DNA from: Candidatus Thiothrix putei | GTDB lineage: Bacteria; Pseudomonadota; Gammaproteobacteria; Thiotrichales; Thiotrichaceae | Reading direction: 5' to 3' | Length of the DNA stretch: 64,000 nucleotides | Assembly (NCBI GenBank): GCA_029972225.1 | Contig: CP124756.1 | Span: 4,192,279 to 4,256,278 of the forward strand | Shown: one piece after another, positions 1-64,000 of the stretch | How positions within the stretch are numbered: position 1 is the stretch's first letter | Layout: each line of letters opens with the position of its first letter | Position numbers and translations under genes: made by a program | Notes under the pieces: generated by a model | The model's database searches: none | What the model saw: only the letters and a program-made list of their open reading frames with translations | Told to the model about the DNA's origin: nothing

Positions 1-399
1 GCTGACACTTACACGCTTTACCTGAAAACCCATAACTACCACTGGAATGTGACCGGGCCGATGTTCAACACTCTGCACCTCATGTTCGAGACGCAATATA
101 ACGAACTGGCCTTAGCCGTCGATTTGGTGGCAGAACGTATCCGCGCCCTTGGCTACCCCGCACCGGGTACTTACGCGGCTTACAGCAAACTCTCCTCCAT
201 CAAGGAAGAAGAAGGCGTGCCGAAAGCGCAAGACATGATCCGCAATCTGGTGGAAGGTCAGGAAGCGGTGGTACGCACTGCCCGCAGCATTTTCCCACTG
301 GTCGATGCTGCCAGTGACGAACCAACAGCGGATTTGTTGACCCAGCGGATGCAAATCCATGAAAAGAATGCGTGGATGTTACGCAGCATGTTGGAGTGA
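1..399 (+). CDS. dps: Dps/ferritin-like DNA-binding protein, 5' end cut by window edge
   Basis: The frame is open from base 1, so the start lies outside the window; about 132 residues are visible. Near the visible N-terminus is [12 protein letters not shown] followed by LH and FE.QYNE, which is the Dps helix carrying the His and acidic ligands of the inter-subunit ferroxidase centre. Dps proteins form dodecamers that oxidise and store iron with H2O2 and may coat DNA in stationary phase or oxidative stress. The stop codon is immediately followed by the stop of the convergent exporter gene, so no terminator fits between them. The family call is firm; whether it binds DNA cannot be seen because the N-terminal tail is missing. 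Confidence 0.9.
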
Positions 400-1134
400 T
401 TAGCTCAACGCCTTGAGCGTCAGCGACACGCTCGCCAGCAACAACAACACCCCAATCAGGCGTGTCATGTGCGTTTGCGTCAACCCCGTGTGCACATGAC
501 CGCCCACCCACAATGCCCCCAACATAATGGGCAAGGCAAACAACGCATTCCACCACACCGTTTGCGCCAGCAACAATCCGGCAATAAAAAACGTCGCAAT
601 CCGCACCGCCCCTTCGATGAAAAACAGCGCGGAAAATGTTGCCCGCAACAGCGTTTTATCCTGAATCCGATGATTCAAATAAATCACATACGGCGGCCCG
701 CCTGTGCCAAACAGCCCGCCGACCGTGCCACCTGTGAACGAAGCCGGAATTGCCCACCAGGCCGACACCGGCTTTTCACCTTTCAAATTCAACAAGCTGC
801 GCACCGCAAACACGGCAATAAACGCCGCCAAGATCAGCAACATCGGCGTCAGTGGTAAATTCACCAGCAATTGCGTGCCGACCATCACCCCGATTAAGCT
901 AAACGGAATCAACATGCCGACTTCACGCCATTGCACCCGTTTCAAATCCAGCCCACCCATCACCAGCGATGCAGTGAAATCCAGCAGCAAAATCAGCGGC
1001 ACCACAAACGTCAGCGGCAAAAACAACGCCAGCAATGGCACGGCGATTAAGCCCGACCCAAAGCCCGCAATGCCGCGAATGAAGTACGCCAGCAAGATAA
1101 CCGCCACGGCAGCGCCGTATTGCCAAGCTTCCAT
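400..1134 (-). CDS. TauE/SafE-family sulfite/organosulfonate exporter-like membrane protein
   Basis: The product has 244 residues, nearly all hydrophobic, with about eight predicted membrane segments. Two repeat-like halves carry glycine-rich motifs, GFGSGLIAVPLL near residue 25 and GLFGTGGPP near residue 140, which are characteristic of the TauE/SafE (DUF81) family of anion exporters. The start overlaps the stop of hisI by one base, so the two are probably co-transcribed. Some family members export sulfite, sulfoacetate or other organic anions, but the substrate cannot be told from sequence. A role in sulfur metabolism would fit a sulfur oxidiser but is only inference. Confidence 0.85.
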   Translation of the reverse strand: MEAWQYGAAVAVILLAYFIRGIAGFGSGLIAVPLLALFLPLTFVVPLILLLDFTASLVMGGLDLKRVQWREVGMLIPFSLIGVMVGTQLLVNLPLTPMLLILAAFIAVFAVRSLLNLKGEKPVSAWWAIPASFTGGTVGGLFGTGGPPYVIYLNHRIQDKTLLRATFSALFFIEGAVRIATFFIAGLLLAQTVWWNALFALPIMLGALWVGGHVHTGLTQTHMTRLIGVLLLLASVSLTLKALS

Positions 1135-1520
1135 CAGGCGTACAACGTCTTAGGATCAATCAATACTTCACGGTCAATAACCACCTGATCGCCTTCCACT
1201 TTATTGTAAAAGCACGAACGCCGTCCGGTATGGCACGCAGGCCCCGTCTGATCGACCAGCAGTAGAATCGTGTCCGCATCACAATCAATACGGAACTCCT
1301 TCAACACCTGCATCTGCCCTGACGATTCCCCCTTGCGCCAGAACTTATTGCGCGAACGCGACCAGTAACACACGCGCTCGGTTTCCAGCGTTTCCGCAAT
1401 GCTTTCACGGTTCATCCACGCCATCATCAGCACTTCGTGCGTGTCGAATTGCTGAGCAATCGCGGGAATCAAGCCATCGCTATTGTATTTGAGGGAATCG
1501 AGGGTTTCGGTCAAGGTCAT
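1134..1520 (-). CDS. hisI: Phosphoribosyl-AMP cyclohydrolase
   Basis: The 128-residue protein matches monofunctional HisI in length. The zinc/magnesium site is visible as CDAD (residues about 80-83) and the [10 protein letters not shown] block (about 97-106), with the conserved WMNRES and [14 protein letters not shown] segments upstream. The enzyme opens the purine ring of phosphoribosyl-AMP in the third step of histidine synthesis in the cytoplasm. It is not fused to HisE, and no other his gene is nearby. The downstream exporter gene overlaps by one base. Confidence 0.95.
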
Positions 1521-1614
1521 GGGAATTCCTGTATCGGCAGTCGGTTAGTGGTGCGAGTATACCAGCCTGTTGTAGGATGTGACCTATTCCTGATTGAGAT
1601 GAAACAAACCACTT

Positions 1615-2283
1615 ATGATAACCCTGTACCAATTCAATTCCTGCCCGTTTTGCTGGAAAGTAAAAGCCTTCCTCAACTACACCAAAATCCCGTATGACGT
1701 GGTGGAAGTGACCCCGTTTGGGATGAAAGAGCTGGATTTCACCGACCACAAAAAAGTTCCCGTACTGAAAGATGGCGCGGAAATTGTGGTCGAATCCAGT
1801 GCGATTGTGCGTTACCTCAACGACAAATACGCGCATTTGCTGCCAACGCCGCAGGATGATGAATGGCAGGCATGGGTAGATAATACCTTGGTGCATTACC
1901 TGCCGCCCTTGATCCACCCCAATATGGGCAAGTCCTTCCAAAACTTGGGAATCGTCATGACGGGAAGCAAAGACGGGGCAGCAAAACGCTTCTTTGTGCG
2001 TCTTGCAGGCGCAATAGTGATGCCGCGTGTTGCCAATAAAATGAAGCTGAAGCACAGCATCCAAAACCCTGAAGCCGAGTTTCAAACGGCGTTAGCGCAT
2101 TGGGTGGATAACGGTTTGGCTGGCAAAGCCTTTTACGCGGGGGAACAACCGGGTTTGGTGGATACTAGCGTATTTGGAATATTGCGTTCGGCGCAAGGCA
2201 TGGGAGTTCTGGAAGCAGCCGCTGTGACAAATCCCGCGTTTGGGCGCTGGTATGAGGCGTGTCGCGGGGTGATGGGGGCGTAA
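1615..2283 (+). CDS. Glutathione S-transferase family protein with glutaredoxin-like CPFC motif
   Basis: The 222-residue protein starts with a thioredoxin-fold GST N-terminal domain carrying CPFC at about residues 10-13, a redox dithiol rather than a simple GST Ser/Tyr. This is followed by KVPVLKDG with the cis-proline and VESSAIVRYL. The rest is an all-helical GST C-terminal domain. The layout resembles the membrane-associated prostaglandin E synthase-2/glutaredoxin-like GST group. It is probably a cytoplasmic glutathione-dependent oxidoreductase; the substrate is unknown. It stands alone between divergent hisI and the tandem AAA genes. Confidence 0.8.
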   Translation: MITLYQFNSCPFCWKVKAFLNYTKIPYDVVEVTPFGMKELDFTDHKKVPVLKDGAEIVVESSAIVRYLNDKYAHLLPTPQDDEWQAWVDNTLVHYLPPLIHPNMGKSFQNLGIVMTGSKDGAAKRFFVRLAGAIVMPRVANKMKLKHSIQNPEAEFQTALAHWVDNGLAGKAFYAGEQPGLVDTSVFGILRSAQGMGVLEAAAVTNPAFGRWYEACRGVMGA

Positions 2284-2334
2284 CGGGCTGGTTATGCTAT
2301 GCTAAATCCAGTTGCATACCGGAGTTTATTTGCC

Positions 2335-4119
2335 ATGATCCGCTTTCCTTACGGTATCAGTAATTTTAAACGTATCCGCGATGAAGATTTTTTGTATCTT
2401 GATCGCACTCAACATATTCCAGTGTTGGAAGAGGCGGGAGAGCAACTGGTTTTCCTGCGTCCGCGTCGCTTTGGTAAATCCCTGCTGCTGTCTACATTGG
2501 CGAATTATTACGATGTTAAGACGGCTGATCAGTTTCAAGCCCTGTTTGGCGGACTGGAAGTCGGGCGTAGCCCAACCCCTGAACACAACCGTTACCTGAT
2601 CCTGCGTTGGGATTTTTCCAAGGTATCGGCGCAAGGCAGCATTGACGACATCAAAAGCAGTTTATTCAAGCACCTTAATGTCGCAATTAAGGGCTTTATC
2701 CGTGATTATACGGATGTGCTGCAAGGTAACGTTGAGGTTGAAACTGACGCACTCGCCTCTTTCCAGTCCCTGTGCAATAGCGTTAGTAGTAGTGGGCAAC
2801 AGCTCTACCTGCTGATCGACGAATACGACAATTTCGCCAATGAAGTGCTGGTACGTGACCCGCATAACAGCCAGCGTTATCAGGACTTGCTGGAAGGCGA
2901 AGGTATTCTCAAATCATTGTTCAAAATCATCAAAGGCAGTGCGGCAGAAGGCAAAATCGGGCGCGTGTTCATTACCGGCGTATCACCGCTGGTGCTGGCG
3001 GACATGACCAGCGGCTATAATGTCGCCACCGATATTTCTTTACTGGCACGCTTTAATGCCTTGTGTGGTATTACCCACGCGGAATTAAGCGAGCTGGTAA
3101 GCGGCGTTTTGCAACATTGCGGGCAAGATGGGAATCAACGTAATGCGTTGTTACAAACCTTAAAACAGTTTTATAACGGCTACCGTTTCTGTGCTCAGAC
3201 GGATAAGCCATTGCTCTATAACCCAATTTTATGTTTTTATTTTCTGCGCCATTATCAGGAGGAATGCACCGCCCCGCGCCAAATGCTCGACGGCAATCTG
3301 ATGATGGATGCAGCGCGTATCCGTTACCTTGCCAGTCAGCCCAGTGGGCAGGGTGTGGTAGAGCGTATTCTCGATGAAGAAAGCACCATCACGCTTGACC
3401 TTCTCGAAACCCGTTTCGGTGTGGAAAAACTAGCTGATTTACAACAGGATGAAAGCTACCTGCTGTCGCTGCTGTATTACTTTGGCATACTCACGATTGT
3501 TGGGACGGATATGCTGGGTAAACTGATATTGGGCATCCCCAACCTCGTGACCCGTGCGTTGTATGTGGATGAATTGCGCCAGCGCATCCTGCCTGCCCCG
3601 AAGGAGCGTCACGCGGTTGCCAATATGGCAGAAAAGTTCTACCAATCCGCCGATCTCCAGCCGCTGGCGGATTATCTGGAGCAAAAATACTTCGCGGCTT
3701 TCAATAACCGTGATTATGCGTGGAGCAATGAACTCACCATCAAAACCGCATTTCTGACCCTGCTGTTCAACGATATTTACTACGTGGTCGATTCCGAAAC
3801 CGCGCTGCAACGCCGCTATGCTGATTTGGTACTGGTGATCCGCCCCAGTATGCGCCAATACCCCACCCTGAAAGACATTGTGCTGGAATTCAAATACCTG
3901 TCACTCAGCGACCTCAAACTCAGCGGTGAGCAAGTACGCGCCCAATCCCGCGAAACCCTGGCGCAACTGCCAGCGGTACAAACCGCACTGCACGACGCGC
4001 TACAGCAATTGCAGCACTATCGCGCCGTGTTGGCAGAAAAATACCGCGAGCCGGAACGTTTACGCTGTCTCGCGGTGGTATCGTTGGGTTTTGATCGCGT
4101 GGTTTGGCAAGCGTTATAA
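2335..4119 (+). CDS. AAA-ATPase-like / PD-(D/E)XK nuclease-like protein, tandem copy 1
   Basis: The 594-residue protein has the layout of the PF09820 (AAA-ATPase-like) plus PF08011 (PD-(D/E)XK) family. The nucleotide-binding loop is RPRRFGKSLLLS (GKS at residues 47-49) and the Walker B-like LLIDEYD has Asp162. The C-terminus carries a PD-(D/E)XK-like core with Asp500 and EFK at 518-520. I chose ATG 2335 rather than the in-frame ATG at 2299 because GGAG lies about 11 bases upstream and the next gene starts with the same MIRFPYGISNF, giving two proteins of equal length. The biological role of this widely expanded family is unknown; mobile-element or defence roles are conjecture. The gene ends 25 bases before its duplicate. 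Confidence 0.9.
   Translation: MIRFPYGISNFKRIRDEDFLYLDRTQHIPVLEEAGEQLVFLRPRRFGKSLLLSTLANYYDVKTADQFQALFGGLEVGRSPTPEHNRYLILRWDFSKVSAQGSIDDIKSSLFKHLNVAIKGFIRDYTDVLQGNVEVETDALASFQSLCNSVSSSGQQLYLLIDEYDNFANEVLVRDPHNSQRYQDLLEGEGILKSLFKIIKGSAAEGKIGRVFITGVSPLVLADMTSGYNVATDISLLARFNALCGITHAELSELVSGVLQHCGQDGNQRNALLQTLKQFYNGYRFCAQTDKPLLYNPILCFYFLRHYQEECTAPRQMLDGNLMMDAARIRYLASQPSGQGVVERILDEESTITLDLLETRFGVEKLADLQQDESYLLSLLYYFGILTIVGTDMLGKLILGIPNLVTRALYVDELRQRILPAPKERHAVANMAEKFYQSADLQPLADYLEQKYFAAFNNRDYAWSNELTIKTAFLTLLFNDIYYVVDSETALQRRYADLVLVIRPSMRQYPTLKDIVLEFKYLSLSDLKLSGEQVRAQSRETLAQLPAVQTALHDALQQLQHYRAVLAEKYREPERLRCLAVVSLGFDRVVWQAL
3351..4103 (+). repeat. Long direct repeat inside tandem AAA/PD-(D/E)XK genes (copy at 5161-5913)
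   Basis: The 753 bases here are identical, line by line, to 5161-5913, with an offset of 1810 bases. The first difference on the 5' side is at the base just before the tract, and on the 3' side T4104 faces C5914. Upstream of the tract the two genes differ at many synonymous and nonsynonymous sites, so the identity is not just recent gene duplication. Confidence 0.9.
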
Positions 4120-4144
4120 ACCATTATTTGACAGGAATAACCGC

Positions 4145-5929
4145 ATGATCCGTTTTCCCTATGGCATCAGTAACTTCAATGCTATTCGTACCGAGGACAA
4201 TCTGTACCTTGATCGCACTCAGCATATCCCTTTGTTAGAAGCAGCGGGCAAGCAATTGGTTTTTCTGCGTCCGCGCCGCTTTGGTAAATCCCTGCTGCTG
4301 TCTACGCTGGCGAATTATTACGATGTTAAGACGGCTGATCAATTTGAAACCCTGTTTAACGGACTGGAAGCCGGGAGTAATCCAACTCCCGAACACAATC
4401 GTTACCTGATCTTGCGTTGGGATTTCTCCAAAGTATCCGCGCAAGGCAACATTGATGACATTAAAAGCAGTTTATTCGAGGTCTTGAATCAAGAGTTTGA
4501 AGGGTTCATTGAAACCTACCGGCATTACCTGACAGTTCCCGTCAACATTCGTGAAGATGCGCTGGCTACCTTCATGGCGGTACTGAATAGCGTACATCTT
4601 AGTGGTCAACAGCTTTACCTGCTGATCGACGAATACGACAATTTCGCCAATGAAGTGCTGGTACGTGACCCGCACAACAGCCAGCGTTATCAGGACTTGC
4701 TGGAAGGTGAGGGTATCCTCAAATCGGTATTCAAAATCATCAAAGGCAGTGCTGCCGAGGGCAAAATCGGTCGGGTATTCATTACCGGCGTGTCGCCCTT
4801 AGTATTGGCGGATATGACCAGCGGTTATAACGTTGCTACTGACATTTCACTGATGCCACGTTTCAATGCCCTGTGTGGTATTACCCAACCGGAACTGAGC
4901 GGGCTGGTGACAGGTATTTTGCAGCACTGTGGGCAGGATGAGCAGCAACGTGATGATCTGCTGCACACCCTGAAACAGTTTTACAATGGCTATCGTTTCT
5001 GCGCCCAATCGGACAAACCGCTGTTGTATAACCCCACGCTGTGCTTCTATTTTCTGCGCCATTATCAGGATGAATGCACCGCGCCGCGCCAAATGCTCGA
5101 CGGAAACCTGATGATGGATGCCTCACGTATCCGCTACCTTGCCAGCCAGCCTAGCGGCACGGGTGTGGTAGAGCGTATTCTCGATGAAGAAAGCACCATC
5201 ACGCTTGACCTTCTCGAAACCCGTTTCGGTGTGGAAAAACTAGCTGATTTACAACAGGATGAAAGCTACCTGCTGTCGCTGCTGTATTACTTTGGCATAC
5301 TCACGATTGTTGGGACGGATATGCTGGGTAAACTGATATTGGGCATCCCCAACCTCGTGACCCGTGCGTTGTATGTGGATGAATTGCGCCAGCGCATCCT
5401 GCCTGCCCCGAAGGAGCGTCACGCGGTTGCCAATATGGCAGAAAAGTTCTACCAATCCGCCGATCTCCAGCCGCTGGCGGATTATCTGGAGCAAAAATAC
5501 TTCGCGGCTTTCAATAACCGTGATTATGCGTGGAGCAATGAACTCACCATCAAAACCGCATTTCTGACCCTGCTGTTCAACGATATTTACTACGTGGTCG
5601 ATTCCGAAACCGCGCTGCAACGCCGCTATGCTGATTTGGTACTGGTGATCCGCCCCAGTATGCGCCAATACCCCACCCTGAAAGACATTGTGCTGGAATT
5701 CAAATACCTGTCACTCAGCGACCTCAAACTCAGCGGTGAGCAAGTACGCGCCCAATCCCGCGAAACCCTGGCGCAACTGCCAGCGGTACAAACCGCACTG
5801 CACGACGCGCTACAGCAATTGCAGCACTATCGCGCCGTGTTGGCAGAAAAATACCGCGAGCCGGAACGTTTACGCTGTCTCGCGGTGGTATCGTTGGGTT
5901 TTGATCGCGTGGTCTGGCAAGCGTTATAG
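4145..5929 (+). CDS. AAA-ATPase-like / PD-(D/E)XK nuclease-like protein, tandem copy 2
   Basis: This is a second 594-residue member of the same family, starting at an ATG preceded by AGGA. The frame is open further upstream, but that part is only the shadow of copy 1. Walker A-like RPRRFGKS, Walker B-like LLIDEYD and the C-terminal nuclease-like core are all present. From 5161 to 5913 the DNA is identical to 3351-4103 of copy 1, whereas residues about 112-150 differ strongly between the two. The ATPase-proximal specificity region has thus diverged while the nuclease half has been homogenised. A third member lies at 16596-18287. Confidence 0.9.
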   Translation: MIRFPYGISNFNAIRTEDNLYLDRTQHIPLLEAAGKQLVFLRPRRFGKSLLLSTLANYYDVKTADQFETLFNGLEAGSNPTPEHNRYLILRWDFSKVSAQGNIDDIKSSLFEVLNQEFEGFIETYRHYLTVPVNIREDALATFMAVLNSVHLSGQQLYLLIDEYDNFANEVLVRDPHNSQRYQDLLEGEGILKSVFKIIKGSAAEGKIGRVFITGVSPLVLADMTSGYNVATDISLMPRFNALCGITQPELSGLVTGILQHCGQDEQQRDDLLHTLKQFYNGYRFCAQSDKPLLYNPTLCFYFLRHYQDECTAPRQMLDGNLMMDASRIRYLASQPSGTGVVERILDEESTITLDLLETRFGVEKLADLQQDESYLLSLLYYFGILTIVGTDMLGKLILGIPNLVTRALYVDELRQRILPAPKERHAVANMAEKFYQSADLQPLADYLEQKYFAAFNNRDYAWSNELTIKTAFLTLLFNDIYYVVDSETALQRRYADLVLVIRPSMRQYPTLKDIVLEFKYLSLSDLKLSGEQVRAQSRETLAQLPAVQTALHDALQQLQHYRAVLAEKYREPERLRCLAVVSLGFDRVVWQAL

Positions 5930-6000
5930 CAGCCGTGAACTGTGGGTAACGACGGAATAATCACTTTTACTTGCCTGCCAGCGTGTCAGTGCACTACACT

Positions 6001-6020
6001 TGTAGTACATCTGTATTACA
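6001..6020 (+). promoter_or_regulatory. Paired TGTANTACA palindromes, probable antitoxin operator
   Basis: TGTAGTACA (6001-6009) and TGTATTACA (6012-6020) are two copies of a 9-base palindrome whose centres are 11 bases apart, about one helical turn. An overlapping ACTACA-CT-TGTAGT palindrome precedes them (5993-6006). They lie 12-32 bases upstream of the RHH antitoxin start, the usual place for autoregulatory binding by ribbon-helix-helix antitoxins. Confidence 0.65.
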
Positions 6021-6032
6021 GGGGTTCTCACT

Positions 6033-6284
6033 ATGAGCATTTCAATTCGTCTGGATAAATCGCTGGAAGAAAGCCTGCGGCAGCGTTTGCAGTCTGAAGG
6101 TATTTCGTTGTCGAATTTTATCCGTGAAGCGGTCAGCGAGAAACTTTCCCGTTACGAAAACCGCCCGACACCCTACGAACTGGGTGAGCATTTTTTTGGG
6201 CGTTATAGCAGTGGGCGTGACGATCTCAGCATTAACCGCAAAGCCCTGTTACGGGAGAAGCTGAATGCAAAACATCGTCGTTGA
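6033..6284 (+). CDS. Ribbon-helix-helix (CopG-like) antitoxin
   Basis: The 83-residue protein opens with a basic beta strand, MSISIRLDKSLEESLRQRL, followed by helix-turn-helix-like GISLSNFIREAVSEKL. This is the ribbon-helix-helix DNA-binding fold of CopG/ParD/VapB-type antitoxins. The C-terminal part (about residues 45-83) would wrap the toxin. It overlaps the downstream PIN toxin by 20 bases, which is typical of translational coupling in toxin-antitoxin operons. Binding to the palindromes just upstream would give autorepression, enhanced by the toxin in complex. Confidence 0.85.
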   Translation: MSISIRLDKSLEESLRQRLQSEGISLSNFIREAVSEKLSRYENRPTPYELGEHFFGRYSSGRDDLSINRKALLREKLNAKHRR

Positions 6285-6678
6285 TAGTGGGGTCTTCATT
6301 GCGTTGTTTGACGGTAGCGATCGTTATCATGCACAGGCAAAGCACTTCATTAAGCATGTTCGGGGGCGATTGCACACCAATTTGCCGGTCATTACGGAAG
6401 TTGTCCACATGCTGGATTTTTCGCAACAAGCCCAACAGGATTTTCTGCTGTGGGTGAATCAATCCGTGCAAATCGACGCAAGCACGGTAAGCGATTGGGA
6501 ACGCATTCTGGCGTTACTGAAGAAATACGCTGATTTGCCCGCCGATTTTGCCGATGCTTCACTGATTGGCTTGTGCGAGCGCATCAACACCCGCACGGTG
6601 GCGAGCGTTGACAGCGATTTTACGGTTTACCGCGACTATGCACGTAACCACTTTACCAATGTGTTCTGGGAAGCTTAA
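6265..6678 (+). CDS. PIN-domain toxin (VapC-like ribonuclease)
   Basis: The 137-residue protein starts with MQNIVVDSGVFIALFD, giving the first PIN acidic residue at Asp7. It carries a conserved acid after TEVVHML (Glu near residue 48) and the late cluster FADASLIGLCERI and VDSDF. PIN toxins of VapBC systems are Mg2+-dependent RNases that cut tRNA or rRNA. It overlaps the antitoxin gene upstream and converges with the DUF971 gene with a 4-base overlap. All catalytic positions appear kept, so the toxin is probably active; its RNA target cannot be predicted. Confidence 0.85.
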   Translation: MQNIVVDSGVFIALFDGSDRYHAQAKHFIKHVRGRLHTNLPVITEVVHMLDFSQQAQQDFLLWVNQSVQIDASTVSDWERILALLKKYADLPADFADASLIGLCERINTRTVASVDSDFTVYRDYARNHFTNVFWEA

Positions 6679-7040
6679 ATCACCTGCCCCGGCAATTTGC
6701 GCGTATACCCCGCCGCATCTAGCTTCGCCAAATACTCCGCCCAGTTCTGTTCCATATTCTTACCAAGCTCATACAGCAAATTCCAGTCGTAAATACCGCT
6801 GTCGTGATTGTCATCAAAGGTCAACTGAATAGCGTAATGTCCCACTGGCTCAATGCCCTTGATATTCACGTTTTCCTTGCCGATTTGCAGCTTTTCTTGG
6901 CCTGGCCCATGCCCGCGTACTTCGGCTGACGGCGAATTCACGCGCAAGTATTCGCAACTCAGCGCGTGGACTTCATCGCCCGGCCAGGTAATCAACAATT
7001 CGCGGGTTTTCTGATTCAGGGTAATATCAAGTGGTGTCAT
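6675..7040 (-). CDS. DUF971 (GBBH-like N-terminal domain) protein
   Basis: The protein has 121 residues from ATG 7040. A GTG four codons upstream also gives an open frame, but TPLDITLNQKTREL is the usual family start. It has the layout of PF06155, the small beta domain also found at the N-terminus of gamma-butyrobetaine hydroxylase, with LLITWPGDEVHALSCEYLR and IYDWNLLYELG as recognisable segments. In many gammaproteobacteria this gene follows hslVU, as here, though its molecular job is not established; related domains bind metal or join Fe-S protein assembly. It is probably co-transcribed with hslVU through the intervening palindromic repeat. Confidence 0.85.
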   Translation of the reverse strand: MTPLDITLNQKTRELLITWPGDEVHALSCEYLRVNSPSAEVRGHGPGQEKLQIGKENVNIKGIEPVGHYAIQLTFDDNHDSGIYDWNLLYELGKNMEQNWAEYLAKLDAAGYTRKLPGQVI

Positions 7041-7053
7041 CTCAAATCTCACG

Positions 7054-7122
7054 GTAGGGGCGTATTGTATACGCCCTTGGTATTTCGGGATTCCGGCGAG
7101 GGCGTATTCAATACGCCCCTAC
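7054..7122. repeat. REP-like inverted repeat between hslU and DUF971 gene
   Basis: The left arm starts GTAGGGGCGTATTG (7054-) and the right arm ends CAATACGCCCCTAC (-7122), with extra internal pairing of ATACGCCCT with AGGGCGTAT. The right arm includes the hslU stop codon. A shorter member of the same GTAGGGGCG...CGCCCCTAC family lies at 44470-44497, and half-related palindromes lie at 49314 and 61727. It may act as a transcript stabiliser or terminator. Confidence 0.75.
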
Positions 7123-8486
7123 AGGATATAACGGCTAAGGTCTTCGTCTTTGACCAATTCGCCCAAAATCTGGTTGACGTAAGCCGCATCAACCGTCATC
7201 TGGTCGTCGCAATCAGGCGCTTCAAACAGCACATTTTCCAGCAAACGCTCGACCACGGTATGCAGGCGGCGTGCGCCGATGTTTTCGGTGCGTTCGTTGA
7301 CTTCAAACGCAATTTCCGCAATCCGGCGAATCGCATCGGGGGCAAAGGTCAGCTTTACGCCTTCGGTTGCCAGCAAGCCTTGGTACTGTTCGGTCAGGGA
7401 TGCGTTCGGTTCGGTGAGGATGCGTTCAAAGTCATTCGCGCTCAAGGCATCCATTTCTACACGAATTGGTAGCCGACCCTGTAATTCCGGTATTAAGTCG
7501 GAGGGTTTAGCGACGTGAAATGCGCCGGACGCAATGAACAAAATATGGTCGGTTTTCACCATGCCGTATTTGGTATTGACGGTGCAACCTTCGATCAATG
7601 GCAGCAAATCGCGTTGCACGCCTTCGCGGGACACGTCCGCACCGCTGGTTTGCCCGCTACGCGCTACTTTGTCGATTTCGTCGAGGAACACAATGCCGGT
7701 TTGCTCGACTGCAAACAACGCGCGTTGCTTGAGTTCTTCCTCATTGACCATTTTATGCGCTTCTTCCTCGATCAGGACTTTGAGCGCGTCCTTGATTTTC
7801 ATCTTGCGCTTGCGCTTTTTGCTCTGGTTGAGGTTTTGGAACATGCTTTGCAACTGGCTCGCCATTTCTTCCATGCCCGGTGGGGTCATGATTTCCACGC
7901 TTGCGCCGCCAACCGCCACATCCAGCTCGATTTCTTTGTCGTCGAGGTCGCCTTCGCGCAATTTTTTGCGGAATTTCTGGCGGGTGGCATTATCTTCGCG
8001 CACGGGTTTGGCAGGTTCGTCATCACCTGTGGATAGCCATTCGTTGACCGGTGTTTCCTTACGGGGTGCAGGTAACAGGATGTCGAGGATGCGTTCTTCG
8101 GCTGCTTCGGTGGCGCGGTATTTGACCTTTTCCACTTCCTGTTCGCGCATCATTTTCATCGCCATATCCGCCAAGTCGCGGATGATGGAATCGACTTCCT
8201 TGCCCACGTAACCGACTTCGGTGAATTTGGTGGCTTCGACCTTGATGAAGGGCGCATTCGCGAGTTTGGCTAAACGGCGGGCAATTTCGGTTTTACCGAC
8301 ACCCGTGGGGCCAATCATCAGGATGTTTTTCGGGGTTACTTCCGGGCGCAGCGTGTCATCGAGCTGCTGCCGCCGCCAGCGGTTACGCAAGGCAATGGCG
8401 ACGGAACGCTTGGCCTTATCCTGACCAATGACGTGTTTGTCGAGTTCCTGGACAATTTCGCGGGGGGTCATCGTGCCGACGCTCAT
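7119..8486 (-). CDS. hslU: HslU ATPase subunit of the HslVU protease
   Basis: The 455-residue protein carries the AAA+ Walker [17 protein letters not shown] at about residues 54-69 and Walker [10 protein letters not shown] near residue 270. It also has sensor and box VII features ([25 protein letters not shown]) and ends in SRYIL, the C-terminal tail that docks into and activates HslV. The I-domain between Walker A and B is complete. HslU unfolds substrates with ATP and feeds them to HslV in the cytoplasm. Its start codon overlaps the hslV stop by one base (TAATG), so the two are translationally coupled. The heat-shock-like promoter upstream of hslV probably drives both. Confidence 0.97.
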
Positions 8487-9019
8487 TAGAGTTCCTCAAT
8501 GGTCAGGTTGTGGTTGCTGTAAATGCAAATGTCGGCGGCAATGTGCAAGCCTTTTTCGACGATTTCGCGGGCGGAAAGCTCGGTGTTTTCCAGCAAAGCG
8601 CGGGCGGCGGATTGTGCAAATGCGCCGCCCGAACCAATGGCGATTAAATCATTTTCTTGCTCTACCACGTCGCCGTTGCCGGTAATCAGCAGGGATGCGG
8701 TGGCATCGGCAACAATCAGCAGCGCTTCAAGGCGGCGTAACATGCGGTCGGTACGCCAGTCTTTGGCGAGTTCCACCGCAGCACGGGTGAGGTTGCCATT
8801 GTGCGCTTGCAGCTTGCTTTCAAAGCGTTCAAACAGGGTGAAGGCATCGGCGGTTCCACCGGCAAAGCCTGCAATGACCTTATCGTTGTACAAACGGCGG
8901 ACTTTGCGGGCATTGCCTTTCATGACGGTATTGCCCAGCGTGACTTGACCATCGCCGCCGACAACGACTTTGCCGTCGCGACGCACGCTTAGGATGGTGG
9001 TTCCTCGGTATTGTTCCAA
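8486..9019 (-). CDS. hslV: HslV peptidase subunit of the HslVU protease
   Basis: The 177-residue protein begins [29 protein letters not shown]. HslV is an N-terminal threonine hydrolase, and TTILSVRR shows the catalytic Thr7, exposed after removal of a six-residue propeptide, as in many gammaproteobacteria; E. coli instead exposes Thr after Met alone. [17 protein letters not shown] and the [17 protein letters not shown] block complete the proteasome-beta-like fold. It forms the double hexamer degraded-protein chamber capped by HslU. The gene is first in the hslV-hslU-DUF971 operon. Confidence 0.97.
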
Positions 9020-9052
9020 AATGCGCTCCAGATGCTTTTGTGTAGGCTATAG

Positions 9053-9080
9053 CGTGTGGGTGTTTGAGGTAAATTTCAAG
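9053..9080 (-). promoter_or_regulatory. Candidate sigma-32 heat-shock promoter of hslVU
   Basis: On the minus strand CTTGAAA (9080-9074) is followed after 13 bases by CCCACACG (9060-9053). The E. coli heat-shock consensus is CTTGAAA, 13-15 bases, CCCCATNT, so the -35 box is perfect and the -10 box keeps its CCC and A. It sits 34 bases upstream of the hslV start, where heat-shock control of hslVU is expected. Confidence 0.55.
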
Positions 9081-9258
9081 GGCTAGGGCGAACCCGTATG
9101 CGCATAAAAAAATATTGGTTAAGAAATTGTCGTGATACAGGTATTATGCTGGCTGACCTTAGGTATTTTTGCTTTAAACTTCAATGAGTTATTCTTGCAA
9201 CATTGTTGTTTTGATACCACAGAAATTGTTCGCTCGTTGAGCCTTAAGGAGGTGCATT

Positions 9259-9381
9259 ATGAGTATTCTTGGTTTAGTTATTTTTGCGATCATTGTACTC
9301 GCTGCTTGTTATACCTCTCGTTGCTTGCAGCAGGGTGCGCGGCGTGAAAATTTACCTCGCGAAATTGAGAAGCTGTTATAA
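9259..9381 (+). CDS. Small single-pass membrane protein (40 aa)
   Basis: The ORF encodes 40 residues: a hydrophobic segment (ILGLVIFAIIVLAACY, about residues 3-18) followed by a short basic and polar tail ending REIEKLL. A near-perfect ribosome binding site, TAAGGAGGTG, lies 5 bases before the ATG, and a strong rho-independent terminator follows 32 bases after the stop, making a complete monocistronic unit. I do not recognise the family. The strong translation signal argues for a real protein, probably sitting in the inner membrane with its charged tail inside. Cys at 19 and 24 might be acylated or redox-active, but no proper lipobox is seen. Confidence 0.7.
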   Translation: MSILGLVIFAIIVLAACYTSRCLQQGARRENLPREIEKLL

Positions 9382-9412
9382 CGTCTTATCGACCACCACC
9401 GGATTATTAAAC

Positions 9413-9440
9413 CTGCCCGCTTTATGCGGGCAGTGTTTTT
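9413..9440 (+). terminator. Rho-independent terminator after the 40-aa membrane protein gene
   Basis: CTGCCCGC (9413-9420) pairs perfectly with GCGGGCAG (9426-9433) around a five-base loop, followed by TGTTTTT. The stem is fully complementary and G+C-rich. Confidence 0.85.
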
Positions 9441-9532
9441 GTGCATTAACGTGTTGCTATGCCAGTGATTGCGCTATGCTCAAGGGTAAGGGCTTTTTAC
9501 GATCCATTAATGTTTTACGGAATTTTGGTTGA

Positions 9533-10672
9533 ATGCGGCAAGAAAACACGGCGCTTATTCTATTGGTGGATGAGGCACGTGAAAGCGAAAATTTATTCCG
9601 TCATGCGCAAGCGGCAGTCGCAGCAGGTGCGCAAAGCCTGCTATTGCTAGCGTGCGACCGCAATGGTCTGACGCCTGCATTGGTGGATGCGGGTTTGCAA
9701 GCCTTGTCCGTGCCGGTCTTTGGCGGCGTTTTTCCGCAAATTGTGATTGATTCGCGCCGTTTGGAACAGGGCTACGTGGTGTGTGGTCTGCCGTTTGCCG
9801 TTACTGTCGAATACGTCGCTAAACTCTCCGAACCCAGTGCGGATTACCGTTCCGCCCTCGCTGCCTTAACCGCTACGGTTAACCCGCCGCAAACGTTGGT
9901 GGTGTTGGTTGATGGGTTGAGCACGCGGATTTCAGCTTTATTGGAAAGCCTCTACGGTGAATTCGGCGATGAATGCACCTATATCGGTGGTGGCGCGGGG
10001 TCGCTCAGTTTTCAGCAGCAGCCGTGTTTATTCAGCAATCACGGTTTGGTCGGTGATTGCGCCCAACTGACCGCGTTGGATCTTCCTGTTAGCATTGGCA
10101 TTGAACACGGCTGGCATAGCTTTGCAGGGCCTTTTTTCGTGACCGGCTCACAGCATAACACCCTATTATCATTGGACTATCAACCCGCGTTTGAGGTTTA
10201 TCGCCGCGTGGTGGAAGCGGATAGCGGGCGTTCGTTTGCGGATACGCCGTTCTTTGAATTGAGCAAGGCTTACCCGTTCGGGTTGGTGCGTTTGACCAAG
10301 GATGTGGTGGTGCGTGACCCGCTATCGCTTAACGGAAATGCGATTACGTGCATTGGTGAAGTGCCTGCGCATCACATGCTGTACATCCTCAAAGGCGATG
10401 CGGAACATTTATTGCTGGCTGCTCGTGATTGCACCTTAACGGCGTTACGCGCCCAGCCCGCACCGTGCATGGCGTTGCTGTTTGATTGTGTGAGCCGCGC
10501 CTTGTTTCTCGACAGCCGTTTTCAGGAAGAACTCGACACTATTCGCGCCCATTTACCCGCTGATTTGCCGCTGTTGGGCGTCTTGTCGCTGGGTGAAATT
10601 GCGGATGCAGGCAATGCGTGTCTGGAGTTTTTTAATAAAACCACGGTATTGGGGATTGTTGCTGACGCATGA
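9533..10672 (+). CDS. FIST N- and C-domain sensory protein
   Basis: The 379-residue soluble protein has the FIST layout: an N-terminal FIST domain (about residues 15-210) with GGVFPQIV, LVDGLSTRI and YIGGGAGSL, then a FIST_C domain (about 220-365) with AFEVYRRVVE, FGLVRL and a late LLFDCVSRALFL...LLGVLSLGEIA. FIST domains are predicted to bind small ligands such as amino acids and are often paired with signalling domains. The stop overlaps the start of the hybrid kinase (ATGA), strongly suggesting that this protein delivers a signal to that kinase, which has no sensor membrane segments of its own. Confidence 0.88.
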   Translation: MRQENTALILLVDEARESENLFRHAQAAVAAGAQSLLLLACDRNGLTPALVDAGLQALSVPVFGGVFPQIVIDSRRLEQGYVVCGLPFAVTVEYVAKLSEPSADYRSALAALTATVNPPQTLVVLVDGLSTRISALLESLYGEFGDECTYIGGGAGSLSFQQQPCLFSNHGLVGDCAQLTALDLPVSIGIEHGWHSFAGPFFVTGSQHNTLLSLDYQPAFEVYRRVVEADSGRSFADTPFFELSKAYPFGLVRLTKDVVVRDPLSLNGNAITCIGEVPAHHMLYILKGDAEHLLLAARDCTLTALRAQPAPCMALLFDCVSRALFLDSRFQEELDTIRAHLPADLPLLGVLSLGEIADAGNACLEFFNKTTVLGIVADA

Positions 10673-12291
10673 GTACAACATTAGAACTGGTATCGGTGCA
10701 ATACGCCTTGGCGTTACTTGTCGGGCAAAGTCTGGATTTGCGCACGATGTTGCACCAGTTTCTGCCGCCTGCCTTGAAACTGTTGAATTGCCGCAGTGGT
10801 TATCTGTGGCTACGGCGTTGTGAGTCATTTGACACGATTGCAGGCATTGAGCCTTGCTACAGTTACCCCAAGCTGAAAATACCCTTGGTGGATAAGTCCG
10901 CCACATTAGCAGCAGCGATTCAGGCATTGGCGGATAATGCGTGGTTGTTGGCAGAGCCGTTGGATATTGTTGAAACGGATGGCAGTTATTGCCACGTGTT
11001 ACCTATTGGGCAAAGCGGTTTGCTGGTTTTGCGGCGAGACCCGCCCTTATTAGCGGCACAATTGCAGGCACTGACGCCGGTATTAATGCGTTTGGAAACC
11101 GCGTGTCTGGCGTGTGTGCAACACGCCAATTTGGAGGCAGCGCGTCAGGAAGCCGAACGCGCGAATCAGGCAAAAAACGCATTTCTGGCAATGATCAGCC
11201 ATGAAATCCGTACCCCCATGAACAGTGTGATGGGGCTAACCGATTTGCTGGGATACAGCGAACTCACACCTGCACAACGTGAATACGTGAAATTGATTCG
11301 GGAATCTTCGGGTGCGTTGCTGGGCATTATCAACGAAATTTTGGATTTTTCGCGGATCGAATCCGGGGCAACGCGGTTAAACAATGCGCCATTCAGGGTG
11401 CAAGCGCTGTTGGAAACGGCATTAGCACCGTTGGCAGTCGCGGCGCGTGATAAGGCTATCGCTTTTCACTGGCGCATTGCGGCTGATGTGCCGGAAACCT
11501 TGCAAGGTGATGCTGGGCGCTTACGGCAAGTGTTGATCAATCTGGTGGGCAATGCGCTCAAATTTACGAACAGTGGCGGTGAGATTGCGATTGAAATCAC
11601 TGCCGAACCACACGCTCCAACGGGCAGTACGCGGGTAAGGTTTAGTGTGCGTGATACCGGGATTGGGATTGCATCCGAACAGCTTGAGACTATTTTTCAG
11701 CCGTTTCAGCAGGTGGATAGTCGGATTTCACGGCGTTACGGTGGCACGGGTTTGGGGCTGACCATTGCCGCGCAATTGGTGGCGATGATGGGTGGGAAAT
11801 TGCAGGTGGAAAGCCAGCTTGCACAGGGCAGTACCTTTCATTTCACCTTATTGCTGCCAACGGATGTGACACCCGCGCCTGCAACACCCGTTGGCGATGT
11901 TTTAAGCATGGCACAACGCCCGCTGACAATTTTGTTGGCAGAAGACAATGAAATCAATGGCATGTTCACGCGCTTGCTGCTCAATAAAATCGGGCATCAG
12001 GTGACGGTCGTGGTAAACGGGCGTGAAGCGCTGGAAAGCTGGCAACAGCAACGCCCGGATGTGATCTTGATGGACATGCAAATGCCGGTGATGGATGGCA
12101 TGGAAGCCACCTTGCTGATTCGCGCTCAAGAACAAATAACCGGCACTCACACGCCGATTATTGCCCTGACAGCGAATGTATTGGCAAGCGACCGCGAGCG
12201 TTGTTTGCAAGCCGGTATGGATGATTTTCTCAGTAAGCCATTCGAGTTACCGGCATTGCTTGATGTGCTGGCACGGGCAACCGCCCGTTAA
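10669..12291 (+). CDS. Cytoplasmic hybrid sensor histidine kinase with receiver domain
   Basis: The 540-residue protein has an N-terminal region of about 150 residues resembling a degenerate GAF-like sensor without membrane segments. A short coiled coil leads to the HisKA domain with MISHEIRTPMN (phospho-acceptor His178). An HATPase domain follows (N box LINLVGNALKFT, G boxes DTGIGI and YGGTGLGL). A C-terminal receiver has the acidic pair AEDN, phospho-acceptor Asp469 in LMDMQMPVMDG and the late Lys in SKPF. It overlaps the FIST gene by four bases and is probably controlled by it. No output protein is adjacent, so phosphate may pass to an HPt protein elsewhere. Confidence 0.92.
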   Translation: MSTTLELVSVQYALALLVGQSLDLRTMLHQFLPPALKLLNCRSGYLWLRRCESFDTIAGIEPCYSYPKLKIPLVDKSATLAAAIQALADNAWLLAEPLDIVETDGSYCHVLPIGQSGLLVLRRDPPLLAAQLQALTPVLMRLETACLACVQHANLEAARQEAERANQAKNAFLAMISHEIRTPMNSVMGLTDLLGYSELTPAQREYVKLIRESSGALLGIINEILDFSRIESGATRLNNAPFRVQALLETALAPLAVAARDKAIAFHWRIAADVPETLQGDAGRLRQVLINLVGNALKFTNSGGEIAIEITAEPHAPTGSTRVRFSVRDTGIGIASEQLETIFQPFQQVDSRISRRYGGTGLGLTIAAQLVAMMGGKLQVESQLAQGSTFHFTLLLPTDVTPAPATPVGDVLSMAQRPLTILLAEDNEINGMFTRLLLNKIGHQVTVVVNGREALESWQQQRPDVILMDMQMPVMDGMEATLLIRAQEQITGTHTPIIALTANVLASDRERCLQAGMDDFLSKPFELPALLDVLARATAR

Positions 12292-12372
12292 AATATCACT
12301 GAATGTTGGTCATTCCCCGTGCACTATGATGGGGCGTATAATGGGTCAGTACGTAGCCATGTGAGAACAACC

Positions 12373-15033
12373 ATGCCACTGATCAATGATGCCATTTGGA
12401 CGAATAGCCCTTACCTGCAACACCAGCTTGCTCGCCACCTCGAATGGCAAGCCTATGTGGAGTCCAGCCAGCCGTATGCCGATGGTGAGTTGGTGGCAAA
12501 CATTGTTGCCGAAGTCCTCGCCCAACCCGATTACGATAGCGTATTGCGCACCGTGCGGCTGATCCGCAACCGTGAAATGGTGCGCATCGCTTACCGCGAT
12601 TTGCTGGGTAAAGCAGAACTTGCCGAAACCTTGCAAACCACGTCCGACCTTGCCGATGGCTTGGTAGACGCGGCCTATCGCTGGTGTTACGCCGAACTTA
12701 CCGCCAAACACGGCATCCCGCGCAGCCGCAGCGGTGAACCCCAGCAGATGGTGATTATCGGCATGGGTAAACTCGGTGGGCAGGAACTCAACTTTTCCTC
12801 CGACATCGACATGATTTTCGCCTTCCCCGAAGCAGGCGCAACCGATGGCAAGCGCGATCTCGACAATCAAACGTTTTTCACCCGTGTCGGGCAGCGCATG
12901 ATTGGGGTATTGGGGCAAACCACGGCGGAGGGCATTGCCTACCGCGTCGACATGCGCTTACGCCCCTTCGGTGAAGTCGGCGCACTCGCGCTGTCGTTCG
13001 ATGCGATGGAGCATTACTACGAAACCCACGGGCGCGAATGGGAACGTTACGCCCTGATCAAGGCGCGGGTGATGGCAGGCGACAAACACAATGGCGCGGA
13101 ATTGATGGCACGCTTGCGCCCGTTTGTGTTTCGCCGCTACCTCGATTACGGCGCGATTGAGCAATTACGCGATATGAAGGCGATGATCAACCGCGAAGCC
13201 GAACGCCGTGGTAAATACCTCGATGTGAAACTTGGCACGGGGGGGATTCGCGAAATCGAATTTACTGCGCAAGTATTTCAATTGATGCGCGGCGGGCGGA
13301 TTCCTGAATTGCGGGGGCGTAGTTTGCTGCCGACGCTGGATGCGTTGCTGGCACAACAACTGCTGACGGCGGAAGAGTTTGGCGTGTTGCAACCGGCGTA
13401 CCATTTCCTGCGCCGCACGGAAAACCGCCTGCAAATGTGGAATGACGAACAGACGCATTCGCTGCCAACCACGCCGGAACGCCAAGCCTGCCTTGCCAGC
13501 TCGATGGGCTTTGCGGATTGGGCGAGTTTTGAGGCGGAACTCAATCGTCATCAGCGGGCGGTAGCGCAGATTTTCCAGCGCGTGTTTGCGCTCGAAACCC
13601 AAGAAAGTCAGCCGATGCCGGAACATCCCGCGATTCAGGCACTGTTACACAGCCGTTTGTATAACACGCTGACGGATACGGGGCGCAGCCGGTTAAACCG
13701 CTTGCTGCCTGCGTTGTGGGATGCGTGCCATGCGCTGGCTGACCCCGAACAGGCGTTGGAACGGTGTTTGCGAATTGTGCAAAAAATTGCGCCACGTTCC
13801 GGCTACATTGCCATGCTCGCCGATCACCCGAATGCGTTGGAGCAGTTCGTGCGCTTGGTCAGCGACAGTTTGTGGATTACCAGCCAGTTGATCGATCACC
13901 CGATTTTGCTGGATCAATTGCTGGATTCGCGCCAGTTGTATACGCCGTTGGATCGTGAGCAATTGGGTGCAGCATTGCGCTTGGAATTGGAGCGTATTGA
14001 TCAGGGCGACACCGAACAGGTGATGGAACGTTTGCGCCAATTCAAGCAAGCGCAAGTGCTGCGGGTGGCAGCGGCGGATATTACCGGCGTATTGCCGCTG
14101 ATGAAGGTGTCGGATCAGTTGACCTGGATTGCCGAGGCGGTGCTGGAAGAAACCCAGCGGCACGTGTGGGCGACGATGACGGCGCAGACGGGCGTGCCGT
14201 GTTACAAGGATGAGACGGGGGAAACGCAAGAAGCCGGTTTCGCCATTATCGCCTACGGAAAACTCGGTGGACTGGAATTGGGTTACGGGTCGGATCTCGA
14301 CATTATTTTCCTGCACGACAGCCACGGTACGGTGCAGCAAACCAATGGCAAGAAGACGCTGGAAAATGCGGTGTTTTATGCACGATTTGCGCAGAAAATT
14401 ATTCATACGCTGACGACGTTTACGCCTGCGGGACGTTTGTACGAAACCGATACGCGTTTGCGTCCCAGTGGTGCATCCGGTTTGCTTGTCAGTAGCTTGA
14501 ATGCCTTCCGCCTTTACCAACAGGAAAAAGCGTGGGTGTGGGAACATCAGGCGTTGTTGCGGGCGCGGGTGATCACAGGCTCTGCCAGCTTACGGGTGCA
14601 GTTTGAGCAAGTGCGTCATGAGATCCTCTGTCAGCCGCGTGACAAAGCAGAATTGCGCAAGCAAGTGATCGCGATGCGTCAAAAGATGTGGGAAAGCATG
14701 GCGAGTAAAGATGCCAATGTGTTTAACCTGAAAAAAGACCCTGGTGGGGTGACAGATATTGAATTCATTGTGCAGTTTCTGATTCTGGCTCATGCACATG
14801 AACACCCTGAATTGGTGCGCTGGAGCGACAATATCCGCCAGCTTGAATCGCTGCAACAGGTGGAAATTTTGCCCGCCGACACGGCGGCGATGCTGGCGGA
14901 TACTTACCGGACATTGCGTGATCGTATCCACGCATTGTCTTTGCAGGAGCAGGACGCAGTGGTGGATGGGGGGCAATTCGCACGGGAGCGTGACGCAGTA
15001 CAAGCAGCGTGGGTCGCATTGGTGGAAGCATGA
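12373..15033 (+). CDS. glnE: Bifunctional glutamine synthetase adenylyltransferase/adenylyl-removing enzyme
   Basis: The protein has 886 residues from ATG 12373; the frame opens at 12319, but MPLINDAIW looks like the natural start. Two nucleotidyltransferase domains are visible. The adenylyl-removing half has GMGKLGGQELNFSSDIDMIF and the adenylylating half YGKLGGLELGYGSDLDIIFLH, both with paired acidic metal ligands, separated by a helical linker. The enzyme attaches AMP to, or removes it from, glutamine synthetase in response to PII and glutamine. It is slightly shorter than the E. coli protein (946), mainly at the N-terminus. It stands alone between the FIST/kinase operon and purE. Confidence 0.96.
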   Translation: MPLINDAIWTNSPYLQHQLARHLEWQAYVESSQPYADGELVANIVAEVLAQPDYDSVLRTVRLIRNREMVRIAYRDLLGKAELAETLQTTSDLADGLVDAAYRWCYAELTAKHGIPRSRSGEPQQMVIIGMGKLGGQELNFSSDIDMIFAFPEAGATDGKRDLDNQTFFTRVGQRMIGVLGQTTAEGIAYRVDMRLRPFGEVGALALSFDAMEHYYETHGREWERYALIKARVMAGDKHNGAELMARLRPFVFRRYLDYGAIEQLRDMKAMINREAERRGKYLDVKLGTGGIREIEFTAQVFQLMRGGRIPELRGRSLLPTLDALLAQQLLTAEEFGVLQPAYHFLRRTENRLQMWNDEQTHSLPTTPERQACLASSMGFADWASFEAELNRHQRAVAQIFQRVFALETQESQPMPEHPAIQALLHSRLYNTLTDTGRSRLNRLLPALWDACHALADPEQALERCLRIVQKIAPRSGYIAMLADHPNALEQFVRLVSDSLWITSQLIDHPILLDQLLDSRQLYTPLDREQLGAALRLELERIDQGDTEQVMERLRQFKQAQVLRVAAADITGVLPLMKVSDQLTWIAEAVLEETQRHVWATMTAQTGVPCYKDETGETQEAGFAIIAYGKLGGLELGYGSDLDIIFLHDSHGTVQQTNGKKTLENAVFYARFAQKIIHTLTTFTPAGRLYETDTRLRPSGASGLLVSSLNAFRLYQQEKAWVWEHQALLRARVITGSASLRVQFEQVRHEILCQPRDKAELRKQVIAMRQKMWESMASKDANVFNLKKDPGGVTDIEFIVQFLILAHAHEHPELVRWSDNIRQLESLQQVEILPADTAAMLADTYRTLRDRIHALSLQEQDAVVDGGQFARERDAVQAAWVALVEA

Positions 15034-15125
15034 ATGATTACCTCGCCAAACCCAAGTGTACGATTGCCTAACAATCTGCCATTAAGGGATTTTAACGGTT
15101 TCAAAATCCAGAGCATGATTTAGGA

Positions 15126-15629
15126 TTAAGCCGGAGGTAACGCCATATTCATCGCACATTGGCGTTGTTCTTCACGGAATTGCGCCAACTTTTCCGCTAA
15201 CATTGGATCGTCATTCGCTAACATTGCCACGGCAAACAACGCCGCGTTTGCCGCACCCGCTTCGCCAATTGCAAACGTGGCAACGGGCACACCTTTGGGC
15301 ATTTGCACAATCGAATACAGCGAATCAATCCCGTTCAAGGCACGGCTGGTGACGGGCACGCCTAAAATCGGTAAGGTGGTTTTTGCCGCTAACATGCCTG
15401 GCAAATGCGCCGCACCGCCAGCGCCCGCAATAATGCATTTCAGACCGCGTTCGCGGGCAGTTTCGGCGTATTCAAACAATAAGTCAGGTGTGCGATGGGC
15501 GGAAACGACGCGGTATTCATGCGCAATACCGAATTTTTCCAGTTGTTCAACGGCTTTGGACATCACGTTCCAATCGCTGTTGCTACCCATGACAACCCCT
15601 ACCACTACCGCCGAATTGGGTTGAGTCAT
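15126..15629 (-). CDS. purE: N5-carboxyaminoimidazole ribonucleotide mutase
   Basis: The protein has 167 residues from ATG 15629, chosen because GGGGAG lies just upstream; an in-frame ATG at 15653 is less well placed. [24 protein letters not shown] and the [25 protein letters not shown] loop are hallmarks of class I PurE. It converts N5-CAIR made by PurK to CAIR in purine synthesis. It is divergent from purC across 77 bases, while purK lies 44 kb away, so the usual purEK operon is split in this genome. Confidence 0.96.
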
Positions 15630-15706
15630 GATGCTCCCCTTATTTCTCTGCAAAATCTGATATTATAACGCGATGTACCTTTTACGCACTAACTAACCGC
15701 AAGCGA

Positions 15707-16609
15707 ATGAATACAAACAGTCACCCAAGCAGCGTTCTTGAGACGCACATCACCTCCCTGCCGCTGATTGCACGGGGCAAAGTCCGCGATATTTACGCCG
15801 TCGATGACCAGCACATGCTGATCGTTACCACGGATCGTTTATCGGCATTCGATGTGATCATGCCGACCCCGATTCCCCAGAAGGGCGTTATTCTCACGCA
15901 AGTAGCGAATTTCTGGTTTGGCTTGCTGCATGACGTGATCCCGAATCACTTGAGCGACAAAACGCTGGATGATCTGCCGCTGACAGCCGAGGAAAAAGCG
16001 CCACTGCAAGGGCGCAGCATTATCGTGAAACGCCTCAAGCCGTTGCCGGTGGAGGCGATTGTGCGCGGTTACTTGATCGGTTCGGGCTGGAAGGATTACC
16101 AGCAAACCGGCGCGGTGTGCGGTATCGAATTGCCCGCCGGTTTGCAGATGGCAGACCGTTTGCCTGAACCGATTTTCACGCCCTCCAGCAAAGCCGACGT
16201 GGGTGATCACGACATCAATATCAGCTTTGCCGAGATGCAAGCGCGGATTGGCGCAGGCCTCGCCGAGCAAGTGCGCAGCGTGAGTTTGGAGTTGTATCGC
16301 CAAGCGGCGGAATATGCGCTCAAACGCGGCATTATTATCGCTGACACCAAGTTCGAGTTCGGGTTGGATACGGAGGGTAAGCTGGTGTTGATTGACGAAA
16401 TCCTCACACCGGATTCCTCGCGTTTCTGGCCTGCTGATCAGTACAAACCCGGCATTAGTCCGCCATCGTTTGACAAACAATTCGTGCGGGATTATTTAGA
16501 AACGCTGGATTGGGGGAAAGTCGCGCCGGGACCGGAATTGCCTGCGGAGATTATGGAAAAGACAGCGGCTAAGTACCGTGAAGTGGCTGAGTTACTCACC
16601 GCACCTTAA
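15707..16609 (+). CDS. purC: Phosphoribosylaminoimidazole-succinocarboxamide synthase (SAICAR synthetase)
   Basis: The 300-residue protein is of the longer PurC type. It has ARGKVRDIY at about residue 22, TTDRLSAFDVIM, VRGYLIGSGWKDYQQTG and the ATP/metal site VLIDEILTPDSSRFWPAD. It ligates aspartate to CAIR in purine synthesis, the step after PurE, and the two genes are divergent neighbours likely sharing a control region. Its 3' end overlaps the convergent AAA/PD-(D/E)XK gene by 14 bases. Confidence 0.96.
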   Translation: MNTNSHPSSVLETHITSLPLIARGKVRDIYAVDDQHMLIVTTDRLSAFDVIMPTPIPQKGVILTQVANFWFGLLHDVIPNHLSDKTLDDLPLTAEEKAPLQGRSIIVKRLKPLPVEAIVRGYLIGSGWKDYQQTGAVCGIELPAGLQMADRLPEPIFTPSSKADVGDHDINISFAEMQARIGAGLAEQVRSVSLELYRQAAEYALKRGIIIADTKFEFGLDTEGKLVLIDEILTPDSSRFWPADQYKPGISPPSFDKQFVRDYLETLDWGKVAPGPELPAEIMEKTAAKYREVAELLTAP

Positions 16610-18287
16610 CCACTTCCACCCGCACCCCGTCACTCACCAGCAGCCAAGCGCTCAATTTCGGCAAAGCGGCAAGCGTCGGCAACTGCAAATAGCCTTGCAC
16701 TTGCGCAATGCCCGCTTGGCGCTTGGCTGCCCAGCCCGCTGTACCGTCGCTTTGCTTGCTGTATTTCAGCTCGATCAAATGCTGGTGATCCACCGCAATC
16801 GGGTTGCGTTCCAAGAGCATAATATCGGGGTATTTGCGGTTCATTTCCCGCTCGCTTTGGATGAAATACACCGATGATTGGTACAGCAGGGTCAACAGCA
16901 ACACTTTGACGTGCTTTTCATCCATCCCCATCGCGTCGCGGTTGGAAAGGCATTGCAAGGCTTGCTCCATTTCTGTCACCAGCGGCTGCATATCGTCTTC
17001 CAAGGCAAGGGCTTGCACCGCAAACGCCAGTGCTTGGCTGGAAATCGTCATCTGGTTGCGGCGTTCCAATTCCACCTTGAAGTACTGGAAATACAATTCC
17101 TGCATCACGTAGTTGGGGATGCTAAACACTTCACCCGCCAGACTTTTTCTTAGCGGTGAAATAAAGCCCATATAGGCGACTAAGCTGATGAAATCATCAC
17201 GCCCAAAGCCTTTTTCCAGATCAAATTTACGGCGTTGTCGGGCAGTCACTTCCCCATTGCTGATTAACTCATCCAATACGGCGAAATTGGTATCACGATT
17301 GCCGATACTGAACATGCTGAGAATTTTGCCGTAATCGGAGGCGATGTTTTCATCTAGCATCGGGTCAGGGTAAGTGCAATCGGCACTACGGAAGTTTTTC
17401 AGGAAATACAGCACCATATTGGCGTTGTAAACCGTATCCACGGCTTTGGGGGCAAAGCGGTAGCCGTTATACCAACGGGTGATGTCAGCCAACAACACCT
17501 CTGGGTCAAGCTGACACTCTGTAGCCAAGGGTTGCAACAATCCCGCGACTTCGGCTTTGGTAAAGCCCACCGCTTCGTTGAACGCTTCCAGCAGTGACAG
17601 GTTTTCACCAATGTTAAACCCGCTGGTCATACTATCGAGCATGATTGGGGTAACACCCGTGACAAACAAGCGGTCAATCGCACCACGCTGGGTGGCGGTT
17701 TTCAGCGTTTCATAGAAACTGCGCACGAATCCACCTTTGCCCACCACCGCTTGGAATAGATTAAGGTCATCCGCTAACAGCGTATTGGCGAAATGGTCGT
17801 ATTCGTCAATCAGAAACAGGAGTTTTTGCCCCGCCGTCACCCGGAAAAAATACTTCATCTGCGCTTGCGGGGAGGGTTCGCCTTCGATAGCCGCCAGCGT
17901 ACTGTCGGGATAACCATAACGTTTGAGAAACGTTTGCAGGGCTTGCGCGACTTCACGCCCAAAATCTTCGTACAGCCGTGTGAAACCCTGCCCAGTGGCA
18001 ATACCGCTGAATTCCATGAACAGCACTTGGTAGCTGCTTTTCAGCGGGGTCGGGTGTTTGCCGATATGCAAATGGCTGAACAATGCGTCAAAGTCCGCTT
18101 GGTAGGCGCTGTCGTAATAGTATTCCATTGCCGACAACAGCAGGCTTTTGCCGAAACGGCGCGGGCGCAGCAGGATTTGGTACCTGCCTGCCTCTTCCAG
18201 TTGGGCGATGTACGCGGTCTTATCGACATACACATAGCCTTCGCTGATCACTTGCTTGAAATTGCTCAGACCGTAGGGGATTTTCAT
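16596..18287 (-). CDS. AAA-ATPase-like / PD-(D/E)XK nuclease-like protein, third family member
   Basis: The 563-residue protein begins MKIPYGLSNFKQVISEGYVYVDKT. It carries the same family marks as the tandem pair at 2.3-5.9 kb: RPRRFGKSLLLS near residues 42-53, LLFLIDEYDHFAN, FVTGVTPIMLDSMTSGFNI, and a C-terminal nuclease-like core with Asp in KYPDIML and the ELK of LIELKYSK. It is clearly more distant from the tandem pair than they are from each other. The start lies in a 190-base gap before the IS-split gene. The gene overlaps purC tail-to-tail. Function unknown; possibly mobile or defence-linked. Confidence 0.9.
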   Translation of the reverse strand: MKIPYGLSNFKQVISEGYVYVDKTAYIAQLEEAGRYQILLRPRRFGKSLLLSAMEYYYDSAYQADFDALFSHLHIGKHPTPLKSSYQVLFMEFSGIATGQGFTRLYEDFGREVAQALQTFLKRYGYPDSTLAAIEGEPSPQAQMKYFFRVTAGQKLLFLIDEYDHFANTLLADDLNLFQAVVGKGGFVRSFYETLKTATQRGAIDRLFVTGVTPIMLDSMTSGFNIGENLSLLEAFNEAVGFTKAEVAGLLQPLATECQLDPEVLLADITRWYNGYRFAPKAVDTVYNANMVLYFLKNFRSADCTYPDPMLDENIASDYGKILSMFSIGNRDTNFAVLDELISNGEVTARQRRKFDLEKGFGRDDFISLVAYMGFISPLRKSLAGEVFSIPNYVMQELYFQYFKVELERRNQMTISSQALAFAVQALALEDDMQPLVTEMEQALQCLSNRDAMGMDEKHVKVLLLTLLYQSSVYFIQSEREMNRKYPDIMLLERNPIAVDHQHLIELKYSKQSDGTAGWAAKRQAGIAQVQGYLQLPTLAALPKLSAWLLVSDGVRVEVVKVR

Positions 18288-18552
18288 CGGCTTGCTCGCG
18301 GTTTACTGCGGTTAATGAGTCGCAGTTTAGCATACACGGTGGCAGTCACTTCAAATGGGGTAATAAGTGCCCACTGCGTTAGTATCATATTTGTTCGTCA
18401 GAAATTAATGACACTCCCCTACATTTTTCGTTATGCTGCTATTTTAATAATAAATTTTTATAAGCGAGCCTTGCCATGTCACAAGCCCCAGCCGTGATCG
18501 ACACCGCTACGGATGCATTCGATATTCTCACCCAAGCCGAGTTTCAGGAATA

Positions 18553-19688
18553 TACCAGTCCGTGCCATAAAATAGTTTTTTTGATCAGGGAAATATGGTT
18601 AGATGACTGGTAACAAAAGCAGCCATGAGTAATGTATGACATTAAAAATCACTTTCACTGAGGATGAGATAGCGGAGCTGTTCTACTGGAAGGAGCGCCA
18701 TCCTCATCCCAGAGTCCGTAAGAAAATGTCCGTGCTGTACCTGAAATCCCAACAGTTGACGCATAAGGAAATCAAACGATTGGAAAGGATTACAGAAGCC
18801 ACGCTGCTTGCCTACCTAAACGCCTACCTACAACCTAACGGTTTAGAAGCTCTTAAAGAAATACGATTCAATAAACCACAGAGTGATTTGATGGCATATA
18901 AAGACAAGATTGAAGCCTATTTTCGTGAATATCCCCCCGCAACCAGCAAGGCGGCAGCCGCTAAGATTGAGGAGCTGACAGGCATCAAACGCAGTGAGGA
19001 CAGGGTACGTGTCTTTATGAAGAAAATAGGGATGGACATCCATAAAGTGGGGATGATACCCGCCAAAGCTGATGTGGAAGCACAAGAAAAGTTCCTGGAA
19101 AATGAACTAAAACCGCGCATTCAGGAGGCTAAGGAGGGCAAACGCGCCCTTTTTTTGTCGATGCCGCCCACTTCGTGTTAGCACCGTTTCTGGGGTTTTT
19201 GTGGTCATTTTCCCGCGTATTCATCAAAGCCCCCTGTGGTCGACAACGCTACAACGTATTGGGCGCACTCAATGCGATAACGCTACAACTCATCACGATC
19301 ACTAACGACTCCTATATCAACGCTAACAGCGTGTGTGAATTATTGGAAAAAATTGCAGCGTTAGCACTCAAAATACCGATCACTTTGGTCTTGGATAATG
19401 CCAAGTATCAACGCTGTGAAGCCGTGTTTGCCTGTGCGAAAAGGCTCAATATTGAACTATTATTTTTACCGACCTATTCACCCAACCTCAATCTGATTGA
19501 ACGGTTGTGGAAGTTCGTCAAGAAAAAATGCTTGTACTCGAAATACTATGATAAGTTTCCCGCTTTCAAGGCGGCCATCACCAACTGTCTCGACAAGCTG
19601 GATACCGATCACAAGAAAGAACTGACCCAGTTGATGACAACAAATTTTCAAACCTTTAAAAATGTTCAGGTCTTGACGCTGTAAGGTA
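18553..19688 (+). mobile_element. IS630-family element, type A, copy 1 (1136 bp)
   Basis: The ends TACCAGTCCGTGCC and, reversed, TACCTTACAGCGTC are flanked by TA on both sides, the target duplication of IS630/Tc1 elements. A second copy of the same length lies inverted at 54415-55550; comparing flanks of the two copies sets the borders. It interrupts the glycine-zipper gene. Confidence 0.92.
18636..19684 (+). CDS. IS630-family transposase (type A), two frames joined by likely -1 frameshift
   Basis: The first frame (18636-19181, 181 aa) holds the helix-turn-helix domain and ends in an artificial tail. The DDE catalytic half is read in the -1 frame, giving FFVDAAHFVLAPFLGFLW, then LVLDNAKYQRC (second Asp) and PTYSPNLNLIERLWKFVKKKC (Glu), down to 19684. 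The switch fits the slippery heptamer T TTT TTG at 19151-19157 within a run of seven T. The second IS copy has the same arrangement, so this is probably programmed frameshifting rather than decay. Confidence 0.85.
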
Positions 19689-21247
19689 TATCAGGCAACC
19701 CAACTGCGCCAAGAAGCTTTTGGTCATGAGAAAAACGCCCAAAAAACCGGCGATCTCATTGCTCATTTTGCAACCTCTCATGAGCAACACAAGCGTGATA
19801 TGCCGCTGGATGCGTGGTTGATTAGGGAGTTTGCGCTCTACTCAACGCTTTGGCAGAGCCAAGCAGAATTGGAGCAAACCGCCCGCGATATTATCGCCAG
19901 TGTTGAGCGCAATAATGCTGAAAAAATTTCTTTACATGAGCATCTGGACAAGGGCAAGAGCCGCGAAAGCTGGTTGGCGAAACGTATCGAACAGGGTGCA
20001 ACTGCTGAGGGTGTCACCAATGTCGGGGCGTATGCGGCAGAGATTGATCAAGCAATGGGTCAAGCTAATCAAGACATGCATGACACCATCATGACCCAAA
20101 GCGGCAATGTCAACCGATGCCTGAATCTGGATGGGTTTATTGCCGAGCAACACCATGTTGACACGTTCAATTTAGAAGCAGCCGCTCAGGGTAGTGGCTA
20201 TCGGGCTAGAGTACTTACGCCAGACGGCACAACCTACAGCAAAAACTCGATGGACATCGGTATCTATGATGCCAATGGCAAGCTAGTGAAACGTTATCAA
20301 GCTAAGTACGGGCAAGATGCGGATAGTACCGAAGCCTTGTTTGACAAAGGTAATTACCGTGGGCAGCGTAAACTAGTACCCGCTGATCAGGTTGATCAAG
20401 TGGATAACGCCACCGATGTGATTGAAGTAGACGGCATCAAGTCTAAACCGCTCACTAAAGCCGAAGCTAAAGACCTGCAAGCTAAAGCACAATTAGAAGC
20501 CGAAGCCAAACAATACGATTGGAACGATGCTAATCGCATTACGATTGCCCAAAATATTGGTAAGCAAGCCCTTATCGGTGCCGCTCTAACTACTAGTATG
20601 CAGGGGACACGAATTTTGGGGCGGCGTACTTGGAACTGGATAACCAGCAAGAAAAATCCACCCGCGAGTGAAGATATGCGAGAGTTTTTTGAAAGCTCTT
20701 TAAAAAGTGCGAGTAATGTTGGGGCACAGGTGGCTGTCTCTGGGGCGCTGGTTGTCGCCGTCAAAAACGGCTGGATCAGCGGATTATTAAAAAACACTCC
20801 GGCTGGGAAAATTGTCAACATTGCTTATGTGGGCATGGAAAATGCTAAGATTATCTATAAATATGCTAAAGGTGAGGTCAGTGGGAAAGAAGCGCTTGAT
20901 TCAATGGGGGGCACTACGGTCAGTGTCATAGGTAGTTTAGCGGGGGCAACGAAGGGCAGCGTTTTAGGCGGAACGATAGGTACGGTATTCGGACCAGTTG
21001 GTACAGTTGTTGGTGGTTTAGTCGGGGGTGTCGTCGGCGGTATAGCTGGTAGCAAGATCGGGCAATCTGCATATCAAGCTGGAAAAATCATTGTAAAAAC
21101 AGCAGTAAGTGAGACCAAGCGTATTTCTAATCCTACGTTGTCAAGCTCTTACGACCAGCGCCTAAGCCGATCTCGGAATAAATGCAGAATTGGGGGGAAG
21201 CAACAAAAAATAGCACAACGTTCGACCCAATTAGCGAATCGCTAAAT

Positions 21248-22469
21248 GAGCGACTTGCAAAATCCGACAAACTGAGTTGCTCAATTTTCAGCATTGACCG
21301 AACGCCGCATATTCAGCCGATTTTTTACTCAATTTGACCAACGAAACCTGAGCTTTTTCAGTTTTACCGTAACTTTTGCTAAATTTCACCCATACCGATG
21401 CGACTGCTCCTGTTTTTCAGTCAGTCTTCCCGTGTTTTTTCAAACCCAGTCGCTTTATAACAAGACACGCATCAGTTGATCAGCACTCAACACCAAAATC
21501 CCAAACATCAAGTGGCTGTAAACTTTTTGCGCACCTTGCACCCACACATTCCGACCACCAAATTCATCCTTCAGGCGGGCATTGGTTCGTTCTACGGTGC
21601 TGCGAATTTTGTAACGCTCGGCATCAGCAGGTTCAAACGCTTCTTTCTGTCCGCCGCGAGGATTGTGATCAATCAGAGGGACATGCCCCAGATGACGGCT
21701 GTATTCGTGCAAATCAGCACTGCAATAGGCTGCATCCATCAGGTCGTAGAGACTGGTGACACGTTGGGCACTGATTTGAGAGAGTGGGATGGCTGCCCCG
21801 CTGTCGTGAAACGAGGCGGAAGACAGAATGGCTGCTATCGGGACACCACAATCGGCGGTATCGATATGCAGTTTGTAGCCGTTCCAACTGTGCTTGTAGC
21901 CTTGGGCATTCTTCTTCGTCCCCCGGTTACACTGAACCGGTATCTCATCGAGTGCTTGCTGAAGTGACTGTTCCCGTTGGCGCTGAATCCGTGTTTGCCC
22001 TTGTTTTTTCTTTGGCTTTTCCTCGGCAACAGGCCGTTCACGTGCCTCAATGGCTGTTGAATCCCGACACAGGTGGCCGATCAGCGCATCGCCCAAATAC
22101 GTTTTCACCAACGTTTCATGCACACGTTCCGCTAAACGCTGTTCAGCAAATTCAGCGAAGGCACGTGAAAAGGTGGATTCGGAAGGCAGTTTCTTGGTCA
22201 GGGGAAACCCGCAGATGCGTCGCAGGGAGCGATCGTTTTGCAGCCGGTCAATGAGTGCTCGCGTATTGACAATATTGAGCACGCTTTTGGCGACAAAAGC
22301 ATTGGCAAACCAAGATCGCTCCGTCGCTGGCCGTCCAGACCCATCACGAAAAGAGCGCACAAAATCTTCAATGCGCGTCAGCTCCAGTACGTGAATGAGT
22401 TTTTCAAGCTTGGGGGTCAATGTGCCAAAGGCATCATTGAAGCAAGGTAGTATTTCAATTTGCAGCAAA
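21248..22469 (-). mobile_element. DDE insertion sequence (type C), copy 1, truncated at its 5' end
   Basis: The right end GAGCGACTTGC is shared with the complete copy at 45532-46884. The other end stops abruptly at 22469, where an ISKra4-type element begins. The missing part includes the promoter and the first 14 codons of the transposase. Confidence 0.85.
21455..22468 (-). pseudogene. IS5/IS1182-like DDE transposase, lacking first 14 codons
   Basis: Apart from the missing N-terminus, the 337 residues match the 351-residue product at 45622-46677. The DDE residues are visible in CRDSTAIEA (Asp), YDLMDAAYCSADLH (Asp) and STVERTNARLKDEFGG (Glu), so the catalytic core is whole. It opens only at a TTG and has no native promoter, so expression is doubtful. 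The family (IS5/IS1182/IS4 superfamily, PF01609-like) is judged from motif style only. Confidence 0.85.
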
Positions 22470-23895
22470 CGGGTGTGAACAAAAGTGCGGTAAACCTCAT
22501 GCCGCCTCAGCGGTGTTTCGCCAATAATGCTTCCATTGCTGGTTTCCCCGCATGACCCTCAACGCCAACATATCCGCCGCATTATCACTTTTCCACCATG
22601 CCCCCGATTTTTTTAAGCGTTGCTGGATGATGTAACGGTGTGCACTTTCTATTTCGCCCGACCCCACGGGCAATCCGAGGGATTTTGCTGTCGGGTAATC
22701 CAGTTGCTCAATGCGGTTGCTCAGGTAACGGTGACAAGCTCGTACTGGGGCGTTACTGTCTTCTACCGTTTCTGCTTCGAGGAAAGGTTTCAGTGTGTCG
22801 ATGACCGCTTGAGCTTGACCATCCTGTAGGGCTTTTTTCTGTTTGGCAAACCATTTATCCTTGTCCTTGAGGCATGAACAGCTTGCGGATGCTGCTGATA
22901 GGTATTCACAAACATGATAAAAATCAATCAGGTAATGTCCTTGTGTGCCAAATTGTTCATCCACTTGACGGTTGATCCAGCTTGCCCCATCACCCACCGC
23001 ATGGAGGAACGTGCTTTTTCCAAATCCAGCACGGCAGGCGGTGTCGAATAAGATTTTTCCAGCATCTTCTACCGTGCCACCGAATATTGCGCCAAACGTT
23101 GGCGTAGCACTGCCTTTGGCGTGGGCAAGACACAGGCGGGCTTCTTTCCAGCTTTCCTTTTTGCCTTTGCGCTTGTCGGGGGCTGTTTCGTCAATCTCGA
23201 CGATGGGGATCATGCTGCCGTCCATTTCGGCAATGACATAGGCTTTTCCCAACGTGCTTGGATAGTCTTTTATCAACACTTGGGATTCATGGATGCGTTT
23301 GGCGTGACCTTCGGTGATGTGTCGGATGCTGCTGGATGCCAGCCGTATCCCGTAATGTTCTTCTAATTTATCAGGCACTTGAGCAAATGAACAGTCCGCC
23401 CCAAAGTCCGTCACCGCCCGTTGCAGCGGGAGCGAACAGCCTCGGCAAACAACCTCGGCACTCTGGCTAAAGGGGCGGACACGCTTGCCGGGAATCCGGT
23501 AGACCGGTTCGCTTATGTGGATTTTTCCGTAGGTCGTGTGCCAATGACAGTTTTTTTTCCACTCTTTACATACTTCCCAATGCCTTCTTCACAGGCTGGG
23601 GCTGTGCATTTTTCTACACGTTTGTTTGCCCATGCAGTGATCGCATCATTTCCCATTTGGCGCAGTTCTTCTATCACCCGCTGTTCGGCGTCTGCTGCTT
23701 TGATAATGTCATCACCGGCATTTTCAACCACCTCGATTAGCCCTTCCATCCGAGCTTTTAATGCGGGGTTGCGGTTCAAGGCTTCTAAAAGTTTTTGGTC
23801 GCGGGAGCTAACTGTCAACATGGGAAAGTCCTTTTTCTCTGGTTTTAGGGGATGCCATCTTAGTCTACAGGACACCGCACTTTTGTTCACACCCG
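22470..23895 (-). mobile_element. ISKra4-family-like insertion sequence (about 1.43 kb)
   Basis: The 20-base terminal repeat GGGTGTGAACAAAAGTGCGG (22471-22490) appears reversed at the other end (CCGCACTTTTGTTCACACCC, ending 23894). Between them lie two overlapping transposase frames on the minus strand. The left neighbour is a truncated IS and the right neighbour a thioredoxin-like stump, and no target duplication is evident, so the insertion was followed by a deletion or rearrangement. Confidence 0.88.
22497..23821 (-). CDS. ISKra4-like transposase, ORF1 and ORF2 joined by likely -1 frameshift
   Basis: ORF1 starts at ATG 23821 after AAGGA and runs 102 codons to 23513. ORF2 is open far upstream of its first start (23414) and can be entered by a -1 slip on a run of eight A (plus-strand T8, 23551-23558; heptamer A AAA AAA). 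The fusion gives a zinc-knuckle-like stretch (CRGCSLPLQRAVTDFG) followed by the catalytic part: IAEMDGSMIP (Asp), LIDFYHVCEYL (Asp) and LPVGSGEIESAHRYIIQQRLK (Glu), motifs of ISKra4/UPF0236-type transposases. Both halves look intact. Confidence 0.85.
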
Positions 23896-23896
23896 C

Positions 23897-24034
23897 ATCC
23901 GTGCTATGCCGACGGTGCTGCTGTTCCGTGACGGGGAATGCGTGGAACGTTTTACGGGGGCAAAACTGCCGCATAGCATCCAGTACATCCTGACGAAACA
24001 CGGGATTCATGAACCGAAGGCTATGCAAAGCTGA
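23897..24034 (+). pseudogene. Thioredoxin-like protein, C-terminal stump
   Basis: Just beyond the ISKra4-like end, 45 codons read IRAMPTVLLFRDGECVERFTGA and end in a stop. The cis-proline loop AMPTVLLFRDG and FTGA are typical of the second half of thioredoxins. The active-site CxxC half and the promoter are missing, replaced by the IS, so this is a dead remnant. Confidence 0.75.
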
Positions 24035-24056
24035 GTTGCCACAGACTACACTGGCG

Positions 24057-24470
24057 TTATTTCCCTGGGCAGGGGGCAAATTCGCAATGTGGGCCGCCCC
24101 GGCCTACCGCACTGCCATCCGGGCAGAGTTTGGCTTCCATAGTACACATGACCTGATCATCGGCAGTCAGATCAGTCTTGGCATTGGCTTTGATGGTGGC
24201 AACATCGGCAGCACTGAGTGAACGGCGGCTGGTTTCGGTATTGGCAATGCCACCGTAGACCACTGCAATGTCACCGGCACTGAGTTGCTGGTCGGCATTC
24301 TGATCCAGCACGTTGACCGTGAATGGGCTGCTGGGGGTTAGCCCTAACAGGGTGCGTAGGTTGGTTTGCTGGGTGGCGTTCAGCGTTAGGCTTTGCGGTG
24401 TCACCGGCGGCGTGGCGACGCAGGCGCTGAGTGATAAGGCAGCAAACAGTGTGGCAGTGAGCAGTTTCAT
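24057..24470 (-). CDS. Small secreted lipoprotein with EF-hand-like and Cys-rich tail
   Basis: The protein has 137 residues from ATG 24470; the frame is open to 24596, but that extension is an IS remnant. The signal peptide MKLLTATLFAALSLSAC has a lipobox LSAC with Cys17. A DQNADQQLSAGD loop (about residues 57-68) resembles a calcium-binding EF-hand-like motif. The C-terminus CTMEAKLCPDGSAVGRGGPHCEFAPCP is a conserved cysteine-rich pattern seen in small periplasmic proteins. It is probably anchored to the outer membrane; function is unknown. Confidence 0.75.
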   Translation of the reverse strand: MKLLTATLFAALSLSACVATPPVTPQSLTLNATQQTNLRTLLGLTPSSPFTVNVLDQNADQQLSAGDIAVVYGGIANTETSRRSLSAADVATIKANAKTDLTADDQVMCTMEAKLCPDGSAVGRGGPHCEFAPCPGK

Positions 24471-24582
24471 GGGGTTTTCCTCGCGTGACGGTGGGTTATA
24501 CCTGTTTGACCTGTTGGTGGCGGAGTGGTTGCAGCAAGGATGTAAACTTCCAATGCCTGCAAGTCTTGCTTGAACAGGTACC

Positions 24583-24684
24583 AAATCAACTAGCATGATA
24601 TCCCTTGGAGTGTTGGTCGCTGGTAACGCCTACTTTAAGGGATTTCATGCTGCTGGGGGATCAGGAGAACTTACGACTGTTGAG
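24583..24684 (-). mobile_element. Decayed end of an IS4-family element (solo 5' end)
   Basis: About 100 bases match 52699-52801 of the complete IS4-type element with scattered differences: ATCAACTAGCATGAT, GGTCGCTGGTAACGCCTACT, and the terminal GACTGTTGAG (24675-24684). It includes the transposase start codon (MLVDL), after which homology ends. The remainder of that IS is gone. Confidence 0.8.
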
Positions 24685-24753
24685 TGATTGTAGAATAAAC
24701 GTTATAGCCTGTACCATTCCACCAATGGACACTACCGCGCAGGACATTAACCC

Positions 24754-25230
24754 ATGACCCCAGCCATCAACCTTGCCAAAAAAGCCAACATCGTCTTCAA
24801 AGTACACGAATACACCCACGACCCGGATAATGCCGCCTACGGTCTGGAAGCCGCCGAAAAACTCGGCCTGCCCCCCACGCAAGTTTTCAAAACGCTGGTC
24901 GTCAGTCTGGATGGCAAGGAACTCGCCGTCGGCATCCTCCCCGTGGCGGCGATGCTCAGCATGAAGCACATCGCCAAAGCCGCCCACGCCAAAAAAGCCG
25001 ACATGGCAGACAAAGCACTGGTTGCCCGCACCACCGGCTACGTACTCGGTGGGGTCAGCCCGCTGGGGCAAAAAAAGCTGCTAAAAACCTTCATAGACGC
25101 ATCTGCCCTGCAATTTCCCACCATCTACGTCAGTGCCGGGCGGCGTGGGCTAGAAATCGAACTTGCCCCACAGGATTTGCAACACCTGACCCGTGCGGTG
25201 TTCACGCCTTTGATGCAAACAGAGCAGTAA
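24754..25230 (+). CDS. ybaK: Cys-tRNA(Pro)/Cys-tRNA(Cys) deacylase, YbaK/EbsC type
   Basis: The 158-residue protein is of the YbaK/ProX editing-domain family. It has VFKVHEYTHDP, GLPPTQVFKTLVV with the conserved Lys, VLGGVSPLGQKKLLKTFID and YVSAGRRGLEIELAPQDL. These enzymes hydrolyse Cys mis-attached to tRNA(Pro) in the cytoplasm. Length and motifs are complete. It precedes the MOSC gene by 44 bases and may share its transcript. Confidence 0.93.
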   Translation: MTPAINLAKKANIVFKVHEYTHDPDNAAYGLEAAEKLGLPPTQVFKTLVVSLDGKELAVGILPVAAMLSMKHIAKAAHAKKADMADKALVARTTGYVLGGVSPLGQKKLLKTFIDASALQFPTIYVSAGRRGLEIELAPQDLQHLTRAVFTPLMQTEQ

Positions 25231-25274
25231 TCCTGCCAAAAGCCGCATTCATTACCCACTATCAAGGAAGCCCC

Positions 25275-26114
25275 ATGCCAACCATCAGTAGCCTGCACCT
25301 TTACCCAGTCAAATCCCTCCAGGGCATGACCTTGGATGAAGCCACCCTCACCACCCAAGGGCTGGCCTTTGACCGGCAGTGGATGCTGGTAGATGCCGAA
25401 GGAAAATTTGTCACTCAGCGGCAAATCCCACGGCTGGCCAGCATCGGCGTGCGCCTGACATCCGATCATTTAGTGCTGGAACACGCCGGGTTGCCAGCGT
25501 TGTCGATTGCGCTGGAACCGATTCCAGCCAAGCGCTGCGAGGTGCTGGTGTGGCGCGACACCTGTATCGGCTGCGAAGAAGGCGACGCGGCTTCCCGCTG
25601 GTTGACGCAAGCGGTGGGGCAATGGCAAGGCGCAGACTTGCGGCTGGTGCGTTTCGCTCCCGAAGGCGTGCGCCCGGTTGACCCGGTGTATATGGATGGC
25701 GACAGCGCGGATACGGCGTTTTCCGACGGCTACCCGTTCCTGATCGTGTCGGAAGCCTCGCTGGACGCGCTGAATGCACAACTGCTGGCGAACGGCGCGG
25801 ATGCGGTGCCGATGGCACGTTTCCGCCCCAATATCGTCCTCAACGGCATGAGCGCGTTTGAGGAAAATGACTGTAAAACCCTTACCTCCGCCGACTCCAG
25901 CTATGCTTTCACCCTCCGCAAACCTTGCCAGCGCTGTAAAACGACGACCGTTGATCAGCGTACCGGGGTGATTGCGAATCCGAAAGAGCCGTTGCGCACC
26001 TTAACAGCGATGAACCCTTACCCGCATTTGACCGGGGCGTATTTTGGGCAAAATGCCACGCTGATAGCGGGCAGCGGCAGGCTGATCAAGGTCGGGGATC
26101 AGCTCGACACGTAA
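25275..26114 (+). CDS. MOSC domain protein (YcbX-like molybdenum-cofactor sulfurase/reductase family)
   Basis: The 279-residue protein has a MOSC_N beta-barrel domain (LHLYPVKSLQGMTLDEATLTTQGLAFDRQWMLVD, residues about 6-40) followed by the MOSC domain with FSDGYPFLIVSEASLDALNA, RFRPNIVLNG and PCQRCKTTTVDQRTG. The Cys before QRC is the likely molybdenum ligand of YcbX/mARC-type N-hydroxylated-compound reductases. No C-terminal ferredoxin domain is present, unlike E. coli YcbX, so an external electron donor would be needed. The window also carries mogA (58.3 kb), consistent with Mo-cofactor use. Confidence 0.85.
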   Translation: MPTISSLHLYPVKSLQGMTLDEATLTTQGLAFDRQWMLVDAEGKFVTQRQIPRLASIGVRLTSDHLVLEHAGLPALSIALEPIPAKRCEVLVWRDTCIGCEEGDAASRWLTQAVGQWQGADLRLVRFAPEGVRPVDPVYMDGDSADTAFSDGYPFLIVSEASLDALNAQLLANGADAVPMARFRPNIVLNGMSAFEENDCKTLTSADSSYAFTLRKPCQRCKTTTVDQRTGVIANPKEPLRTLTAMNPYPHLTGAYFGQNATLIAGSGRLIKVGDQLDT

Positions 26115-26190
26115 CTTTCCTTATTGCCTGCACCATTCCTGCAAACGTTTGTCATATTCTGTACCTCAATCAACAACAGAGGGACACAGA

Positions 26191-26274
26191 GTGAAACGTG
26201 CGCTAACGCGGATCATACGGGGAACAGCCCTAACGCTAGTGTTGGGGCTGGTGACGGAGGCGAATCCGCTATGA
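26191..26274 (+). CDS. Possible 27-aa hydrophobic peptide
   Basis: A GTG start gives MKRALTRIIRG followed by a short hydrophobic stretch, with the stop overlapping the start of the next small ORF (ATGA). The basic start and hydrophobic middle look like a small membrane peptide or leader. No family is recognised and the ribosome binding site is weak, so this is tentative. Confidence 0.3.
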   Translation: MKRALTRIIRGTALTLVLGLVTEANPL

Positions 26275-26396
26275 ATATCCAACTTTCCCCCAAAATCCTG
26301 CTATTCCTGCTGGCAATCGCGCTGCCGGGTGGGGTGTTATTGTTGCTGTTTCCGCTGGTGAATAGCGTGAAAGCTAGAATCCGGTTGACTCGCTAA
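26271..26396 (+). CDS. Small single-pass membrane protein (41 aa)
   Basis: The protein has 41 residues, MNIQLSPKILLFLLAIALPGG and onward, with one hydrophobic helix (about residues 8-29) and a basic tail. GGAGG lies about 10 bases upstream of the ATG, and its start overlaps the preceding mini-ORF. It ends 2 bases before the alpha/beta hydrolase gene, so the three may be translated together. The family is unknown. Confidence 0.5.
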   Translation: MNIQLSPKILLFLLAIALPGGVLLLLFPLVNSVKARIRLTR

Positions 26397-26398
26397 AC

Positions 26399-27082
26399 AT
26401 GATGGCAATGAAACTGGTGCTCCTCCCCGGTCTTGATGGCACGGGCTTGTTGTTCCAACCGCTGCTGGAACAGTTGGGTCATGCTTGTAGCGTGCAAATC
26501 ATTCGCTACCCACCCGACCAATGCCAATCGGTGCAAATCTTGGCGGCAAAAGTGCGCGAACAAGTGGCTTTCGATACGGATACCGTGTTGCTGGCAGAAT
26601 CGTTTTCCGGCTTGGTTGCGATGGAATTGCTGCGGCAAGGCATCGCACTACACAGCGTTATTTTCTGCGCGTCGTTTGCCAGTGCGCCACGCCCGTGGTT
26701 GCTGCAACTTGCCACAGTTTTGCCGTTGGAAACACTGTTCCGCTTGCCGTTACCTGATTTTCTGCTGCGAGGGTTGGGGTTGAATGCGCGGCTGGTTGCA
26801 CTCATTCGGCAAGTACGGACACAAGTTTCGCCTGCTGTATTTGCCTACCGCTTGCGCTTGATTGCGGCGGCACAGCATCAGCCGCAGGAACAGTGCTGGG
26901 AAATGCCTTGTTACTACCTGCGAGCAGCGGATGATTGGGCAGTGCCGGAGCGATGTGCGGAAGACTTACGGCGGCACTTTACCAAGGTGGACATTATCCG
27001 TATTGCGCAGTCGGGGCATTTTTTGCTGCAAAGCCAGCCTGATGCTTGTGCTGCCGTTCTAAACCGTTTGATTATCCACTAA
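26399..27082 (+). CDS. Alpha/beta hydrolase
   Basis: The 227-residue protein starts LVLLPGLDGTGLLF (oxyanion-hole strand and loop). It has a nucleophile elbow AESFSG (Ser near residue 68), acid in AADDWAVP and base in SGHFLLQ near the C-terminus, so a full Ser-Asp-His triad is present. The small size fits a compact esterase/thioesterase type. The substrate is unknown. Start choice is uncertain between Met1 and Met3. Confidence 0.85.
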   Translation: MMAMKLVLLPGLDGTGLLFQPLLEQLGHACSVQIIRYPPDQCQSVQILAAKVREQVAFDTDTVLLAESFSGLVAMELLRQGIALHSVIFCASFASAPRPWLLQLATVLPLETLFRLPLPDFLLRGLGLNARLVALIRQVRTQVSPAVFAYRLRLIAAAQHQPQEQCWEMPCYYLRAADDWAVPERCAEDLRRHFTKVDIIRIAQSGHFLLQSQPDACAAVLNRLIIH

Positions 27083-27176
27083 AAATCCACTGTATTTCCT
27101 CAGCCTCTGCAAAACCACTGCACGTCTGCACCGGATAATCCTCGCCATCTAAACCACTGACGAGGCGTATAGAGCG

Positions 27177-27665
27177 ATGGATTTTTCAGCCGAAAACGGT
27201 TGGCGCGAACGCTTAATGCGCTGGCTGGTGCAAATACTGCATGGCTTGTATCGTTGCGCTAACTATCGCCATGCAACAGCTTGGGATGTAACGCTTGAAG
27301 ATTTGCAGCAGCTACCCGCCGCAAGCACGGGGCGAGCATTGGCGGCATTCTTACAGCAGCACGGTTTCGCGCTAATGCCCAAGTTTGAAAGCCATGATTT
27401 GTTTCATGTGTTACTCGGTTACGGCGTGACGGTGGTTGATGAGGTGCGGATGCAATGTTGTCTGGCAGGCAGCGGGCGACGTACTGCACCGACGTTGGTG
27501 GTGATTGCGGTCGGTTGGATGTTTTACCCGGAATACGGCAGGGATTTTTGGCGGCATTATCAGCGCGGCAAAGGTATGGTGAATTTTTCGGGTTGGGATT
27601 TTAAAGCGCTGTTGCTTGAACCGATGGCGGTTTCGCAGGCTCGAATACACAATCCATGCTCATAA
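27177..27665 (+). CDS. Coq4-like protein
   Basis: The 162-residue protein has HDLFHVLLGYGVTVVDE: His73, Asp74, His77 and Glu89 form HDxxH-x11-E, the metal-binding motif of the Coq4 family, which in ubiquinone synthesis organises or decarboxylates intermediates. No other ubi/coq gene is next to it, so the role is open. The final 15 or so residues (from LEPMAVSQ) are encoded by a direct repeat that recurs at 28351, so the native C-terminus may have been altered. Confidence 0.7.
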   Translation: MDFSAENGWRERLMRWLVQILHGLYRCANYRHATAWDVTLEDLQQLPAASTGRALAAFLQQHGFALMPKFESHDLFHVLLGYGVTVVDEVRMQCCLAGSGRRTAPTLVVIAVGWMFYPEYGRDFWRHYQRGKGMVNFSGWDFKALLLEPMAVSQARIHNPCS

Positions 27666-27710
27666 CGATGATAGAGAAATCACGATGAAACACCACGCTA
27701 AATACTTGCT
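27615..27710 (+). repeat. Direct repeat copy 1 (partner at 28351-28445)
   Basis: The stretch starting CTTGAACCGAT and running through CTCGAATACA and AATCCATGCT to ATGAAAC.CCACG matches 28351-28445 at most positions. Here it provides the end of the Coq4-like gene and a 14-codon stub (27685-27729, MKHHAKYLLL...) that mirrors the start of the lipoprotein at 28421. Confidence 0.75.
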
Positions 27711-27758
27711 TCTTACCAGTACTGGATAATTCTTACCACACTAAGAGGAATAAACAAC

Positions 27759-27983
27759 ATGAAATACTTCACTGTGACAAATGGGAAAATATTTTTTCTA
27801 GTCATGGGGGCTGTGTGCCTGCTAGCGTTTCAATTCATCGGGGGGACTGTAGATGCCGAGGGCGTGCTGCATGAGCCGTTTGCCTTGCTGCCACTAGGCT
27901 ACCTCTTTTTGCTAATCGGGGTAGTGCTGGGCTTGTTTGGCTTGCTCCGCGCTGCATTCCGGTGGAAAGGCTTGGGTTCATGA
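27759..27983 (+). CDS. Two-helix membrane protein, DUF3955-like
   Basis: The 74-residue protein has two hydrophobic helices (about residues 10-28 and 44-66) joined by a short polar loop; FLLIGVVLGLFGLLRA resembles the DUF3955 family. AAGAGGAA precedes the ATG. The stop overlaps the next gene (ATGA), so the two are coupled. The function is unknown. With its partner it lies between the two copies of a direct repeat. Confidence 0.6.
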   Translation: MKYFTVTNGKIFFLVMGAVCLLAFQFIGGTVDAEGVLHEPFALLPLGYLFLLIGVVLGLFGLLRAAFRWKGLGS

Positions 27984-28363
27984 GGCGGGCATTGGGATTA
28001 CAGGTACATTTTAACCTGCGGATGTTGATCGCTGCCATTGCCTTGTTTGCAATCGAGGTGATTATCGCCACTAAACTCAACGACTATCACTTTATCCGTG
28101 CTTATTTCGGCGATTTTCTGGTGGTGATGTTGGTGTATTGCGCGGTGAAGGCCTTCTGGAATGTGGAGGCAACACGGCTGGCAATCGGTGTATTTGCCTT
28201 CGCCGTGGCGGTGGAATTGGCGCAATTGTTCCGTGTGGCGGATGTACTGCAATTGACCGGCTGGGCGCGGGTGGTGGTGGGGACGAGTTTTAGTTTTCAC
28301 GATGTGCTGATGTATGCAGCGGGGTGTTTCGTCGTCTGGTGGGTGGATCGCTTGAACCGATAG
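27980..28363 (+). CDS. DUF2809-like membrane protein
   Basis: The 127-residue protein has four hydrophobic segments. FNLRMLIAAIALFAIEVIIA, NDYHFIRAYFGDFLVVMLVYC, AFAVAVELAQLFRV and SFSFHDVLMYAAGC are the pattern of DUF2809 integral membrane proteins. ATG 27980 overlaps the previous stop and is preferred over a GTG at 27962. The function is unknown. Confidence 0.75.
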   Translation: MRRALGLQVHFNLRMLIAAIALFAIEVIIATKLNDYHFIRAYFGDFLVVMLVYCAVKAFWNVEATRLAIGVFAFAVAVELAQLFRVADVLQLTGWARVVVGTSFSFHDVLMYAAGCFVVWWVDRLNR

Positions 28364-28445
28364 CGGCTTTGCAGACTCGAATACAAAATCCATGCTTATA
28401 ACATTGACGGAGGAATCACTATGAAACGCCACGAAAAACACTTAC
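28351..28445 (+). repeat. Direct repeat copy 2 (partner at 27615-27710)
   Basis: The repeat covers the last codons of the DUF2809 gene, the intergenic stretch and the first codons of the small lipoprotein. The spacing between copies is 736 bases and encloses the two membrane-protein genes. Confidence 0.75.
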
Positions 28446-28600
28446 TGCTCTGGCTGTGCCTGCTGGGGCTGAATGCCTGCGCCACACCGCACCCAGAATG
28501 TGAGAAGGCAGATGCATTCGGGCATTGCCAGCAGTGGAAAGGGGTTGAGCCGAGTTGCGCCAAACCGGACTTTCTGGGCTTTTGCCCACCGAGTCGGTGA
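28421..28600 (+). CDS. Small Cys-rich lipoprotein (59 aa)
   Basis: The signal peptide MKRHEKHLLLWLCLLGLNAC has a lipobox (LNAC, Cys20). The 39-residue mature part has four further Cys (in PECEKA, GHCQQW, PSCAKP, GFCPPS), suggesting two disulfides in the periplasm. GGAGG lies 5 bases before the ATG. It heads a cluster leading to two peptidoglycan-hydrolase-like genes. No family is recognised. Confidence 0.7.
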   Translation: MKRHEKHLLLWLCLLGLNACATPHPECEKADAFGHCQQWKGVEPSCAKPDFLGFCPPSR

Positions 28601-28602
28601 TT

Positions 28603-28734
28603 ATGGAAACATTACTGGTTTTACTTTTTGTACTGATTTTGGCAGCAATAGGTTCAAATCATTTCATTGTTAATTTTATTGTATTTCCTCGGCATTGCCG
28701 CCATCTGGCTCGACAGCGCAACCACCGGCTATGA
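28603..28734 (+). CDS. Small membrane protein (43 aa)
   Basis: METLLVLLFVLILAAIGSNH gives a single hydrophobic helix, followed by a basic tail rich in Arg and His. It starts 2 bases after the lipoprotein stop and overlaps the possible start at 28731 of the NlpC/P60 gene. It could be a degraded or frameshifted longer protein, since the second half is of unusual composition. Confidence 0.4.
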   Translation: METLLVLLFVLILAAIGSNHFIVNFIVFPRHCRHLARQRNHRL

Positions 28735-28751
28735 ACAATCGGAATACGCAA

Positions 28752-29192
28752 ATGAATAATATGGCGCAGCCTACTGCCTCGATATTTGTTATCCCTCCCC
28801 ATTTCCTGACCATCCGTTACAACGGCGCACACTACCCCGGTTCGCCGAACACCAACGGGCTGGAAGGCGGAGCCAATTGTCAGCAATTTGCCTACGAACT
28901 CCTACGCCATAACAGCTTCAGCGTCCCAGATTTACGTTCCCGCGAATTGTGGGAAGACACAACCCATACTTACCGGGTCACGGAATTGACGTGGGGCGAT
29001 TTGCTGTTGTGGAACAAAACACCCGATCCTTACGGGGCACACGTTGGGGTGTATATCGGCGATGGGCAGGCTATCCACCTTGCCAAAGACAACGGCTACC
29101 CGGTGATGGAGCGGCTGGAAAATATTGCGCAACATCCTGCGTATCGTGTATTTATCGGCGCAAAACGCGCCATGCTTCATGGAGGAAATTAA
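28752..29192 (+). CDS. NlpC/P60-like cysteine peptidase
   Basis: The protein has 146 residues from ATG 28752 (GGAA 8 bases upstream); ATG 28731 is an alternative. GGANCQQFAYELL gives the catalytic Cys43, GAHVGVYIG the catalytic His97 and AIHLAK a further His109, as in NlpC/P60 amidases that cleave peptidoglycan stem peptides. No signal peptide is visible, so it acts in the cytoplasm or is exported by another route. The next gene encodes a second probable murein hydrolase. Confidence 0.75.
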   Translation: MNNMAQPTASIFVIPPHFLTIRYNGAHYPGSPNTNGLEGGANCQQFAYELLRHNSFSVPDLRSRELWEDTTHTYRVTELTWGDLLLWNKTPDPYGAHVGVYIGDGQAIHLAKDNGYPVMERLENIAQHPAYRVFIGAKRAMLHGGN

Positions 29193-29196
29193 GCCT

Positions 29197-30018
29197 ATGG
29201 AGCAAGCCATGAAACACCTCACCCACCTACTGGTTTTCCTCACCCTGACAGCCCTAACCCAGCTCGGCGGTATTATTTTGTGGCTGAGTTTGCCCGTGTT
29301 ACGCCTGATCCGTCGCCCATCACGCTGGCAGCAAACAGGGCTACGCGGCGCGGCATTCCTGCTGATTTACGCCCTGTCGGTCTTCAGCTTCGTACCCACG
29401 CTGGCGCAATGGAATGGCAGAGTGCCACTGCCGTGCTTTGCCAGCGATGCCGCCCCGCTGCAAGCTGCCAATGTTGGTTATTGCCTGCTGATGCGCAATT
29501 ACGTCACACCCGCCACCCAAACCCGCTTACTCACGGTAGCACGGCAATTTCGGAAGGTTCACCCCGATAGCACGGTGCGTTATTTGGATGCTAACTTTCC
29601 GTTTTTGAACGGTTTTCCCTTGCTGCCGCATTTGAGCCACAACGATGGACGTAAAGTGGATCTGGCGTTTTTTTACCAGCGCAAAGACACCCACGAACCG
29701 TTAAATACCTCACCCTCATGGCTGGGGTACTGGTGTTACGAACAGCCACAACACCCGAAAGAAGCGGCGTGTTTAGGCAAATCCAGCTATTTACGTTGGG
29801 ATTTCGACTGGTTGCAATCACGCTATGCGGCGTATGAAATGGATGCAGTGCGTACCCGTACCCTGTTGCAATTGCTGGCGGCGGATGCGCAAAAAGTGTT
29901 GTTAGAACCGCATTTACAAGCGCGGCTAGGCGTTCAGGCTGCCAACGTCAAATTTCAAGGTTGCCGTGCAGCGCGGCACGATGACCATGTTCATGCACAA
30001 TGGTCATCAGCAAAGTAG
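29197..30018 (+). CDS. Membrane-anchored M15/M74-like murein metallopeptidase
   Basis: The protein has 273 residues from ATG 29197 (GGAGG 11 bases upstream). Two membrane helices (about residues 8-38 and 50-70) precede a periplasmic domain. LSHNDGRKVDLAF gives His148 and Asp155 (SxHxxGxxxD) and the C-terminal DDHVHAQW gives His264 and His266, the zinc ligands and base of LAS-type DD-peptidases. It probably trims peptidoglycan cross-links at the inner-membrane face. It begins 4 bases after the NlpC/P60 stop, pointing to a joint cell-wall function. Confidence 0.72.
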   Translation: MEQAMKHLTHLLVFLTLTALTQLGGIILWLSLPVLRLIRRPSRWQQTGLRGAAFLLIYALSVFSFVPTLAQWNGRVPLPCFASDAAPLQAANVGYCLLMRNYVTPATQTRLLTVARQFRKVHPDSTVRYLDANFPFLNGFPLLPHLSHNDGRKVDLAFFYQRKDTHEPLNTSPSWLGYWCYEQPQHPKEAACLGKSSYLRWDFDWLQSRYAAYEMDAVRTRTLLQLLAADAQKVLLEPHLQARLGVQAANVKFQGCRAARHDDHVHAQWSSAK

Positions 30019-30027
30019 CAACGCGCC

Positions 30028-30168
30028 ATGTGGATGGCACATGATGTAGGCATTGCCGCCGTATCCTCGCCCACGCCGACCAGCATGTACCGCTCGCTGG
30101 CAACGCAATTACCGTTTCTGGCGCGGGAGGTGTATTTTATTCATCACTTCGCGCTGACCGGGATGTGA
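30028..30168 (+). pseudogene. C-terminal fragment of a YdcF/SanA (DUF218)-like protein
   Basis: The 46 codons MWMAHDVGIAAVSSPTPTSMYRS continue through LPFLAREVYFIHHFALTG to a stop. This resembles the last part of DUF218 (SanA/ElyC/YdcF) envelope proteins. The in-frame codons before the ATG (QRA) start right after the stop of the preceding gene, so the front of the gene was lost at that junction. Confidence 0.5.
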
Positions 30169-30193
30169 CTTAGAAGCGTAGAAACTTTAGCGA

Positions 30194-30697
30194 TCAGCGC
30201 ACCAGAGACAACGCCTTGAATGCCGGATGCCCAACTACCAGCAAATGCTTGCCCCAAATCTTTGCTTTCACCGTAACGGTGTAACGATTCGGTGGCTCAA
30301 ACACATAATCACCTTTATCAGACAATTGTTCAGGGGGCAGTATGCACGGGTAAATTTTCCCTTTCTGCTCACCTAACACTTCCGCTCCCTTATTTAGGCA
30401 GCTATTGGGCTGGATAGTACGCTCAAGAAAAATCCTGCCTTGCAACGGCTCATCTGTTTCAGGATGCACCAAATCCATAACATCAAGATAGCTGTGCAGA
30501 ACGTGCTTGTAACCGCCCCTGTTCTGGTACAGCTCATAAGTGACGGCAGCCTGATAATGAGTCTGAACCCTCAATGACACCAGTGGAAGCGACTGGATAT
30601 ACCAGCCCACAGCAAAAAACACCGAACCGGTAGTAAACTCCCGGTAGAGCAACCCAACGGATAGGCAGAAAACGATGCTACACCTCCCCACTCTCAC
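30194..30697 (-). CDS. Hypothetical protein with N-terminal hydrophobic segment
   Basis: The 167-residue protein is not recognised. An N-terminal hydrophobic stretch (about residues 7-35) could be an anchor or signal. The remaining part is beta-rich and polar, with two Cys (in NSCLNK and YPCILP) that could pair in the periplasm. Its start overlaps the divergent acetyltransferase start by about 20 bases, so a shorter start is possible. Confidence 0.5.
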   Translation of the reverse strand: MRVGRCSIVFCLSVGLLYREFTTGSVFFAVGWYIQSLPLVSLRVQTHYQAAVTYELYQNRGGYKHVLHSYLDVMDLVHPETDEPLQGRIFLERTIQPNSCLNKGAEVLGEQKGKIYPCILPPEQLSDKGDYVFEPPNRYTVTVKAKIWGKHLLVVGHPAFKALSLVR

Positions 30698-31232
30698 TAC
30701 CGCACGCTTGCAGTTACGCCCCTTTGTGCTCGCGGATGCCGAACAAATACACGCCCTTGCCAGCGATTACGCAATCGCCCGCTTCACCTCCAACATCCCG
30801 CACCCGTATGAAGAAGGCTATGCGGAACGCTGGATTGCAACCCATGCCCACCAGTTTTACACCAACCAACACGTCACCCTCGCCATAACTGATCCCGCCA
30901 ACGACACTATCCTTGGCACGGTTAGCCTCGGCACACACCGCACCAACAAACGCGCTGAACTCGGTTACTGGGTCGGCGTGCCTTACTGGGGCAAGGGTTA
31001 TTGCACGGAAGCAGCGCAAGCCCTCATCCGCTACGGCTTTGAGGTGCTGGATTTACACAAAATCGTCGCACGGCATTTCGTCAGCAATCCCGCTTCTGGG
31101 CGAGTCATGCAAAAAATGGGGATGCAGCACGAAGCGATCTTGCGCGAAGAAATTCTCAAGGATGGCGTGTATCACGATATGGCGGTGTATGGGCTGATTA
31201 ACCCCGCGCATTCCCAGCAACATGTTCCTTAA
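30675..31232 (+). CDS. GNAT acetyltransferase, RimJ/RimL type
   Basis: The 185-residue protein begins with TARLQLRPFVLADAEQIHALA. It has the acetyl-CoA motif GYWVGVPYWGKGYCTEAAQALIRYGFE and the C-terminal RVMQKMGMQHEAILREEILKDGVYHDMAVYG. This is the layout of RimJ/RimL-like N-acetyltransferases that modify ribosomal-protein N-termini or amino-group substrates. The target cannot be assigned. Confidence 0.88.
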   Translation: MLHLPTLTTARLQLRPFVLADAEQIHALASDYAIARFTSNIPHPYEEGYAERWIATHAHQFYTNQHVTLAITDPANDTILGTVSLGTHRTNKRAELGYWVGVPYWGKGYCTEAAQALIRYGFEVLDLHKIVARHFVSNPASGRVMQKMGMQHEAILREEILKDGVYHDMAVYGLINPAHSQQHVP

Positions 31233-31308
31233 AAAAACCACCGATCATAAATGCAACTTGAATAATTCCACCTATAATAAAAGCTCAACAATACAAGGAC
31301 AGTTAACA

Positions 31309-31884
31309 ATGCCAACAATACAACGCACCTTTGCGACCCTGCTCGTTGCAGCTAGCCTGCTGACCGCCTGCACCAGCACCCCGACCCAGCCCGACACAAA
31401 ACCCGCCAGCAAAACCATCATCACCAGCACCGCCAAGCCCACTACTTGCGCCATCCTCAACGGCTACACCGCGCAAGACGAACTCATGCTGGAGCCACCC
31501 GTGTATTACGCTGTCATCTCCAAAGACTTGGCGAGCGCGGAATGCCTGCTGAAAATGGGCAAAGACCCCAACAAACCGGATGGTATCGGCACAACCCCGT
31601 TACTCGCCGCCATCGACCAAGGCAATACCAACATGGTCAGCCTGCTGCTCAAACACGGCGCAGATGCCAACCATCTCAAAGATTGGCAACGCCCGCTGGA
31701 TGTTGCCCGTAAAAAAGGCAACCCCACCATCATCAAGCTGCTGGAACAGGCAGGTGCAACCTCAGAAAACGACCGCACCCAACGCGCCTACAACGAAGCG
31801 GCAACCTTTGAACGCGCCAGCAATCAAGCCCTATTCGACGCAGAACAAGAATACCAGCGTGAACAACAACTACGTGGTCAATGA
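31309..31884 (+). CDS. Ankyrin-repeat lipoprotein
   Basis: The protein has 191 residues from ATG 31309 (AAGGA upstream). The signal peptide MPTIQRTFATLLVAASLLTAC has lipobox LTAC. After a Thr/Pro/Lys-rich linker, about three ankyrin-like repeats follow (PPVYYAVISKDLASAECLLKMG, TPLLAAIDQGNTNMVSLLLKHGAD, RPLDVARKKGNPTIIKLLEQAG). The C-terminus is a charged, Gln/Glu-rich helix. It is probably a periplasmic protein-interaction lipoprotein. Its end overlaps the convergent kinase gene by 7 bases. Confidence 0.8.
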   Translation: MPTIQRTFATLLVAASLLTACTSTPTQPDTKPASKTIITSTAKPTTCAILNGYTAQDELMLEPPVYYAVISKDLASAECLLKMGKDPNKPDGIGTTPLLAAIDQGNTNMVSLLLKHGADANHLKDWQRPLDVARKKGNPTIIKLLEQAGATSENDRTQRAYNEAATFERASNQALFDAEQEYQREQQLRGQ

Positions 31885-33509
31885 AAAAAGGGCAGCTCAA
31901 TAATAAATTCCGCCCCCTGTGCAGCATCCCCCAGCCGGATCCTACCGCCATACGCTTTAAGGATAGAAGCCACGATTTCCAGCCCCAAACCCGTTCCCCC
32001 CTTGGTACGCTTAGTGGTGAAAAAGGGGGTAAATATTTTGTCACGATTAGCCGGGGAAATGCCCTCGCCATTGTCATGTAGCCGCAAACATAACGTGTCA
32101 CCTGTACCACCGGTATACACATCCATGCGACTCGCACCGTGCTGCAAGCTGTTATCGAACAGGTTGATAACGATGGTTTCTAAGGCATCGGGGGCAATCG
32201 CCAGTGGGGTATTCAACAAGGTATGGTGGATCTGTACCAACAACCCCCGCTCTCGATAACGGTTGCTCAATGCCTTGAACAGAGCAGGCAGGGTACTGGT
32301 TTCTTTGCGAGTCTCCAATGCATCCGCACGCGCCAATTCCAACAGACGGTTGACCAGTTGTTTAAGACGCTGCGTATCGGCCAACAGGTTTTGGATGAAT
32401 TTTTCACGGCGTTCTGGCGGCATAGTTTCCATGTGATCGTGCAGCAACTCCAAAGCGCCTTGCATCGCCGTCAGGGGGGTTTTGAATTCGTGTGACACAT
32501 GGGTGGCAAAGCGGCGAATATAATCGGAACGTTCCGCTAAGGCGTGCGACATTCCCGCAAAACTTTCTGACAATTGCGCCACCTCCTTAGTGACCGGGTT
32601 TTGGATGGGTTCCACTTCACGTTGCTCACCTTGACGTACCCGTTCCGTTTGCTTCAACAGTTCACGGATGGGGCGCGAAATGGTGGAAGACACCAATAAA
32701 ATCAGTAAAACCGCCAATACCAACAAGCTAAGGGTCGCTAAAAAAACTATCCCCTTATTGGCATACAGGTGTTTGATAATGTTAGTTGGGGTACGCGAGA
32801 GCAGCAGAACCCCCTGCAACCTCTCATTTTCAATAATCGGAAAGGCGGTAAACACCCGAATTTGGCTACCCCGACTGATAGAATACAACGGTGGCGGTGG
32901 TTCGTCAGAAATGCGTTGGCGAATCAGGCTCGCGTATTTGCCTTGTAAGGCTTGTTTCACCTCTGCAACATGCGCCAGTGACAACCCCACCTCTTCGCGC
33001 CCGGCAATGACCGTGCCATTGGCATCCAAAAGACGAATACCAGAGAGTGTCACTTGCTGCGTATCACGCAAAATCTGATTCATTTTTTCGCCAATTTTAC
33101 GCGCCAGAGGGTCAACAGCCTGAGTGCTGGGACGAGCTTCGGGGCGAGGCGGTGCAATAGGCGCAATCAAGTCAACACTCGGCGTTACGGGCGTATAGAA
33201 AGTATCATTGCTAGGCTGTTCTTCGGTATAAGGCGGGTCTGGCAGTGTCAGTGAATGAGAAAATTGAATGTAACCGTAATGGTTTTCATGCTGCTGTTCA
33301 CGCACTAATTGCCGAAAGGTAGCAGCTAATGCGGCAGATTGTGAAATCAGTTCCAGCTCAGTTTGTTGTACCAATTCATTTTCGTAAATACGGAAAAAAT
33401 ATAATCCACCCAGTGGCAATGCTAACACCGCTAACATCACCAAGAGCAAAATACTCCGTAACCTGAATAAGGTTTTGCGTGGCAGAGGCAAACGAGCATT
33501 TATTGGCAT
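31878..33509 (-). CDS. Membrane sensor histidine kinase, CreC-like
   Basis: The 543-residue protein has a first membrane helix near residues 17-38, a periplasmic sensor of about 200 residues rich in Pro (SVDLIAPIAPPRPEARP), a second helix near 250-272 and HAMP (ISRPIRELLKQTERVRQGE). HisKA follows with ATHVSHEFKTPLTAMQ (His340) and HATPase with NLFDNSLQHG, DNGEGI and GGTGLGLEIV. The start overlaps the response-regulator stop by 10 bases, making a two-gene operon. The ligand is unknown. Confidence 0.9.
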   Translation of the reverse strand: MPINARLPLPRKTLFRLRSILLLVMLAVLALPLGGLYFFRIYENELVQQTELELISQSAALAATFRQLVREQQHENHYGYIQFSHSLTLPDPPYTEEQPSNDTFYTPVTPSVDLIAPIAPPRPEARPSTQAVDPLARKIGEKMNQILRDTQQVTLSGIRLLDANGTVIAGREEVGLSLAHVAEVKQALQGKYASLIRQRISDEPPPPLYSISRGSQIRVFTAFPIIENERLQGVLLLSRTPTNIIKHLYANKGIVFLATLSLLVLAVLLILLVSSTISRPIRELLKQTERVRQGEQREVEPIQNPVTKEVAQLSESFAGMSHALAERSDYIRRFATHVSHEFKTPLTAMQGALELLHDHMETMPPERREKFIQNLLADTQRLKQLVNRLLELARADALETRKETSTLPALFKALSNRYRERGLLVQIHHTLLNTPLAIAPDALETIVINLFDNSLQHGASRMDVYTGGTGDTLCLRLHDNGEGISPANRDKIFTPFFTTKRTKGGTGLGLEIVASILKAYGGRIRLGDAAQGAEFIIELPFFH

Positions 33510-34201
33510 GTGGCAAGTTTATAACCCACTCCGTGTACGGTTTCAATCACATTATCACACCCAACATCGGCAAATTTCTGACGTATGTGACGGATATGGC
33601 TGTCGATGGTACGATCACTCACATACACATTGCCATCGTAGGCATTGCCCATGATGCTATCGCGACTAAATACACGGGTTGGCTGACGGGCAAACAGTTG
33701 CAACATAGCAAACTCAGTGGCGGTTAGGCTTAAGGATGCTCCACCCCAACTGGCAGTATGCTGCTCTGGTTGAATACTGAGTTTACCGTAACGGATGCTG
33801 CTGCCATGCTCTGGTTCAGTCACGGATTTGCTGTGCTGTTGTGTACGCTTCAGGATGACATTAATCCGCGCCACTAATTCGCGCGGGCTAAAAGGCTTGG
33901 TAACGTAATCATCCCCACCAATCTCTAACCCTAGAATCCGATCAATCTCATCATCACGGGAGGAAAGGAATAAAATTGGCACATCCGAAAACTTGCGGAT
34001 CTCGCGACACACTTCCAAGCCATCCAGCTCCGGCATATTAATGTCGAGCACCAGCAAATCACTGGGATACTGGCGGAAAGTATCCAAGGCTTGACGCCCG
34101 TCTTCGGCTTGAGTGACTTGCATCCCCGCTTTTTCCAGCGCAAAGCTAATCACGTCGCGGATGTGGGGATCGTCGTCGGCAATGAGGATATGTTTATTCA
34201 T
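33500..34201 (-). CDS. OmpR/PhoB-family response regulator, CreB-like
   Basis: The protein has 233 residues from ATG 34201; the upstream open frame is non-coding. The receiver shows ADDD, phospho-acceptor Asp53 in VLDINMPELDG and Lys102 in VTKPF. The C-terminal winged helix has SLTATEFAMLQLFARQPTRVFSRDSIM and TIDSHIRHIRQKF...VHGVGYKL. It is the first gene of the pair with the kinase and presumably controls genes for the envelope or metabolism; targets cannot be inferred. Confidence 0.92.
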   Translation of the reverse strand: MNKHILIADDDPHIRDVISFALEKAGMQVTQAEDGRQALDTFRQYPSDLLVLDINMPELDGLEVCREIRKFSDVPILFLSSRDDEIDRILGLEIGGDDYVTKPFSPRELVARINVILKRTQQHSKSVTEPEHGSSIRYGKLSIQPEQHTASWGGASLSLTATEFAMLQLFARQPTRVFSRDSIMGNAYDGNVYVSDRTIDSHIRHIRQKFADVGCDNVIETVHGVGYKLATCQ

Positions 34202-34601
34202 ACAGCTAGTGTAGCAAAAAATAGAAAACCCCAAACGGCGGGTGTCGTACCGCCGATCGGGATCCAGGAGTCTCAGGGTTGCTAAAACCCCGCCGGGAAA
34301 ACTGGTCGTAAGCAAAGATTATTGTTGTCATCGCCAGTACCCGTTCGGTGAGTAGTGTCAGGAATGTATGCTACGGGGAGAATGTGCAGGCTTTATCCTG
34401 ATAATGTGGAGATACATCGGAAATAATTTGCAAATTGTGTGCAGAAGTACTTCTGCTGGTGAATCCTCAGCGCTGCCATCATAGAAAAATCATGGATTTC
34501 TGCAATTCACGCTTGAAATTCCCCTTACTCCATGCTCCAAGATGCATTACAATCGCCCCCTTATCCGCAGTTCCTGCGTTTCTTCTTTGAGATTTGGACA
34601 A
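34202..34601. other. 400-base intergenic region between response regulator and EF-G
   Basis: This region must hold the divergent promoters. A short G+C-rich stretch (34236-34300) with partial self-complementarity lies near the regulator start. I see no protein-coding frame with a ribosome binding site, no tRNA and no riboswitch that I recognise. Confidence 0.5.
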
Positions 34602-36698
34602 ATGACTGACTTAACACTTTACCGGAATATCGGCATTTTCGCCCACGTTGACGCGGGCAAAACCACCACCACCGAACGTATCCTCAAGCTCACTGGCAAA
34701 ATCCATAAACTGGGTGAAGTGCATGACGGTGCAGCGACCACTGACTTCATGGTTCAAGAGCAAGAACGCGGGATTACCATCCAGTCTGCTGCGACCACGT
34801 GTTTCTGGAAAGGTCATCGCTTCAACGTTATCGACACCCCAGGGCACGTTGACTTCACCATCGAAGTTTATCGCTCACTGAAAGTTCTCGATGGCGGCAT
34901 CGGCGTATTCTGTGGTTCCGGTGGTGTTGAACCTCAATCAGAAACCAACTGGCGCTATGCGAACGACTCCAAAGTTGCGCGTATTATTTACATCAACAAA
35001 CTCGACCGTATCGGCGCTGACTACTACCGCGTTGTCAAACAGGTAGAAAATGTCTTGGGCGCACGCCCAATGCCAATGACGCTGCCTATCGGTATCGAAG
35101 ACAACTTCATCGGCGTGGTTGACCTGCTGACCCGTAAAGCATGGGTATGGGATAACTCTGGCGATCCAATGAACTACACCATTCAAGACGTTCCTGCCGA
35201 TATGGAAGGTTTGGTAGAAGAATGGCGTGAAAAGTTGATCGAAATGGCGGTCGAACAAGATGACGACATGATGGAAATGTACCTCGGTGGCGAAGAGCCA
35301 GCGTTGGAAGACATCAAACGTTGCATCCGCAAAGGCACAATCAACTTGGACTTTTTCCCAACTTTTGCTGGTTCTTCCTTCAAAAACAAGGGTGTGCAAT
35401 TGGTGCTGGACGGCGTAGTTGATTACCTGCCAAACCCAATGGAAGTTAAGCCACAGCCTGAAACTGACTTGGAAGGCAATCCGACTGGCGAATTCGCTAT
35501 CGTGGATGCTAACCGCCCATTACGTGCCTTGGCGTTCAAAATCATGGACGACAAATACGGCGCGTTGACCTTTACCCGTATCTATTCCGGTACAATGAAG
35601 ACGGGTGATACCATCCTCAACACCTTCACCGGCAAAACCGAACGGGTAGGCCGCATGGTGGAAATGCACGCTGACGACGCAAACGCGATTGATTTCGCAC
35701 AAGCGGGCGACATCATTGCATTGGTTGGTCTGAAAAACGTGCAGACTGGTCATACCCTGTGTGATCCGAAAGCACCTGCTACGCTTGAACCAATGGTATT
35801 CCCAGAGCCGGTTATCTCTTTGGCAATTTCACCAAAGAACAAAGCAGGCGCGGAAAAAATGGGTGTGGCTCTCAATAAGATGGTCAAAGAAGACCCTTCT
35901 TTCCGCGTTGAAACCGACCAAGAAACCGGTGAAACCATCCTCAAAGGCATGGGCGAGCTGCACTTGGACATCAAAGTCGACATCTTGCTGCGTACTCACG
36001 GTGTGGAAGTTAACATCGGTAAACCACAGGTTGCTTACCGCGAATCCATCACGCAACGCATCGAAGACAGCTACACGCATAAGAAGCAGTCCGGTGGTTC
36101 TGGTCAATACGGTAAAATCGACTACACCATCGAACCCAACGAAGTGGGTGCAGGTTACGCGTTTGAATCCGTGGTTGTCGGTGGTTCTGTACCACGCGAG
36201 TTCTGGCCTGCAATCGACAAAGGCTTCAAGGAAAGCATGGTAAAAGGCCCATTGGCTGGCTACCCTGTGGTTGACGTGAAAGTAACCTTGCGCGAAGGTG
36301 GTTTCCACGCGGTTGACTCCTCCGCCATCGCGTTTGAAATTGCGGCGAAAGGCGGCTACCGCCAAACCATGCCGAAAGCTGGCCCGCAAATCCTTGAGCC
36401 GATCATGAAAGTTGACGTATTCGCACCAGACTCTCACGTCGGTGACGTGATCGGTGACTTGAACCGTCGCCGTGCGATGATCAAATCTCAAGATACCGCG
36501 CCTATCGGTGCGCGTATCAAGGCTGACGTACCGTTGTCTGAGATGTTTGGTTACATCGGTGACCTGCGCACCATGACTTCCGGTCGCGGTCAGTTCTCAA
36601 TGGAATTCTCACACTACGCGGCTTGCCCGAAATCGGTTTCCGATCAGGTTATCAAAGAAGCGCAAGAACGTAAGAAAGCGTTGGAAGCTGAAAAGTAA
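34602..36698 (+). CDS. fusA: Translation elongation factor G (stand-alone paralogue)
   Basis: The protein has 698 residues from ATG 34602. The GTPase domain shows G1 [15 protein letters not shown] (about residues 14-28), switch [10 protein letters not shown] and G4 NKLDR, followed by domains II-V including [20 protein letters not shown] and [14 protein letters not shown] moves tRNA-mRNA after peptide bond formation and helps recycle ribosomes. There is no rpsL, rpsG or tuf next to it, so this is not the str-operon copy. [23 protein letters not shown] and [15 protein letters not shown] resemble the second EF-G found in Vibrio and Shewanella. A strong terminator follows. Confidence 0.93.
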
Positions 36699-36721
36699 GA
36701 AGTCCTAAAGGACGAAGAAAA

Positions 36722-36753
36722 AGCCCCGCTGGGTAACTGGCGGGGCTTTTTTT
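36722..36753 (+). terminator. Rho-independent terminator of the EF-G gene
   Basis: AGCCCCGC (36722-36729) pairs with GCGGGGCT (36740-36747) over a 10-base loop, followed by a run of seven T. It lies 23 bases after the stop. Confidence 0.92.
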
Positions 36754-36957
36754 GTTATAGCAGAAAAACCCATTAACACTATAAAAATAAATTATGAATA
36801 ATTTTAATCTATTAAATTCGGGTTTCGTAATAAAAACTATGATTTTTGTAAGGGATTTGTAAGTCAGCCTGAGCATAATACATACAAGAAGAATAACAAT
36901 TAAGCAAGAGAGGCTGTTGAGGGCAGCCTTAAGAGTGGCAAGTCGAGGGCTGATCTC

Positions 36958-37692
36958 ATGTGTCCAGAAAGCATCGTATGGGCTGATTTACGTTTTAACC
37001 GCAATGCACCCAGTAACCGTCGCCTGATCCCCAGTGGCTGGCGGGTTGAAAAGGTGGAAACCCCTGATTATGTTAGCAATGTGACGGCGCGTGAGTCGCC
37101 GGGGTTGCTGGTGTTTGAATTCGACCGCCCAGACATTCCTTCCCTATCCAGCCTGAGCAGTATCCGGCGGCGGTTTGCGGCTATCCCGGTGCTGATGCTT
37201 ACCGAATACCATTCGGAGGCGCTGGCAATCTGGGCATTGCGCAACCATGTGTCAAATTATCTGGTGGTTCCCATCTCCCAGCATGAACTGGTGGGGAGTG
37301 TGGAAGAGGCCATGACCGCCTCTAATACACAAGGGGGGAACCCGATCCCGAATGAATTGCGGTTTCGCTCGATTGCTTGCCACAAAACGGCGGCGGCAGT
37401 GAGTTATGTGAAATCGCATTATCACGAAGCGGTGCGGGAAGAGACACTGGCAGAGGTTTGCAACATGGGTGTCAGTGCTTTCAGCCGGATTTTCAGAAAG
37501 GAGCAAGGGAAGACCTTCCGGGATTATCTACTGGATTACCGGATTGGCAAGGCGTGTGAATTGCTGCGCACGCCGGGGGTGAATGTGACGGATGTGGCGT
37601 TTACGGTAGGGTTTAATGATGGGTCGCATTTTTCGCGGACGTTTAAGCGGCTGGTGGGGCAGACACCTTCGGGGTTTCAGCAAGGAAATTGA
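36958..37692 (+). CDS. AraC-type transcriptional regulator with receiver-like N-terminus
   Basis: The 244-residue protein has an N-terminal region (about 1-115) that folds like a response-regulator receiver (LLVFEFDRPDIPSLSS, IPVLMLTEYHSEALAIWALRNHVSNYLVVPISQHEL), but the phospho-acceptor position is not the usual DxxxP and the acidic pair is weak, so it may be phosphate-independent. The C-terminal 100 residues carry two AraC helix-turn-helix motifs (TLAEVCNMGVSAFSRIFRKEQGKTFRDYL and VTDVAFTVGFNDGSHFSRTFKRLVGQTPSGF). The gene stands alone after the EF-G terminator; targets are unknown. Confidence 0.85.
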   Translation: MCPESIVWADLRFNRNAPSNRRLIPSGWRVEKVETPDYVSNVTARESPGLLVFEFDRPDIPSLSSLSSIRRRFAAIPVLMLTEYHSEALAIWALRNHVSNYLVVPISQHELVGSVEEAMTASNTQGGNPIPNELRFRSIACHKTAAAVSYVKSHYHEAVREETLAEVCNMGVSAFSRIFRKEQGKTFRDYLLDYRIGKACELLRTPGVNVTDVAFTVGFNDGSHFSRTFKRLVGQTPSGFQQGN

Positions 37693-37748
37693 CAGATAAG
37701 CTAATCTGAGAATATTAACCATCTTTTTATTAGTATGGAGTAGATGAT

Positions 37749-38009
37749 ATGAATGCCGACCCATTTTCTGAAACTGTGTTTTCTTATGTCGTGACCAAGC
37801 TCCTGCAAGAGCATATGGACAACTTGGGTGATAGTGAACCATCCGATTTTTACCGTAAAGTGATGGACTTGGTGGAACCTCCAATGCTTTTGAGCATGAT
37901 GCGTTACACGCATGGCAATCAGCAAAGGGCAGCCGACTGTCTTGGGATAAATAAGACTACGCTGCGTACCAAGTTGAAACGTCATGGCTTGATGCAGCCA
38001 ACAGTGTAA
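37749..38009 (+). CDS. Fis-like DNA-binding protein
   Basis: The 86-residue protein ends in a helix-turn-helix of the Fis type, LLSMMRYTHGNQQRAADCLGINKTTLRTKLKRHGL, and its N-terminal half fits the Fis dimer core. Fis is a nucleoid protein that bends DNA at promoters and recombination sites. It is not next to dusB, as fis usually is, so this may be a paralogue. The gene is intact, ending 20 bases before a stray IS end. Confidence 0.85.
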   Translation: MNADPFSETVFSYVVTKLLQEHMDNLGDSEPSDFYRKVMDLVEPPMLLSMMRYTHGNQQRAADCLGINKTTLRTKLKRHGLMQPTV

Positions 38010-38029
38010 ATGGGAAGTGCCTTGGACAC

Positions 38030-38050
38030 CAGGGCAATCGCTTGAAAGTT
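38030..38050 (+). repeat. Orphan left end of the ISAs1-family element
   Basis: The 21 bases beginning CAGGGCAATCGCTTGAA are repeated immediately as the true left end of the following IS (38051 onward). This makes a tandem duplication of the terminal repeat. Confidence 0.85.
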
Positions 38051-39270
38051 CAGGGCAATCGCTTGAAAGTTTGGTTGCAAAACATGCATAAATAAGGTTT
38101 TCCCGAAAGGACAAAACCGATGCCGAACTTGCCGTCCAGCGCTATCAGCCGCCTACTGGAACAGTTGTCAGTTTTAGAAGACCCACGCCAGCAAGCCAAA
38201 GTTCTCTACCCCCTACCTGAAATCCTATTGCTGGGTTTGGCAGGCAGCTTAGCAGGGGCAGACGATGTGGTGGAAATGGTGCGCTGGGCAAAGCTAAACG
38301 CGGATTTCCTGCGCCGCTATTATCCCTATGCACGGGGCTTTCCCAGCCATGACACGGTGAGTGACGTGTTCAACGCGCTGAATGCTAAGCTGTTTTCGGA
38401 ACTGTTTATCCGTTGGACAAACAGCCTGTCCGCAGGGGAGGCTGACCTATTGAACATTGACGGCAAAACCTCACGGCGCAGTGGTGGCAACGGGCAGAAC
38501 CCTCTGCACCTGGTGTCAGCGTGGGCAAACCAGCAAAATCTAGTGCTGGGGCAGGAAGCCACCGACCAGAAATCCAATGAAATCACTGCCATCCCCGCCT
38601 TGCTACGCAAGCTCGACATTGAAGGCTGCTTGATCACCATTGATGCGATGGGGACACAAAAGGCCATCGCCAAGCAAATCGTGGAAGCAGGCGGTGATTA
38701 CCTACTGGCAGTCAAAGACAATCAGAAAACGTTAGCAGAAGACATCGCCCTGTTTTTCGAAAAGCCGCCTGCCGGTTATGTGCTGGATGAAGACACCCAG
38801 GTGGAAAAAGACCACGGGCGGCTCGAAACCCGCCGTTGCCGCATTTGCACCGATGTTGCTTGGTTGGAACAACGGCAGGAATGGGCAGGACTTGCCAGCA
38901 TCATCTGTATCGAGTCCTGGGTCGAAAAAGCAGGAAAATCCACCTATTCCATCCGCCACTACATCTGTTCACTGGCGATGATCGCCAAGGCCGCACAATA
39001 TGCCGTCCGCTCCCACTGGGCAATCGAAAACAAGTTGCATTGGGTGCTGGATGTCCTGATGCGGGAAGATTTGGCGAGAAACCGTAGCAACCATGGCGCA
39101 CATAATCTCGCCATCCTGCGCCACATGGGTACTAACCTGCTGCGCAATGACAAAACCAACAAACATAGCCTCAAAGTCCGTCGTAAACAGGCAGGGTGGT
39201 CAACTGACTATCTGGCACAACTGCTGGAGCAAGTCATGTAAGTAAGGCGATTATTCAAGCGATTGCCCTG
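38051..39270 (+). mobile_element. ISAs1-family insertion sequence, copy A
   Basis: The left end CAGGGCAATCGCTTGAA (38051-) is the reverse complement of the right end (TTCAAGCGATTGCCCTG, to 39270), giving a 17-base perfect inverted repeat and a 1220-base element with one transposase gene. Copy B follows directly with no spacer. Confidence 0.92.
38120..39241 (+). CDS. ISAs1-family transposase, copy A
   Basis: The 373-residue protein has the N-terminal H-repeat-like region PEILLLGLAGSLAGADDVVEMVRWAKLN. The DDE domain has LNIDGKTSRRS (Asp), ITIDAMGTQKAIAKQIVEAGGDYLLAVKDNQ (Asp) and HWAIENKLHWVLDVLMREDLARNRS (Glu). This is the typical ISAs1 (ISAs1/YhhI H-repeat) transposase at its normal length. 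It looks fully functional and is identical to copy B. Confidence 0.93.
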   Translation: MPNLPSSAISRLLEQLSVLEDPRQQAKVLYPLPEILLLGLAGSLAGADDVVEMVRWAKLNADFLRRYYPYARGFPSHDTVSDVFNALNAKLFSELFIRWTNSLSAGEADLLNIDGKTSRRSGGNGQNPLHLVSAWANQQNLVLGQEATDQKSNEITAIPALLRKLDIEGCLITIDAMGTQKAIAKQIVEAGGDYLLAVKDNQKTLAEDIALFFEKPPAGYVLDEDTQVEKDHGRLETRRCRICTDVAWLEQRQEWAGLASIICIESWVEKAGKSTYSIRHYICSLAMIAKAAQYAVRSHWAIENKLHWVLDVLMREDLARNRSNHGAHNLAILRHMGTNLLRNDKTNKHSLKVRRKQAGWSTDYLAQLLEQVM

Positions 39271-40480
39271 CTTGAAAGTTTGGTTGCAAAACATGCATAA
39301 ATAAGGTTTTTCCCGAAAGGACAAAACCGATGCCGAACTTGCCGTCCAGCGCTATCAGCCGCCTACTGGAACAGTTGTCAGTTTTAGAAGACCCACGCCA
39401 GCAAGCCAAAGTTCTCTACCCCCTACCTGAAATCCTATTGCTGGGTTTGGCAGGCAGCTTAGCAGGGGCAGACGATGTGGTGGAAATGGTGCGCTGGGCA
39501 AAGCTAAACGCGGATTTCCTGCGCCGCTATTATCCCTATGCACGGGGCTTTCCCAGCCATGACACGGTGAGTGACGTGTTCAACGCGCTGAATGCTAAGC
39601 TGTTTTCGGAACTGTTTATCCGTTGGACAAACAGCCTGTCCGCAGGGGAGGCTGACCTATTGAACATTGACGGCAAAACCTCACGGCGCAGTGGTGGCAA
39701 CGGGCAGAACCCTCTGCACCTGGTGTCAGCGTGGGCAAACCAGCAAAATCTAGTGCTGGGGCAGGAAGCCACCGACCAGAAATCCAATGAAATCACTGCC
39801 ATCCCCGCCTTGCTACGCAAGCTCGACATTGAAGGCTGCTTGATCACCATTGATGCGATGGGGACACAAAAGGCCATCGCCAAGCAAATCGTGGAAGCAG
39901 GCGGTGATTACCTACTGGCAGTCAAAGACAATCAGAAAACGTTAGCAGAAGACATCGCCCTGTTTTTCGAAAAGCCGCCTGCCGGTTATGTGCTGGATGA
40001 AGACACCCAGGTGGAAAAAGACCACGGGCGGCTCGAAACCCGCCGTTGCCGCATTTGCACCGATGTTGCTTGGTTGGAACAACGGCAGGAATGGGCAGGA
40101 CTTGCCAGCATCATCTGTATCGAGTCCTGGGTCGAAAAAGCAGGAAAATCCACCTATTCCATCCGCCACTACATCTGTTCACTGGCGATGATCGCCAAGG
40201 CCGCACAATATGCCGTCCGCTCCCACTGGGCAATCGAAAACAAGTTGCATTGGGTGCTGGATGTCCTGATGCGGGAAGATTTGGCGAGAAACCGTAGCAA
40301 CCATGGCGCACATAATCTCGCCATCCTGCGCCACATGGGTACTAACCTGCTGCGCAATGACAAAACCAACAAACATAGCCTCAAAGTCCGTCGTAAACAG
40401 GCAGGGTGGTCAACTGACTATCTGGCACAACTGCTGGAGCAAGTCATGTAAGTAAGGCGATTATTCAAGCGATTGCCCTG
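39271..40480 (+). mobile_element. ISAs1-family insertion sequence, copy B, lacking first 11 bases
   Basis: This copy begins at CTTGAAAGTTTGG directly after the right end of copy A, so it has lost the outer CAGGGCAATCG of its left end. It also has one extra T in the leader (GGTTTTTCCC). The right end is whole (to 40480). No target duplication is seen between the outer flanks of the dimer. Confidence 0.9.
39330..40451 (+). CDS. ISAs1-family transposase, copy B
   Basis: The 373-residue product is identical to the one at 38120-39241, with the same DDE residues. Its leader differs by one inserted T upstream of the ribosome binding site (GAAAGGA). Because the left end of this copy is incomplete, it may move only as part of the dimer or using the left end of copy A. 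Confidence 0.93.
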   Translation: MPNLPSSAISRLLEQLSVLEDPRQQAKVLYPLPEILLLGLAGSLAGADDVVEMVRWAKLNADFLRRYYPYARGFPSHDTVSDVFNALNAKLFSELFIRWTNSLSAGEADLLNIDGKTSRRSGGNGQNPLHLVSAWANQQNLVLGQEATDQKSNEITAIPALLRKLDIEGCLITIDAMGTQKAIAKQIVEAGGDYLLAVKDNQKTLAEDIALFFEKPPAGYVLDEDTQVEKDHGRLETRRCRICTDVAWLEQRQEWAGLASIICIESWVEKAGKSTYSIRHYICSLAMIAKAAQYAVRSHWAIENKLHWVLDVLMREDLARNRSNHGAHNLAILRHMGTNLLRNDKTNKHSLKVRRKQAGWSTDYLAQLLEQVM

Positions 40481-40513
40481 CGCGCCTGGTGGATTTGAGT
40501 GACGTGAACCAAG

Positions 40514-40546
40514 CAATGTGACACAATAAAAAACAATGTGACACAA
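40514..40546 (+). promoter_or_regulatory. Two direct CAATGTGACACAA repeats, probable antitoxin operator
   Basis: CAATGTGACACAA occurs at 40514-40526 and again at 40534-40546, 20 bases apart, each holding the palindrome TGTGACACA. They end 14 bases before the antitoxin start. The arrangement resembles autoregulatory sites of toxin-antitoxin operons. Confidence 0.65.
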
Positions 40547-40560
40547 AGAGGAATGTTTGC

Positions 40561-40785
40561 ATGGAAATGTCGATCCGCGAAATGCGCCAACAACTGACCC
40601 AACTCCAAGGCGTCTTGGAAAAAACGCCTGAAATCATCATTACGCGGCATGGCAAACCGTTAGCGCGGTTAGTACCCATGACAAAACCACGCCAACGCCC
40701 CGATCACGCCAAACTACGGGCACTGCAACCACGGCTGCGCATCGCCAGTGAAACCCTGATCCGTGCTGACCGGGATGAGCGATGA
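40561..40785 (+). CDS. Phd/YefM-like antitoxin
   Basis: The 74-residue protein, MEMSIREMRQQLTQLQGVLEKTPEIIITRHGKPLARLVPM, matches the Phd/YefM N-terminal fold, where the swapped beta sheet binds DNA. The C-terminus (RPDHAKLRALQPRLRIASETLIRADRDER) is the likely flexible toxin-binding tail. AGAGGA precedes the ATG. It overlaps the PIN toxin start by four bases (ATGA). Confidence 0.85.
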   Translation: MEMSIREMRQQLTQLQGVLEKTPEIIITRHGKPLARLVPMTKPRQRPDHAKLRALQPRLRIASETLIRADRDER

Positions 40786-41225
40786 AAACCTATCTGGACA
40801 CCAGCGCACTGGCAAAATGGTATTTGAATGAGCAGGAATCAGAACGCTTCGCCGCGTGGATGATTGAACAGGACGATACCCATATCAGCACCCTGACAGT
40901 GACAGAATTACGTTGCTTGTTGGCACGGCGTGAACGTACCAAAGAACTCGGTGAAGCATCAGCACAGCAAATTTTTGCCACGTTTGAGCGGGATATTGAG
41001 CAAGGTTTCCTCATTTTACACGAGGTTGGCAACGACGACTTGATTGCCGCCCGCCAATTGATTGATCGAGTTGGTAATATTCCCCTGCGCACCTTAGATG
41101 CCATGCACCTCGCCATTGCCGAATGCAACGACATGGAAAGCATGGCGAGTGCCGATAAAGTGATGCTGGATGCAGCGGATTACTTGGGTATGCTCACCGT
41201 TTCGTTTGTACCTGTACGCCTTTAA
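40782..41225 (+). CDS. PIN-domain toxin (VapC-like)
   Basis: The 147-residue protein, MKTYLDTSALAKWYLNE, provides Asp6 and Glu17-region acids. STLTVTELRCLLARRE gives the second acid, and LRTLDAMHLAIAECNDM and SADKVMLDAADYLG the third cluster. It is probably an Mg2+-dependent RNase held by the Phd-like partner. The pair lies between the ISAs1 dimer and the type I RM genes, a common place for a stabilising toxin-antitoxin module. Confidence 0.87.
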   Translation: MKTYLDTSALAKWYLNEQESERFAAWMIEQDDTHISTLTVTELRCLLARRERTKELGEASAQQIFATFERDIEQGFLILHEVGNDDLIAARQLIDRVGNIPLRTLDAMHLAIAECNDMESMASADKVMLDAADYLGMLTVSFVPVRL

Positions 41226-41249
41226 CCTGTAAAGCAAACAAGAGACCTC

Positions 41250-43316
41250 ATGGCCATTAAAAAATCCGCGCTCTATTCCTCCCTGTGGGCTTCGTGCGAT
41301 GAATTGCGCGGTGGCATGGACGCCAGCCAATACAAGGATTACGTGCTGTTCATGCTGTTCATCAAATACATCTCGGATAAATACGCGGATTCGGATGATT
41401 TTGCCCCACCCGTGACCATTCCAGCGGGGGCAAGTTTTGCGGACATGATCCAGCTCAAGGGCAAAAGCGATATTGGCGACAAGATCAATAAGCAGATTAT
41501 CCAGCCCTTGGTGGCTAGCAATGCCCGTCTTGCCCGCAGTGACTTTCCCGACTTTGATGACCCCAACAAGCTGGGCGAAGGGGCGGCGAAAGTGGAACGC
41601 CTCACTAACCTGATCAGCATTTTCCAAAAGCCCGAACTCGATTTTTCCAAAAACCGCGCCGATCACGATGACATTCTTGGCGATGCGTATGAATACAATC
41701 CGCCGTTTTCTGACAAAACGTGGAGTACCGGGCTGAACCCCAGCAACGACCCTTACCAACGCTTTGCCTGGGGCGAACCACCCGCCAAACAAGGCGATTA
41801 CGCTTACCTGTTGCACATCATCCGCTCGATGAAACCCAACGGCAAAGCCGCGTGCATCCTCCCGCATGGCGTGCTGTTCCGGGGCAATGCCGAAAGCGTT
41901 ATCCGCCAGCAACTGGTGCGTTCCGGCTATTTGAAAGGCATTATCGGGCTACCCGCCAACCTGTTTTATGGCACGGGCATCCCCGCCTGCATTCTGGTAC
42001 TCGACAAGGCAAACGCCACCGCCCGCAAAGGCATTTTCATGATCGACGCGGCGAAAGGCTTCATCAAGGACGGCGATAAAAACCGCCTGCGCGAACAAGA
42101 CATCCACCGCATCGTTGACACCTTTACCAAGCAAACCGACACGCCCTGTTATGCCCGCATGGTGGCGTTTGACGAAATCAGCGACCCGAAAAACGCTTAC
42201 AACCTCAACCTGCCGCGCTACATCGACAGCACCGAGCCGGAAGATACCCAAGACATCACTGCCCACCTGTGCGGCGGCATTCCTGATCCAGACATCCACG
42301 CCATGACTGCCTATTGGCACGTGCTGCCGACCCTGCGGGCGGCCTTGTTCACCTCCACGGGGCAAGCAGGTTATGCCCAACTGACCTTGCCGATTGCACA
42401 AGTCAAACCCTTCATCTTGAACCATGCCGAATTCACCGCCTTCAAAACCACGGTGACACGCAGTTTTGACGCATGGCGGACAGACAACACCCCGCACTTG
42501 CAAGCCTTTGGCAAAGACGCACACCCCAAAGCCCTGATCGACACCCTCGCCGAAGCGTTGTTGAATGCGTTTAAAGCCGCGCCCTTGCTGGATGCTTACG
42601 ACGTGTACCAACACCTGATGGATTACTGGGCGGAAACCATGCAGGACGATGCCTACCTGATTGCTGCCGATGGCTGGGTAGCCACCCCGCAACGCATTAT
42701 CGACACCGACAAAAAAGGCAAAACCAAAGACAAAGGCTGGGCGTGTGACCTCATCCCCAAAGCGTACATCGTGGCGCGTTACTTTGCCGCGCAACAAGCC
42801 GCACTGGAAGCCTTGCAAACCCAACTGGAAAGCGTCACCGCGAACTTAAGCGAGTTGGAAGAAGAACACAGCGGCGAAGATGCCGCGTTTTCCGGCTTCG
42901 AGAAAATCAACGCCGCCGCCATCAAAGACCGCCTCAAAGAATTAAAAGCCGAACAAGGCGACTGGAAAGTGGCGGAAGAAGCCGTGCTGAACCAATGGCT
43001 AAAATTGAGCGGACAAGAAGCCACCCTGAAAAAATCCATCAAGGAAGCCGATGCCGCACTGGATAAACTCGCCTATGAGAAATACCCCGAACTGAGCGTG
43101 ACGGAAATCCAGACCTTGGTGATTGATGACAAATGGATGGCAGCCCTGACCATCACCGTGCAAGGCGAACTCGATCGCGTCTCGCAAACCCTCACCACCC
43201 GCATCCGCGAACTCGCCGAACGCTACGCCACGCCGTTACCGCAACTGGTGGAAGAGGTCGCCCCCCTCTCTGCCCGTGTTGACGAACACCTCAAGCGCAT
43301 GGGATTTCAACTATGA
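41250..43316 (+). CDS. hsdM: Type I restriction-modification methyltransferase subunit with internal deletion
   Basis: The 688-residue protein has the HsdM N-terminal helical domain (SLWASCDELRGGMDASQYKDYVLFMLFIKYISDKYA) and methylase motif IV NPPFSDKTW at residues 150-153. Normally about 130-140 residues lie between GDAYEY and NPPF, including QFYTP and the SAM-binding DPxCGSGS motif I. Here they are directly joined (junction at 41696/41697), in frame. The C-terminal half, with a long coiled coil (about 520-640), is complete. Without motif I, methylation is very unlikely. AGAGA precedes the start. The stop overlaps the TPR-like gene (ATGA). Confidence 0.9.
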   Translation: MAIKKSALYSSLWASCDELRGGMDASQYKDYVLFMLFIKYISDKYADSDDFAPPVTIPAGASFADMIQLKGKSDIGDKINKQIIQPLVASNARLARSDFPDFDDPNKLGEGAAKVERLTNLISIFQKPELDFSKNRADHDDILGDAYEYNPPFSDKTWSTGLNPSNDPYQRFAWGEPPAKQGDYAYLLHIIRSMKPNGKAACILPHGVLFRGNAESVIRQQLVRSGYLKGIIGLPANLFYGTGIPACILVLDKANATARKGIFMIDAAKGFIKDGDKNRLREQDIHRIVDTFTKQTDTPCYARMVAFDEISDPKNAYNLNLPRYIDSTEPEDTQDITAHLCGGIPDPDIHAMTAYWHVLPTLRAALFTSTGQAGYAQLTLPIAQVKPFILNHAEFTAFKTTVTRSFDAWRTDNTPHLQAFGKDAHPKALIDTLAEALLNAFKAAPLLDAYDVYQHLMDYWAETMQDDAYLIAADGWVATPQRIIDTDKKGKTKDKGWACDLIPKAYIVARYFAAQQAALEALQTQLESVTANLSELEEEHSGEDAAFSGFEKINAAAIKDRLKELKAEQGDWKVAEEAVLNQWLKLSGQEATLKKSIKEADAALDKLAYEKYPELSVTEIQTLVIDDKWMAALTITVQGELDRVSQTLTTRIRELAERYATPLPQLVEEVAPLSARVDEHLKRMGFQL

Positions 43317-44437
43317 AAGACACAAACATGAAAAATTTTTCCGCACAACTGTTGCAGGCAGCAAAAGCTAACCCCGCGATACTCCTTGAAATGGTCAACG
43401 GGTCGGCAGTCATTGCCTCCCTCAGGCAGCGGGGTATCAAACCACTCAAAGACTTTGATTACACCGATGAAACTATCCGTGCCGACAACATGGATCAACT
43501 CTCTGCTGAAGAATACGACACACATGATCGCATTTATGCCCTGATTAACACGCCGTCGTCTTCCACAGATAAATTGGAACATGCATTGGCAACCCTGTAC
43601 GCACTGCGCGACAAATATCCAGACGTGCCGTCCCTCTACAATTTCACTGCCGTTACCCTGGCGCGTTTGGGCCGAAAAGAAGAAACCCATGCCGCCCTGC
43701 TGGAAACACACCAGCGTTTTCCCGATTACCTTTTTGGCAAAATCAGTCTGGCTGAACATTACCTGCGCCAAGGACAACCCGAAAAAGTCCCGGACATACT
43801 GAACCATCAGTTCGATCTGACACAGCACTTTCCTCCCGACGTTGACCTGTTCCACATCTCGGAAGCCATTGGATTTTACAGCATTGTGGGGATGTATCAC
43901 GCTGCCACCGGGGATGCAGCGCAAGCGCTGGTCTGTTATTCCATCGTCCGCAACCTGAACCCCGACCATGCTGGCGCACAGGCACTGGCAAGATACATTT
44001 TAGTGACTGACCTTGACCCAGCCATCAAACATCAGAACCATCTTGCGGATTTCGTGGGAAACGATGAAACCCCATCACCCGGCCTACTGGTTGACGATGC
44101 CGAAGAAGCTACTAACCTCACAGCAGCCATGCAGGCATACCTGCCCATCGTTATGACCCCGACCAAAAACCTTGTGCATTACCACAACCCCAACATGAAA
44201 AAGATTAAGCCCAATGAAAAACTGAAAGTGACCGAGGTCAGCTATGTGGGCGATGAAGGCGGGATCGCTTGCCACATACAACGTGCCAAGGTTGAAGAAC
44301 TCCTAGTGGTTTCGCTGACCCATCTCATGCCGGACAAGAAGCACCCGCTATACAAAGCCATTAGGCACTACCAATTACGCAGGATCAAATCCCTGGCAAA
44401 CCAGCAGACACACCGTACCGGCGGCAGGGGCGAATAA
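43313..44437 (+). CDS. TPR-like protein inside the type I RM operon
   Basis: The 374-residue protein is not recognised as a named family. Residues about 85-235 form helical pairs of TPR type (ALATLYALRDKYPDVPSLYNFTAVTLARLGRKEETHAALLETHQRFPDYLFGKISLAEHYLRQGQPEK). A following segment (YLPIVMTPTKNLVHYHNPNMKKIKPNEKLKVTEVSYVGDEGGIACHI) looks like a separate beta domain, and the tail is basic. The start overlaps the hsdM stop and the gene is followed by hsdS, so it is made together with the methylase. A chaperone or regulatory partner role is only inference. Confidence 0.7.
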   Translation: MKDTNMKNFSAQLLQAAKANPAILLEMVNGSAVIASLRQRGIKPLKDFDYTDETIRADNMDQLSAEEYDTHDRIYALINTPSSSTDKLEHALATLYALRDKYPDVPSLYNFTAVTLARLGRKEETHAALLETHQRFPDYLFGKISLAEHYLRQGQPEKVPDILNHQFDLTQHFPPDVDLFHISEAIGFYSIVGMYHAATGDAAQALVCYSIVRNLNPDHAGAQALARYILVTDLDPAIKHQNHLADFVGNDETPSPGLLVDDAEEATNLTAAMQAYLPIVMTPTKNLVHYHNPNMKKIKPNEKLKVTEVSYVGDEGGIACHIQRAKVEELLVVSLTHLMPDKKHPLYKAIRHYQLRRIKSLANQQTHRTGGRGE

Positions 44438-44469
44438 TGGCACAACGGTTGGGGAATGCGGTGGATGAC

Positions 44470-44497
44470 GTAGGGGCGAATAATTATTTGCCCCTAC
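44470..44497. repeat. Palindromic REP-like repeat upstream of hsdS
   Basis: GTAGGGGCGAATAA (44470-) pairs with TTATTTGCCCCTAC (-44497) with one G-A mismatch that becomes a wobble pair in RNA. It is the same family as the repeat at 7054-7122. Confidence 0.8.
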
Positions 44498-45531
44498 AGA
44501 AGTGGCGGAACATCACGACGGGTGAGAAACCATGAATACGGCAATACAACCGGGCTACAAACAAACCGAAGTCGGCGTAATCCCCGAAGATTGGCATACC
44601 GTTCCGCTTGGTCAAGTTGTGACATTTCAACGTGGGTATGATTTACCGCATCGGCTTAGAAAAAATGGAGATGTTCCACTAGTTAGTTCTGCTGGTGTAA
44701 CTGACCGACATTGCACTGCAATGGCTCAACCACCGGGTGTCGTAACTGGTCGATACGGCACAATTGGTGAGATATTTTTTATTAACGAACCATTTTGGCC
44801 ATTAAACACAACACTTTACGTTCGAGATTTTCATGGTAATGACGAGCGATTCATTTACTACCTATTGAAACCGTTTGATTTCGCCTCTTTTAGTGGAAAA
44901 AGTGGTGTGCCCGGCGTTAATCGCAATGATTTACACGCTGAAATGGTATCTCTTCCTATAAATATAACTGAACAAACCGCCATCGCCTCCGCCCTCTCCG
45001 ACATGGATGCCCTGCTGGACGGTCTTGACCGCCTCATCACCAAAAAGCGCAACCTCAAACAAGCCGCCATGCAGCAGCTTCTCACGGGCAAAACTCGATT
45101 AGCGGGATTTGAGGGGGAGTGGGAGGTGAGGCGGTTGGGGGACTTGCTGACTATCTGTCATGGGAAAAGCCAGAAAGATGTTGAAACTATTGATGGTGCT
45201 TACCCAATACTAGCCACTGGTGGGCAAATAGGTACAGCTTCTCGCGCTCTTTATGATCAGCCATCGGTACTAATTGGACGTAAAGGCACAATTAATCAGC
45301 CTCAATATATGGATACGCCATTTTGGACGGTAGACACTCTTTTCTATTCGATTTTGAAGAATAATAGACATTATCTATAAATAATTTTTATCGAAAAGTT
45401 TTTAAAACTTTCAATAGATTGGATTTCGCATGGAGTTTCTCAGGTTGTGTAGTCCGCAAGCAATTTCCATAATCTGATCATCAAAGTCATCTTTTAAATT
45501 ACGAGCCACTTGCAAAATTACATTTTCAGCG

Positions 45532-46884
45532 TGAACCTTCCTTCATCTGAAGGAAAAAAGAAGTGTGGGCTGCCGTTTTCGGCGATAATAGAAGCGTCAA
45601 AACAACCATTAAGCCCACGCTATGAATTCTACCGAACGCGCCCTGATTGCACAACGCTGGAGTTTGCTGCAAATTGAAATACTACCTTGCTTCAATGATG
45701 CCTTTGGCACATTGACCCCCAAGCTTGAAAAACTCATTCACGTACTGGAGCTGACGCGCATTGAAGATTTTGTGCGCTCTTTTCGTGATGGGTCTGGACG
45801 GCCAGCGACGGAGCGATCTTGGTTTGCCAATGCTTTTGTCGCCAAAAGCGTGCTCAATATTGTCAATACGCGAGCACTCATTGACCGGCTGCAAAACGAT
45901 CGCTCCCTGCGACGCATCTGCGGGTTTCCCCTGACCAAGAAACTGCCTTCCGAATCCACCTTTTCACGTGCCTTCGCTGAATTTGCTGAACAGCGTTTAG
46001 CGGAACGTGTGCATGAAACGTTGGTGAAAACGTATTTGGGCGATGCGCTGATCGGCCACCTGTGTCGGGATTCAACAGCCATTGAGGCACGTGAACGGCC
46101 TGTTGCCGAGGAAAAGCCAAAGAAAAAACAAGGGCAAACACGGATTCAGCGCCAACGGGAACAGTCACTTCAGCAAGCACTCGATGAGATACCGGTTCAG
46201 TGTAACCGGGGGACGAAGAAGAATGCCCAAGGCTACAAGCACAGTTGGAACGGCTACAAACTGCATATCGATACCGCCGATTGTGGTGTCCCGATAGCAG
46301 CCATTCTGTCTTCCGCCTCCTTTCACGACAGCGGGGCAGCCATCCCACTCTCTCAAATCAGTGCCCAACGTGTCACCAGTCTCTACGACCTGATGGATGC
46401 AGCCTATTGCAGTGCTGATTTGCACGAATACAGCCGTCATCTGGGGCATGTCCCTCTGATTGATCACAATCCTCGCGGCGGACAGAAAGAAGCGTTTGAA
46501 CCTGCTGATGCCGAGCGTTACAAAATTCGCAGCACCGTAGAACGAACCAATGCCCGCCTGAAGGATGAATTTGGTGGTCGGAATGTGTGGGTGCAAGGCG
46601 CACAAAAAGTTTACAGCCACCTGATGTTTGGGATTTTGGTGTTGAGTGCTGATCAACTGATGCGTGTCTTGTTATAAGGCGACTGGTTTTGAAAAAACAC
46701 GGGAAGACTGACTGAAAAACAGGAGCAGTCGCATTGGTATGGGTGAAATTTAGCAAAAGTTACGGTAAAACTGAAAAAGCTCAGGTTTCGTTGGTCAAAT
46801 TGAGTAAAAAATCGGCTGAATATGCGGCGTTCGGTCAATGCTGAAAATTGAGCAACTCAGTTTGTCGGATTTTGCAAGTCGCTC
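45532..46884 (+). mobile_element. DDE insertion sequence (type C), copy 2, complete
   Basis: The right border is fixed by comparison with the copy at 21248. The left border is inferred from restoring the ISL2-like transposase frame (CGT AAC GCT). No clear terminal inverted repeat and no target duplication could be seen, which is unusual. The element is about 1353 bases. Confidence 0.8.
45622..46677 (+). CDS. IS5/IS1182-like DDE transposase (type C), complete
   Basis: The 351-residue protein starts MNSTERALIAQRWSLLQIEILPCF. It has a DUF772-like N-terminal part (DGSGRPATERSWFANAFVAKSVLNI), first Asp in CRDSTAIEAR, a basic insertion KPKKKQGQTRIQRQREQSLQQ, second Asp in DLMDAAYCSADLH and Glu in STVERTNARLKDEFGGR. 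All catalytic positions are present, and it is probably the active source of the truncated copy at 21.5 kb. Confidence 0.88.
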   Translation: MNSTERALIAQRWSLLQIEILPCFNDAFGTLTPKLEKLIHVLELTRIEDFVRSFRDGSGRPATERSWFANAFVAKSVLNIVNTRALIDRLQNDRSLRRICGFPLTKKLPSESTFSRAFAEFAEQRLAERVHETLVKTYLGDALIGHLCRDSTAIEARERPVAEEKPKKKQGQTRIQRQREQSLQQALDEIPVQCNRGTKKNAQGYKHSWNGYKLHIDTADCGVPIAAILSSASFHDSGAAIPLSQISAQRVTSLYDLMDAAYCSADLHEYSRHLGHVPLIDHNPRGGQKEAFEPADAERYKIRSTVERTNARLKDEFGGRNVWVQGAQKVYSHLMFGILVLSADQLMRVLL

Positions 46885-48086
46885 TTACGGTACACATCTT
46901 TCAGGCATCGGCAGCGTTTAATACCACTGATGATATGTTCAACGACTACCCTGCGGGCAGAAATTTGACGGTTTTCTTCTTTTTCTTGTGGGGTCAGACA
47001 TTTATTCCGTGGCTTCTTTTTTGGCTCAATGACGGTGACACCTTTTCCCATGTCAGCCCCCTTGAAGCCTAAATCACGTAAAATCACAGAACCCTCCGGT
47101 AATTGGGTCTGCTCCTCATCGGCAATTTTCTTGTCATGCTTCTTGCCTGAGTGAGTATCCCCTAAGTATTTGATATGTCTGTCAGCACAGCCAACGATGA
47201 CATTGTTTTTAACCGTATGGGCTTTTTTTTACCACTATAGTATTCACGCTGAACATCATTATCCACAGGGCGCTGGATTCTCCGCTCTGTTCCGTCAATA
47301 ATCAATTCCTGTTGCCCTTCTTCTGCTAGCCGTTCCATTAATTCTGAGGATAGTCGAATGGGCTTATGTCCCATGTTATCCAATGCACTTTGTAATACGG
47401 GACACAAGCGGTGTATCCAGTGGTTTGCCACACTTTGGGGAAGATCAAATGAATACGCCAGCACTTCTTGTAAAGGATAGGTCTTCAGGTAAAACAGAAT
47501 GAAAAACAGTTTGTCTTCTATTAATGCCAGTTTCCCATCAGAACGACCCCGCGTCTCATCAACACGTTTGCCCCGGGCGTGTAGGTCAGTTTGGTAAGCT
47601 GCACTGAACCGTTCGAGCAAACCCAAAAACTCCTTAACGTTGAGACTGGTCATGGCAACAAATGCCTTTTCATTGGATTTCAATGCGTTAAAGCTGTACT
47701 CCGCCATGCCGTTAGTCCCTACTCTAGGCTATTATTACTGTCAGGAATTTACACTCTGGCTGTGTATCTTGCCATTGATAATTATTATCTATATATTTCA
47801 GTTTTTTATAGATAATGTCTAATAATAATGCAAAGTTTCTTTACTACCGATTCTGTTTAATTGATTGGATGCAGTTCAATGAAGCATCTGGCGTTCCAAG
47901 TCTCAACGCTAGAACGATTGAAAGCATAACCATTAAAACACCATTACCTGAAGAACAAGAAGCGATTGCGGCGGTGCTTTCGGATATGGATGCGGAGATT
48001 GCGGCGTTGGAGCAGCGGCGCACGAAGACGCGGGACATTAAGCAGGGGATGATGCAGGAGTTGCTGACGGGGAGGACGCGGCTGGT

Positions 48087-48674
48087 ATGAGTACCTATCA
48101 ACCCCCTTTCAGCCTCAACCACGCCATGCTATCCAAAGTCGCAGACATCGCCGAATTGCTAGGGCAATGGAAACAAGCCAGCCGCGCAGGGCTTGTCCCA
48201 CAACTGCGCCGTGGCAACCGCATCCGCACCATCCAAGCCTCGCTAGCCATCGAACAAAACACCCTCATCCTGAGCCACTGGCAGCCGATGCTGGCGTATT
48301 TGCCCGTTGAAACCGTCATCAAAAGTCGCCAAGAAACCTATTACCGCGTCTTGGGTGAAGCGGATGCCGCCGCCGATTGCAGTGGTTTCATCCTGTTTAT
48401 GCTGGATGCCCTCGCGGAAGCCCTCAACCAAGCCATTGAAAGCCAACGGCACACCACCACTTCGGTAGAAAATGCGGTAAAAACTTCGGTAAAAACGCCC
48501 GAAGCCCTGCTACTATTGCTACGCCAGCACCCCACGTTAACCCTCAGCGAAGCAGCAAACCACCTCGGTCTTTCGGTACGTGCCATTGAAATGGCGAGTG
48601 CCAAACTGGTCAAAGCGGGAAAACTGCAACATATCGGCTCGAAAAAAGGCGGTCATTGGGAGGTCACACCATGA
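48087..48674 (+). CDS. Fic-family protein lacking the catalytic Fic core
   Basis: The 195-residue protein overlaps hsdS by four bases. Its first 60 residues match a Fic N-terminal region, including [20 protein letters not shown] with the self-inhibitory S-x-x-x-E helix. It then jumps, at about residue 60, to the region after the Fic motif ([49 protein letters not shown]). The HPFxxGNGR motif for AMP transfer is absent. The C-terminal winged helix ([35 protein letters not shown]) is intact. The deletion is in frame, so a protein may be made that can regulate but not AMPylate. Confidence 0.82.
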
Positions 48675-51115
48675 GTTCAATCCGCACTGAACGCACGACC
48701 CAAAACCGCGTCGCCAAACGCTTCACTGACCCATCACACCCTGAATGGCTCGGTTATCGCCACCTCGGCAACTGGCAATATCGCGCCAATAACCGTCCGA
48801 TTGAACCGGTGTTATTGCAGGAAAACCTGAAACAACGCGGCTATTCAGATGCCCACATCAACGCCGCTCTCCACAAGCTGGAAATCGCCGCCGACACCAC
48901 CGGCATTACCCTTTACCAAGCCAACCTCGCCACCTACCAACTGCTGCGCTACGGTGTCGCGGTGCAAATCGCCATCGGGCAACCCCATGAAACTGTTCAC
49001 CTGATCGACTGGGACAACCCCAGTAACAACGATTTCGCCCTCGCCGAAGAAGTCACCCTCAAAGGCGGTGCGGAACGTCGCCCCGACATCGTGCTCTACC
49101 TCAACGGTATCGCGGTTGCAATCATTGAACTCAAGCGCACCTCGGTGGACATCGCCGAAGCCGTCAACCAACTCGTCACCAACCAACAAGCACAATTCAA
49201 CCAAGGCTTTTTCAGCACCGTGCAACTGGTGTTGGCAGGCAACGACGTACAAGGTTTGCGTTATGGCACGGTCGGCACACCCGAAACCTTTTTCGTGCAA
49301 TGGTTTCAATCCACGCCCCTAGGGGCGAATTTGGAAGAAGTTACGTCTCTCCCAAATTCAGTGTATCCCCCTGAAAGGGGAGGTTTCAACCAAAAGATTT
49401 CTGATGAAACCGGCGGGCAAGCCGATGGCAATCTCAACACAGGCGACTTACTCGATATTCCACTCGCACAACTGTGCCACCCGACGCGCTTGCTCGACAT
49501 TATCCAGCATTTCGTAATCTTTGACGGCGGGCAAAAGAAAGTGCCGCGCCCGCACCAGTTTTTCGGCATTAAAGCGGCGCAAGAGCGCATCCGCCAACGC
49601 ATCGGCGGCTACATCTGGCACACCCAAGGCAGTGGCAAAAGCATCCTCATGGTATTACTCGCCAAATGGTTGCTGGAATATGACCCCGCCGCCCGTATCC
49701 TCATCATCACCGACCGCGACGAGTTGGATAAACAGATTGTCAATGTGATGCGCAATGCAGGCGTGATCGGGACAAATGCCCCGTCGCCACGCATTACCTC
49801 ACGCGCCGAATTCGTGGAAAAACTCACCGCCAGTACCCCGCGCTTACTATGTGCGCTGATCCACAAATTCGAGCCAGACCTCAAGGGCGAACCGCCACGG
49901 GTGCATGGGCGTTTTTACGTATTCGTGGATGAATGCCACCGCACCCAAGGTGGCGACATGAACAAACAGATGAAAGAGCGTTGGCTAAAAGACGCCATTT
50001 TCATCGGTTTTACCGGTACGCCATTATTGCGGCGTGAAAAGAAAACCACCGATGCGGTGTTCGGCGCACCGATTCATTGCTACAAGTTCCACCAAGGGGT
50101 TGCCGACAAGGTAGTGCTAGACCTCAAATACGAAGCGCGGAAAGTGCCGCAACGCCTCACTTCACAGAAAAAAATCGACGCATGGTTTGACCAAAACACC
50201 CAAAACCTCAATAACTTCCAGAAAGCGGTACTGCGTAAACGCTGGGCAAACATGGAAGCCTTAATGAGTGCAGGCGAACGCAAACAACGCATTATTGCCA
50301 GCATTATCGAAGATTTCGGTCTAAAGCCCCGCTTGAACAATGATCGTGGCACGGCGTTGTTAGTTGCCGCGTCGATTTACGATGCTTGCCATTATTTCCG
50401 CTTGTTCCAAAACACCAACTTCGGCTCGTATTGCGGCATTATCACCTCTTACGCACCGTTGGAGAGTGCGATTTCCAAAGAGTCGCTGAAAAGCGACGAA
50501 CGTTACAAATACGACACCTACAAGCAGTATGTGCTGAAAGATTTCCCCACCACCGAGAAATACGAAACCGAACTCAAACGCCGTTTTATCGAAGAGCCTG
50601 CCAATTGCAAGCTGCTGATTGTGGTGAGCAAATTGCTCACGGGCTTTGATGCGCCATCCTGCACTTATATCTATCTGGACAATGAGCTGCGCGACCACAA
50701 CCTGTTCCAAGCTATTTGCCGCACCAACCGGCTGGACGGTGACGATAAGCCGTTCGGTTATGTGGTTGATTTCAAAGAGCTGTTTGGCGATGTGCAACAA
50801 GCGATAGCGGTTTACAGTTCCGACGAATTAGAGCCGGATGAAAACGGCACGGATGGCAATAATGTCCAGCTTGATGGTTGGCTGAAAGCAGGCAAAACCG
50901 CGCTGGATACGGCATGGCAAGCCTTGCATTACCTGTGCGACCCCGTATTGCCCCCGCGTGAAACCGAGCAATACATCCGCTACTTCTGCGGCAATGCCAA
51001 CGACCCGAATGCTTTGCTGGAAACCGAAGCCTTGCGCATTCCGTTCTACAAAGCTGTGGCAACCTTTGTGCGGGCGTTCGCTGCCATTTCCCAAGATTTG
51101 GCAGAAGCGGGTTAA
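48671..51115 (+). CDS. hsdR: Type I restriction enzyme R subunit, C-terminally truncated and with a repeat insert
   Basis: From ATG 48671 ([14 protein letters not shown]) the protein has 814 residues; the frame also opens at 48656. The nuclease core has [21 protein letters not shown]. Helicase motifs follow: [11 protein letters not shown] (I), [12 protein letters not shown] (II), IGFTGTPLL (III) and [33 protein letters not shown] (V-VI). It ends at DLAEAG, where relatives continue for 150-200 residues that bind the methylase core. An extra stretch near residues 214-240 is encoded by palindromic DNA (49312-49392). The stop is followed by IS-rich sequence. Restriction activity is improbable. 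Confidence 0.9.
49312..49392 (+). repeat. Palindromic in-frame insert within hsdR
   Basis: CGCCCCT/AGGGGCG (49314-49327) and CCCC-TGAAA-GGGG (49367-49380) lie in a short stretch that interrupts the usual PETFFVQW...[10 protein letters not shown] spacing of HsdR. The arms resemble the GTAGGGGCG repeats found elsewhere in the window. It keeps the frame. Confidence 0.55.
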
Positions 51116-51118
51116 TAA

Positions 51119-51181
51119 CAGTTAGTATAAAAGTTGTACCTAATTATCCAAATATCATCAAAATGGGTAACTTTGTCGTTA
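51119..51181. other. Short unassigned gap between hsdR remnant and IS4-family element
   Basis: These 63 A+T-rich bases lie between the truncated hsdR and the IS terminus. No gene, repeat or terminator is seen; the sequence does not continue HsdR in any frame. Confidence 0.5.
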
Positions 51182-52801
51182 CTCAACAGTCGTGACATTC
51201 CCCCAAAACCAAGCATGATGTTAGGCAGCAGCCTTACTGAACTGCTGTTTTAACACCTTGATTATGGGTATTTTCCCGCTGTTAGCGGTTCATGTTTGCC
51301 TATCATCGTCCTCATCGCCGTTGACGGCCGCGTTAATTCGCCACCAGAAGGCTTTGGGGGGAGAGCGCAGTAATTGCCGTGCCAGTAGTGGTGCTAAAAT
51401 CTGTCGCACGGTGTTCTCGGAAGGCAATTCACGGGAACGGGTGCGCAAATACAAGACCTGCTGCTTCCAAAGCCCCTCATGGTACTTGAGGGAAAACAGT
51501 TGTAGCAAACCGGTGGCGATGCAGGCACACAACACAAAGGTTTCCATTGCCTGCCAGCAGGCCACCACCGTGGGGAGGTGCTGTGCTTGGGGGGCTTTGA
51601 GATGCCGATTGGCGGTAGGTCGCCGGGAATGGCGCGGCAGGTAACGGCTCCAGAAGTGGAAGCGGAATGCGCCCATGGTATTTTTCAGGGCATCAAACAA
51701 GGTTTCAATCCGGGTGCGTCGGCAGTACAGGGTGAGGATGGTTTCCGCGTCCAGCACCAAATCCGAACACATCAGCAGGATGGGGCCACGGGAAGTGACT
51801 GCCCAGACAAATTGCAGCGGCTGCCCTAACGGTTTCCACCACAGGGTATGGGACATCAGGCGTACCGACTCCTCCTTGCCATAAATGCACAGGGTCACTT
51901 CACGGAAAAAATCAGCATGGTCAAAGGCTTCCCACAACACCAGCTTCATCCCGTACTGGCGTTGCCGCCCACGCCTTCCCGGCGGTTTGGGTGGCGCAGG
52001 GAAGTAGGCCACGTAGTTCTTTTTAGCGCGGGTGATGACCTGCACCAGTGGTTGTTGTAACGCCACCGACCAAACCGAGCGTGCCAGCCGGAACACCGAA
52101 GCCGTGGCAAAGAACGCATCCAGCACCAGCCACACCGGGCGGTCATTCACCTGCGCAAACGACAACGCCATCTGCACCACCCGTGTCCCCAGTTTGAGTG
52201 TCGGGTCGTTAGCATCCTCTTCCCCCAAATGCCGAAACCCCTGATGGATTTGCAAACTCAGCGGCAGGCAGAAACAGGCGGACAGGCTCCCCACCAACAA
52301 CCCCACGGCTCCCCAACACTGCCCCCGGAAATAGTCCGGTTTGCTTTGGGTTTCCGAGGTTTCCCGCAAGGAAACGACCCCCGGCATCCGCCCACCATCC
52401 TTAACCACATGGGTATGGTCGCCCAGCACCACCAAACGCCCCGCCACCTCAACCAGCGGCGCATGGGACAACACCCACCGCTGCCAGCTCGCCCGTAACC
52501 GCTCAGGATGGTAAGACCCGGCACGAAAAAAATGGAGCAACCGATGGTAGCCCCGTTCATCCGATAACCAGTAACGGCACATCGACGTGACCCCGCTCAT
52601 CTCGGTCGCCGCTAAAAAGCTCAGGATGATGGCGCAAAACAATAGCCATGCTCGCTGGCGCGAAAATTCACTTTTAAAGTGGTGAAGGCTCTGGTATAGA
52701 TCAACTAGCATGATGTCCCTTGGATAATAGGTCGCTGGTAACGCCTACTCTAAGGGATTTCGTGCTGCTTGGGGGAATGGGGAGAACTTATGACTGTTGA
52801 G
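51182..52801 (-). mobile_element. IS4-family insertion sequence (about 1.62 kb)
   Basis: CTCAACAGTC (51182-51191) is reversed at the other end (GACTGTTGAG, 52792-52801), and imperfect similarity continues inward (GGGGGAATG near both ends). A decayed piece of the same element lies at 24583-24684. No target duplication was found, so the flanks may have been rearranged. Confidence 0.82.
51290..52711 (-). CDS. IS4-family transposase
   Basis: The 473-residue protein carries the first Asp in VVLGDHTHVVKDG, the second in WLVLDAFFATASVF, and the IS4 signature Y-x2-R-x3-E-x6-K in YCRRTRIETLFDALK. The N-terminal region is long and helical and the C-terminal part (METFVLCACIATGLLQLFSL) hydrophobic. The frame is complete, so the gene may be active. 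Confidence 0.88.
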   Translation of the reverse strand: MLVDLYQSLHHFKSEFSRQRAWLLFCAIILSFLAATEMSGVTSMCRYWLSDERGYHRLLHFFRAGSYHPERLRASWQRWVLSHAPLVEVAGRLVVLGDHTHVVKDGGRMPGVVSLRETSETQSKPDYFRGQCWGAVGLLVGSLSACFCLPLSLQIHQGFRHLGEEDANDPTLKLGTRVVQMALSFAQVNDRPVWLVLDAFFATASVFRLARSVWSVALQQPLVQVITRAKKNYVAYFPAPPKPPGRRGRQRQYGMKLVLWEAFDHADFFREVTLCIYGKEESVRLMSHTLWWKPLGQPLQFVWAVTSRGPILLMCSDLVLDAETILTLYCRRTRIETLFDALKNTMGAFRFHFWSRYLPRHSRRPTANRHLKAPQAQHLPTVVACWQAMETFVLCACIATGLLQLFSLKYHEGLWKQQVLYLRTRSRELPSENTVRQILAPLLARQLLRSPPKAFWWRINAAVNGDEDDDRQT

Positions 52802-52820
52802 AAACAGTTGAGGGGTTGTA

Positions 52821-53948
52821 TACTTTGCCCGTGAATAGCTGTTGAATAATGAGAAGCCCTCAAGCAAAGTACGGCTGTTATTGGCAACCGGTCGTCCTTT
52901 CCATGATCCAGATAGACTTCAGCGAATCCGATCAAACCGCCTTGAATGAGGGGCGTTACCGCCATGCCCACCCTCGCGTCCGCCAACGGATGGAAGTGTT
53001 GTGGCTAAAAAGCCAGGGAATGGCGCATGGGGACATTGAACGGCTGGCACAGGTGAGTTCAACGACGGTCACCCGTTATTTGAAACGTTACCAACAAGGT
53101 GGGATCGCTGCCTTGGAACAACTGGATTTCCGTCGCCCAACCCGCCGGTTGGAACCTTTCCGTGAGCCCCTGAAGAAACATTTTGAGAAGCATCCACCGA
53201 CCCGGATCAGTCAGGCGATCGCTGATATACAGCGCTTAACCGGCCTTGAACTCAAGCGGGAAGCCGTGCGGCTATTCCTGCATGACTTGGGTTTGTCCGT
53301 CAGGAAGGTGGGGATGATACCGGCGAAAGCCGACCCTGCTGCCCAGGAGACTTTTAAAAAAAGAGCTGGAGCCGCGTCTTGAGGAGGCCAAGGCCGGAAA
53401 ACGCGCCGTTTTCTTTGTCGACGCCGCCCATTTTGTCCTGGCCCCGTTTCTGGGGTTCCTGTGGTGTTTCACCCGGCTGTTCATCCGCGCCCCTGCCGGA
53501 CGCCAGCGCTACAATGTCCTCGGTGCGTTGAATGCAGTCACCCATGAACTGGTCACCGTGACCAATGACAGTTACATCAACTCCCAAAGTGTTTGTCAGT
53601 TGCTTCGGCAAATCAAGGCATTGGCCCTGGATGTCCCGGTGACCTTGGTGATGGACAATGCCCGTTACCAGCGCTGTAGCCTGGTACAAACATTCGCCCA
53701 AACACTCGGGATCGAACTGTTGTTCCTACCCGCTTATTCCCCCAACCTGAACCTGATTGAGCGCCTCTGGAAGTTTGTGAAGAAGGAATGCCTGTATTCA
53801 CGTTACCATGAAAACTTTACCGCGTTTGCGCAGGCCATTGATGCCTGTTTGGCACAAACCCACACTACGCATAAAAAAGCCTTGGACTCCTTGCTGACTC
53901 TCAACTTTCAGACCTTTGAGGAATCTGCAATTATGGGCGGTTGAAGTA
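52821..53948 (+). mobile_element. IS630-family element, type B, copy 1 (1128 bp)
   Basis: The ends TACTTTGCCC and GTTGAAGTA are flanked by TA on both sides (52819-52820, 53949-53950). An identical-length copy in the same orientation lies at 61754-62881; comparison of the flanks sets the borders. On its right it cuts a tnpB gene. Confidence 0.92.
52849..53944 (+). CDS. IS630-family transposase (type B), two frames
   Basis: The first frame (52849-53382) has helix-turn-helix GMAHGDIERLAQVSSTTVTRYLKRY and the winged region up to QETFKK. The catalytic half is in the +1 frame, VFFVDAAHFVLAPFLGFLW (Asp), LVMDNARYQRC (Asp), PAYSPNLNLIERLWKFVKKEC (Glu), ending at 53944. The switch is at a run of seven A (53356-53362); slippage to six A would join the frames as KKELEPRLEEAKAGKR. 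The start is probably ATG 52903 (MIQIDF) or 52849. Copy 2 has the same break. Confidence 0.82.
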
Positions 53949-53950
53949 TA

Positions 53951-54356
53951 ACCCAAGGTTGGGAATGCAGATGCGGCAACCGTCAAGGCTGAACTGGTCG
54001 TTGGTGAGGGTGAAACTGTCGCGGCTTTTGCCTTTCTTTTTGAATTGCGGGTACTTGGCTCGCCCCGCAAAGAAGTTCTTGAAAGCTGCACCGAGTTGGA
54101 TAATCGCCATTTGCGGGGCGTTTTTGGTGACTTCCAGCATCCAGGGGAATTGTTCGCGTTTGATGGCGTTCAATTGGCGGCGCAAGCCCATTTGGTTGGG
54201 TTTTGGCTGGGTGTTATCGTCTTTCCATGCGGCGTATTGGGTTTGCCATTCTGCCAACGCCCAGTTGTAGGCGAACCGTGCTGTACCAGCGGCTTTCGCC
54301 AAGTACGTCGCTTGCTTATGGTTGGGGTCAAGGCGGATTTTGTGGCTGATGATCAT
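53951..54356 (-). pseudogene. IS200/IS605-family TnpB, N-terminal fragment
   Basis: From ATG 54356, MIISHKIRLDPNHKQATYLAKAAGTARFAYNWALAEWQ is the helix-turn-helix start of TnpB (IS605 OrfB). It runs to RAKYPQFKKKGKSRDSFTLTNDQF and LDGCRICIPNLGLY, where the IS630-B element cuts in. The RuvC-like and zinc-finger parts are missing and not found on the other side of the IS, so this is a dead remnant of an RNA-guided nuclease ancestor gene. Confidence 0.88.
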
Positions 54357-54414
54357 GGCAAACAGAATGCAGCACGGTGTGATAGTTGTCTAGTCATCCG
54401 TGCTTTTGCTGCTA

Positions 54415-55550
54415 TACCTTACAGCGTCAAGACCTGAACATTTTTAAAGGTTTGAAAATTTGTTGTCATCAACTGGGTCAGTTCTTTCTTGTGATCGGTA
54501 TCCAGCTTGTCGAGACAGTTGGTGATGGCCGCCTTGAAAGCGGGAAACTTATCATAGTATTTCGAGTACAAGCATTTTTTCTTGACGAACTTCCACAACC
54601 GTTCAATCAGATTGAGGTTGGGTGAATAGGTCGGTAAAAATAATAGTTCAATATTGAGCCTTTTCGCACAGGCAAACACGGCTTCACAGCGTTGATACTT
54701 GGCATTATCCAAGACCAAAGTGATCGGTATTTTGAGTGCTAACGCTGCAATTTTTTCCAATAATTCACACACGCTGTTAGCGTTGATATAGGAGTCGTTA
54801 GTGATCGTGATGAGTTGTAGCGTTATCGCATTGAGTGCGCCCAATACGTTGTAGCGTTGTCGACCACAGGGGGCTTTGATGAATACGCGGGAAAATGACC
54901 ACAAAAACCCCAGAAACGGTGCTAACACGAAGTGGGCGGCATCGACAAAAAAAGGGCGCGTTTGCCCTCCTTAGCCTCCTGAATGCGCGGTTTTAGTTCA
55001 TTTTCCAGGAACTTTTCTTGTGCTTCCACATCAGCTTTGGCGGGTATCATCCCCACTTTATGGATGTCCATCCCTATTTTCTTCATAAAGACACGTACCC
55101 TGTCCTCACTGCGTTTGATGCCTGTCAGCTCCTCAATCTTAGCGGCTGCCGCCTTGCTGGTTGCGGGGGGATATTCACGAAAATAGGCTTCAATCTTGTC
55201 TTTATATGCCATCAAATCACTCTGTGGTTTATTGAATCGTATTTCTTTAAGAGCTTCTAAACCGTTAGGTTGTAGGTAGGCGTTTAGGTAGGCAAGCAGC
55301 GTGGCTTCTGTAATCCTTTCCAATCGTTTGATTTCCTTATGCGTCAACTGTTGGGATTTCAGGTACAGCACGGACATTTTCTTACGGACTCTGGGATGAG
55401 GATGGCGCTCCTTCCAGTAGAACAGCTCCGCTATCTCATCCTCAGTGAAAGTGATTTTTAATGTCATACATTACTCATGGCTGCTTTTGTTACCAGTCAT
55501 CTAACCATATTTCCCTGATCAAAAAAACTATTTTATGGCACGGACTGGTA
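54415..55550 (-). mobile_element. IS630-family element, type A, copy 2 (1136 bp)
   Basis: This is an inverted copy of 18553-19688, with TA on both sides (54413-54414, 55551-55552). The two copies form a pair of inverted repeats about 35 kb apart. Confidence 0.92.
54419..55467 (-). CDS. IS630-family transposase (type A), copy 2, two frames
   Basis: The same two frames (55467-54922 and 54928-54419) as in copy 1 are joined by a -1 slip on the seven-base T run of the coding strand (heptamer T TTT TTG). The helix-turn-helix and the DDE residues match copy 1. Conservation of the break in both copies argues that it is the working form. Confidence 0.85.
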
Positions 55551-55676
55551 TATCTTTTACGGATAAACGGCACTACGCTTTTATAAACCTAACCAAAATG
55601 ATAAAGTTTGAATAGATTTAGATAGATTTTATGGAAACTGTTTCAAACCCTCAATGGTCTGGCTATCGACTTTTGG

Positions 55677-55829
55677 TCACTCTTGAGTATGGAATGGGTC
55701 GACACGGATAAATTCGGTCTCTGATTCCGTTGCGCCATCAAACAAGGGCATGTCAACCTTACCATTAAGTAATAACGAGCAATCGAAAACCATGAGCATT
55801 CCACCTTCGCTAACGTAGAATGAATGCAT
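55677..55829 (-). CDS. Possible 50-aa hypothetical protein
   Basis: ATG 55829 opens MHSFYVSEGGMLMVFDCSLL and ends ...FIRVDPFHTQE. The composition is protein-like, but there is no convincing ribosome binding site and no recognised family. It may be the tail of a gene whose front was lost to the IS on one side. Confidence 0.3.
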   Translation of the reverse strand: MHSFYVSEGGMLMVFDCSLLLNGKVDMPLFDGATESETEFIRVDPFHTQE

Positions 55830-55841
55830 TGTTAAGCTAGA

Positions 55842-55865
55842 TCACCTTGGTGACGCTGCTATAAT
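55842..55865 (+). promoter_or_regulatory. Promoter -10 box with TCACC-TT-GGTGA palindrome, upstream of SDR gene
   Basis: TATAAT (55860-55865) lies 33 bases before the SDR start. Just upstream is TCACCTTGGTGA (55842-55853), a perfect palindrome that would overlap the spacer of the promoter and could be a repressor site. No good -35 hexamer is seen at the right distance, fitting a controlled promoter. Confidence 0.4.
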
Positions 55866-55898
55866 GCGTACAACCCTAAAACAACGAGGAAGGTCTAC

Positions 55899-56597
55899 AT
55901 GCCCACTATTTTGATTACCGGTGCGAATCGCGGTATCGGCTTGGAATTGGTTCGCCAGTATGCGGCGGATGGCTGGAATGTCTTGGCTTGCTGCCGTTCA
56001 CCCGAAAATGCTCACGATCTGAATAAATTAGCCCAGCATTCCAACGGTCATATCACCCTGCACCTGCTGGATGTTACCCAAGCGGCTCAACGTGCCGCAC
56101 TTGCTGCTCAACTCAAGGGGCAAGCCATCGACATCTTATTCAATAGCGCGGGCGTATCAGGCAGTTGGAGCAGCCAAGGTTTCGGGCAGTGCCAGGAAAA
56201 GGAATGGCTAGACGTGCTGCATATCAACGTCGTTACCCCGATGCTGATGATGCAAGACTTTGCGGCGAACGTTGCCCTTAGCGAGCGTAAAATCATTGCC
56301 AATATGAGCAGTAAAATGGGCAGTATTGCGGATAACACCTCCGGTGGTAGTTACTTGTACCGCTCCAGCAAAGCCGCATTGAATATGGTCAACAAGAGCG
56401 CCGCGCATGATTTGGCACGCAAGGGAATTGCTGTGGTGGCCTTACACCCCGGTTGGGTAAGAACAGACATGGGCGGCCCCAACGGTGAATTGTCCGTCGA
56501 AGAATCGGTTGCTGCCTTGAAACGCAATCTTGCCAACGTCACCTTTGCCGACTCAGGGCGTTTGATCGACATCGACGGCAGCACTATCCCGTGGTAG
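55899..56597 (+). CDS. Short-chain dehydrogenase/reductase
   Basis: The 232-residue protein has the Rossmann motif TGANRGIG at residues 7-14, FNSAGVSG, Ser in NMSSKMGS and the YRSSK pair (YxxxK) near residue 155, then HPGWVRTDMGG. This complete catalytic set is typical of classical SDRs of the C-factor/sniffer-like group (short, cytoplasmic, NAD(P)H-dependent). AGGAAGG precedes the ATG. The substrate is unknown. The downstream gene starts within its last codons. Confidence 0.9.
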   Translation: MPTILITGANRGIGLELVRQYAADGWNVLACCRSPENAHDLNKLAQHSNGHITLHLLDVTQAAQRAALAAQLKGQAIDILFNSAGVSGSWSSQGFGQCQEKEWLDVLHINVVTPMLMMQDFAANVALSERKIIANMSSKMGSIADNTSGGSYLYRSSKAALNMVNKSAAHDLARKGIAVVALHPGWVRTDMGGPNGELSVEESVAALKRNLANVTFADSGRLIDIDGSTIPW

Positions 56598-57154
56598 CCG
56601 AAACACCGAATCCGGCATCGCCAGCAGCGGACAAACGCCATCGCTTGCTGGTGATTTTTGAGCGTTTATTGCCATTGGTCGACAGTGTTGCCGACAAAGT
56701 GCGTTTTGCTGCTTTATTGGGAATGGGGCTGGATGTGTGGATTTTTATCTGGTTATTTTTTCTCAAAGGCACATCGCTAACCAGTGCACTCATCGTGGCT
56801 GGCGTGGTGTTACTGCCGCTATTGATCTTATTGCGTTTCTGGTGGGCATTGGAAGAACTGAAAGACTTGCCCACTATCGCCGGGCAAATGCTGGATGATG
56901 CCCAAGGTGAAATCACTGAAACCGTACAGGGTATCCGTGCAGGACAGGTACAGAAATTGGGTTTCCTCAGCTCTGCGAAAAGTTTGTGGAGCATCGGCTC
57001 ACTCGCTGGTGAAGCGCGTGAACTGATTGGCTCCTACTTGAGCATCGGGACATTGGTAAATCCCTTCTCTCTGATACTCGGCGTGCTATCGCTGTTATTT
57101 GTTTTATTGTTAGGTGTGGTGGGTTTTGTGTTACTCATACTGGCATTTTTCTGA
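56591..57154 (+). CDS. Hypothetical membrane protein
   Basis: The 187-residue protein begins at GTG 56591, overlapping the SDR stop. It has two hydrophobic helices near residues 45-82, an amphipathic middle (ELKDLPTIAGQMLDDAQGEITETVQGIRAGQVQKLGFLSSAKSL) and a long hydrophobic C-terminus (about 155-187). No family is recognised. Coupling to the SDR suggests a shared function, perhaps at the membrane. Confidence 0.7.
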   Translation: MVAETPNPASPAADKRHRLLVIFERLLPLVDSVADKVRFAALLGMGLDVWIFIWLFFLKGTSLTSALIVAGVVLLPLLILLRFWWALEELKDLPTIAGQMLDDAQGEITETVQGIRAGQVQKLGFLSSAKSLWSIGSLAGEARELIGSYLSIGTLVNPFSLILGVLSLLFVLLLGVVGFVLLILAFF

Positions 57155-57262
57155 TAGTCGGTAGTTTTTTGGCGACTGTTAGTTATTGACTACAAAAAAA
57201 CTAATTACGAAATCTTTTTTATATATTTTTATAAATAAAAACATGCTGCTAACATCATTAGC

Positions 57263-58192
57263 ATGAAAGATCACGATTACCTTGCCTTAGATGGTCACTC
57301 GATGCATGTTTTCCTGACCGTACTGGAACAGGGTTCGATTGCGAGTGCCGCCAATAAATTGGGAATTACGAAAACCGTCATTGGTCAGTGCCTTACCAAG
57401 TTGCGGTCAGTATTTCAAGATCCGTTATTCGTGCGTACCGGTGGGCAAGAAATTGTTGCCACGGCACGCGCCGAAAACTTGGGAGAACGAATGCGGGTGG
57501 TGCTGTCAGAAATGCAGCAGTTGACCGCTACGCCCGTTTTCAAACCTCAGCAGGCAGTGCTGCATTTCACGGTGGGAACCAACCATTTTCTGCGTGACAT
57601 CGTGTTACCCGACTTGTATCGGCAAGTGGCAACAGAGGTTAGCGAGTTTTCCTTGCAGACCATCACCGCCGAAGCCCCGTCGCTGGCGTTATTACGCACG
57701 GGCAAAGCGGATGTGTTGTTGTCCCCCGTCGCACCAGAGGGGGTTGATATTCTCTACAAACGTTTATTCATCGACCAATCCCGCTGTTTTTTTGATAGCA
57801 ATGCACGCGAAGCGCCACGCACCTTAGCCGACTTTCGTCAAGCCCGCTACATCGGCTTGCATCTGCCGGAAGGACAACAACGTAACGGGTCAATCGCAGC
57901 ACCCATCTTGCGGGAATTGGAACAACAAGTTGCCGTGCGTGTTCCCAATGTGTGGGATATGGCGAGTTTTATGCGGGGCAGTGATTTACTGGCTATCGCG
58001 CCGAGCATGTTGCGTATCGAGGCATTAGCAGAATTTTCGGTCATAATACCGCCTTTCAATCTCCCTCCCGTGCCGCTTTTCATGTTATGGCACACACGCC
58101 ATCAAAGCGACTCCGCGCAACAATGGCTACGCACCCAATTAGAAACAGCCGTCACCCATATCATGCAACGTGCCAAAGGTTTTAAAACCTAG
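57263..58192 (+). CDS. LysR-family transcriptional regulator
   Basis: The 309-residue protein has an N-terminal winged helix-turn-helix (MHVFLTVLEQGSIASAANKLGITKTVIGQCLTKLRSVFQDPLFVRTGG, residues 14-62) and a periplasmic-binding-like effector domain from about residue 95 (LHFTVGTNHFLRDIVLPDLYRQV, LRTGKADVLLSP). It resembles the NodD/LinR-like branch in having Asp-rich effector-domain strands. It follows an A+T-rich 110-base gap and may control the SDR/membrane gene pair or mogA; targets are not known. Confidence 0.88.
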   Translation: MKDHDYLALDGHSMHVFLTVLEQGSIASAANKLGITKTVIGQCLTKLRSVFQDPLFVRTGGQEIVATARAENLGERMRVVLSEMQQLTATPVFKPQQAVLHFTVGTNHFLRDIVLPDLYRQVATEVSEFSLQTITAEAPSLALLRTGKADVLLSPVAPEGVDILYKRLFIDQSRCFFDSNAREAPRTLADFRQARYIGLHLPEGQQRNGSIAAPILRELEQQVAVRVPNVWDMASFMRGSDLLAIAPSMLRIEALAEFSVIIPPFNLPPVPLFMLWHTRHQSDSAQQWLRTQLETAVTHIMQRAKGFKT

Positions 58193-58265
58193 TCGTCTTA
58201 AAGGCGGTGTTACCGTTACAATACGAGCCGTTAAGCATGACTCCCACAGTAAACAGGATCCCCCG

Positions 58266-58814
58266 ATGACCACCAGCATTGCACGCATTGGCATTTTGAC
58301 CATTTCTGATCGCGCCAGCCGTGGTGAATACGAAGATAAAGGTGGCCCTGCTATCCAAGCATGGTTTAGCCGGGTACTCACCAGCCCTTGGGAGGCCGTT
58401 GCACGGGTGATCCCCGATGAACAACCCGACATTGAAGCCGCCTTATGTGAACTCAGTGACCAAGAAGGTTGCAGCCTCATCGTGACCACCGGCGGCACAG
58501 GGCCTGCCTTACGTGATGTAACTCCGGAAGCCACTGAAGCCGTGTGTAGCAAAATGATGCCCGGTTTTGGTGAGCTGATGCGTTCTGCCTCCTTGCAGTT
58601 TGTACCGACCGCCATTCTATCGCGTCAAACAGCCGGTATTCGCGGGCGTAGCCTGATCGTCAACCTACCGGGCAAACCCTCTGCGATTGATGATTGCCTG
58701 CAAGCCGTGTTTCCTGCCATCCCGTACTGCTTAGATTTGATCGAAGCAGCCTACCTGACATCCGCCCCTGAACACTGCAAAGCCTTTCGCCCGGCGCACG
58801 CTAAGCCACGGTAA
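58266..58814 (+). CDS. mogA: Molybdopterin adenylyltransferase
   Basis: The protein has 182 residues from ATG 58266 (AGGA upstream); the longer open frame is not needed. IGILTISDRASRGEYEDKGGPAI, VTTGGTGPALRDVTPEATEAV and MPGFGELMRSAS are the MogA/MoaB fold, with LPGKPSAIDDCLQAVFPAIPYCLDLI as the conserved C-terminal helix. The enzyme adenylates molybdopterin ready for Mo insertion by MoeA. Length fits MogA. No other mo- genes are nearby, but a MOSC enzyme lies at 25.3 kb. Confidence 0.92.
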   Translation: MTTSIARIGILTISDRASRGEYEDKGGPAIQAWFSRVLTSPWEAVARVIPDEQPDIEAALCELSDQEGCSLIVTTGGTGPALRDVTPEATEAVCSKMMPGFGELMRSASLQFVPTAILSRQTAGIRGRSLIVNLPGKPSAIDDCLQAVFPAIPYCLDLIEAAYLTSAPEHCKAFRPAHAKPR

Positions 58815-58928
58815 AACTCAAAGGGGTGGGGCAATCCACGCATTTCCACCGTTTATCCCACCACTTACCAATCCACGCAGTATTTTCAGTAGAATCAGAC
58901 AAGTCTTCACCCAAAACCGTGGAATTGT

Positions 58929-59456
58929 ATGCGCGTAGGTTTGCTTGCTCTGCTTTTAGCACTGGGTTTATCCGTCATTTCAGCTCAAGCTGACATTTAC
59001 CGCTGGGTGGATGCTGCCGGTAATACGGTGTATGGCGATACCCCACCGAAACAAAGTGCCGCTAAACCGGTGGATTTGCCCTTGCTAACCATAGCCGATA
59101 GCCCAACGCCCGCACCAACCGCCAAGCCTGAAACCCCCGTTGAAGAAACAGAGGAAGCCTATTCTGACTTCAAGATCACCTCTCCCGGCGCTGATGAAGC
59201 CATTCGTGCCAATGAAGGCAATATCAACGTGACGGTCTCACTGAAACCACAGTTAAAACCTGGTGATGGCGTGTCACTCTACCTGGACTCCAAGCAAGTA
59301 GCTTCCGGCGCAACACTTTCCTTTGCACTGACCGAAGTGGATCGCGGTGAACACAGTGTGTTTGCAGTCTTAAATGATGCCGAAGGTAATATTATCCAAA
59401 ACACTGAGCCAGTTAAATTCAGCCTACTGCGGCATTCAGCGTTACTGCCCCTGTAA
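58929..59456 (+). CDS. DUF4124-containing periplasmic protein
   Basis: The 175-residue protein has a signal peptide MRVGLLALLLALGLSVISAQA, then DIYRWVDAAGNTVYGDTPP, the hallmark of DUF4124. A Pro/Thr/Glu-rich linker follows (about 55-85) and then a beta-sandwich-like C-terminal domain (FKITSPGADEAIRANEGNINVTVSLKPQL). The protein is exported. Its function is unknown, perhaps in envelope binding. Confidence 0.82.
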   Translation: MRVGLLALLLALGLSVISAQADIYRWVDAAGNTVYGDTPPKQSAAKPVDLPLLTIADSPTPAPTAKPETPVEETEEAYSDFKITSPGADEAIRANEGNINVTVSLKPQLKPGDGVSLYLDSKQVASGATLSFALTEVDRGEHSVFAVLNDAEGNIIQNTEPVKFSLLRHSALLPL

Positions 59457-59551
59457 CGCTTTATTGCAACGCTGGTTGCATTGATGCGTCGTAACGCATT
59501 TTGCTGTATTCTTCGCGCTTGTTTTACCCTACTGACAGACCCTGAAGCTTC

Positions 59552-60679
59552 ATGACACTACTCCCCGGATCAACCATCGGAATGCTCGGTGGCGGGCAAC
59601 TCGGACGCATGTTCACCGTCGCCGCTCGTACTCTCGGCTACCGCGTGATTATCCTCGAACCGGATTTTCACAGCCCCGCTGCGCAATTGTCGGACGATCA
59701 CATTATTGCCGCTTACGATGATGAAGCCGCATTGGCAGCATTTGGTAAACGCAGCGATGTGATCACCACTGAATTTGAGAATATTCCCGCACAAACACTG
59801 GAATTCCTCGCGCACTATGCACCAGTACGCCCCTCCGCCCATGCTGTGAAAATGGCGCAGGATCGGATCGTGGAAAAAGAATTTGTGCAGGCGTGTGGCT
59901 TGCAGCCTGTGCCATTTGTGGCGATTCGCACCGCAGCGGATATTGCCGCCGCAACCGACAGCATCCAATTCCCCGCTATTCTCAAAACCGCCCGCATGGG
60001 TTACGACGGCAAGGGTCAAGTAACTGTGCATTCGGTTGCCGAAGCGCAAGCCGCGTTTGCCCAATTGCAGCGTGTGGCATGTGTGCTGGAACAGCGGGTG
60101 GAATTGGAACGCGAAATTTCGGTCATTCTCGCCCGCAGTGTTGACGGCGATGTGCGTTGTTTCCCCGTTGCCGAGAACGAACACCGCAATGGTATTTTGC
60201 ACCAAAGCATTGTACCAGCGCGGATTGATGTAGCAGTCGCCGACGATGCTCAAGCCGCCGCCACACGCATGGCGGACAAGCTGGATTTCGTTGGCGTGAT
60301 GGCGGTGGAATTCTTCGTCACCCGCCAAGGCGAGTTGCTGATTAATGAAATGGCACCACGCACGCACAACAGCGGGCATTACACACTGGATGCTTGCATC
60401 ACATCACAGTTTGAACAGCAAGTACGCATGGTCTGCGAATTGCCATTCGGCGCAACCGACCTGCTGTCACCCGTGGTAATGGTCAATATGCTCGGCGATT
60501 TGTGGCACGGTACTCAGCCTAATTGGTTGGCATTGCTGCAAAGTGCGAATACCAAGCTACACTTGTACGGCAAACACGAAGCCCGCCCTGCTCGCAAAAT
60601 GGGGCATTACTGCACACTTGCTAAGCAATTGGATGATGCATTAATAGAAGCAGGCCATATTTTTCAACAATTGCAATAA
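59552..60679 (+). CDS. purK: N5-carboxyaminoimidazole ribonucleotide synthase
   Basis: The 375-residue protein has the PurK start STIGMLGGGQLGRMFTVAARTLGYRVIILEP, TTEFENIPAQTLEFLA, and ATP-grasp motifs (ILKTARMGYDGKGQ, LEQRVELEREISVILAR, INEMAPRTHNSGHYTLDAC). It makes N5-CAIR from AIR, bicarbonate and ATP, the substrate for PurE at 15.1 kb. The SirB2-like gene follows 12 bases later. Confidence 0.96.
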   Translation: MTLLPGSTIGMLGGGQLGRMFTVAARTLGYRVIILEPDFHSPAAQLSDDHIIAAYDDEAALAAFGKRSDVITTEFENIPAQTLEFLAHYAPVRPSAHAVKMAQDRIVEKEFVQACGLQPVPFVAIRTAADIAAATDSIQFPAILKTARMGYDGKGQVTVHSVAEAQAAFAQLQRVACVLEQRVELEREISVILARSVDGDVRCFPVAENEHRNGILHQSIVPARIDVAVADDAQAAATRMADKLDFVGVMAVEFFVTRQGELLINEMAPRTHNSGHYTLDACITSQFEQQVRMVCELPFGATDLLSPVVMVNMLGDLWHGTQPNWLALLQSANTKLHLYGKHEARPARKMGHYCTLAKQLDDALIEAGHIFQQLQ

Positions 60680-60691
60680 GGAACGCACCAC

Positions 60692-61069
60692 ATGGACATT
60701 AATACTCTGGTACTTAAGGTACACGCAATTATCGCACTGTTGTCAGTTGTGATTTATTTGATTCGGGGCGTATGGATGCTCACCAATAACCCAGCAGTGA
60801 CAAGCAAAGCGGCATTGGCGAGTGCCTCACTGTCGATGTTAATTTTATTGGGCACAGGTTTGTGGCTGGCATTTGTCAGCACTACACATGGCGTGGATAA
60901 TTTTGTCATTATCAAAGCGGTGGGCTTGATTGCTTACGTTGTGCTGGGTGTGATTGCGTTGAAACCCGGTTTGAGTAAAGTGGCCGCTATTGTGTTGTGG
61001 TTAGCAGGTCTGGCGGCCTTTGCTTATACCTTCCTGTATGCGAAAAACCTTGCACCGGCTATCCTCTAA
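60692..61069 (+). CDS. SirB2-family integral membrane protein
   Basis: The 125-residue protein has four membrane helices: VHAIIALLSVVIYLIRGVWML, ASLSMLILLGTGLWLAFV, IIKAVGLIAYVVLGVIAL and IVLWLAGLAAFAYTFLY. The His near residue 11 and R/G in RGVWML match the SirB2 family. Its role is not known at molecular level. It overlaps the methyltransferase gene by one base (TAATG). Confidence 0.85.
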   Translation: MDINTLVLKVHAIIALLSVVIYLIRGVWMLTNNPAVTSKAALASASLSMLILLGTGLWLAFVSTTHGVDNFVIIKAVGLIAYVVLGVIALKPGLSKVAAIVLWLAGLAAFAYTFLYAKNLAPAIL

Positions 61070-61662
61070 TGGCAGATATTCCTTACACCAAAAGCTTGCG
61101 TGACGATATTCGTTTTGACGCTGAGTTATGCGGGCAGCCGTTCACGTTTCTGTCGACCTGGGGGATTTTTTCCCCGCGTGAAATTGATGACGGCACGGAT
61201 TTGCTGCTGAAATACCTGAAAATCAACCCGACCGATGATTGTTTCGATCTTGGTTGCGGTTACGGCCCAGTCGGTTTGGTGATGGCGAAACTCGCTCCCC
61301 AAGGTCAAACCCTGATGGTCGATAAAGATTTCATGGCAGTGGAGTACGCCAATCGCAATGCGGGTGTGAATAAGCTCGCCAATGCGCGGGCTATGTTGAG
61401 TAACGGTTTCCAGCACATCGACAAAGATGCCCGCTTTGATGTGATTGCTTCCAATATTCCTGCCAAAGTCGGCAAAGAAATGATGAGCATTTTGCTGCAT
61501 GATATGAAACATCACCTAAAACCGGGCGGAAGGGTGTATTTGGTCACGATCAACGGCTTGCGTGAATACATGAAACGTAATTTGAAAGAAGTCTTCGGGA
61601 ATTTCGATAAGCTCAAGCAAGGGCAGGCGTATACGGTGTCGTATGCGGAGAAGCACAAATAG
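61069..61662 (+). CDS. Class I SAM methyltransferase, RsmC/RlmG-like
   Basis: The protein has 197 residues from ATG 61069; the upstream in-frame ATG at 60997 lies inside the SirB2 gene. DLGCGYGPVGLVMA is SAM motif I, VDKDFMAVEYANRNA motif II and VIASNIPAKVGKE stands in the place of the NPPF motif, as in the MTS-type rRNA guanine methyltransferases. THLKPGGRVYLVTI-like sequence follows. It probably modifies rRNA or a similar base. No N-terminal pseudo-domain is present, so it is not full RsmC. Confidence 0.85.
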   Translation: MADIPYTKSLRDDIRFDAELCGQPFTFLSTWGIFSPREIDDGTDLLLKYLKINPTDDCFDLGCGYGPVGLVMAKLAPQGQTLMVDKDFMAVEYANRNAGVNKLANARAMLSNGFQHIDKDARFDVIASNIPAKVGKEMMSILLHDMKHHLKPGGRVYLVTINGLREYMKRNLKEVFGNFDKLKQGQAYTVSYAEKHK

Positions 61663-61680
61663 CGTAGAGGATACCAGCGC

Positions 61681-61715
61681 AAAAAAACGCCCGCCGATAA
61701 TGAAACCGGCAGGCG
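61681..61715 (-). terminator. Rho-independent terminator on the minus strand
   Basis: Read on the minus strand, CGCCTGCCG pairs with CGGCGGGCG and is followed by seven T (61687-61681). It has no gene of its own orientation upstream except those beyond the IS630-B element (C1-peptidase-like fragment, DUF2278 gene). Confidence 0.75.
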
Positions 61716-61726
61716 CGACCACTGCC

Positions 61727-61753
61727 GTAGAGACGCAAAATCTTGCGTTTCTA
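61727..61753. repeat. Palindromic repeat GTAGAGACGCAAAA/TTGCGTTTCTA, cut by IS630-B
   Basis: GTAGAGACGCAA (61727-61738) pairs with TTGCGTTTCTA (61743-61753), and the last TA is the insertion target of the IS. The form is similar to the other GTAG...CTAC repeats in the window. Confidence 0.6.
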
Positions 61754-62881
61754 TACTTTGCCCGTGAATAGCTGTTGAATAATGAGAAGCCCTCAAGCAA
61801 AGTACGGCTGTTATTGGCAACCGGTCGTCCTTTCCATGATCCAGATAGACTTCAGCGAATCCGATCAAACCGCCTTGAATGAGGGGCGTTACCGCCATGC
61901 CCACCCTCGCGTCCGCCAACGGATGGAAGTGTTGTGGCTAAAAAGCCAGGGAATGGCGCATGGGGACATTGAACGGCTGGCACAGGTGAGTTCAACGACG
62001 GTCACCCGTTATTTGAAACGTTACCAACAAGGTGGGATCGCTGCCTTGGAACAACTGGATTTCCGTCGCCCAACCCGCCGGTTGGAACCTTTCCGTGAGC
62101 CCCTGAAGAAACATTTTGAGAAGCATCCACCGACCCGGATCAGTCAGGCGATCGCTGATATACAGCGCTTAACCGGCCTTGAACTCAAGCGGGAAGCCGT
62201 GCGGCTATTCCTGCATGACTTGGGTTTGTCCGTCAGGAAGGTGGGGATGATACCGGCGAAAGCCGACCCTGCTGCCCAGGAGACTTTTAAAAAAAGAGCT
62301 GGAGCCGCGTCTTGAGGAGGCCAAGGCCGGAAAACGCGCCGTTTTCTTTGTCGACGCCGCCCATTTTGTCCTGGCCCCGTTTCTGGGGTTCCTGTGGTGT
62401 TTCACCCGGCTGTTCATCCGCGCCCCTGCCGGACGCCAGCGCTACAATGTCCTCGGTGCGTTGAATGCAGTCACCCATGAACTGGTCACCGTGACCAATG
62501 ACAGTTACATCAACTCCCAAAGTGTTTGTCAGTTGCTTCGGCAAATCAAGGCATTGGCCCTGGATGTCCCGGTGACCTTGGTGATGGACAATGCCCGTTA
62601 CCAGCGCTGTAGCCTGGTACAAACATTCGCCCAAACACTCGGGATCGAACTGTTGTTCCTACCCGCTTATTCCCCCAACCTGAACCTGATTGAGCGCCTC
62701 TGGAAGTTTGTGAAGAAGGAATGCCTGTATTCACGTTACCATGAAAACTTTACCGCGTTTGCGCAGGCCATTGATGCCTGTTTGGCACAAACCCACACTA
62801 CGCATAAAAAAGCCTTGGACTCCTTGCTGACTCTCAACTTTCAGACCTTTGAGGAATCTGCAATTATGGGCGGTTGAAGTA
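61754..62881 (+). mobile_element. IS630-family element, type B, copy 2 (1128 bp)
   Basis: Identical in layout to 52821-53948 and in the same orientation, flanked by TA (61752-61753, 62882-62883). Direct repeats 7.8 kb apart enclose the SDR-to-methyltransferase block. Confidence 0.92.
61782..62877 (+). CDS. IS630-family transposase (type B), copy 2, two frames
   Basis: Frame 1 (61782-62315) and frame 2 (open to 62877) show the same motifs and the same frame change at a seven-A run (62289-62295) as copy 1. Since both copies share it and the catalytic residues are kept, the break probably predates duplication or is bypassed by slippage. Confidence 0.82.
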
Positions 62882-62883
62882 TA

Positions 62884-63021
62884 ATTATCCGCAATGGCAT
62901 ACACAAATGCGCTTGGTTCACGGTCAAAACCGTCTGGTTCAGCGCCTTGTTTGTCGGTATAGGGCCAGTATTTTTCATCTGGCACACCACATAGTACTTT
63001 TTTGCAGGTAATCTCATTGAT
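62884..63021 (-). pseudogene. Papain-like (C1 family) peptidase fragment
   Basis: An open stretch reads LCGVPDEKYWPYTDKQGAEP then GFDREPSAFVYAIADN up to the IS. The GVPxEKYWPY...PSAFxYA.A.NY pattern is that of a segment of bacterial C1-type cysteine peptidases. Two stops close the frame directly upstream, so both ends are lost. Reading runs on into the IS for about 50 codons. The left-hand IS flank would give TAG directly after the insertion site. Confidence 0.5.
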
Positions 63022-63029
63022 TCATTACC

Positions 63030-64000
63030 TCAGAATACGACCAGCCAACCTTCTTCCCGTGCCTGTATTTTGGTATAGCTGACACCGTGTACTTTGATAC
63101 CAGTGTTATCCAACAGGGTAATAAGCCCGCCGGAATTGCCCAGTTTCACCCCTGCCCCCAGTTGCACGCTGATTGTCCCGTGGGCAGGCAGTCTGCCCGA
63201 CAATGGGCATTTGCGCTTTTGCTGGTCGGCAATCTGCCAGCCGCTCAGGTCAATGGCTTGCGGTGAGGGGTTGAGCAGCAACACGGTTTCCACTTCCGGG
63301 TCTGGTCCGGCGGGGTTCACCATCGCTGCAATGATGCGCACCTGCTTGTCTGTGATTTGGTCGTCATCCTCCTCAATCGTATGACCGGTTTGGTCATCCG
63401 TATGCCAAGACTGTGACTGGAATGCCAGAAAGACGCCCACCCATTGCCGGGTGGAAGGGAAGTGGAACAGCAAGCCGCCGTCCTGCCACACCCCATCATC
63501 CTTGCGGTAAGCGGCGTCGTTGCCTTGGTTCATGTGGATGTCATGGACGCCATTGCCGGGCTTGAAACCGAAAATTTTGTCCTTCAGATCCTGTTCTGGT
63601 CCCCAGCGTTCACCAAAGGCGAACACCTGAGCATCCTGCTCACTGATGGCTCGTGCCACCAAGTGTTCGATCCGGTCGTTCAGGTCATTGCTGGGGCCTG
63701 GCAGGTTGTGGGGCAGCGTGCGCATCCCGTCTTTGTCGAACAGGTTGCCGCGCACAAAATCCAGTGCTACACCGCCTGCTTGGGAGGGAACCAGAGTGAA
63801 GCCTTCTGCCAACCCCGCCAGCCGATTCAGGATCGGGTGTTCAAAGGGGTCAGCAACGAGGTAGAGCAATTCTGGCTTGTCGCCTTTGGATTTGACGTTG
63901 ACCGCCAGACGGTAGTCCACGCCTGCGCTGCGCACCTTAACCTGATAGTGGGGAGTGTCCTCACCATCCTCACGTTTTCCGGCGGTGGCTTTGCCCACCA
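63030..64000 (-). CDS. DUF2278 protein with C-terminal lamin-tail-like domain, 5' end cut by window edge
   Basis: At least 322 residues are visible; the frame is open to the window end, and the family start (about 10 residues more) lies beyond it. GKATAGKREDGEDTPHYQVKV, RLAVNVKSKGDKPELLYLVADPFEHPI and GVHDIHMNQGND are DUF2278 (YukJ-like) marks. The C-terminal 100 residues (NPSPQAIDLSGWQIADQQKRKCPLSGRLPAHGTISVQLG) form a lamin-tail-like beta domain. The function is unknown, possibly nuclease- or DNA-associated. The frame is intact to its stop. Confidence 0.82.
   Translation of the reverse strand, partial: VGKATAGKREDGEDTPHYQVKVRSAGVDYRLAVNVKSKGDKPELLYLVADPFEHPILNRLAGLAEGFTLVPSQAGGVALDFVRGNLFDKDGMRTLPHNLPGPSNDLNDRIEHLVARAISEQDAQVFAFGERWGPEQDLKDKIFGFKPGNGVHDIHMNQGNDAAYRKDDGVWQDGGLLFHFPSTRQWVGVFLAFQSQSWHTDDQTGHTIEEDDDQITDKQVRIIAAMVNPAGPDPEVETVLLLNPSPQAIDLSGWQIADQQKRKCPLSGRLPAHGTISVQLGAGVKLGNSGGLITLLDNTGIKVHGVSYTKIQAREEGWLVVF

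What the first reader, a model, noticed from the sequence alone, without database searches (positions are those of the whole stretch)
2335..5929. Tandem AAA/PD-(D/E)XK genes with a 753-bp homogenised tract
The nuclease-bearing 3' parts of the two genes (3351-4103 and 5161-5913) are base-identical, while the 5' parts, especially residues about 112-150, have diverged. This pattern suggests gene conversion that keeps one functional domain uniform and lets a possible recognition segment vary. A third relative sits at 16.6 kb. The family (PF09820/PF08011) has no established function.
Basis: partly seen in the sequence, partly recalled or inferred. Interest (0 to 1): 0.55.

Follow-up and report, generated by a model that had tools for sequence, protein, structure and literature searches.

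The report
Nuclease genes with swappable recognition blocks
This filamentous sulfur bacterium carries a large family of paired sensor-and-DNA-cutter genes whose cutter end is copied between neighbouring genes while two short internal blocks are exchanged like interchangeable parts, a pattern expected of an immune receptor family, although no function has been shown.

Summary
The genome (genus Thiothrix) holds 23 such genes; 14 of 15 congeners hold 5-24. A second species has the same tandem pair. There too 5' parts group by orthology (142 sites to 2) and 3' parts by genome (27 to 0), so gene conversion in each lineage after speciation is supported and assembly collapse is unlikely.

Long identical tracts do not always cover the nuclease, and one pair is a recent duplication whose 5' block was replaced. 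The stronger signal: two blocks, HV1 (between Walker A and B) and HV2 (the lid), exist as old discrete alleles. They switch at 9 of 17 syntenic loci (4 of 12 single-copy ones), partly independently of each other; neighbouring proteins almost never do this.

The predicted fold is a STAND-like NTPase plus PD-(D/E)XK nuclease. Best reading: an immune-type receptor nuclease with two swappable recognition cassettes. Function is inferred. Paralogue recombination in this family is already published for Cardinium.

The parts
2335..4119 (+). copy c1, 594 aa, AAA-ATPase_like (PF09820) + PDDEXK_9 (PF08011)
4145..5929 (+). copy c2, 594 aa, same architecture
3351..4103 (+). 753-base tract in c1, identical to 5161-5913 in c2
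5161..5913 (+). the same tract in c2
2650..2784 (+). HV1 block of c1 (residues 106-150): helix-loop-helix between Walker A and Walker B
4460..4594 (+). HV1 block of c2
3052..3264 (+). HV2 block of c1 (residues 240-310): helices after the NTPase domain, lid (HD1-like) by my reading
4862..5074 (+). HV2 block of c2
2458..2481 (+). Walker A-like RPRRFGKS of c1 (residues 42-49)
   Evidence: sequence; motif reading in PMC1913061
2809..2829 (+). Walker B LLIDEYD of c1 (residues 159-165)
3727..4083 (+). PD-(D/E)XK nuclease domain of c1; it holds D497 and K520 (invariant in 59 sequences) and E518 (at least 90%)
6033..6678 (+). ribbon-helix-helix gene (6033-6285) and PIN-domain gene (6265-6678), VapBC-like by my reading, directly downstream of c2
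16596..18287 (-). third relative, 563 aa, subfamily B

Best explanation
Shown: the two genes belong to a multigene family (DUF1703: AAA-ATPase_like + PDDEXK_9) that evolves by recombination in blocks. The 3' tract of the window pair was homogenised after the species split, and separately in a second species. Two blocks inside the ATPase module, HV1 between Walker A and Walker B and HV2 in the lid region, exist as old discrete alleles; at the same chromosomal loci different species carry different alleles, and HV1 and HV2 can change one without the other. Inferred from the predicted fold: the protein is a compact STAND-type NTPase switch followed directly by a PD-(D/E)XK nuclease, with no repeat-type C-terminal sensor seen. 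Inferred mechanism, not shown: HV1 and HV2 form the surface that recognises a foreign (phage or mobile-element) ligand; binding releases the ATPase switch, which activates the nuclease to cut DNA. Recombination copies the effector part between copies and trades recognition blocks, so a genome keeps 5-24 receptors of different specificity. The recombination part I hold at about 0.95; the confidence below is for the immune-receptor mechanism as a whole.
For: Tandem pair in two species: 142 orthology-grouping against 2 genome-grouping sites in bases 1-1016; 0 against 27 from base 1029 on. AU test rejects c1+c2 of the window genome as a clade in the 5' part (p 3e-7) and rejects c1+c1 (p 0.003) and c2+c2 (p 2e-5) in bases 1000-1782. 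Of 74 cross-genome pairs in syntenic groups with core identity >=85%, HV1 is under 60% in 36 and at least 90% in 31. Pairs with different HV1 (38): HV1 pS 0.73, pN 0.35; core pS 0.30, pN 0.03. Pairs with the same HV1 (32): HV1 pN 0.011. Control: 39 of 69 family pairs (9 of 17 loci) contain a 45-residue window under 60%; of syntenic neighbour proteins 3 of 95 pairs (2 of 17 loci), 0 of 33 with >=400 aligned residues. With one-to-one pairs only, 20 of 44 (9 of 17 loci); in loci single-copy in each genome, 5 of 20 pairs (4 of 12 loci). Separate change: at the window locus G000c2 and G005c2 share HV1 (0.96) but not HV2 (0.54), while G001 and G005c2 share HV2 (1.00) but not HV1 (0.49). In one clade of nine genes all four HV1/HV2 combinations occur (see full report for the limits). 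Fold: model pLDDT 86; nearest chains 2qen Z 17.4 and 2fna Z 16.8, then plant NLR RPP1 15.8 and CED-4 14.5; nuclease part with CinB 7et0 Z 11.5. D497 and K520 invariant, E518 in at least 90% of 59 sequences. Setting: two CRISPR arrays, two Cas1 and a CARF protein lie around one pair; JetD follows another gene; an MmeI-type enzyme is beside a third pair; in T. fructosivorans a cytosine methylase, an AAA_5 protein and a DUF2357/PDDEXK_7 protein occupy the window's interval.
Against: No function has been tested for any member in what I saw. No PADLOC or NCBIfam model matches the four proteins tried. The defence setting is suggestive only: several loci have housekeeping neighbours, and 14 evenly spaced control stretches of the same genome also hit defence models, among them a type III restriction enzyme and a NERD-UvrD protein. 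A shared fold shows no function. In plasmid alleles of Moraxella osloensis I saw no block switch, so generality outside Thiothrix is not shown. Over 59 family sequences, mostly distant, HV1 is variable but not the most variable stretch. 8 of 17 loci show no switch, and 66 of 137 genes fell in no syntenic group.
Confidence: 0.5

Rival explanations
1. Selfish or homing-like nuclease family: the nuclease cuts relatives that lack its own block and is copied into the break, so conversion serves the gene itself.
For: Nearest solved folds are archaeal ATPases (2qen, 2fna) whose clade I recall as having been proposed to be mobile (Leipe and others 2004, recalled, not read). Homology between the 2.02-Mb and 4.02-Mb copies covers little more than the gene itself. 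Window-locus occupancy varies, 0, 1 or 2 copies. Two Thiothrix plasmid records hold relatives. 66 of 137 genes are in no syntenic group.
Against: Homing would spread one version, whereas different old blocks persist side by side and change separately. 23 syntenic groups show chromosomal places kept across species. No insertion signature was noticed at the one empty site compared, in G010.
Confidence: 0.15
2. Kin or self recognition in a filamentous multicellular bacterium: HV1/HV2 alleles mark strains, and mismatch with a partner or self factor triggers nuclease-driven death, as in fungal heterokaryon incompatibility.
For: Discrete old alleles shared between species are the pattern described for incompatibility and immune genes (search listing). 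NTPase conflict systems are reported as preponderant in multicellular prokaryotes (PMC7159879, passages).
Against: No specific partner gene was found to recur beside the family; the recurrent neighbour clusters look generic. Fits the allele data about as well as defence, but I know of no route of exchange between cells.
Confidence: 0.15
3. Neutral recombination: ordinary homologous recombination between repeats and between species, without selection on the blocks; HV1/HV2 merely tolerate change.
For: The stretches on either side of HV1, around Walker A and Walker B, are highly conserved and so offer homology for exchange. Paralogue recombination in this family is published for Cardinium (PMC6387759).
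Against: Same-allele pairs are under strong purifying selection in HV1 (pN 0.011 against pS 0.162), so the block is not a free loop. Neighbour proteins at the same loci almost never show such switches.
Confidence: 0.15
4. Assembly artefact: two copies collapsed or mis-polished over the identical tract.
For: The tract is perfectly identical over 753 bases, as are several others in this genome; no reads could be inspected.
Against: An independent genome has the same two-copy order and spacing with its own, different identical tract. Polishing is unlikely to remove divergence of the size seen upstream (14-17%). The copies have different flanks in a single-contig assembly.
Confidence: 0.03

Closest known systems
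DUF1703 family expansion in Cardinium cCpun (Siozios et al. 2019, PMC6387759, passages seen)
   Same: Same two-domain proteins (PF09820 + PF08011); 25 paralogues; intragenic recombination detected among paralogues.
   Different: That paper reports no apparent homogenisation and, in the passages seen, no block-wise alleles; it suggests secreted nucleases in a symbiont. Here the host is Thiothrix, some tracts are base-identical, and two blocks are exchanged at loci shared between species.
STAND NTPases: archaeal ATPases 2qen and 2fna, plant NLRs, CED-4
   Same: Predicted fold of residues 1 to about 410.
   Different: No repeat-type C-terminal sensor seen; the effector nuclease is C-terminal; the diversity lies inside the nucleotide-binding module.
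HsdS specificity subunits of type I restriction systems (PMC3077401, abstract seen)
   Same: Two variable blocks in one gene, exchanged by recombination, at a fixed locus.
   Different: No sequence similarity was tested and there is no evidence that the blocks read DNA. Works-like comparison only.
DGR-diversified STAND conflict systems of multicellular bacteria (PMC10907252, passages seen)
   Same: STAND-type proteins with targeted diversity in multicellular bacteria.
   Different: Those vary a C-type lectin domain by error-prone reverse transcription (adenine specificity recalled). Here differences are spread over all codon positions and 51% involve an A (43% in the core).
PD-(D/E)XK family DUF1703 (Knizewski et al. 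2007, PMC1913061, passages seen)
   Same: Domain assignment, Walker A RPRRFGKS, Walker B DEYD, nuclease motifs.
   Different: That paper predicts activity only and does not discuss recombination in the passages seen.

Membership tests
DUF1703 (AAA-ATPase_like PF09820 + PDDEXK_9 PF08011) | both Pfam domains above curated cut-off | tested here: met
   PF09820 164.5 and 160.9 bits (cut-off 26.1); PF08011 27.9 bits in both (cut-off 25.5)
DUF1703 (AAA-ATPase_like PF09820 + PDDEXK_9 PF08011) | Walker A RPRRFGKS, Walker B DEYD, nuclease D...ExK | tested here: met
   R42-K48, D162-D165, D497 and K520 invariant in 59 sequences; S49 and E518 in at least 90%; all present in both window copies
STAND NTPase | NTPase domain with following helical lid and winged-helix region | tested here: met
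   2qen Z 17.4 (315 aligned, rmsd 4.1), 2fna Z 16.8, RPP1 Z 15.8, CED-4 Z 14.5, on model residues 1 to about 410; predicted model, fold only; the winged helix was not inspected separately
STAND NTPase | separate sensor such as TPR, WD40 or LRR (common, not strictly defining; recalled) | tested here: inconclusive
   Pfam shows no repeat domain and the C-terminal part is the nuclease; a sensor without a Pfam model is not excluded
PADLOC-listed antiphage system | match to a PADLOC model | tested here: not met
   no match at E <= 0.1 for the 4 proteins tested
HsdS / type I restriction | HsdM and HsdR partner genes | tested here: inconclusive
   one search shows no recurrent partner among neighbour ORFs within 2.5 kb; HsdM and HsdR models were not searched by name
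DGR target | adenine-specific substitution in the variable region (recalled) | tested here: not met
   1349 of 2658 HV1 differences involve an A; all three codon positions change
Antiphage receptor | protection against phage dependent on ATPase and nuclease residues | not testable with these tools
   needs a phage challenge

The most novel reading that the evidence does not exclude
A minimal STAND receptor-nuclease in which specificity is written in two independently exchangeable cassettes inside the nucleotide-binding core itself (one between Walker A and Walker B, one in the lid), kept as old alleles shared across species by balancing selection, while the effector half is kept uniform by gene conversion: a combinatorial recognition code without a separate sensor domain.
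Probability: 0.35. Interest if true: 0.8.

Novelty: new variant of a known kind. Interest (0 to 1): 0.6.

Why it matters
PF09820/PF08011 genes are widespread and, in one published count (PMC6387759, passage), 9.8% of the species carrying them have 10 or more copies, yet I found no established function. The block structure says which residues to look at: HV1 and HV2 are where alternatives are kept, so they are the natural candidates for recognition. If correct, it would be an immune receptor design with its recognition surface inside the switch domain, and it gives a direct chimera test. It also gives a clear natural case of two opposite recombination outcomes, uniform effector and shuffled recognition blocks, within one gene.

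Tried and rejected

DGR as the source of variation: rejected on the make-up of differences. Three reverse-transcriptase matches above cut-off exist in the genome; one lies in the CRISPR locus at 1.09 Mb. I did not classify them.

Donors of HV1 at other loci: of 2302 non-orthologous pairs (467 A, 909 B, 926 C) 24 had HV1 over 85% and in only one did HV1 exceed the downstream identity by 0.10 or more, so exchange seems mainly between alleles of one locus. The donors themselves were not found.

Partner gene: no recurrent specific neighbour noticed among 732 ORFs.

Viral carriage: 1 of 70 candidate stretches in viral contigs encodes a distant relative, 31% identity. 28 phage records match at under 60%; the 15 listed are unannotated faecal 'Bacteriophage sp.' records, not followed.

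Generality in Moraxella osloensis plasmids: of nine records found I compared three osloensis copies, two of them identical, and one M. bovis copy; no block switch within osloensis. Negative or uninformative.

Defence enrichment: 130 neighbour ORFs matched 132 PADLOC models at E <= 1e-15 (25 shown), 142 control ORFs matched 23, but Cas1 and JetD alone hit many models and proteins per set could not be counted, so I claim no statistical enrichment. ORFs were called by my own longest-ORF rule, which at the reverse-transcriptase gene took the wrong strand (L158:833-1714).

All four HV1/HV2 combinations at one strict locus: I first read so; one search showed that G007 and G013 do not share the flanks, and that one G015 copy is a second copy 6.2 kb from the syntenic one. 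The claim is now made for a clade of genes only.

Direction of conversion between c1 and c2: not settled.

Rows dropped: 2 of 116 PF09820 matches (a 28-position fragment and one below cut-off) were not taken up; 17 of 137 genes shorter than 505 aa were left out of the alignments; one search counts only pairs with at least 20 differences; pairs with core identity under 85% were left out and pairs under 80% overall out. At tandem loci searches also pair first copies with second copies of another genome; one search repeats the count without that. For the structure alignment 57 of the 80 loci were used. HV1/HV2 borders were set, so searches are not blind; searches use no preset border.
Full report
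What is there. The two window genes lie between a glutaredoxin-like gene and a VapBC-like pair, a DUF971-type gene, hslU and hslV (the names grx, VapBC, DUF971 and hslUV are my reading of the translations and Pfam hits). They align without gaps at offset 1810, with exactly 753 identical bases at 3351-4103 and 5161-5913. Both carry PF09820 and PF08011 above the Pfam cut-offs. The genome has 23 PF09820 and 23 PF08011 matches. Of 40 genomes searched, own included, 20 have the family: the own, 14 of 15 others of the genus with 5 to 24 matches each, 5 of 9 of other genera of the family, and 0 of 15 from other families. One congeneric genome, G007, has a contig of 1,938,437 bases, the length of a Thiothrix fructosivorans record, and another, G009, a contig of 151,453 bases, the length of a Thiothrix subterranea plasmid. 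I therefore place the window in genus Thiothrix; the species is not identified.

Conversion in the window pair. Genome G005 holds the same tandem pair in the same interval and at the same spacing. At sites where the four copies split two and two, bases 1-1016 group by orthology at 142 sites and by genome at 2; from base 1029 on they group by genome at 27 sites and by orthology at none (counts summed by me from its table). The 5' tree joins c1 with c1 at 100/99 and the AU test rejects c1+c2 of the window genome as a clade (p 3e-7). In the tree of bases 1029-1769 the window copies are identical and the G005 copies join at 99/95. For bases 1000-1782, used because the test needs rows that differ, the test rejects c1+c1 (p 0.003) and c2+c2 (p 2e-5); the within-genome groups are in that tree but not starred. 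Copies that are identical within each genome but differ between genomes mean that homogenisation went on after the species split in each lineage. The interval is adjacent in 9 of 16 genus genomes by coordinates: two copies in G000 and G005, one in G001, none in G007, G009, G010, G012 and G014 (tblastn). For G015 I have only a gap of 0.45 kb by coordinates. In G007 the place is taken by a cytosine methylase, an AAA_5 protein and a DUF2357/PDDEXK_7 protein.

How general the tracts are. In seven genomes I took 137 genes and aligned 120 of full length in three subfamilies (32 A, 44 B, 44 C). Of 336 within-genome pairs 12 have a run significant after correction, 10 of them in the window genome; of 2052 between-genome pairs 6 do. 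Seven of the 12 cover the nuclease part and four cover HV1; one is a 36-base run only. At 4.02 Mb two copies sit in a 3.4-kb unit that is 97-100% identical outside an island over the first third of the gene, which is a recent duplication followed by replacement of a 5' block. The 2.02-Mb copy matches those copies over little more than the gene. Thus identical tracts have at least two origins here, and 'conversion keeps the nuclease uniform' is too simple.

Two swapped blocks. Syntenic groups were made from flanking DNA (23 groups of two or more, 66 of 137 genes in none). Comparing genes of one group between species, identity is mostly 90% or more along the gene but falls to about 50% in HV1, and in HV2 for part of the pairs. 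Of 74 pairs with core identity of at least 85%, HV1 identity is below 0.6 in 36, between 0.6 and 0.9 in 7 and at least 0.9 in 31. Pairs with different HV1 have pS 0.73 there against 0.30 in the core, so these are old alleles brought in as blocks. Pairs with the same HV1 have pN 0.011, so each allele is conserved. At a cut of 0.8, HV1 and HV2 are both alike in 27 pairs, both different in 16, and only one is different in 31. Pairs are not independent, so by locus: 9 of 17 loci show a 45-residue window under 60% (39 of 69 pairs), with the weakest window starting at residues 85-110 in 31, 235-245 in 7 and 370 in one; neighbour proteins show it in 3 of 95 pairs at 2 of 17 loci, and in 0 of 33 long ones. 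Some of the neighbour ORFs may not be real genes. With one-to-one pairs only the family count is 20 of 44 pairs at 9 of 17 loci, and in loci with one copy per genome 5 of 20 pairs at 4 of 12 loci.

Separate exchange of the two blocks. At the window locus, G000c2 and G005c2 share HV1 (0.96) but not HV2 (0.54), and G001 and G005c2 share HV2 (1.00) but not HV1 (0.49); at the 0.95-Mb locus G000 and G015 share HV2 (0.99) but not HV1 (0.42). In the clade of the 2.67-Mb gene (nine genes, core support 100/100), HV1 type a goes with HV2 type a in G000, G005 and G007; b with b in G001, G009, one G015 and one G013 copy; a with b in the other G015 copy; b with a in the other G013 copy. AU tests reject the two G015 copies as a clade for HV1 (p 3e-6) and the two G013 copies for HV2 (p 3e-6), while their cores are not rejected as clades. 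Limits: the trees carry long-branch warnings for outgroup rows; shared flanks hold for G000, G001, G005, G009 and one G015 copy, which show only aa and bb; the a-b gene is a second G015 copy 6.2 kb away; G007 shares no flank and G013 only about 100 bases next to the gene. So the four combinations are shown for a gene clade, not for one chromosomal place.

What the protein is. The model made from 59 sequences has mean pLDDT 86. HV1 is a helix, loop and helix just before the Walker B strand; HV2 covers helices after the NTPase domain that I read as the lid. The nearest solved chains are two archaeal ATPases, then NLR and CED-4 type STAND proteins, and for the C-terminal part the CinB nuclease. 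Foldseek alone gives weak matches, best E 5e-5, to Cdc6/ORC, Apaf-1 and plant NLR chains. D497 and K520 are invariant and E518 is in at least 90% of the 59 sequences. I could not place HV1 and HV2 in space, as coordinates are not given.

Setting. Beside family genes of the window genome I found: two CRISPR arrays of 24 and at least 11 repeats, two Cas1 and a CARF protein around the 1.10-Mb pair; JetD directly after, and an SbcC-like gene some way before, the 2.02-Mb gene; a NERD-UvrD protein by the 0.23-Mb gene; a Schlafen AlbA_2 protein by the 1.75-Mb pair; an MmeI-type enzyme by the 2.27-Mb pair. Other loci have ordinary neighbours such as a LeuA-type synthase, a type II/IV secretion ATPase and an AcrB-type pump, and control stretches are not free of defence models.

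What is known. Searches for PF09820, PF08011, DUF1703 and the Pfam names found few papers on the family (most hits for PF08011 are malaria papers by their titles). None of the listings and passages I saw reports a tested function. Siozios et al. describe 25 paralogues in Cardinium with intragenic recombination and 'no apparent homogenization' (passages). Knizewski et al. define the domains (passages). A review lists PF09820 as a domain found in RADAR, PARIS and Old-tin proteins (one passage). My searches for block exchange in STAND proteins or shared alleles of defence genes brought none that I recognised from the listings, which is not proof of absence. The two-block exchange resembles HsdS domain movement (abstract), a likeness in manner only.

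Verdict. The receptor function is my inference, at about one half. On checking, the four-combination claim was narrowed and E518 was corrected; the odds did not need to change, because separate exchange also shows at syntenic loci.

Noticed in passing
L167:1813-7089 (T. fructosivorans, same interval as the window pair): Cytosine methylase, AAA_5 protein and DUF2357/PDDEXK_7 protein (McrBC-like by my reading) occupy the interval held by the pair in the window genome.
   Followed up: partly
L158:1-13501 (own genome 1093500-1107000): A subfamily-C tandem pair sits between two CRISPR arrays (24 and at least 11 repeats), with two Cas1 genes, a reverse-transcriptase gene, a Uma2 gene and a CARF/SAVED-type protein.
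   Followed up: partly
L166:9-8029 (own genome, 2.02 Mb): A subfamily-A gene lies directly before a JetD (Wadjet) gene, with a PIN gene and an SbcC-like gene upstream: possibly inserted into a Wadjet operon.
   Followed up: no
L160:8127-15066 (own genome, 4.02 Mb): A 3.4-kb tandem duplication of a family gene plus a Big_9/cadherin-domain gene, with an island of divergence in the 5' part of the family gene.
   Followed up: partly
L163 (own genome 442000-457500): Three tandem subfamily-B copies spaced exactly 1750 bases, flanked by near-identical 1-kb repeats in direct and inverted order.
   Followed up: no
L268 (T. fructosivorans plasmid pTfr153): A plasmid copy 87% identical in protein to window c1, just beside several transposase genes: a possible vehicle between species.
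   Followed up: partly
window 18636-19684 and 21455-22468: Two overlapping ORFs that look like a split transposase, and a second transposase-like ORF (reading of translations only).
   Followed up: no
G005 C1 1517295-1520125 and other genus genomes: Truncated or split family genes are common (17 of 137 under 505 aa), suggesting frequent loss.
   Followed up: no
L171:735-3332 (G014): 2.6 kb of unidentified sequence in the same interval, with no match to the window copies.
   Followed up: no

What the first reader, a model, noticed from the sequence alone, without database searches (positions are those of the whole stretch)
41250..43316. HsdM with its SAM-binding core cleanly removed in frame
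GDAYEY joins directly to NPPFSDKTW at 41696/41697, removing about 130-140 residues with motif I. The rest of the protein, including the coiled coil for HsdS, is intact. The frame is kept, so a full-length but SAM-blind subunit would be made. It may be non-functional or act as a DNA-binding scaffold.
Basis: partly seen in the sequence, partly recalled or inferred. Interest (0 to 1): 0.6.

Follow-up and report, generated by a model that had tools for sequence, protein, structure and literature searches.

The report
Decaying type I restriction-modification operon
A bacterial DNA-methylating gene has lost exactly 119 codons, including the pocket that holds its methyl donor, but the two partner genes beside it are also broken, so this is an ordinary dead defence operon rather than a new kind of protein.

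Summary
Against the near-identical full-length hsdM of a congeneric genome (808 aa), the window gene (688 aa) lacks exactly 357 bp, or 119 codons (not 130-140). The join is at 41696/41697 with 1 bp of microhomology and no direct repeats.

The lost piece carries the GQFYTP stretch, motif I (DPTCGSG), GQE and the DYVVA strand. NPPF (motif IV) and the long C-terminal region remain. Of 80 homologous loci elsewhere, 78 keep the segment; one is cut by a contig end and one is itself a wreck.

The scaffold reading fails on context. hsdS is cut by an insertion sequence (IS; 5-bp target duplication) that contains a second IS. hsdR has lost its last ~257 codons beside another IS and carries a 99-bp in-frame insert. 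The lost pieces were not found elsewhere in the genome.

Predicted structures agree: the full-length relative matches solved HsdM (TM 0.78 on the target), the deleted protein does not (0.38). NCBIfam's hsdM model is passed by the relative (264 bits) and failed by the window protein (145; cut-off 243).

Verdict: a recently decayed type I R-M operon, low interest.

The parts
41250..43316 (+). hsdM with a 119-codon in-frame internal deletion (688 aa; full-length relatives 808 and 819 aa)
   Evidence: TIGR00497 below cut-off
41696..41697 (+). deletion junction; 357 bp missing relative to L111:6328-6684, 1-bp microhomology (C)
44532..45366 (+). 5' part of hsdS (the open frame runs on to 45380 inside the IS)
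   Evidence: Methylase_S in Pfam; 44970-45366 is 97% identical to L111 hsdS
45367..47819 (.). IS insertion in hsdS, 5-bp target duplication TAATA (45362-45366 / 47820-47824), 15-bp terminal inverted repeats GACATTATCTATAAA; holds a second IS at 45503-46884
   Evidence: transposase domains
45503..46884 (+). inner IS (1382 bp), more than 35 near-identical copies in the genome
47820..48090 (+). 3' part of hsdS, cut off from its start
   Evidence: 98% identical to L111 hsdS; Methylase_S
48656..51115 (+). hsdR lacking its last ~257 codons (819 aa including a 33-residue insert; L111 relative 1037 aa)
49304..49402 (+). 99-bp in-frame insert in hsdR: a structured dispersed repeat
51179..52803 (-). IS next to the hsdR truncation, about 11 other near-identical copies

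Best explanation
This is the remains of a type I restriction-modification operon (hsdM-hsdS-hsdR) that has recently lost function in this genome. hsdM suffered one illegitimate 357-bp deletion that happens to be a multiple of three (one chance in three), removing strands 1-4 of the methyltransferase fold with the SAM site. hsdS was split by an IS that was later hit by a second IS. hsdR lost its 3' end at an IS junction. If the 688-aa protein is made, it most likely cannot bind SAM, folds poorly and has no intact HsdS to bind. The frame is still open because the loss is recent, not because it is being kept. Shown: the deletion and its borders, the disruption of both partner genes, and the absence of close copies of the lost hsdM segment elsewhere in the genome. 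Inferred: loss of activity, poor folding, recency.
For: The gap is 357 bp against three full-length relatives. The deleted 119 residues hold DPTCGSG and GQFYTP, and motif I forms the SAM site in gamma-class methyltransferases while NPP(Y/F/W) is catalytic (PMC3874165). 78 of 80 homologous loci keep the whole segment. hsdS is split by a nested IS and hsdR is truncated beside an IS; the missing HsdR end is not found in the genome. The best own-genome match to the deleted hsdM piece is 41% identical, in a different full-length HsdM. The AlphaFold2 model of the full-length relative matches PDB 7vru_A at TM 0.78 (target length), the deleted protein at 0.38; pTM falls from 0.78 to 0.58 and pLDDT around the join is below 50. 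TIGR00497 hsdM: window 144.8 bits, below the 242.75 cut-off; relative 264.4, above it. The one other homologue missing motif I (L045) lies in a locus with no hsdS and a wrecked hsdR.
Against: hsdM is otherwise open, and its changes since the split from L111 are not clearly relaxed: in the C-terminal part 18 synonymous and 11 non-synonymous on the window branch against 17 and 6 on the L111 branch (Fisher p = 0.39). Some use of the remaining protein is therefore not excluded. The other type I HsdM in the genome (513 aa) was not tested as a partner.
Confidence: 0.92

Rival explanations
1. The shortened HsdM is kept as a SAM-blind scaffold or dominant-negative subunit that still binds HsdS and DNA.
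For: The frame is kept and the N-terminal and long C-terminal regions are intact; nothing clearly shows relaxed selection.
Against: hsdS is interrupted and hsdR truncated in the same operon. No relative carries the deletion. It takes half of the central sheet, including the strand before NPPF, and the predicted fold is disrupted.
Confidence: 0.03
2. The deletion is an assembly or sequencing artefact and the living cell carries the full gene.
For: No reads could be examined here.
Against: The genome is one contig of 4.28 Mb at 100% completeness. The join is a single exact breakpoint with no repeat that would collapse in assembly. The neighbouring lesions are independent of it.
Confidence: 0.04
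3. The missing SAM-binding segment is supplied in trans or by a switching cassette elsewhere in the genome.
For: Type I loci can vary by recombination in hsdS (established knowledge); the hsdS halves of window, L111 and L112 are indeed mosaic.
Against: Own-genome search with the deleted segment finds only 41% identical stretches inside other methyltransferase genes. There are no repeats at the borders.
Confidence: 0.01

Closest known systems
Type I R-M HsdM subunit (TIGR00497, PF02384 with PF12161)
   Same: Same family by sequence: HsdM_N, N6_Mtase from NPPF onward, long C-terminal part; 95-96% identical to a full-length congeneric HsdM outside the gap
   Different: Lacks 119 residues including motif I; scores below the curated hsdM cut-off
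Decayed type I R-M systems (REBASE category 'decayed', PMC3874165)
   Same: All three subunit genes are recognisable but disrupted by deletion and IS insertion
   Different: Only the chance that the hsdM lesion is in frame
L045, decayed hsd locus in a Kiritimatiellae MAG
   Same: HsdM with a different in-frame deletion that also removes motif I, in a locus whose hsdR is wrecked and hsdS missing
   Different: Different borders and an independent event; low-coverage MAG, so assembly error is possible

Membership tests
Functional HsdM (type I methyltransferase subunit) | Motif I SAM-binding site | tested here: not met
   Absent from the window protein; present in L111 at residue 194
Functional HsdM (type I methyltransferase subunit) | Motif IV NPP(F/Y) | tested here: met
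   NPPF at residue 150
Functional HsdM (type I methyltransferase subunit) | Score above the TIGR00497 curated cut-off | tested here: not met
   144.8 against 242.75 bits; relative 264.4
Functional HsdM (type I methyltransferase subunit) | Methyltransferase fold | tested here: not met
   Predicted model TM 0.38 to 7vru_A against 0.78 for the full-length relative; a prediction, not a solved structure
Intact type I R-M system | Intact hsdS next to hsdM | tested here: not met
   Split by a nested IS
Intact type I R-M system | Intact hsdR | tested here: not met
   ~257 C-terminal residues missing
Intact type I R-M system | Methylation of a bipartite motif in the genome | not testable with these tools
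   No kinetic or nanopore data held
Decayed type I R-M operon | Recognisable but disrupted hsdM, hsdS and hsdR in one locus, intact in relatives | tested here: met
   Open, full-length hsdM, hsdS and hsdR in L111 and L112; all three disrupted in the window

The most novel reading that the evidence does not exclude
The 688-aa HsdM is expressed as a stable SAM-blind subunit that binds HsdS, or the HsdS of another type I system in the cell, and acts as a scaffold or inhibitor.
Probability: 0.03. Interest if true: 0.5.

Novelty: new member of a known kind. Interest (0 to 1): 0.12.

Why it matters
It matters mainly as a caution. An open reading frame with a domain cleanly missing can look like a purposeful variant, while comparison with relatives and a look at the partner genes shows ordinary decay. 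It also predicts that this strain lacks one type I methylation motif and one restriction barrier that its close relatives probably have.

Tried and rejected
Looked for the deleted segment elsewhere in the genome: only a 41% identical stretch in another HsdM and a weaker partial match. Looked for direct repeats at the borders: 1 bp only. Looked for the same deletion in 80 homologues: none. Tested for relaxed selection on the window branch: no significant difference. Searched papers for in-frame HsdM SAM-domain deletions kept in nature: nothing relevant among the listed titles. A regex for motif I flagged 11 loci as lacking it; tblastn showed that 10 were pattern misses with variant residues, and only L045 really lacks it. 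For the insert in hsdR, an Rfam search gave only sub-threshold CRISPR-repeat matches, so it is not called a CRISPR.

Full report
Observation. The window gene 41250-43316 encodes 688 residues. Pfam finds HsdM_N at 10-125 and N6_Mtase only from position 132 of its profile onward. Two other genomes of the same genus hold full-length versions, 808 aa (L111) and 819 aa (L112), 95% and 93% identical over the C-terminal part and 99% and 87% over the first 150 residues. A third, more distant relative (L113) also has the full gene. In all three the distance between the two matched blocks shows exactly 357 bp missing in the window, 119 codons. The removed residues, L111 150-268, contain GQFYTP, DPTCGSG (motif I), GQE and end with DYVVA directly before NPPF. 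The borders share one base and no repeat of 6 bases or more, so the event looks like illegitimate recombination. That it kept the frame has a one-in-three chance.

How unusual. Among 80 homologous loci from other bacteria and archaea, 78 hold the whole segment. L094 begins inside it at a contig start. L045 lacks part of it through a different deletion. L045 lies in a locus with no hsdS and with only fragments of hsdR, so it is itself a relic, or a misassembly in a low-coverage MAG. There is no sign of a conserved class of HsdM without motif I.

Surroundings. In L111 and L112 the operon is complete, with open hsdM, hsdS and hsdR. In the window hsdS matches L111 at 97-98% on both sides of a 2.45-kb insertion (45367-47819) flanked by a 5-bp duplication TAATA, with 15-bp inverted repeats at its ends. 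That insertion is an IS which itself holds a second IS (45503-46884) present in more than 35 near-identical copies in this genome. hsdR stops at 51115 where the relative continues for about 257 codons. An IS with about 11 other near-identical copies starts some 65 bp further on. No match to the missing HsdR end was found in the genome (that search has no positive control). hsdR also carries a 99-bp in-frame insert at 49304-49402. Three subunits, three independent lesions.

Consequence for the protein. Motif I forms the SAM site and NPP(Y/F/W) the catalytic site of gamma-class methyltransferases (PMC3874165). AlphaFold2 of the full-length relative gives pTM 0.78 and matches the closest solved HsdM chains (7vru, 7vs4, 3lkd) at TM 0.72-0.80 on the target. 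The window protein gives pTM 0.58, pLDDT below 50 at the join, and TM no higher than 0.39 to any of the listed type I HsdM chains. In the full-length model the deleted stretch holds strands 191-194, 215-220, 242-245 and 263-268 and the helices between them. A structure prediction of a deleted protein is weak evidence by itself, but it agrees with the curated family test: TIGR00497 is passed by the relative and failed by the window protein.

Selection. Between window and L111 the first 149 codons differ only at synonymous sites (dN 0). The C-terminal part has dN/dS 0.13. On the window branch 11 of 29 changes are non-synonymous, on the L111 branch 6 of 23 (Fisher p = 0.39). The data fit a recent loss and do not show either continued or relaxed constraint afterwards.

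Conclusion. The most likely account is an operon in decay, recently inactivated by deletion and IS insertion in an IS-rich genome. The scaffold idea is not strictly excluded but has nothing specific in its favour.

Side finding. The 99-bp insert in hsdR belongs to a dispersed, structured repeat: 2 copies in this genome and 8 above threshold in one genome of another genus of the family, none in 38 other family genomes. Read on the minus strand, most copies follow a TTCATC at a short, similar distance, and both ends can form hairpins. This is reminiscent of non-autonomous IS200/IS605-type elements (from memory, not tested). One end resembles a type I-C CRISPR repeat, but Rfam scores are far below threshold. 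At least one more copy lies inside a long open frame without breaking it (L154).

Noticed in passing
window 49303-49402 (inside hsdR); also G000:C1:2541765-2541841 and eight places in G017 (L152, L154, L156-L161): A ~95-bp repeat with conserved hairpins, inserted in frame in hsdR and absent from the hsdR of relatives. It is patchily distributed (2 copies here, 8 in one genome of another genus, none in 38 other family genomes), most copies lie next to GATGAA, and one end looks like a CRISPR repeat. Possibly a non-autonomous IS200/IS605-like element.
   Followed up: partly
L045:7992-10718 and 11549-12325: A Kiritimatiellae MAG has an hsdM with a different in-frame deletion that also removes motif I, no hsdS, and an hsdR fragment fused to a downstream metalloprotease-like gene.
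   Followed up: partly
window 38120-39241 and 39330-40451: Two transposase genes with identical proteins (373 aa, DDE_Tnp_1 with DDE_Tnp_1_assoc) stand head to tail just upstream of the operon.
   Followed up: no
window 43313-44437: A 374-aa open frame with weak TPR-like similarity sits between hsdM and hsdS, where the relatives have nothing (L111) or a different gene (L112).
   Followed up: partly
window 44532-44970 against L111 and L112: The first target-recognition half of hsdS differs between the three genomes while the second half is 97% identical, suggesting exchange of recognition domains.
   Followed up: no
window 51179-54928: A stretch of several adjacent IS elements, including a truncated TnpB gene (53931-54356), follows the broken hsdR; several of these IS types have many near-identical copies in the genome.
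   Followed up: partly
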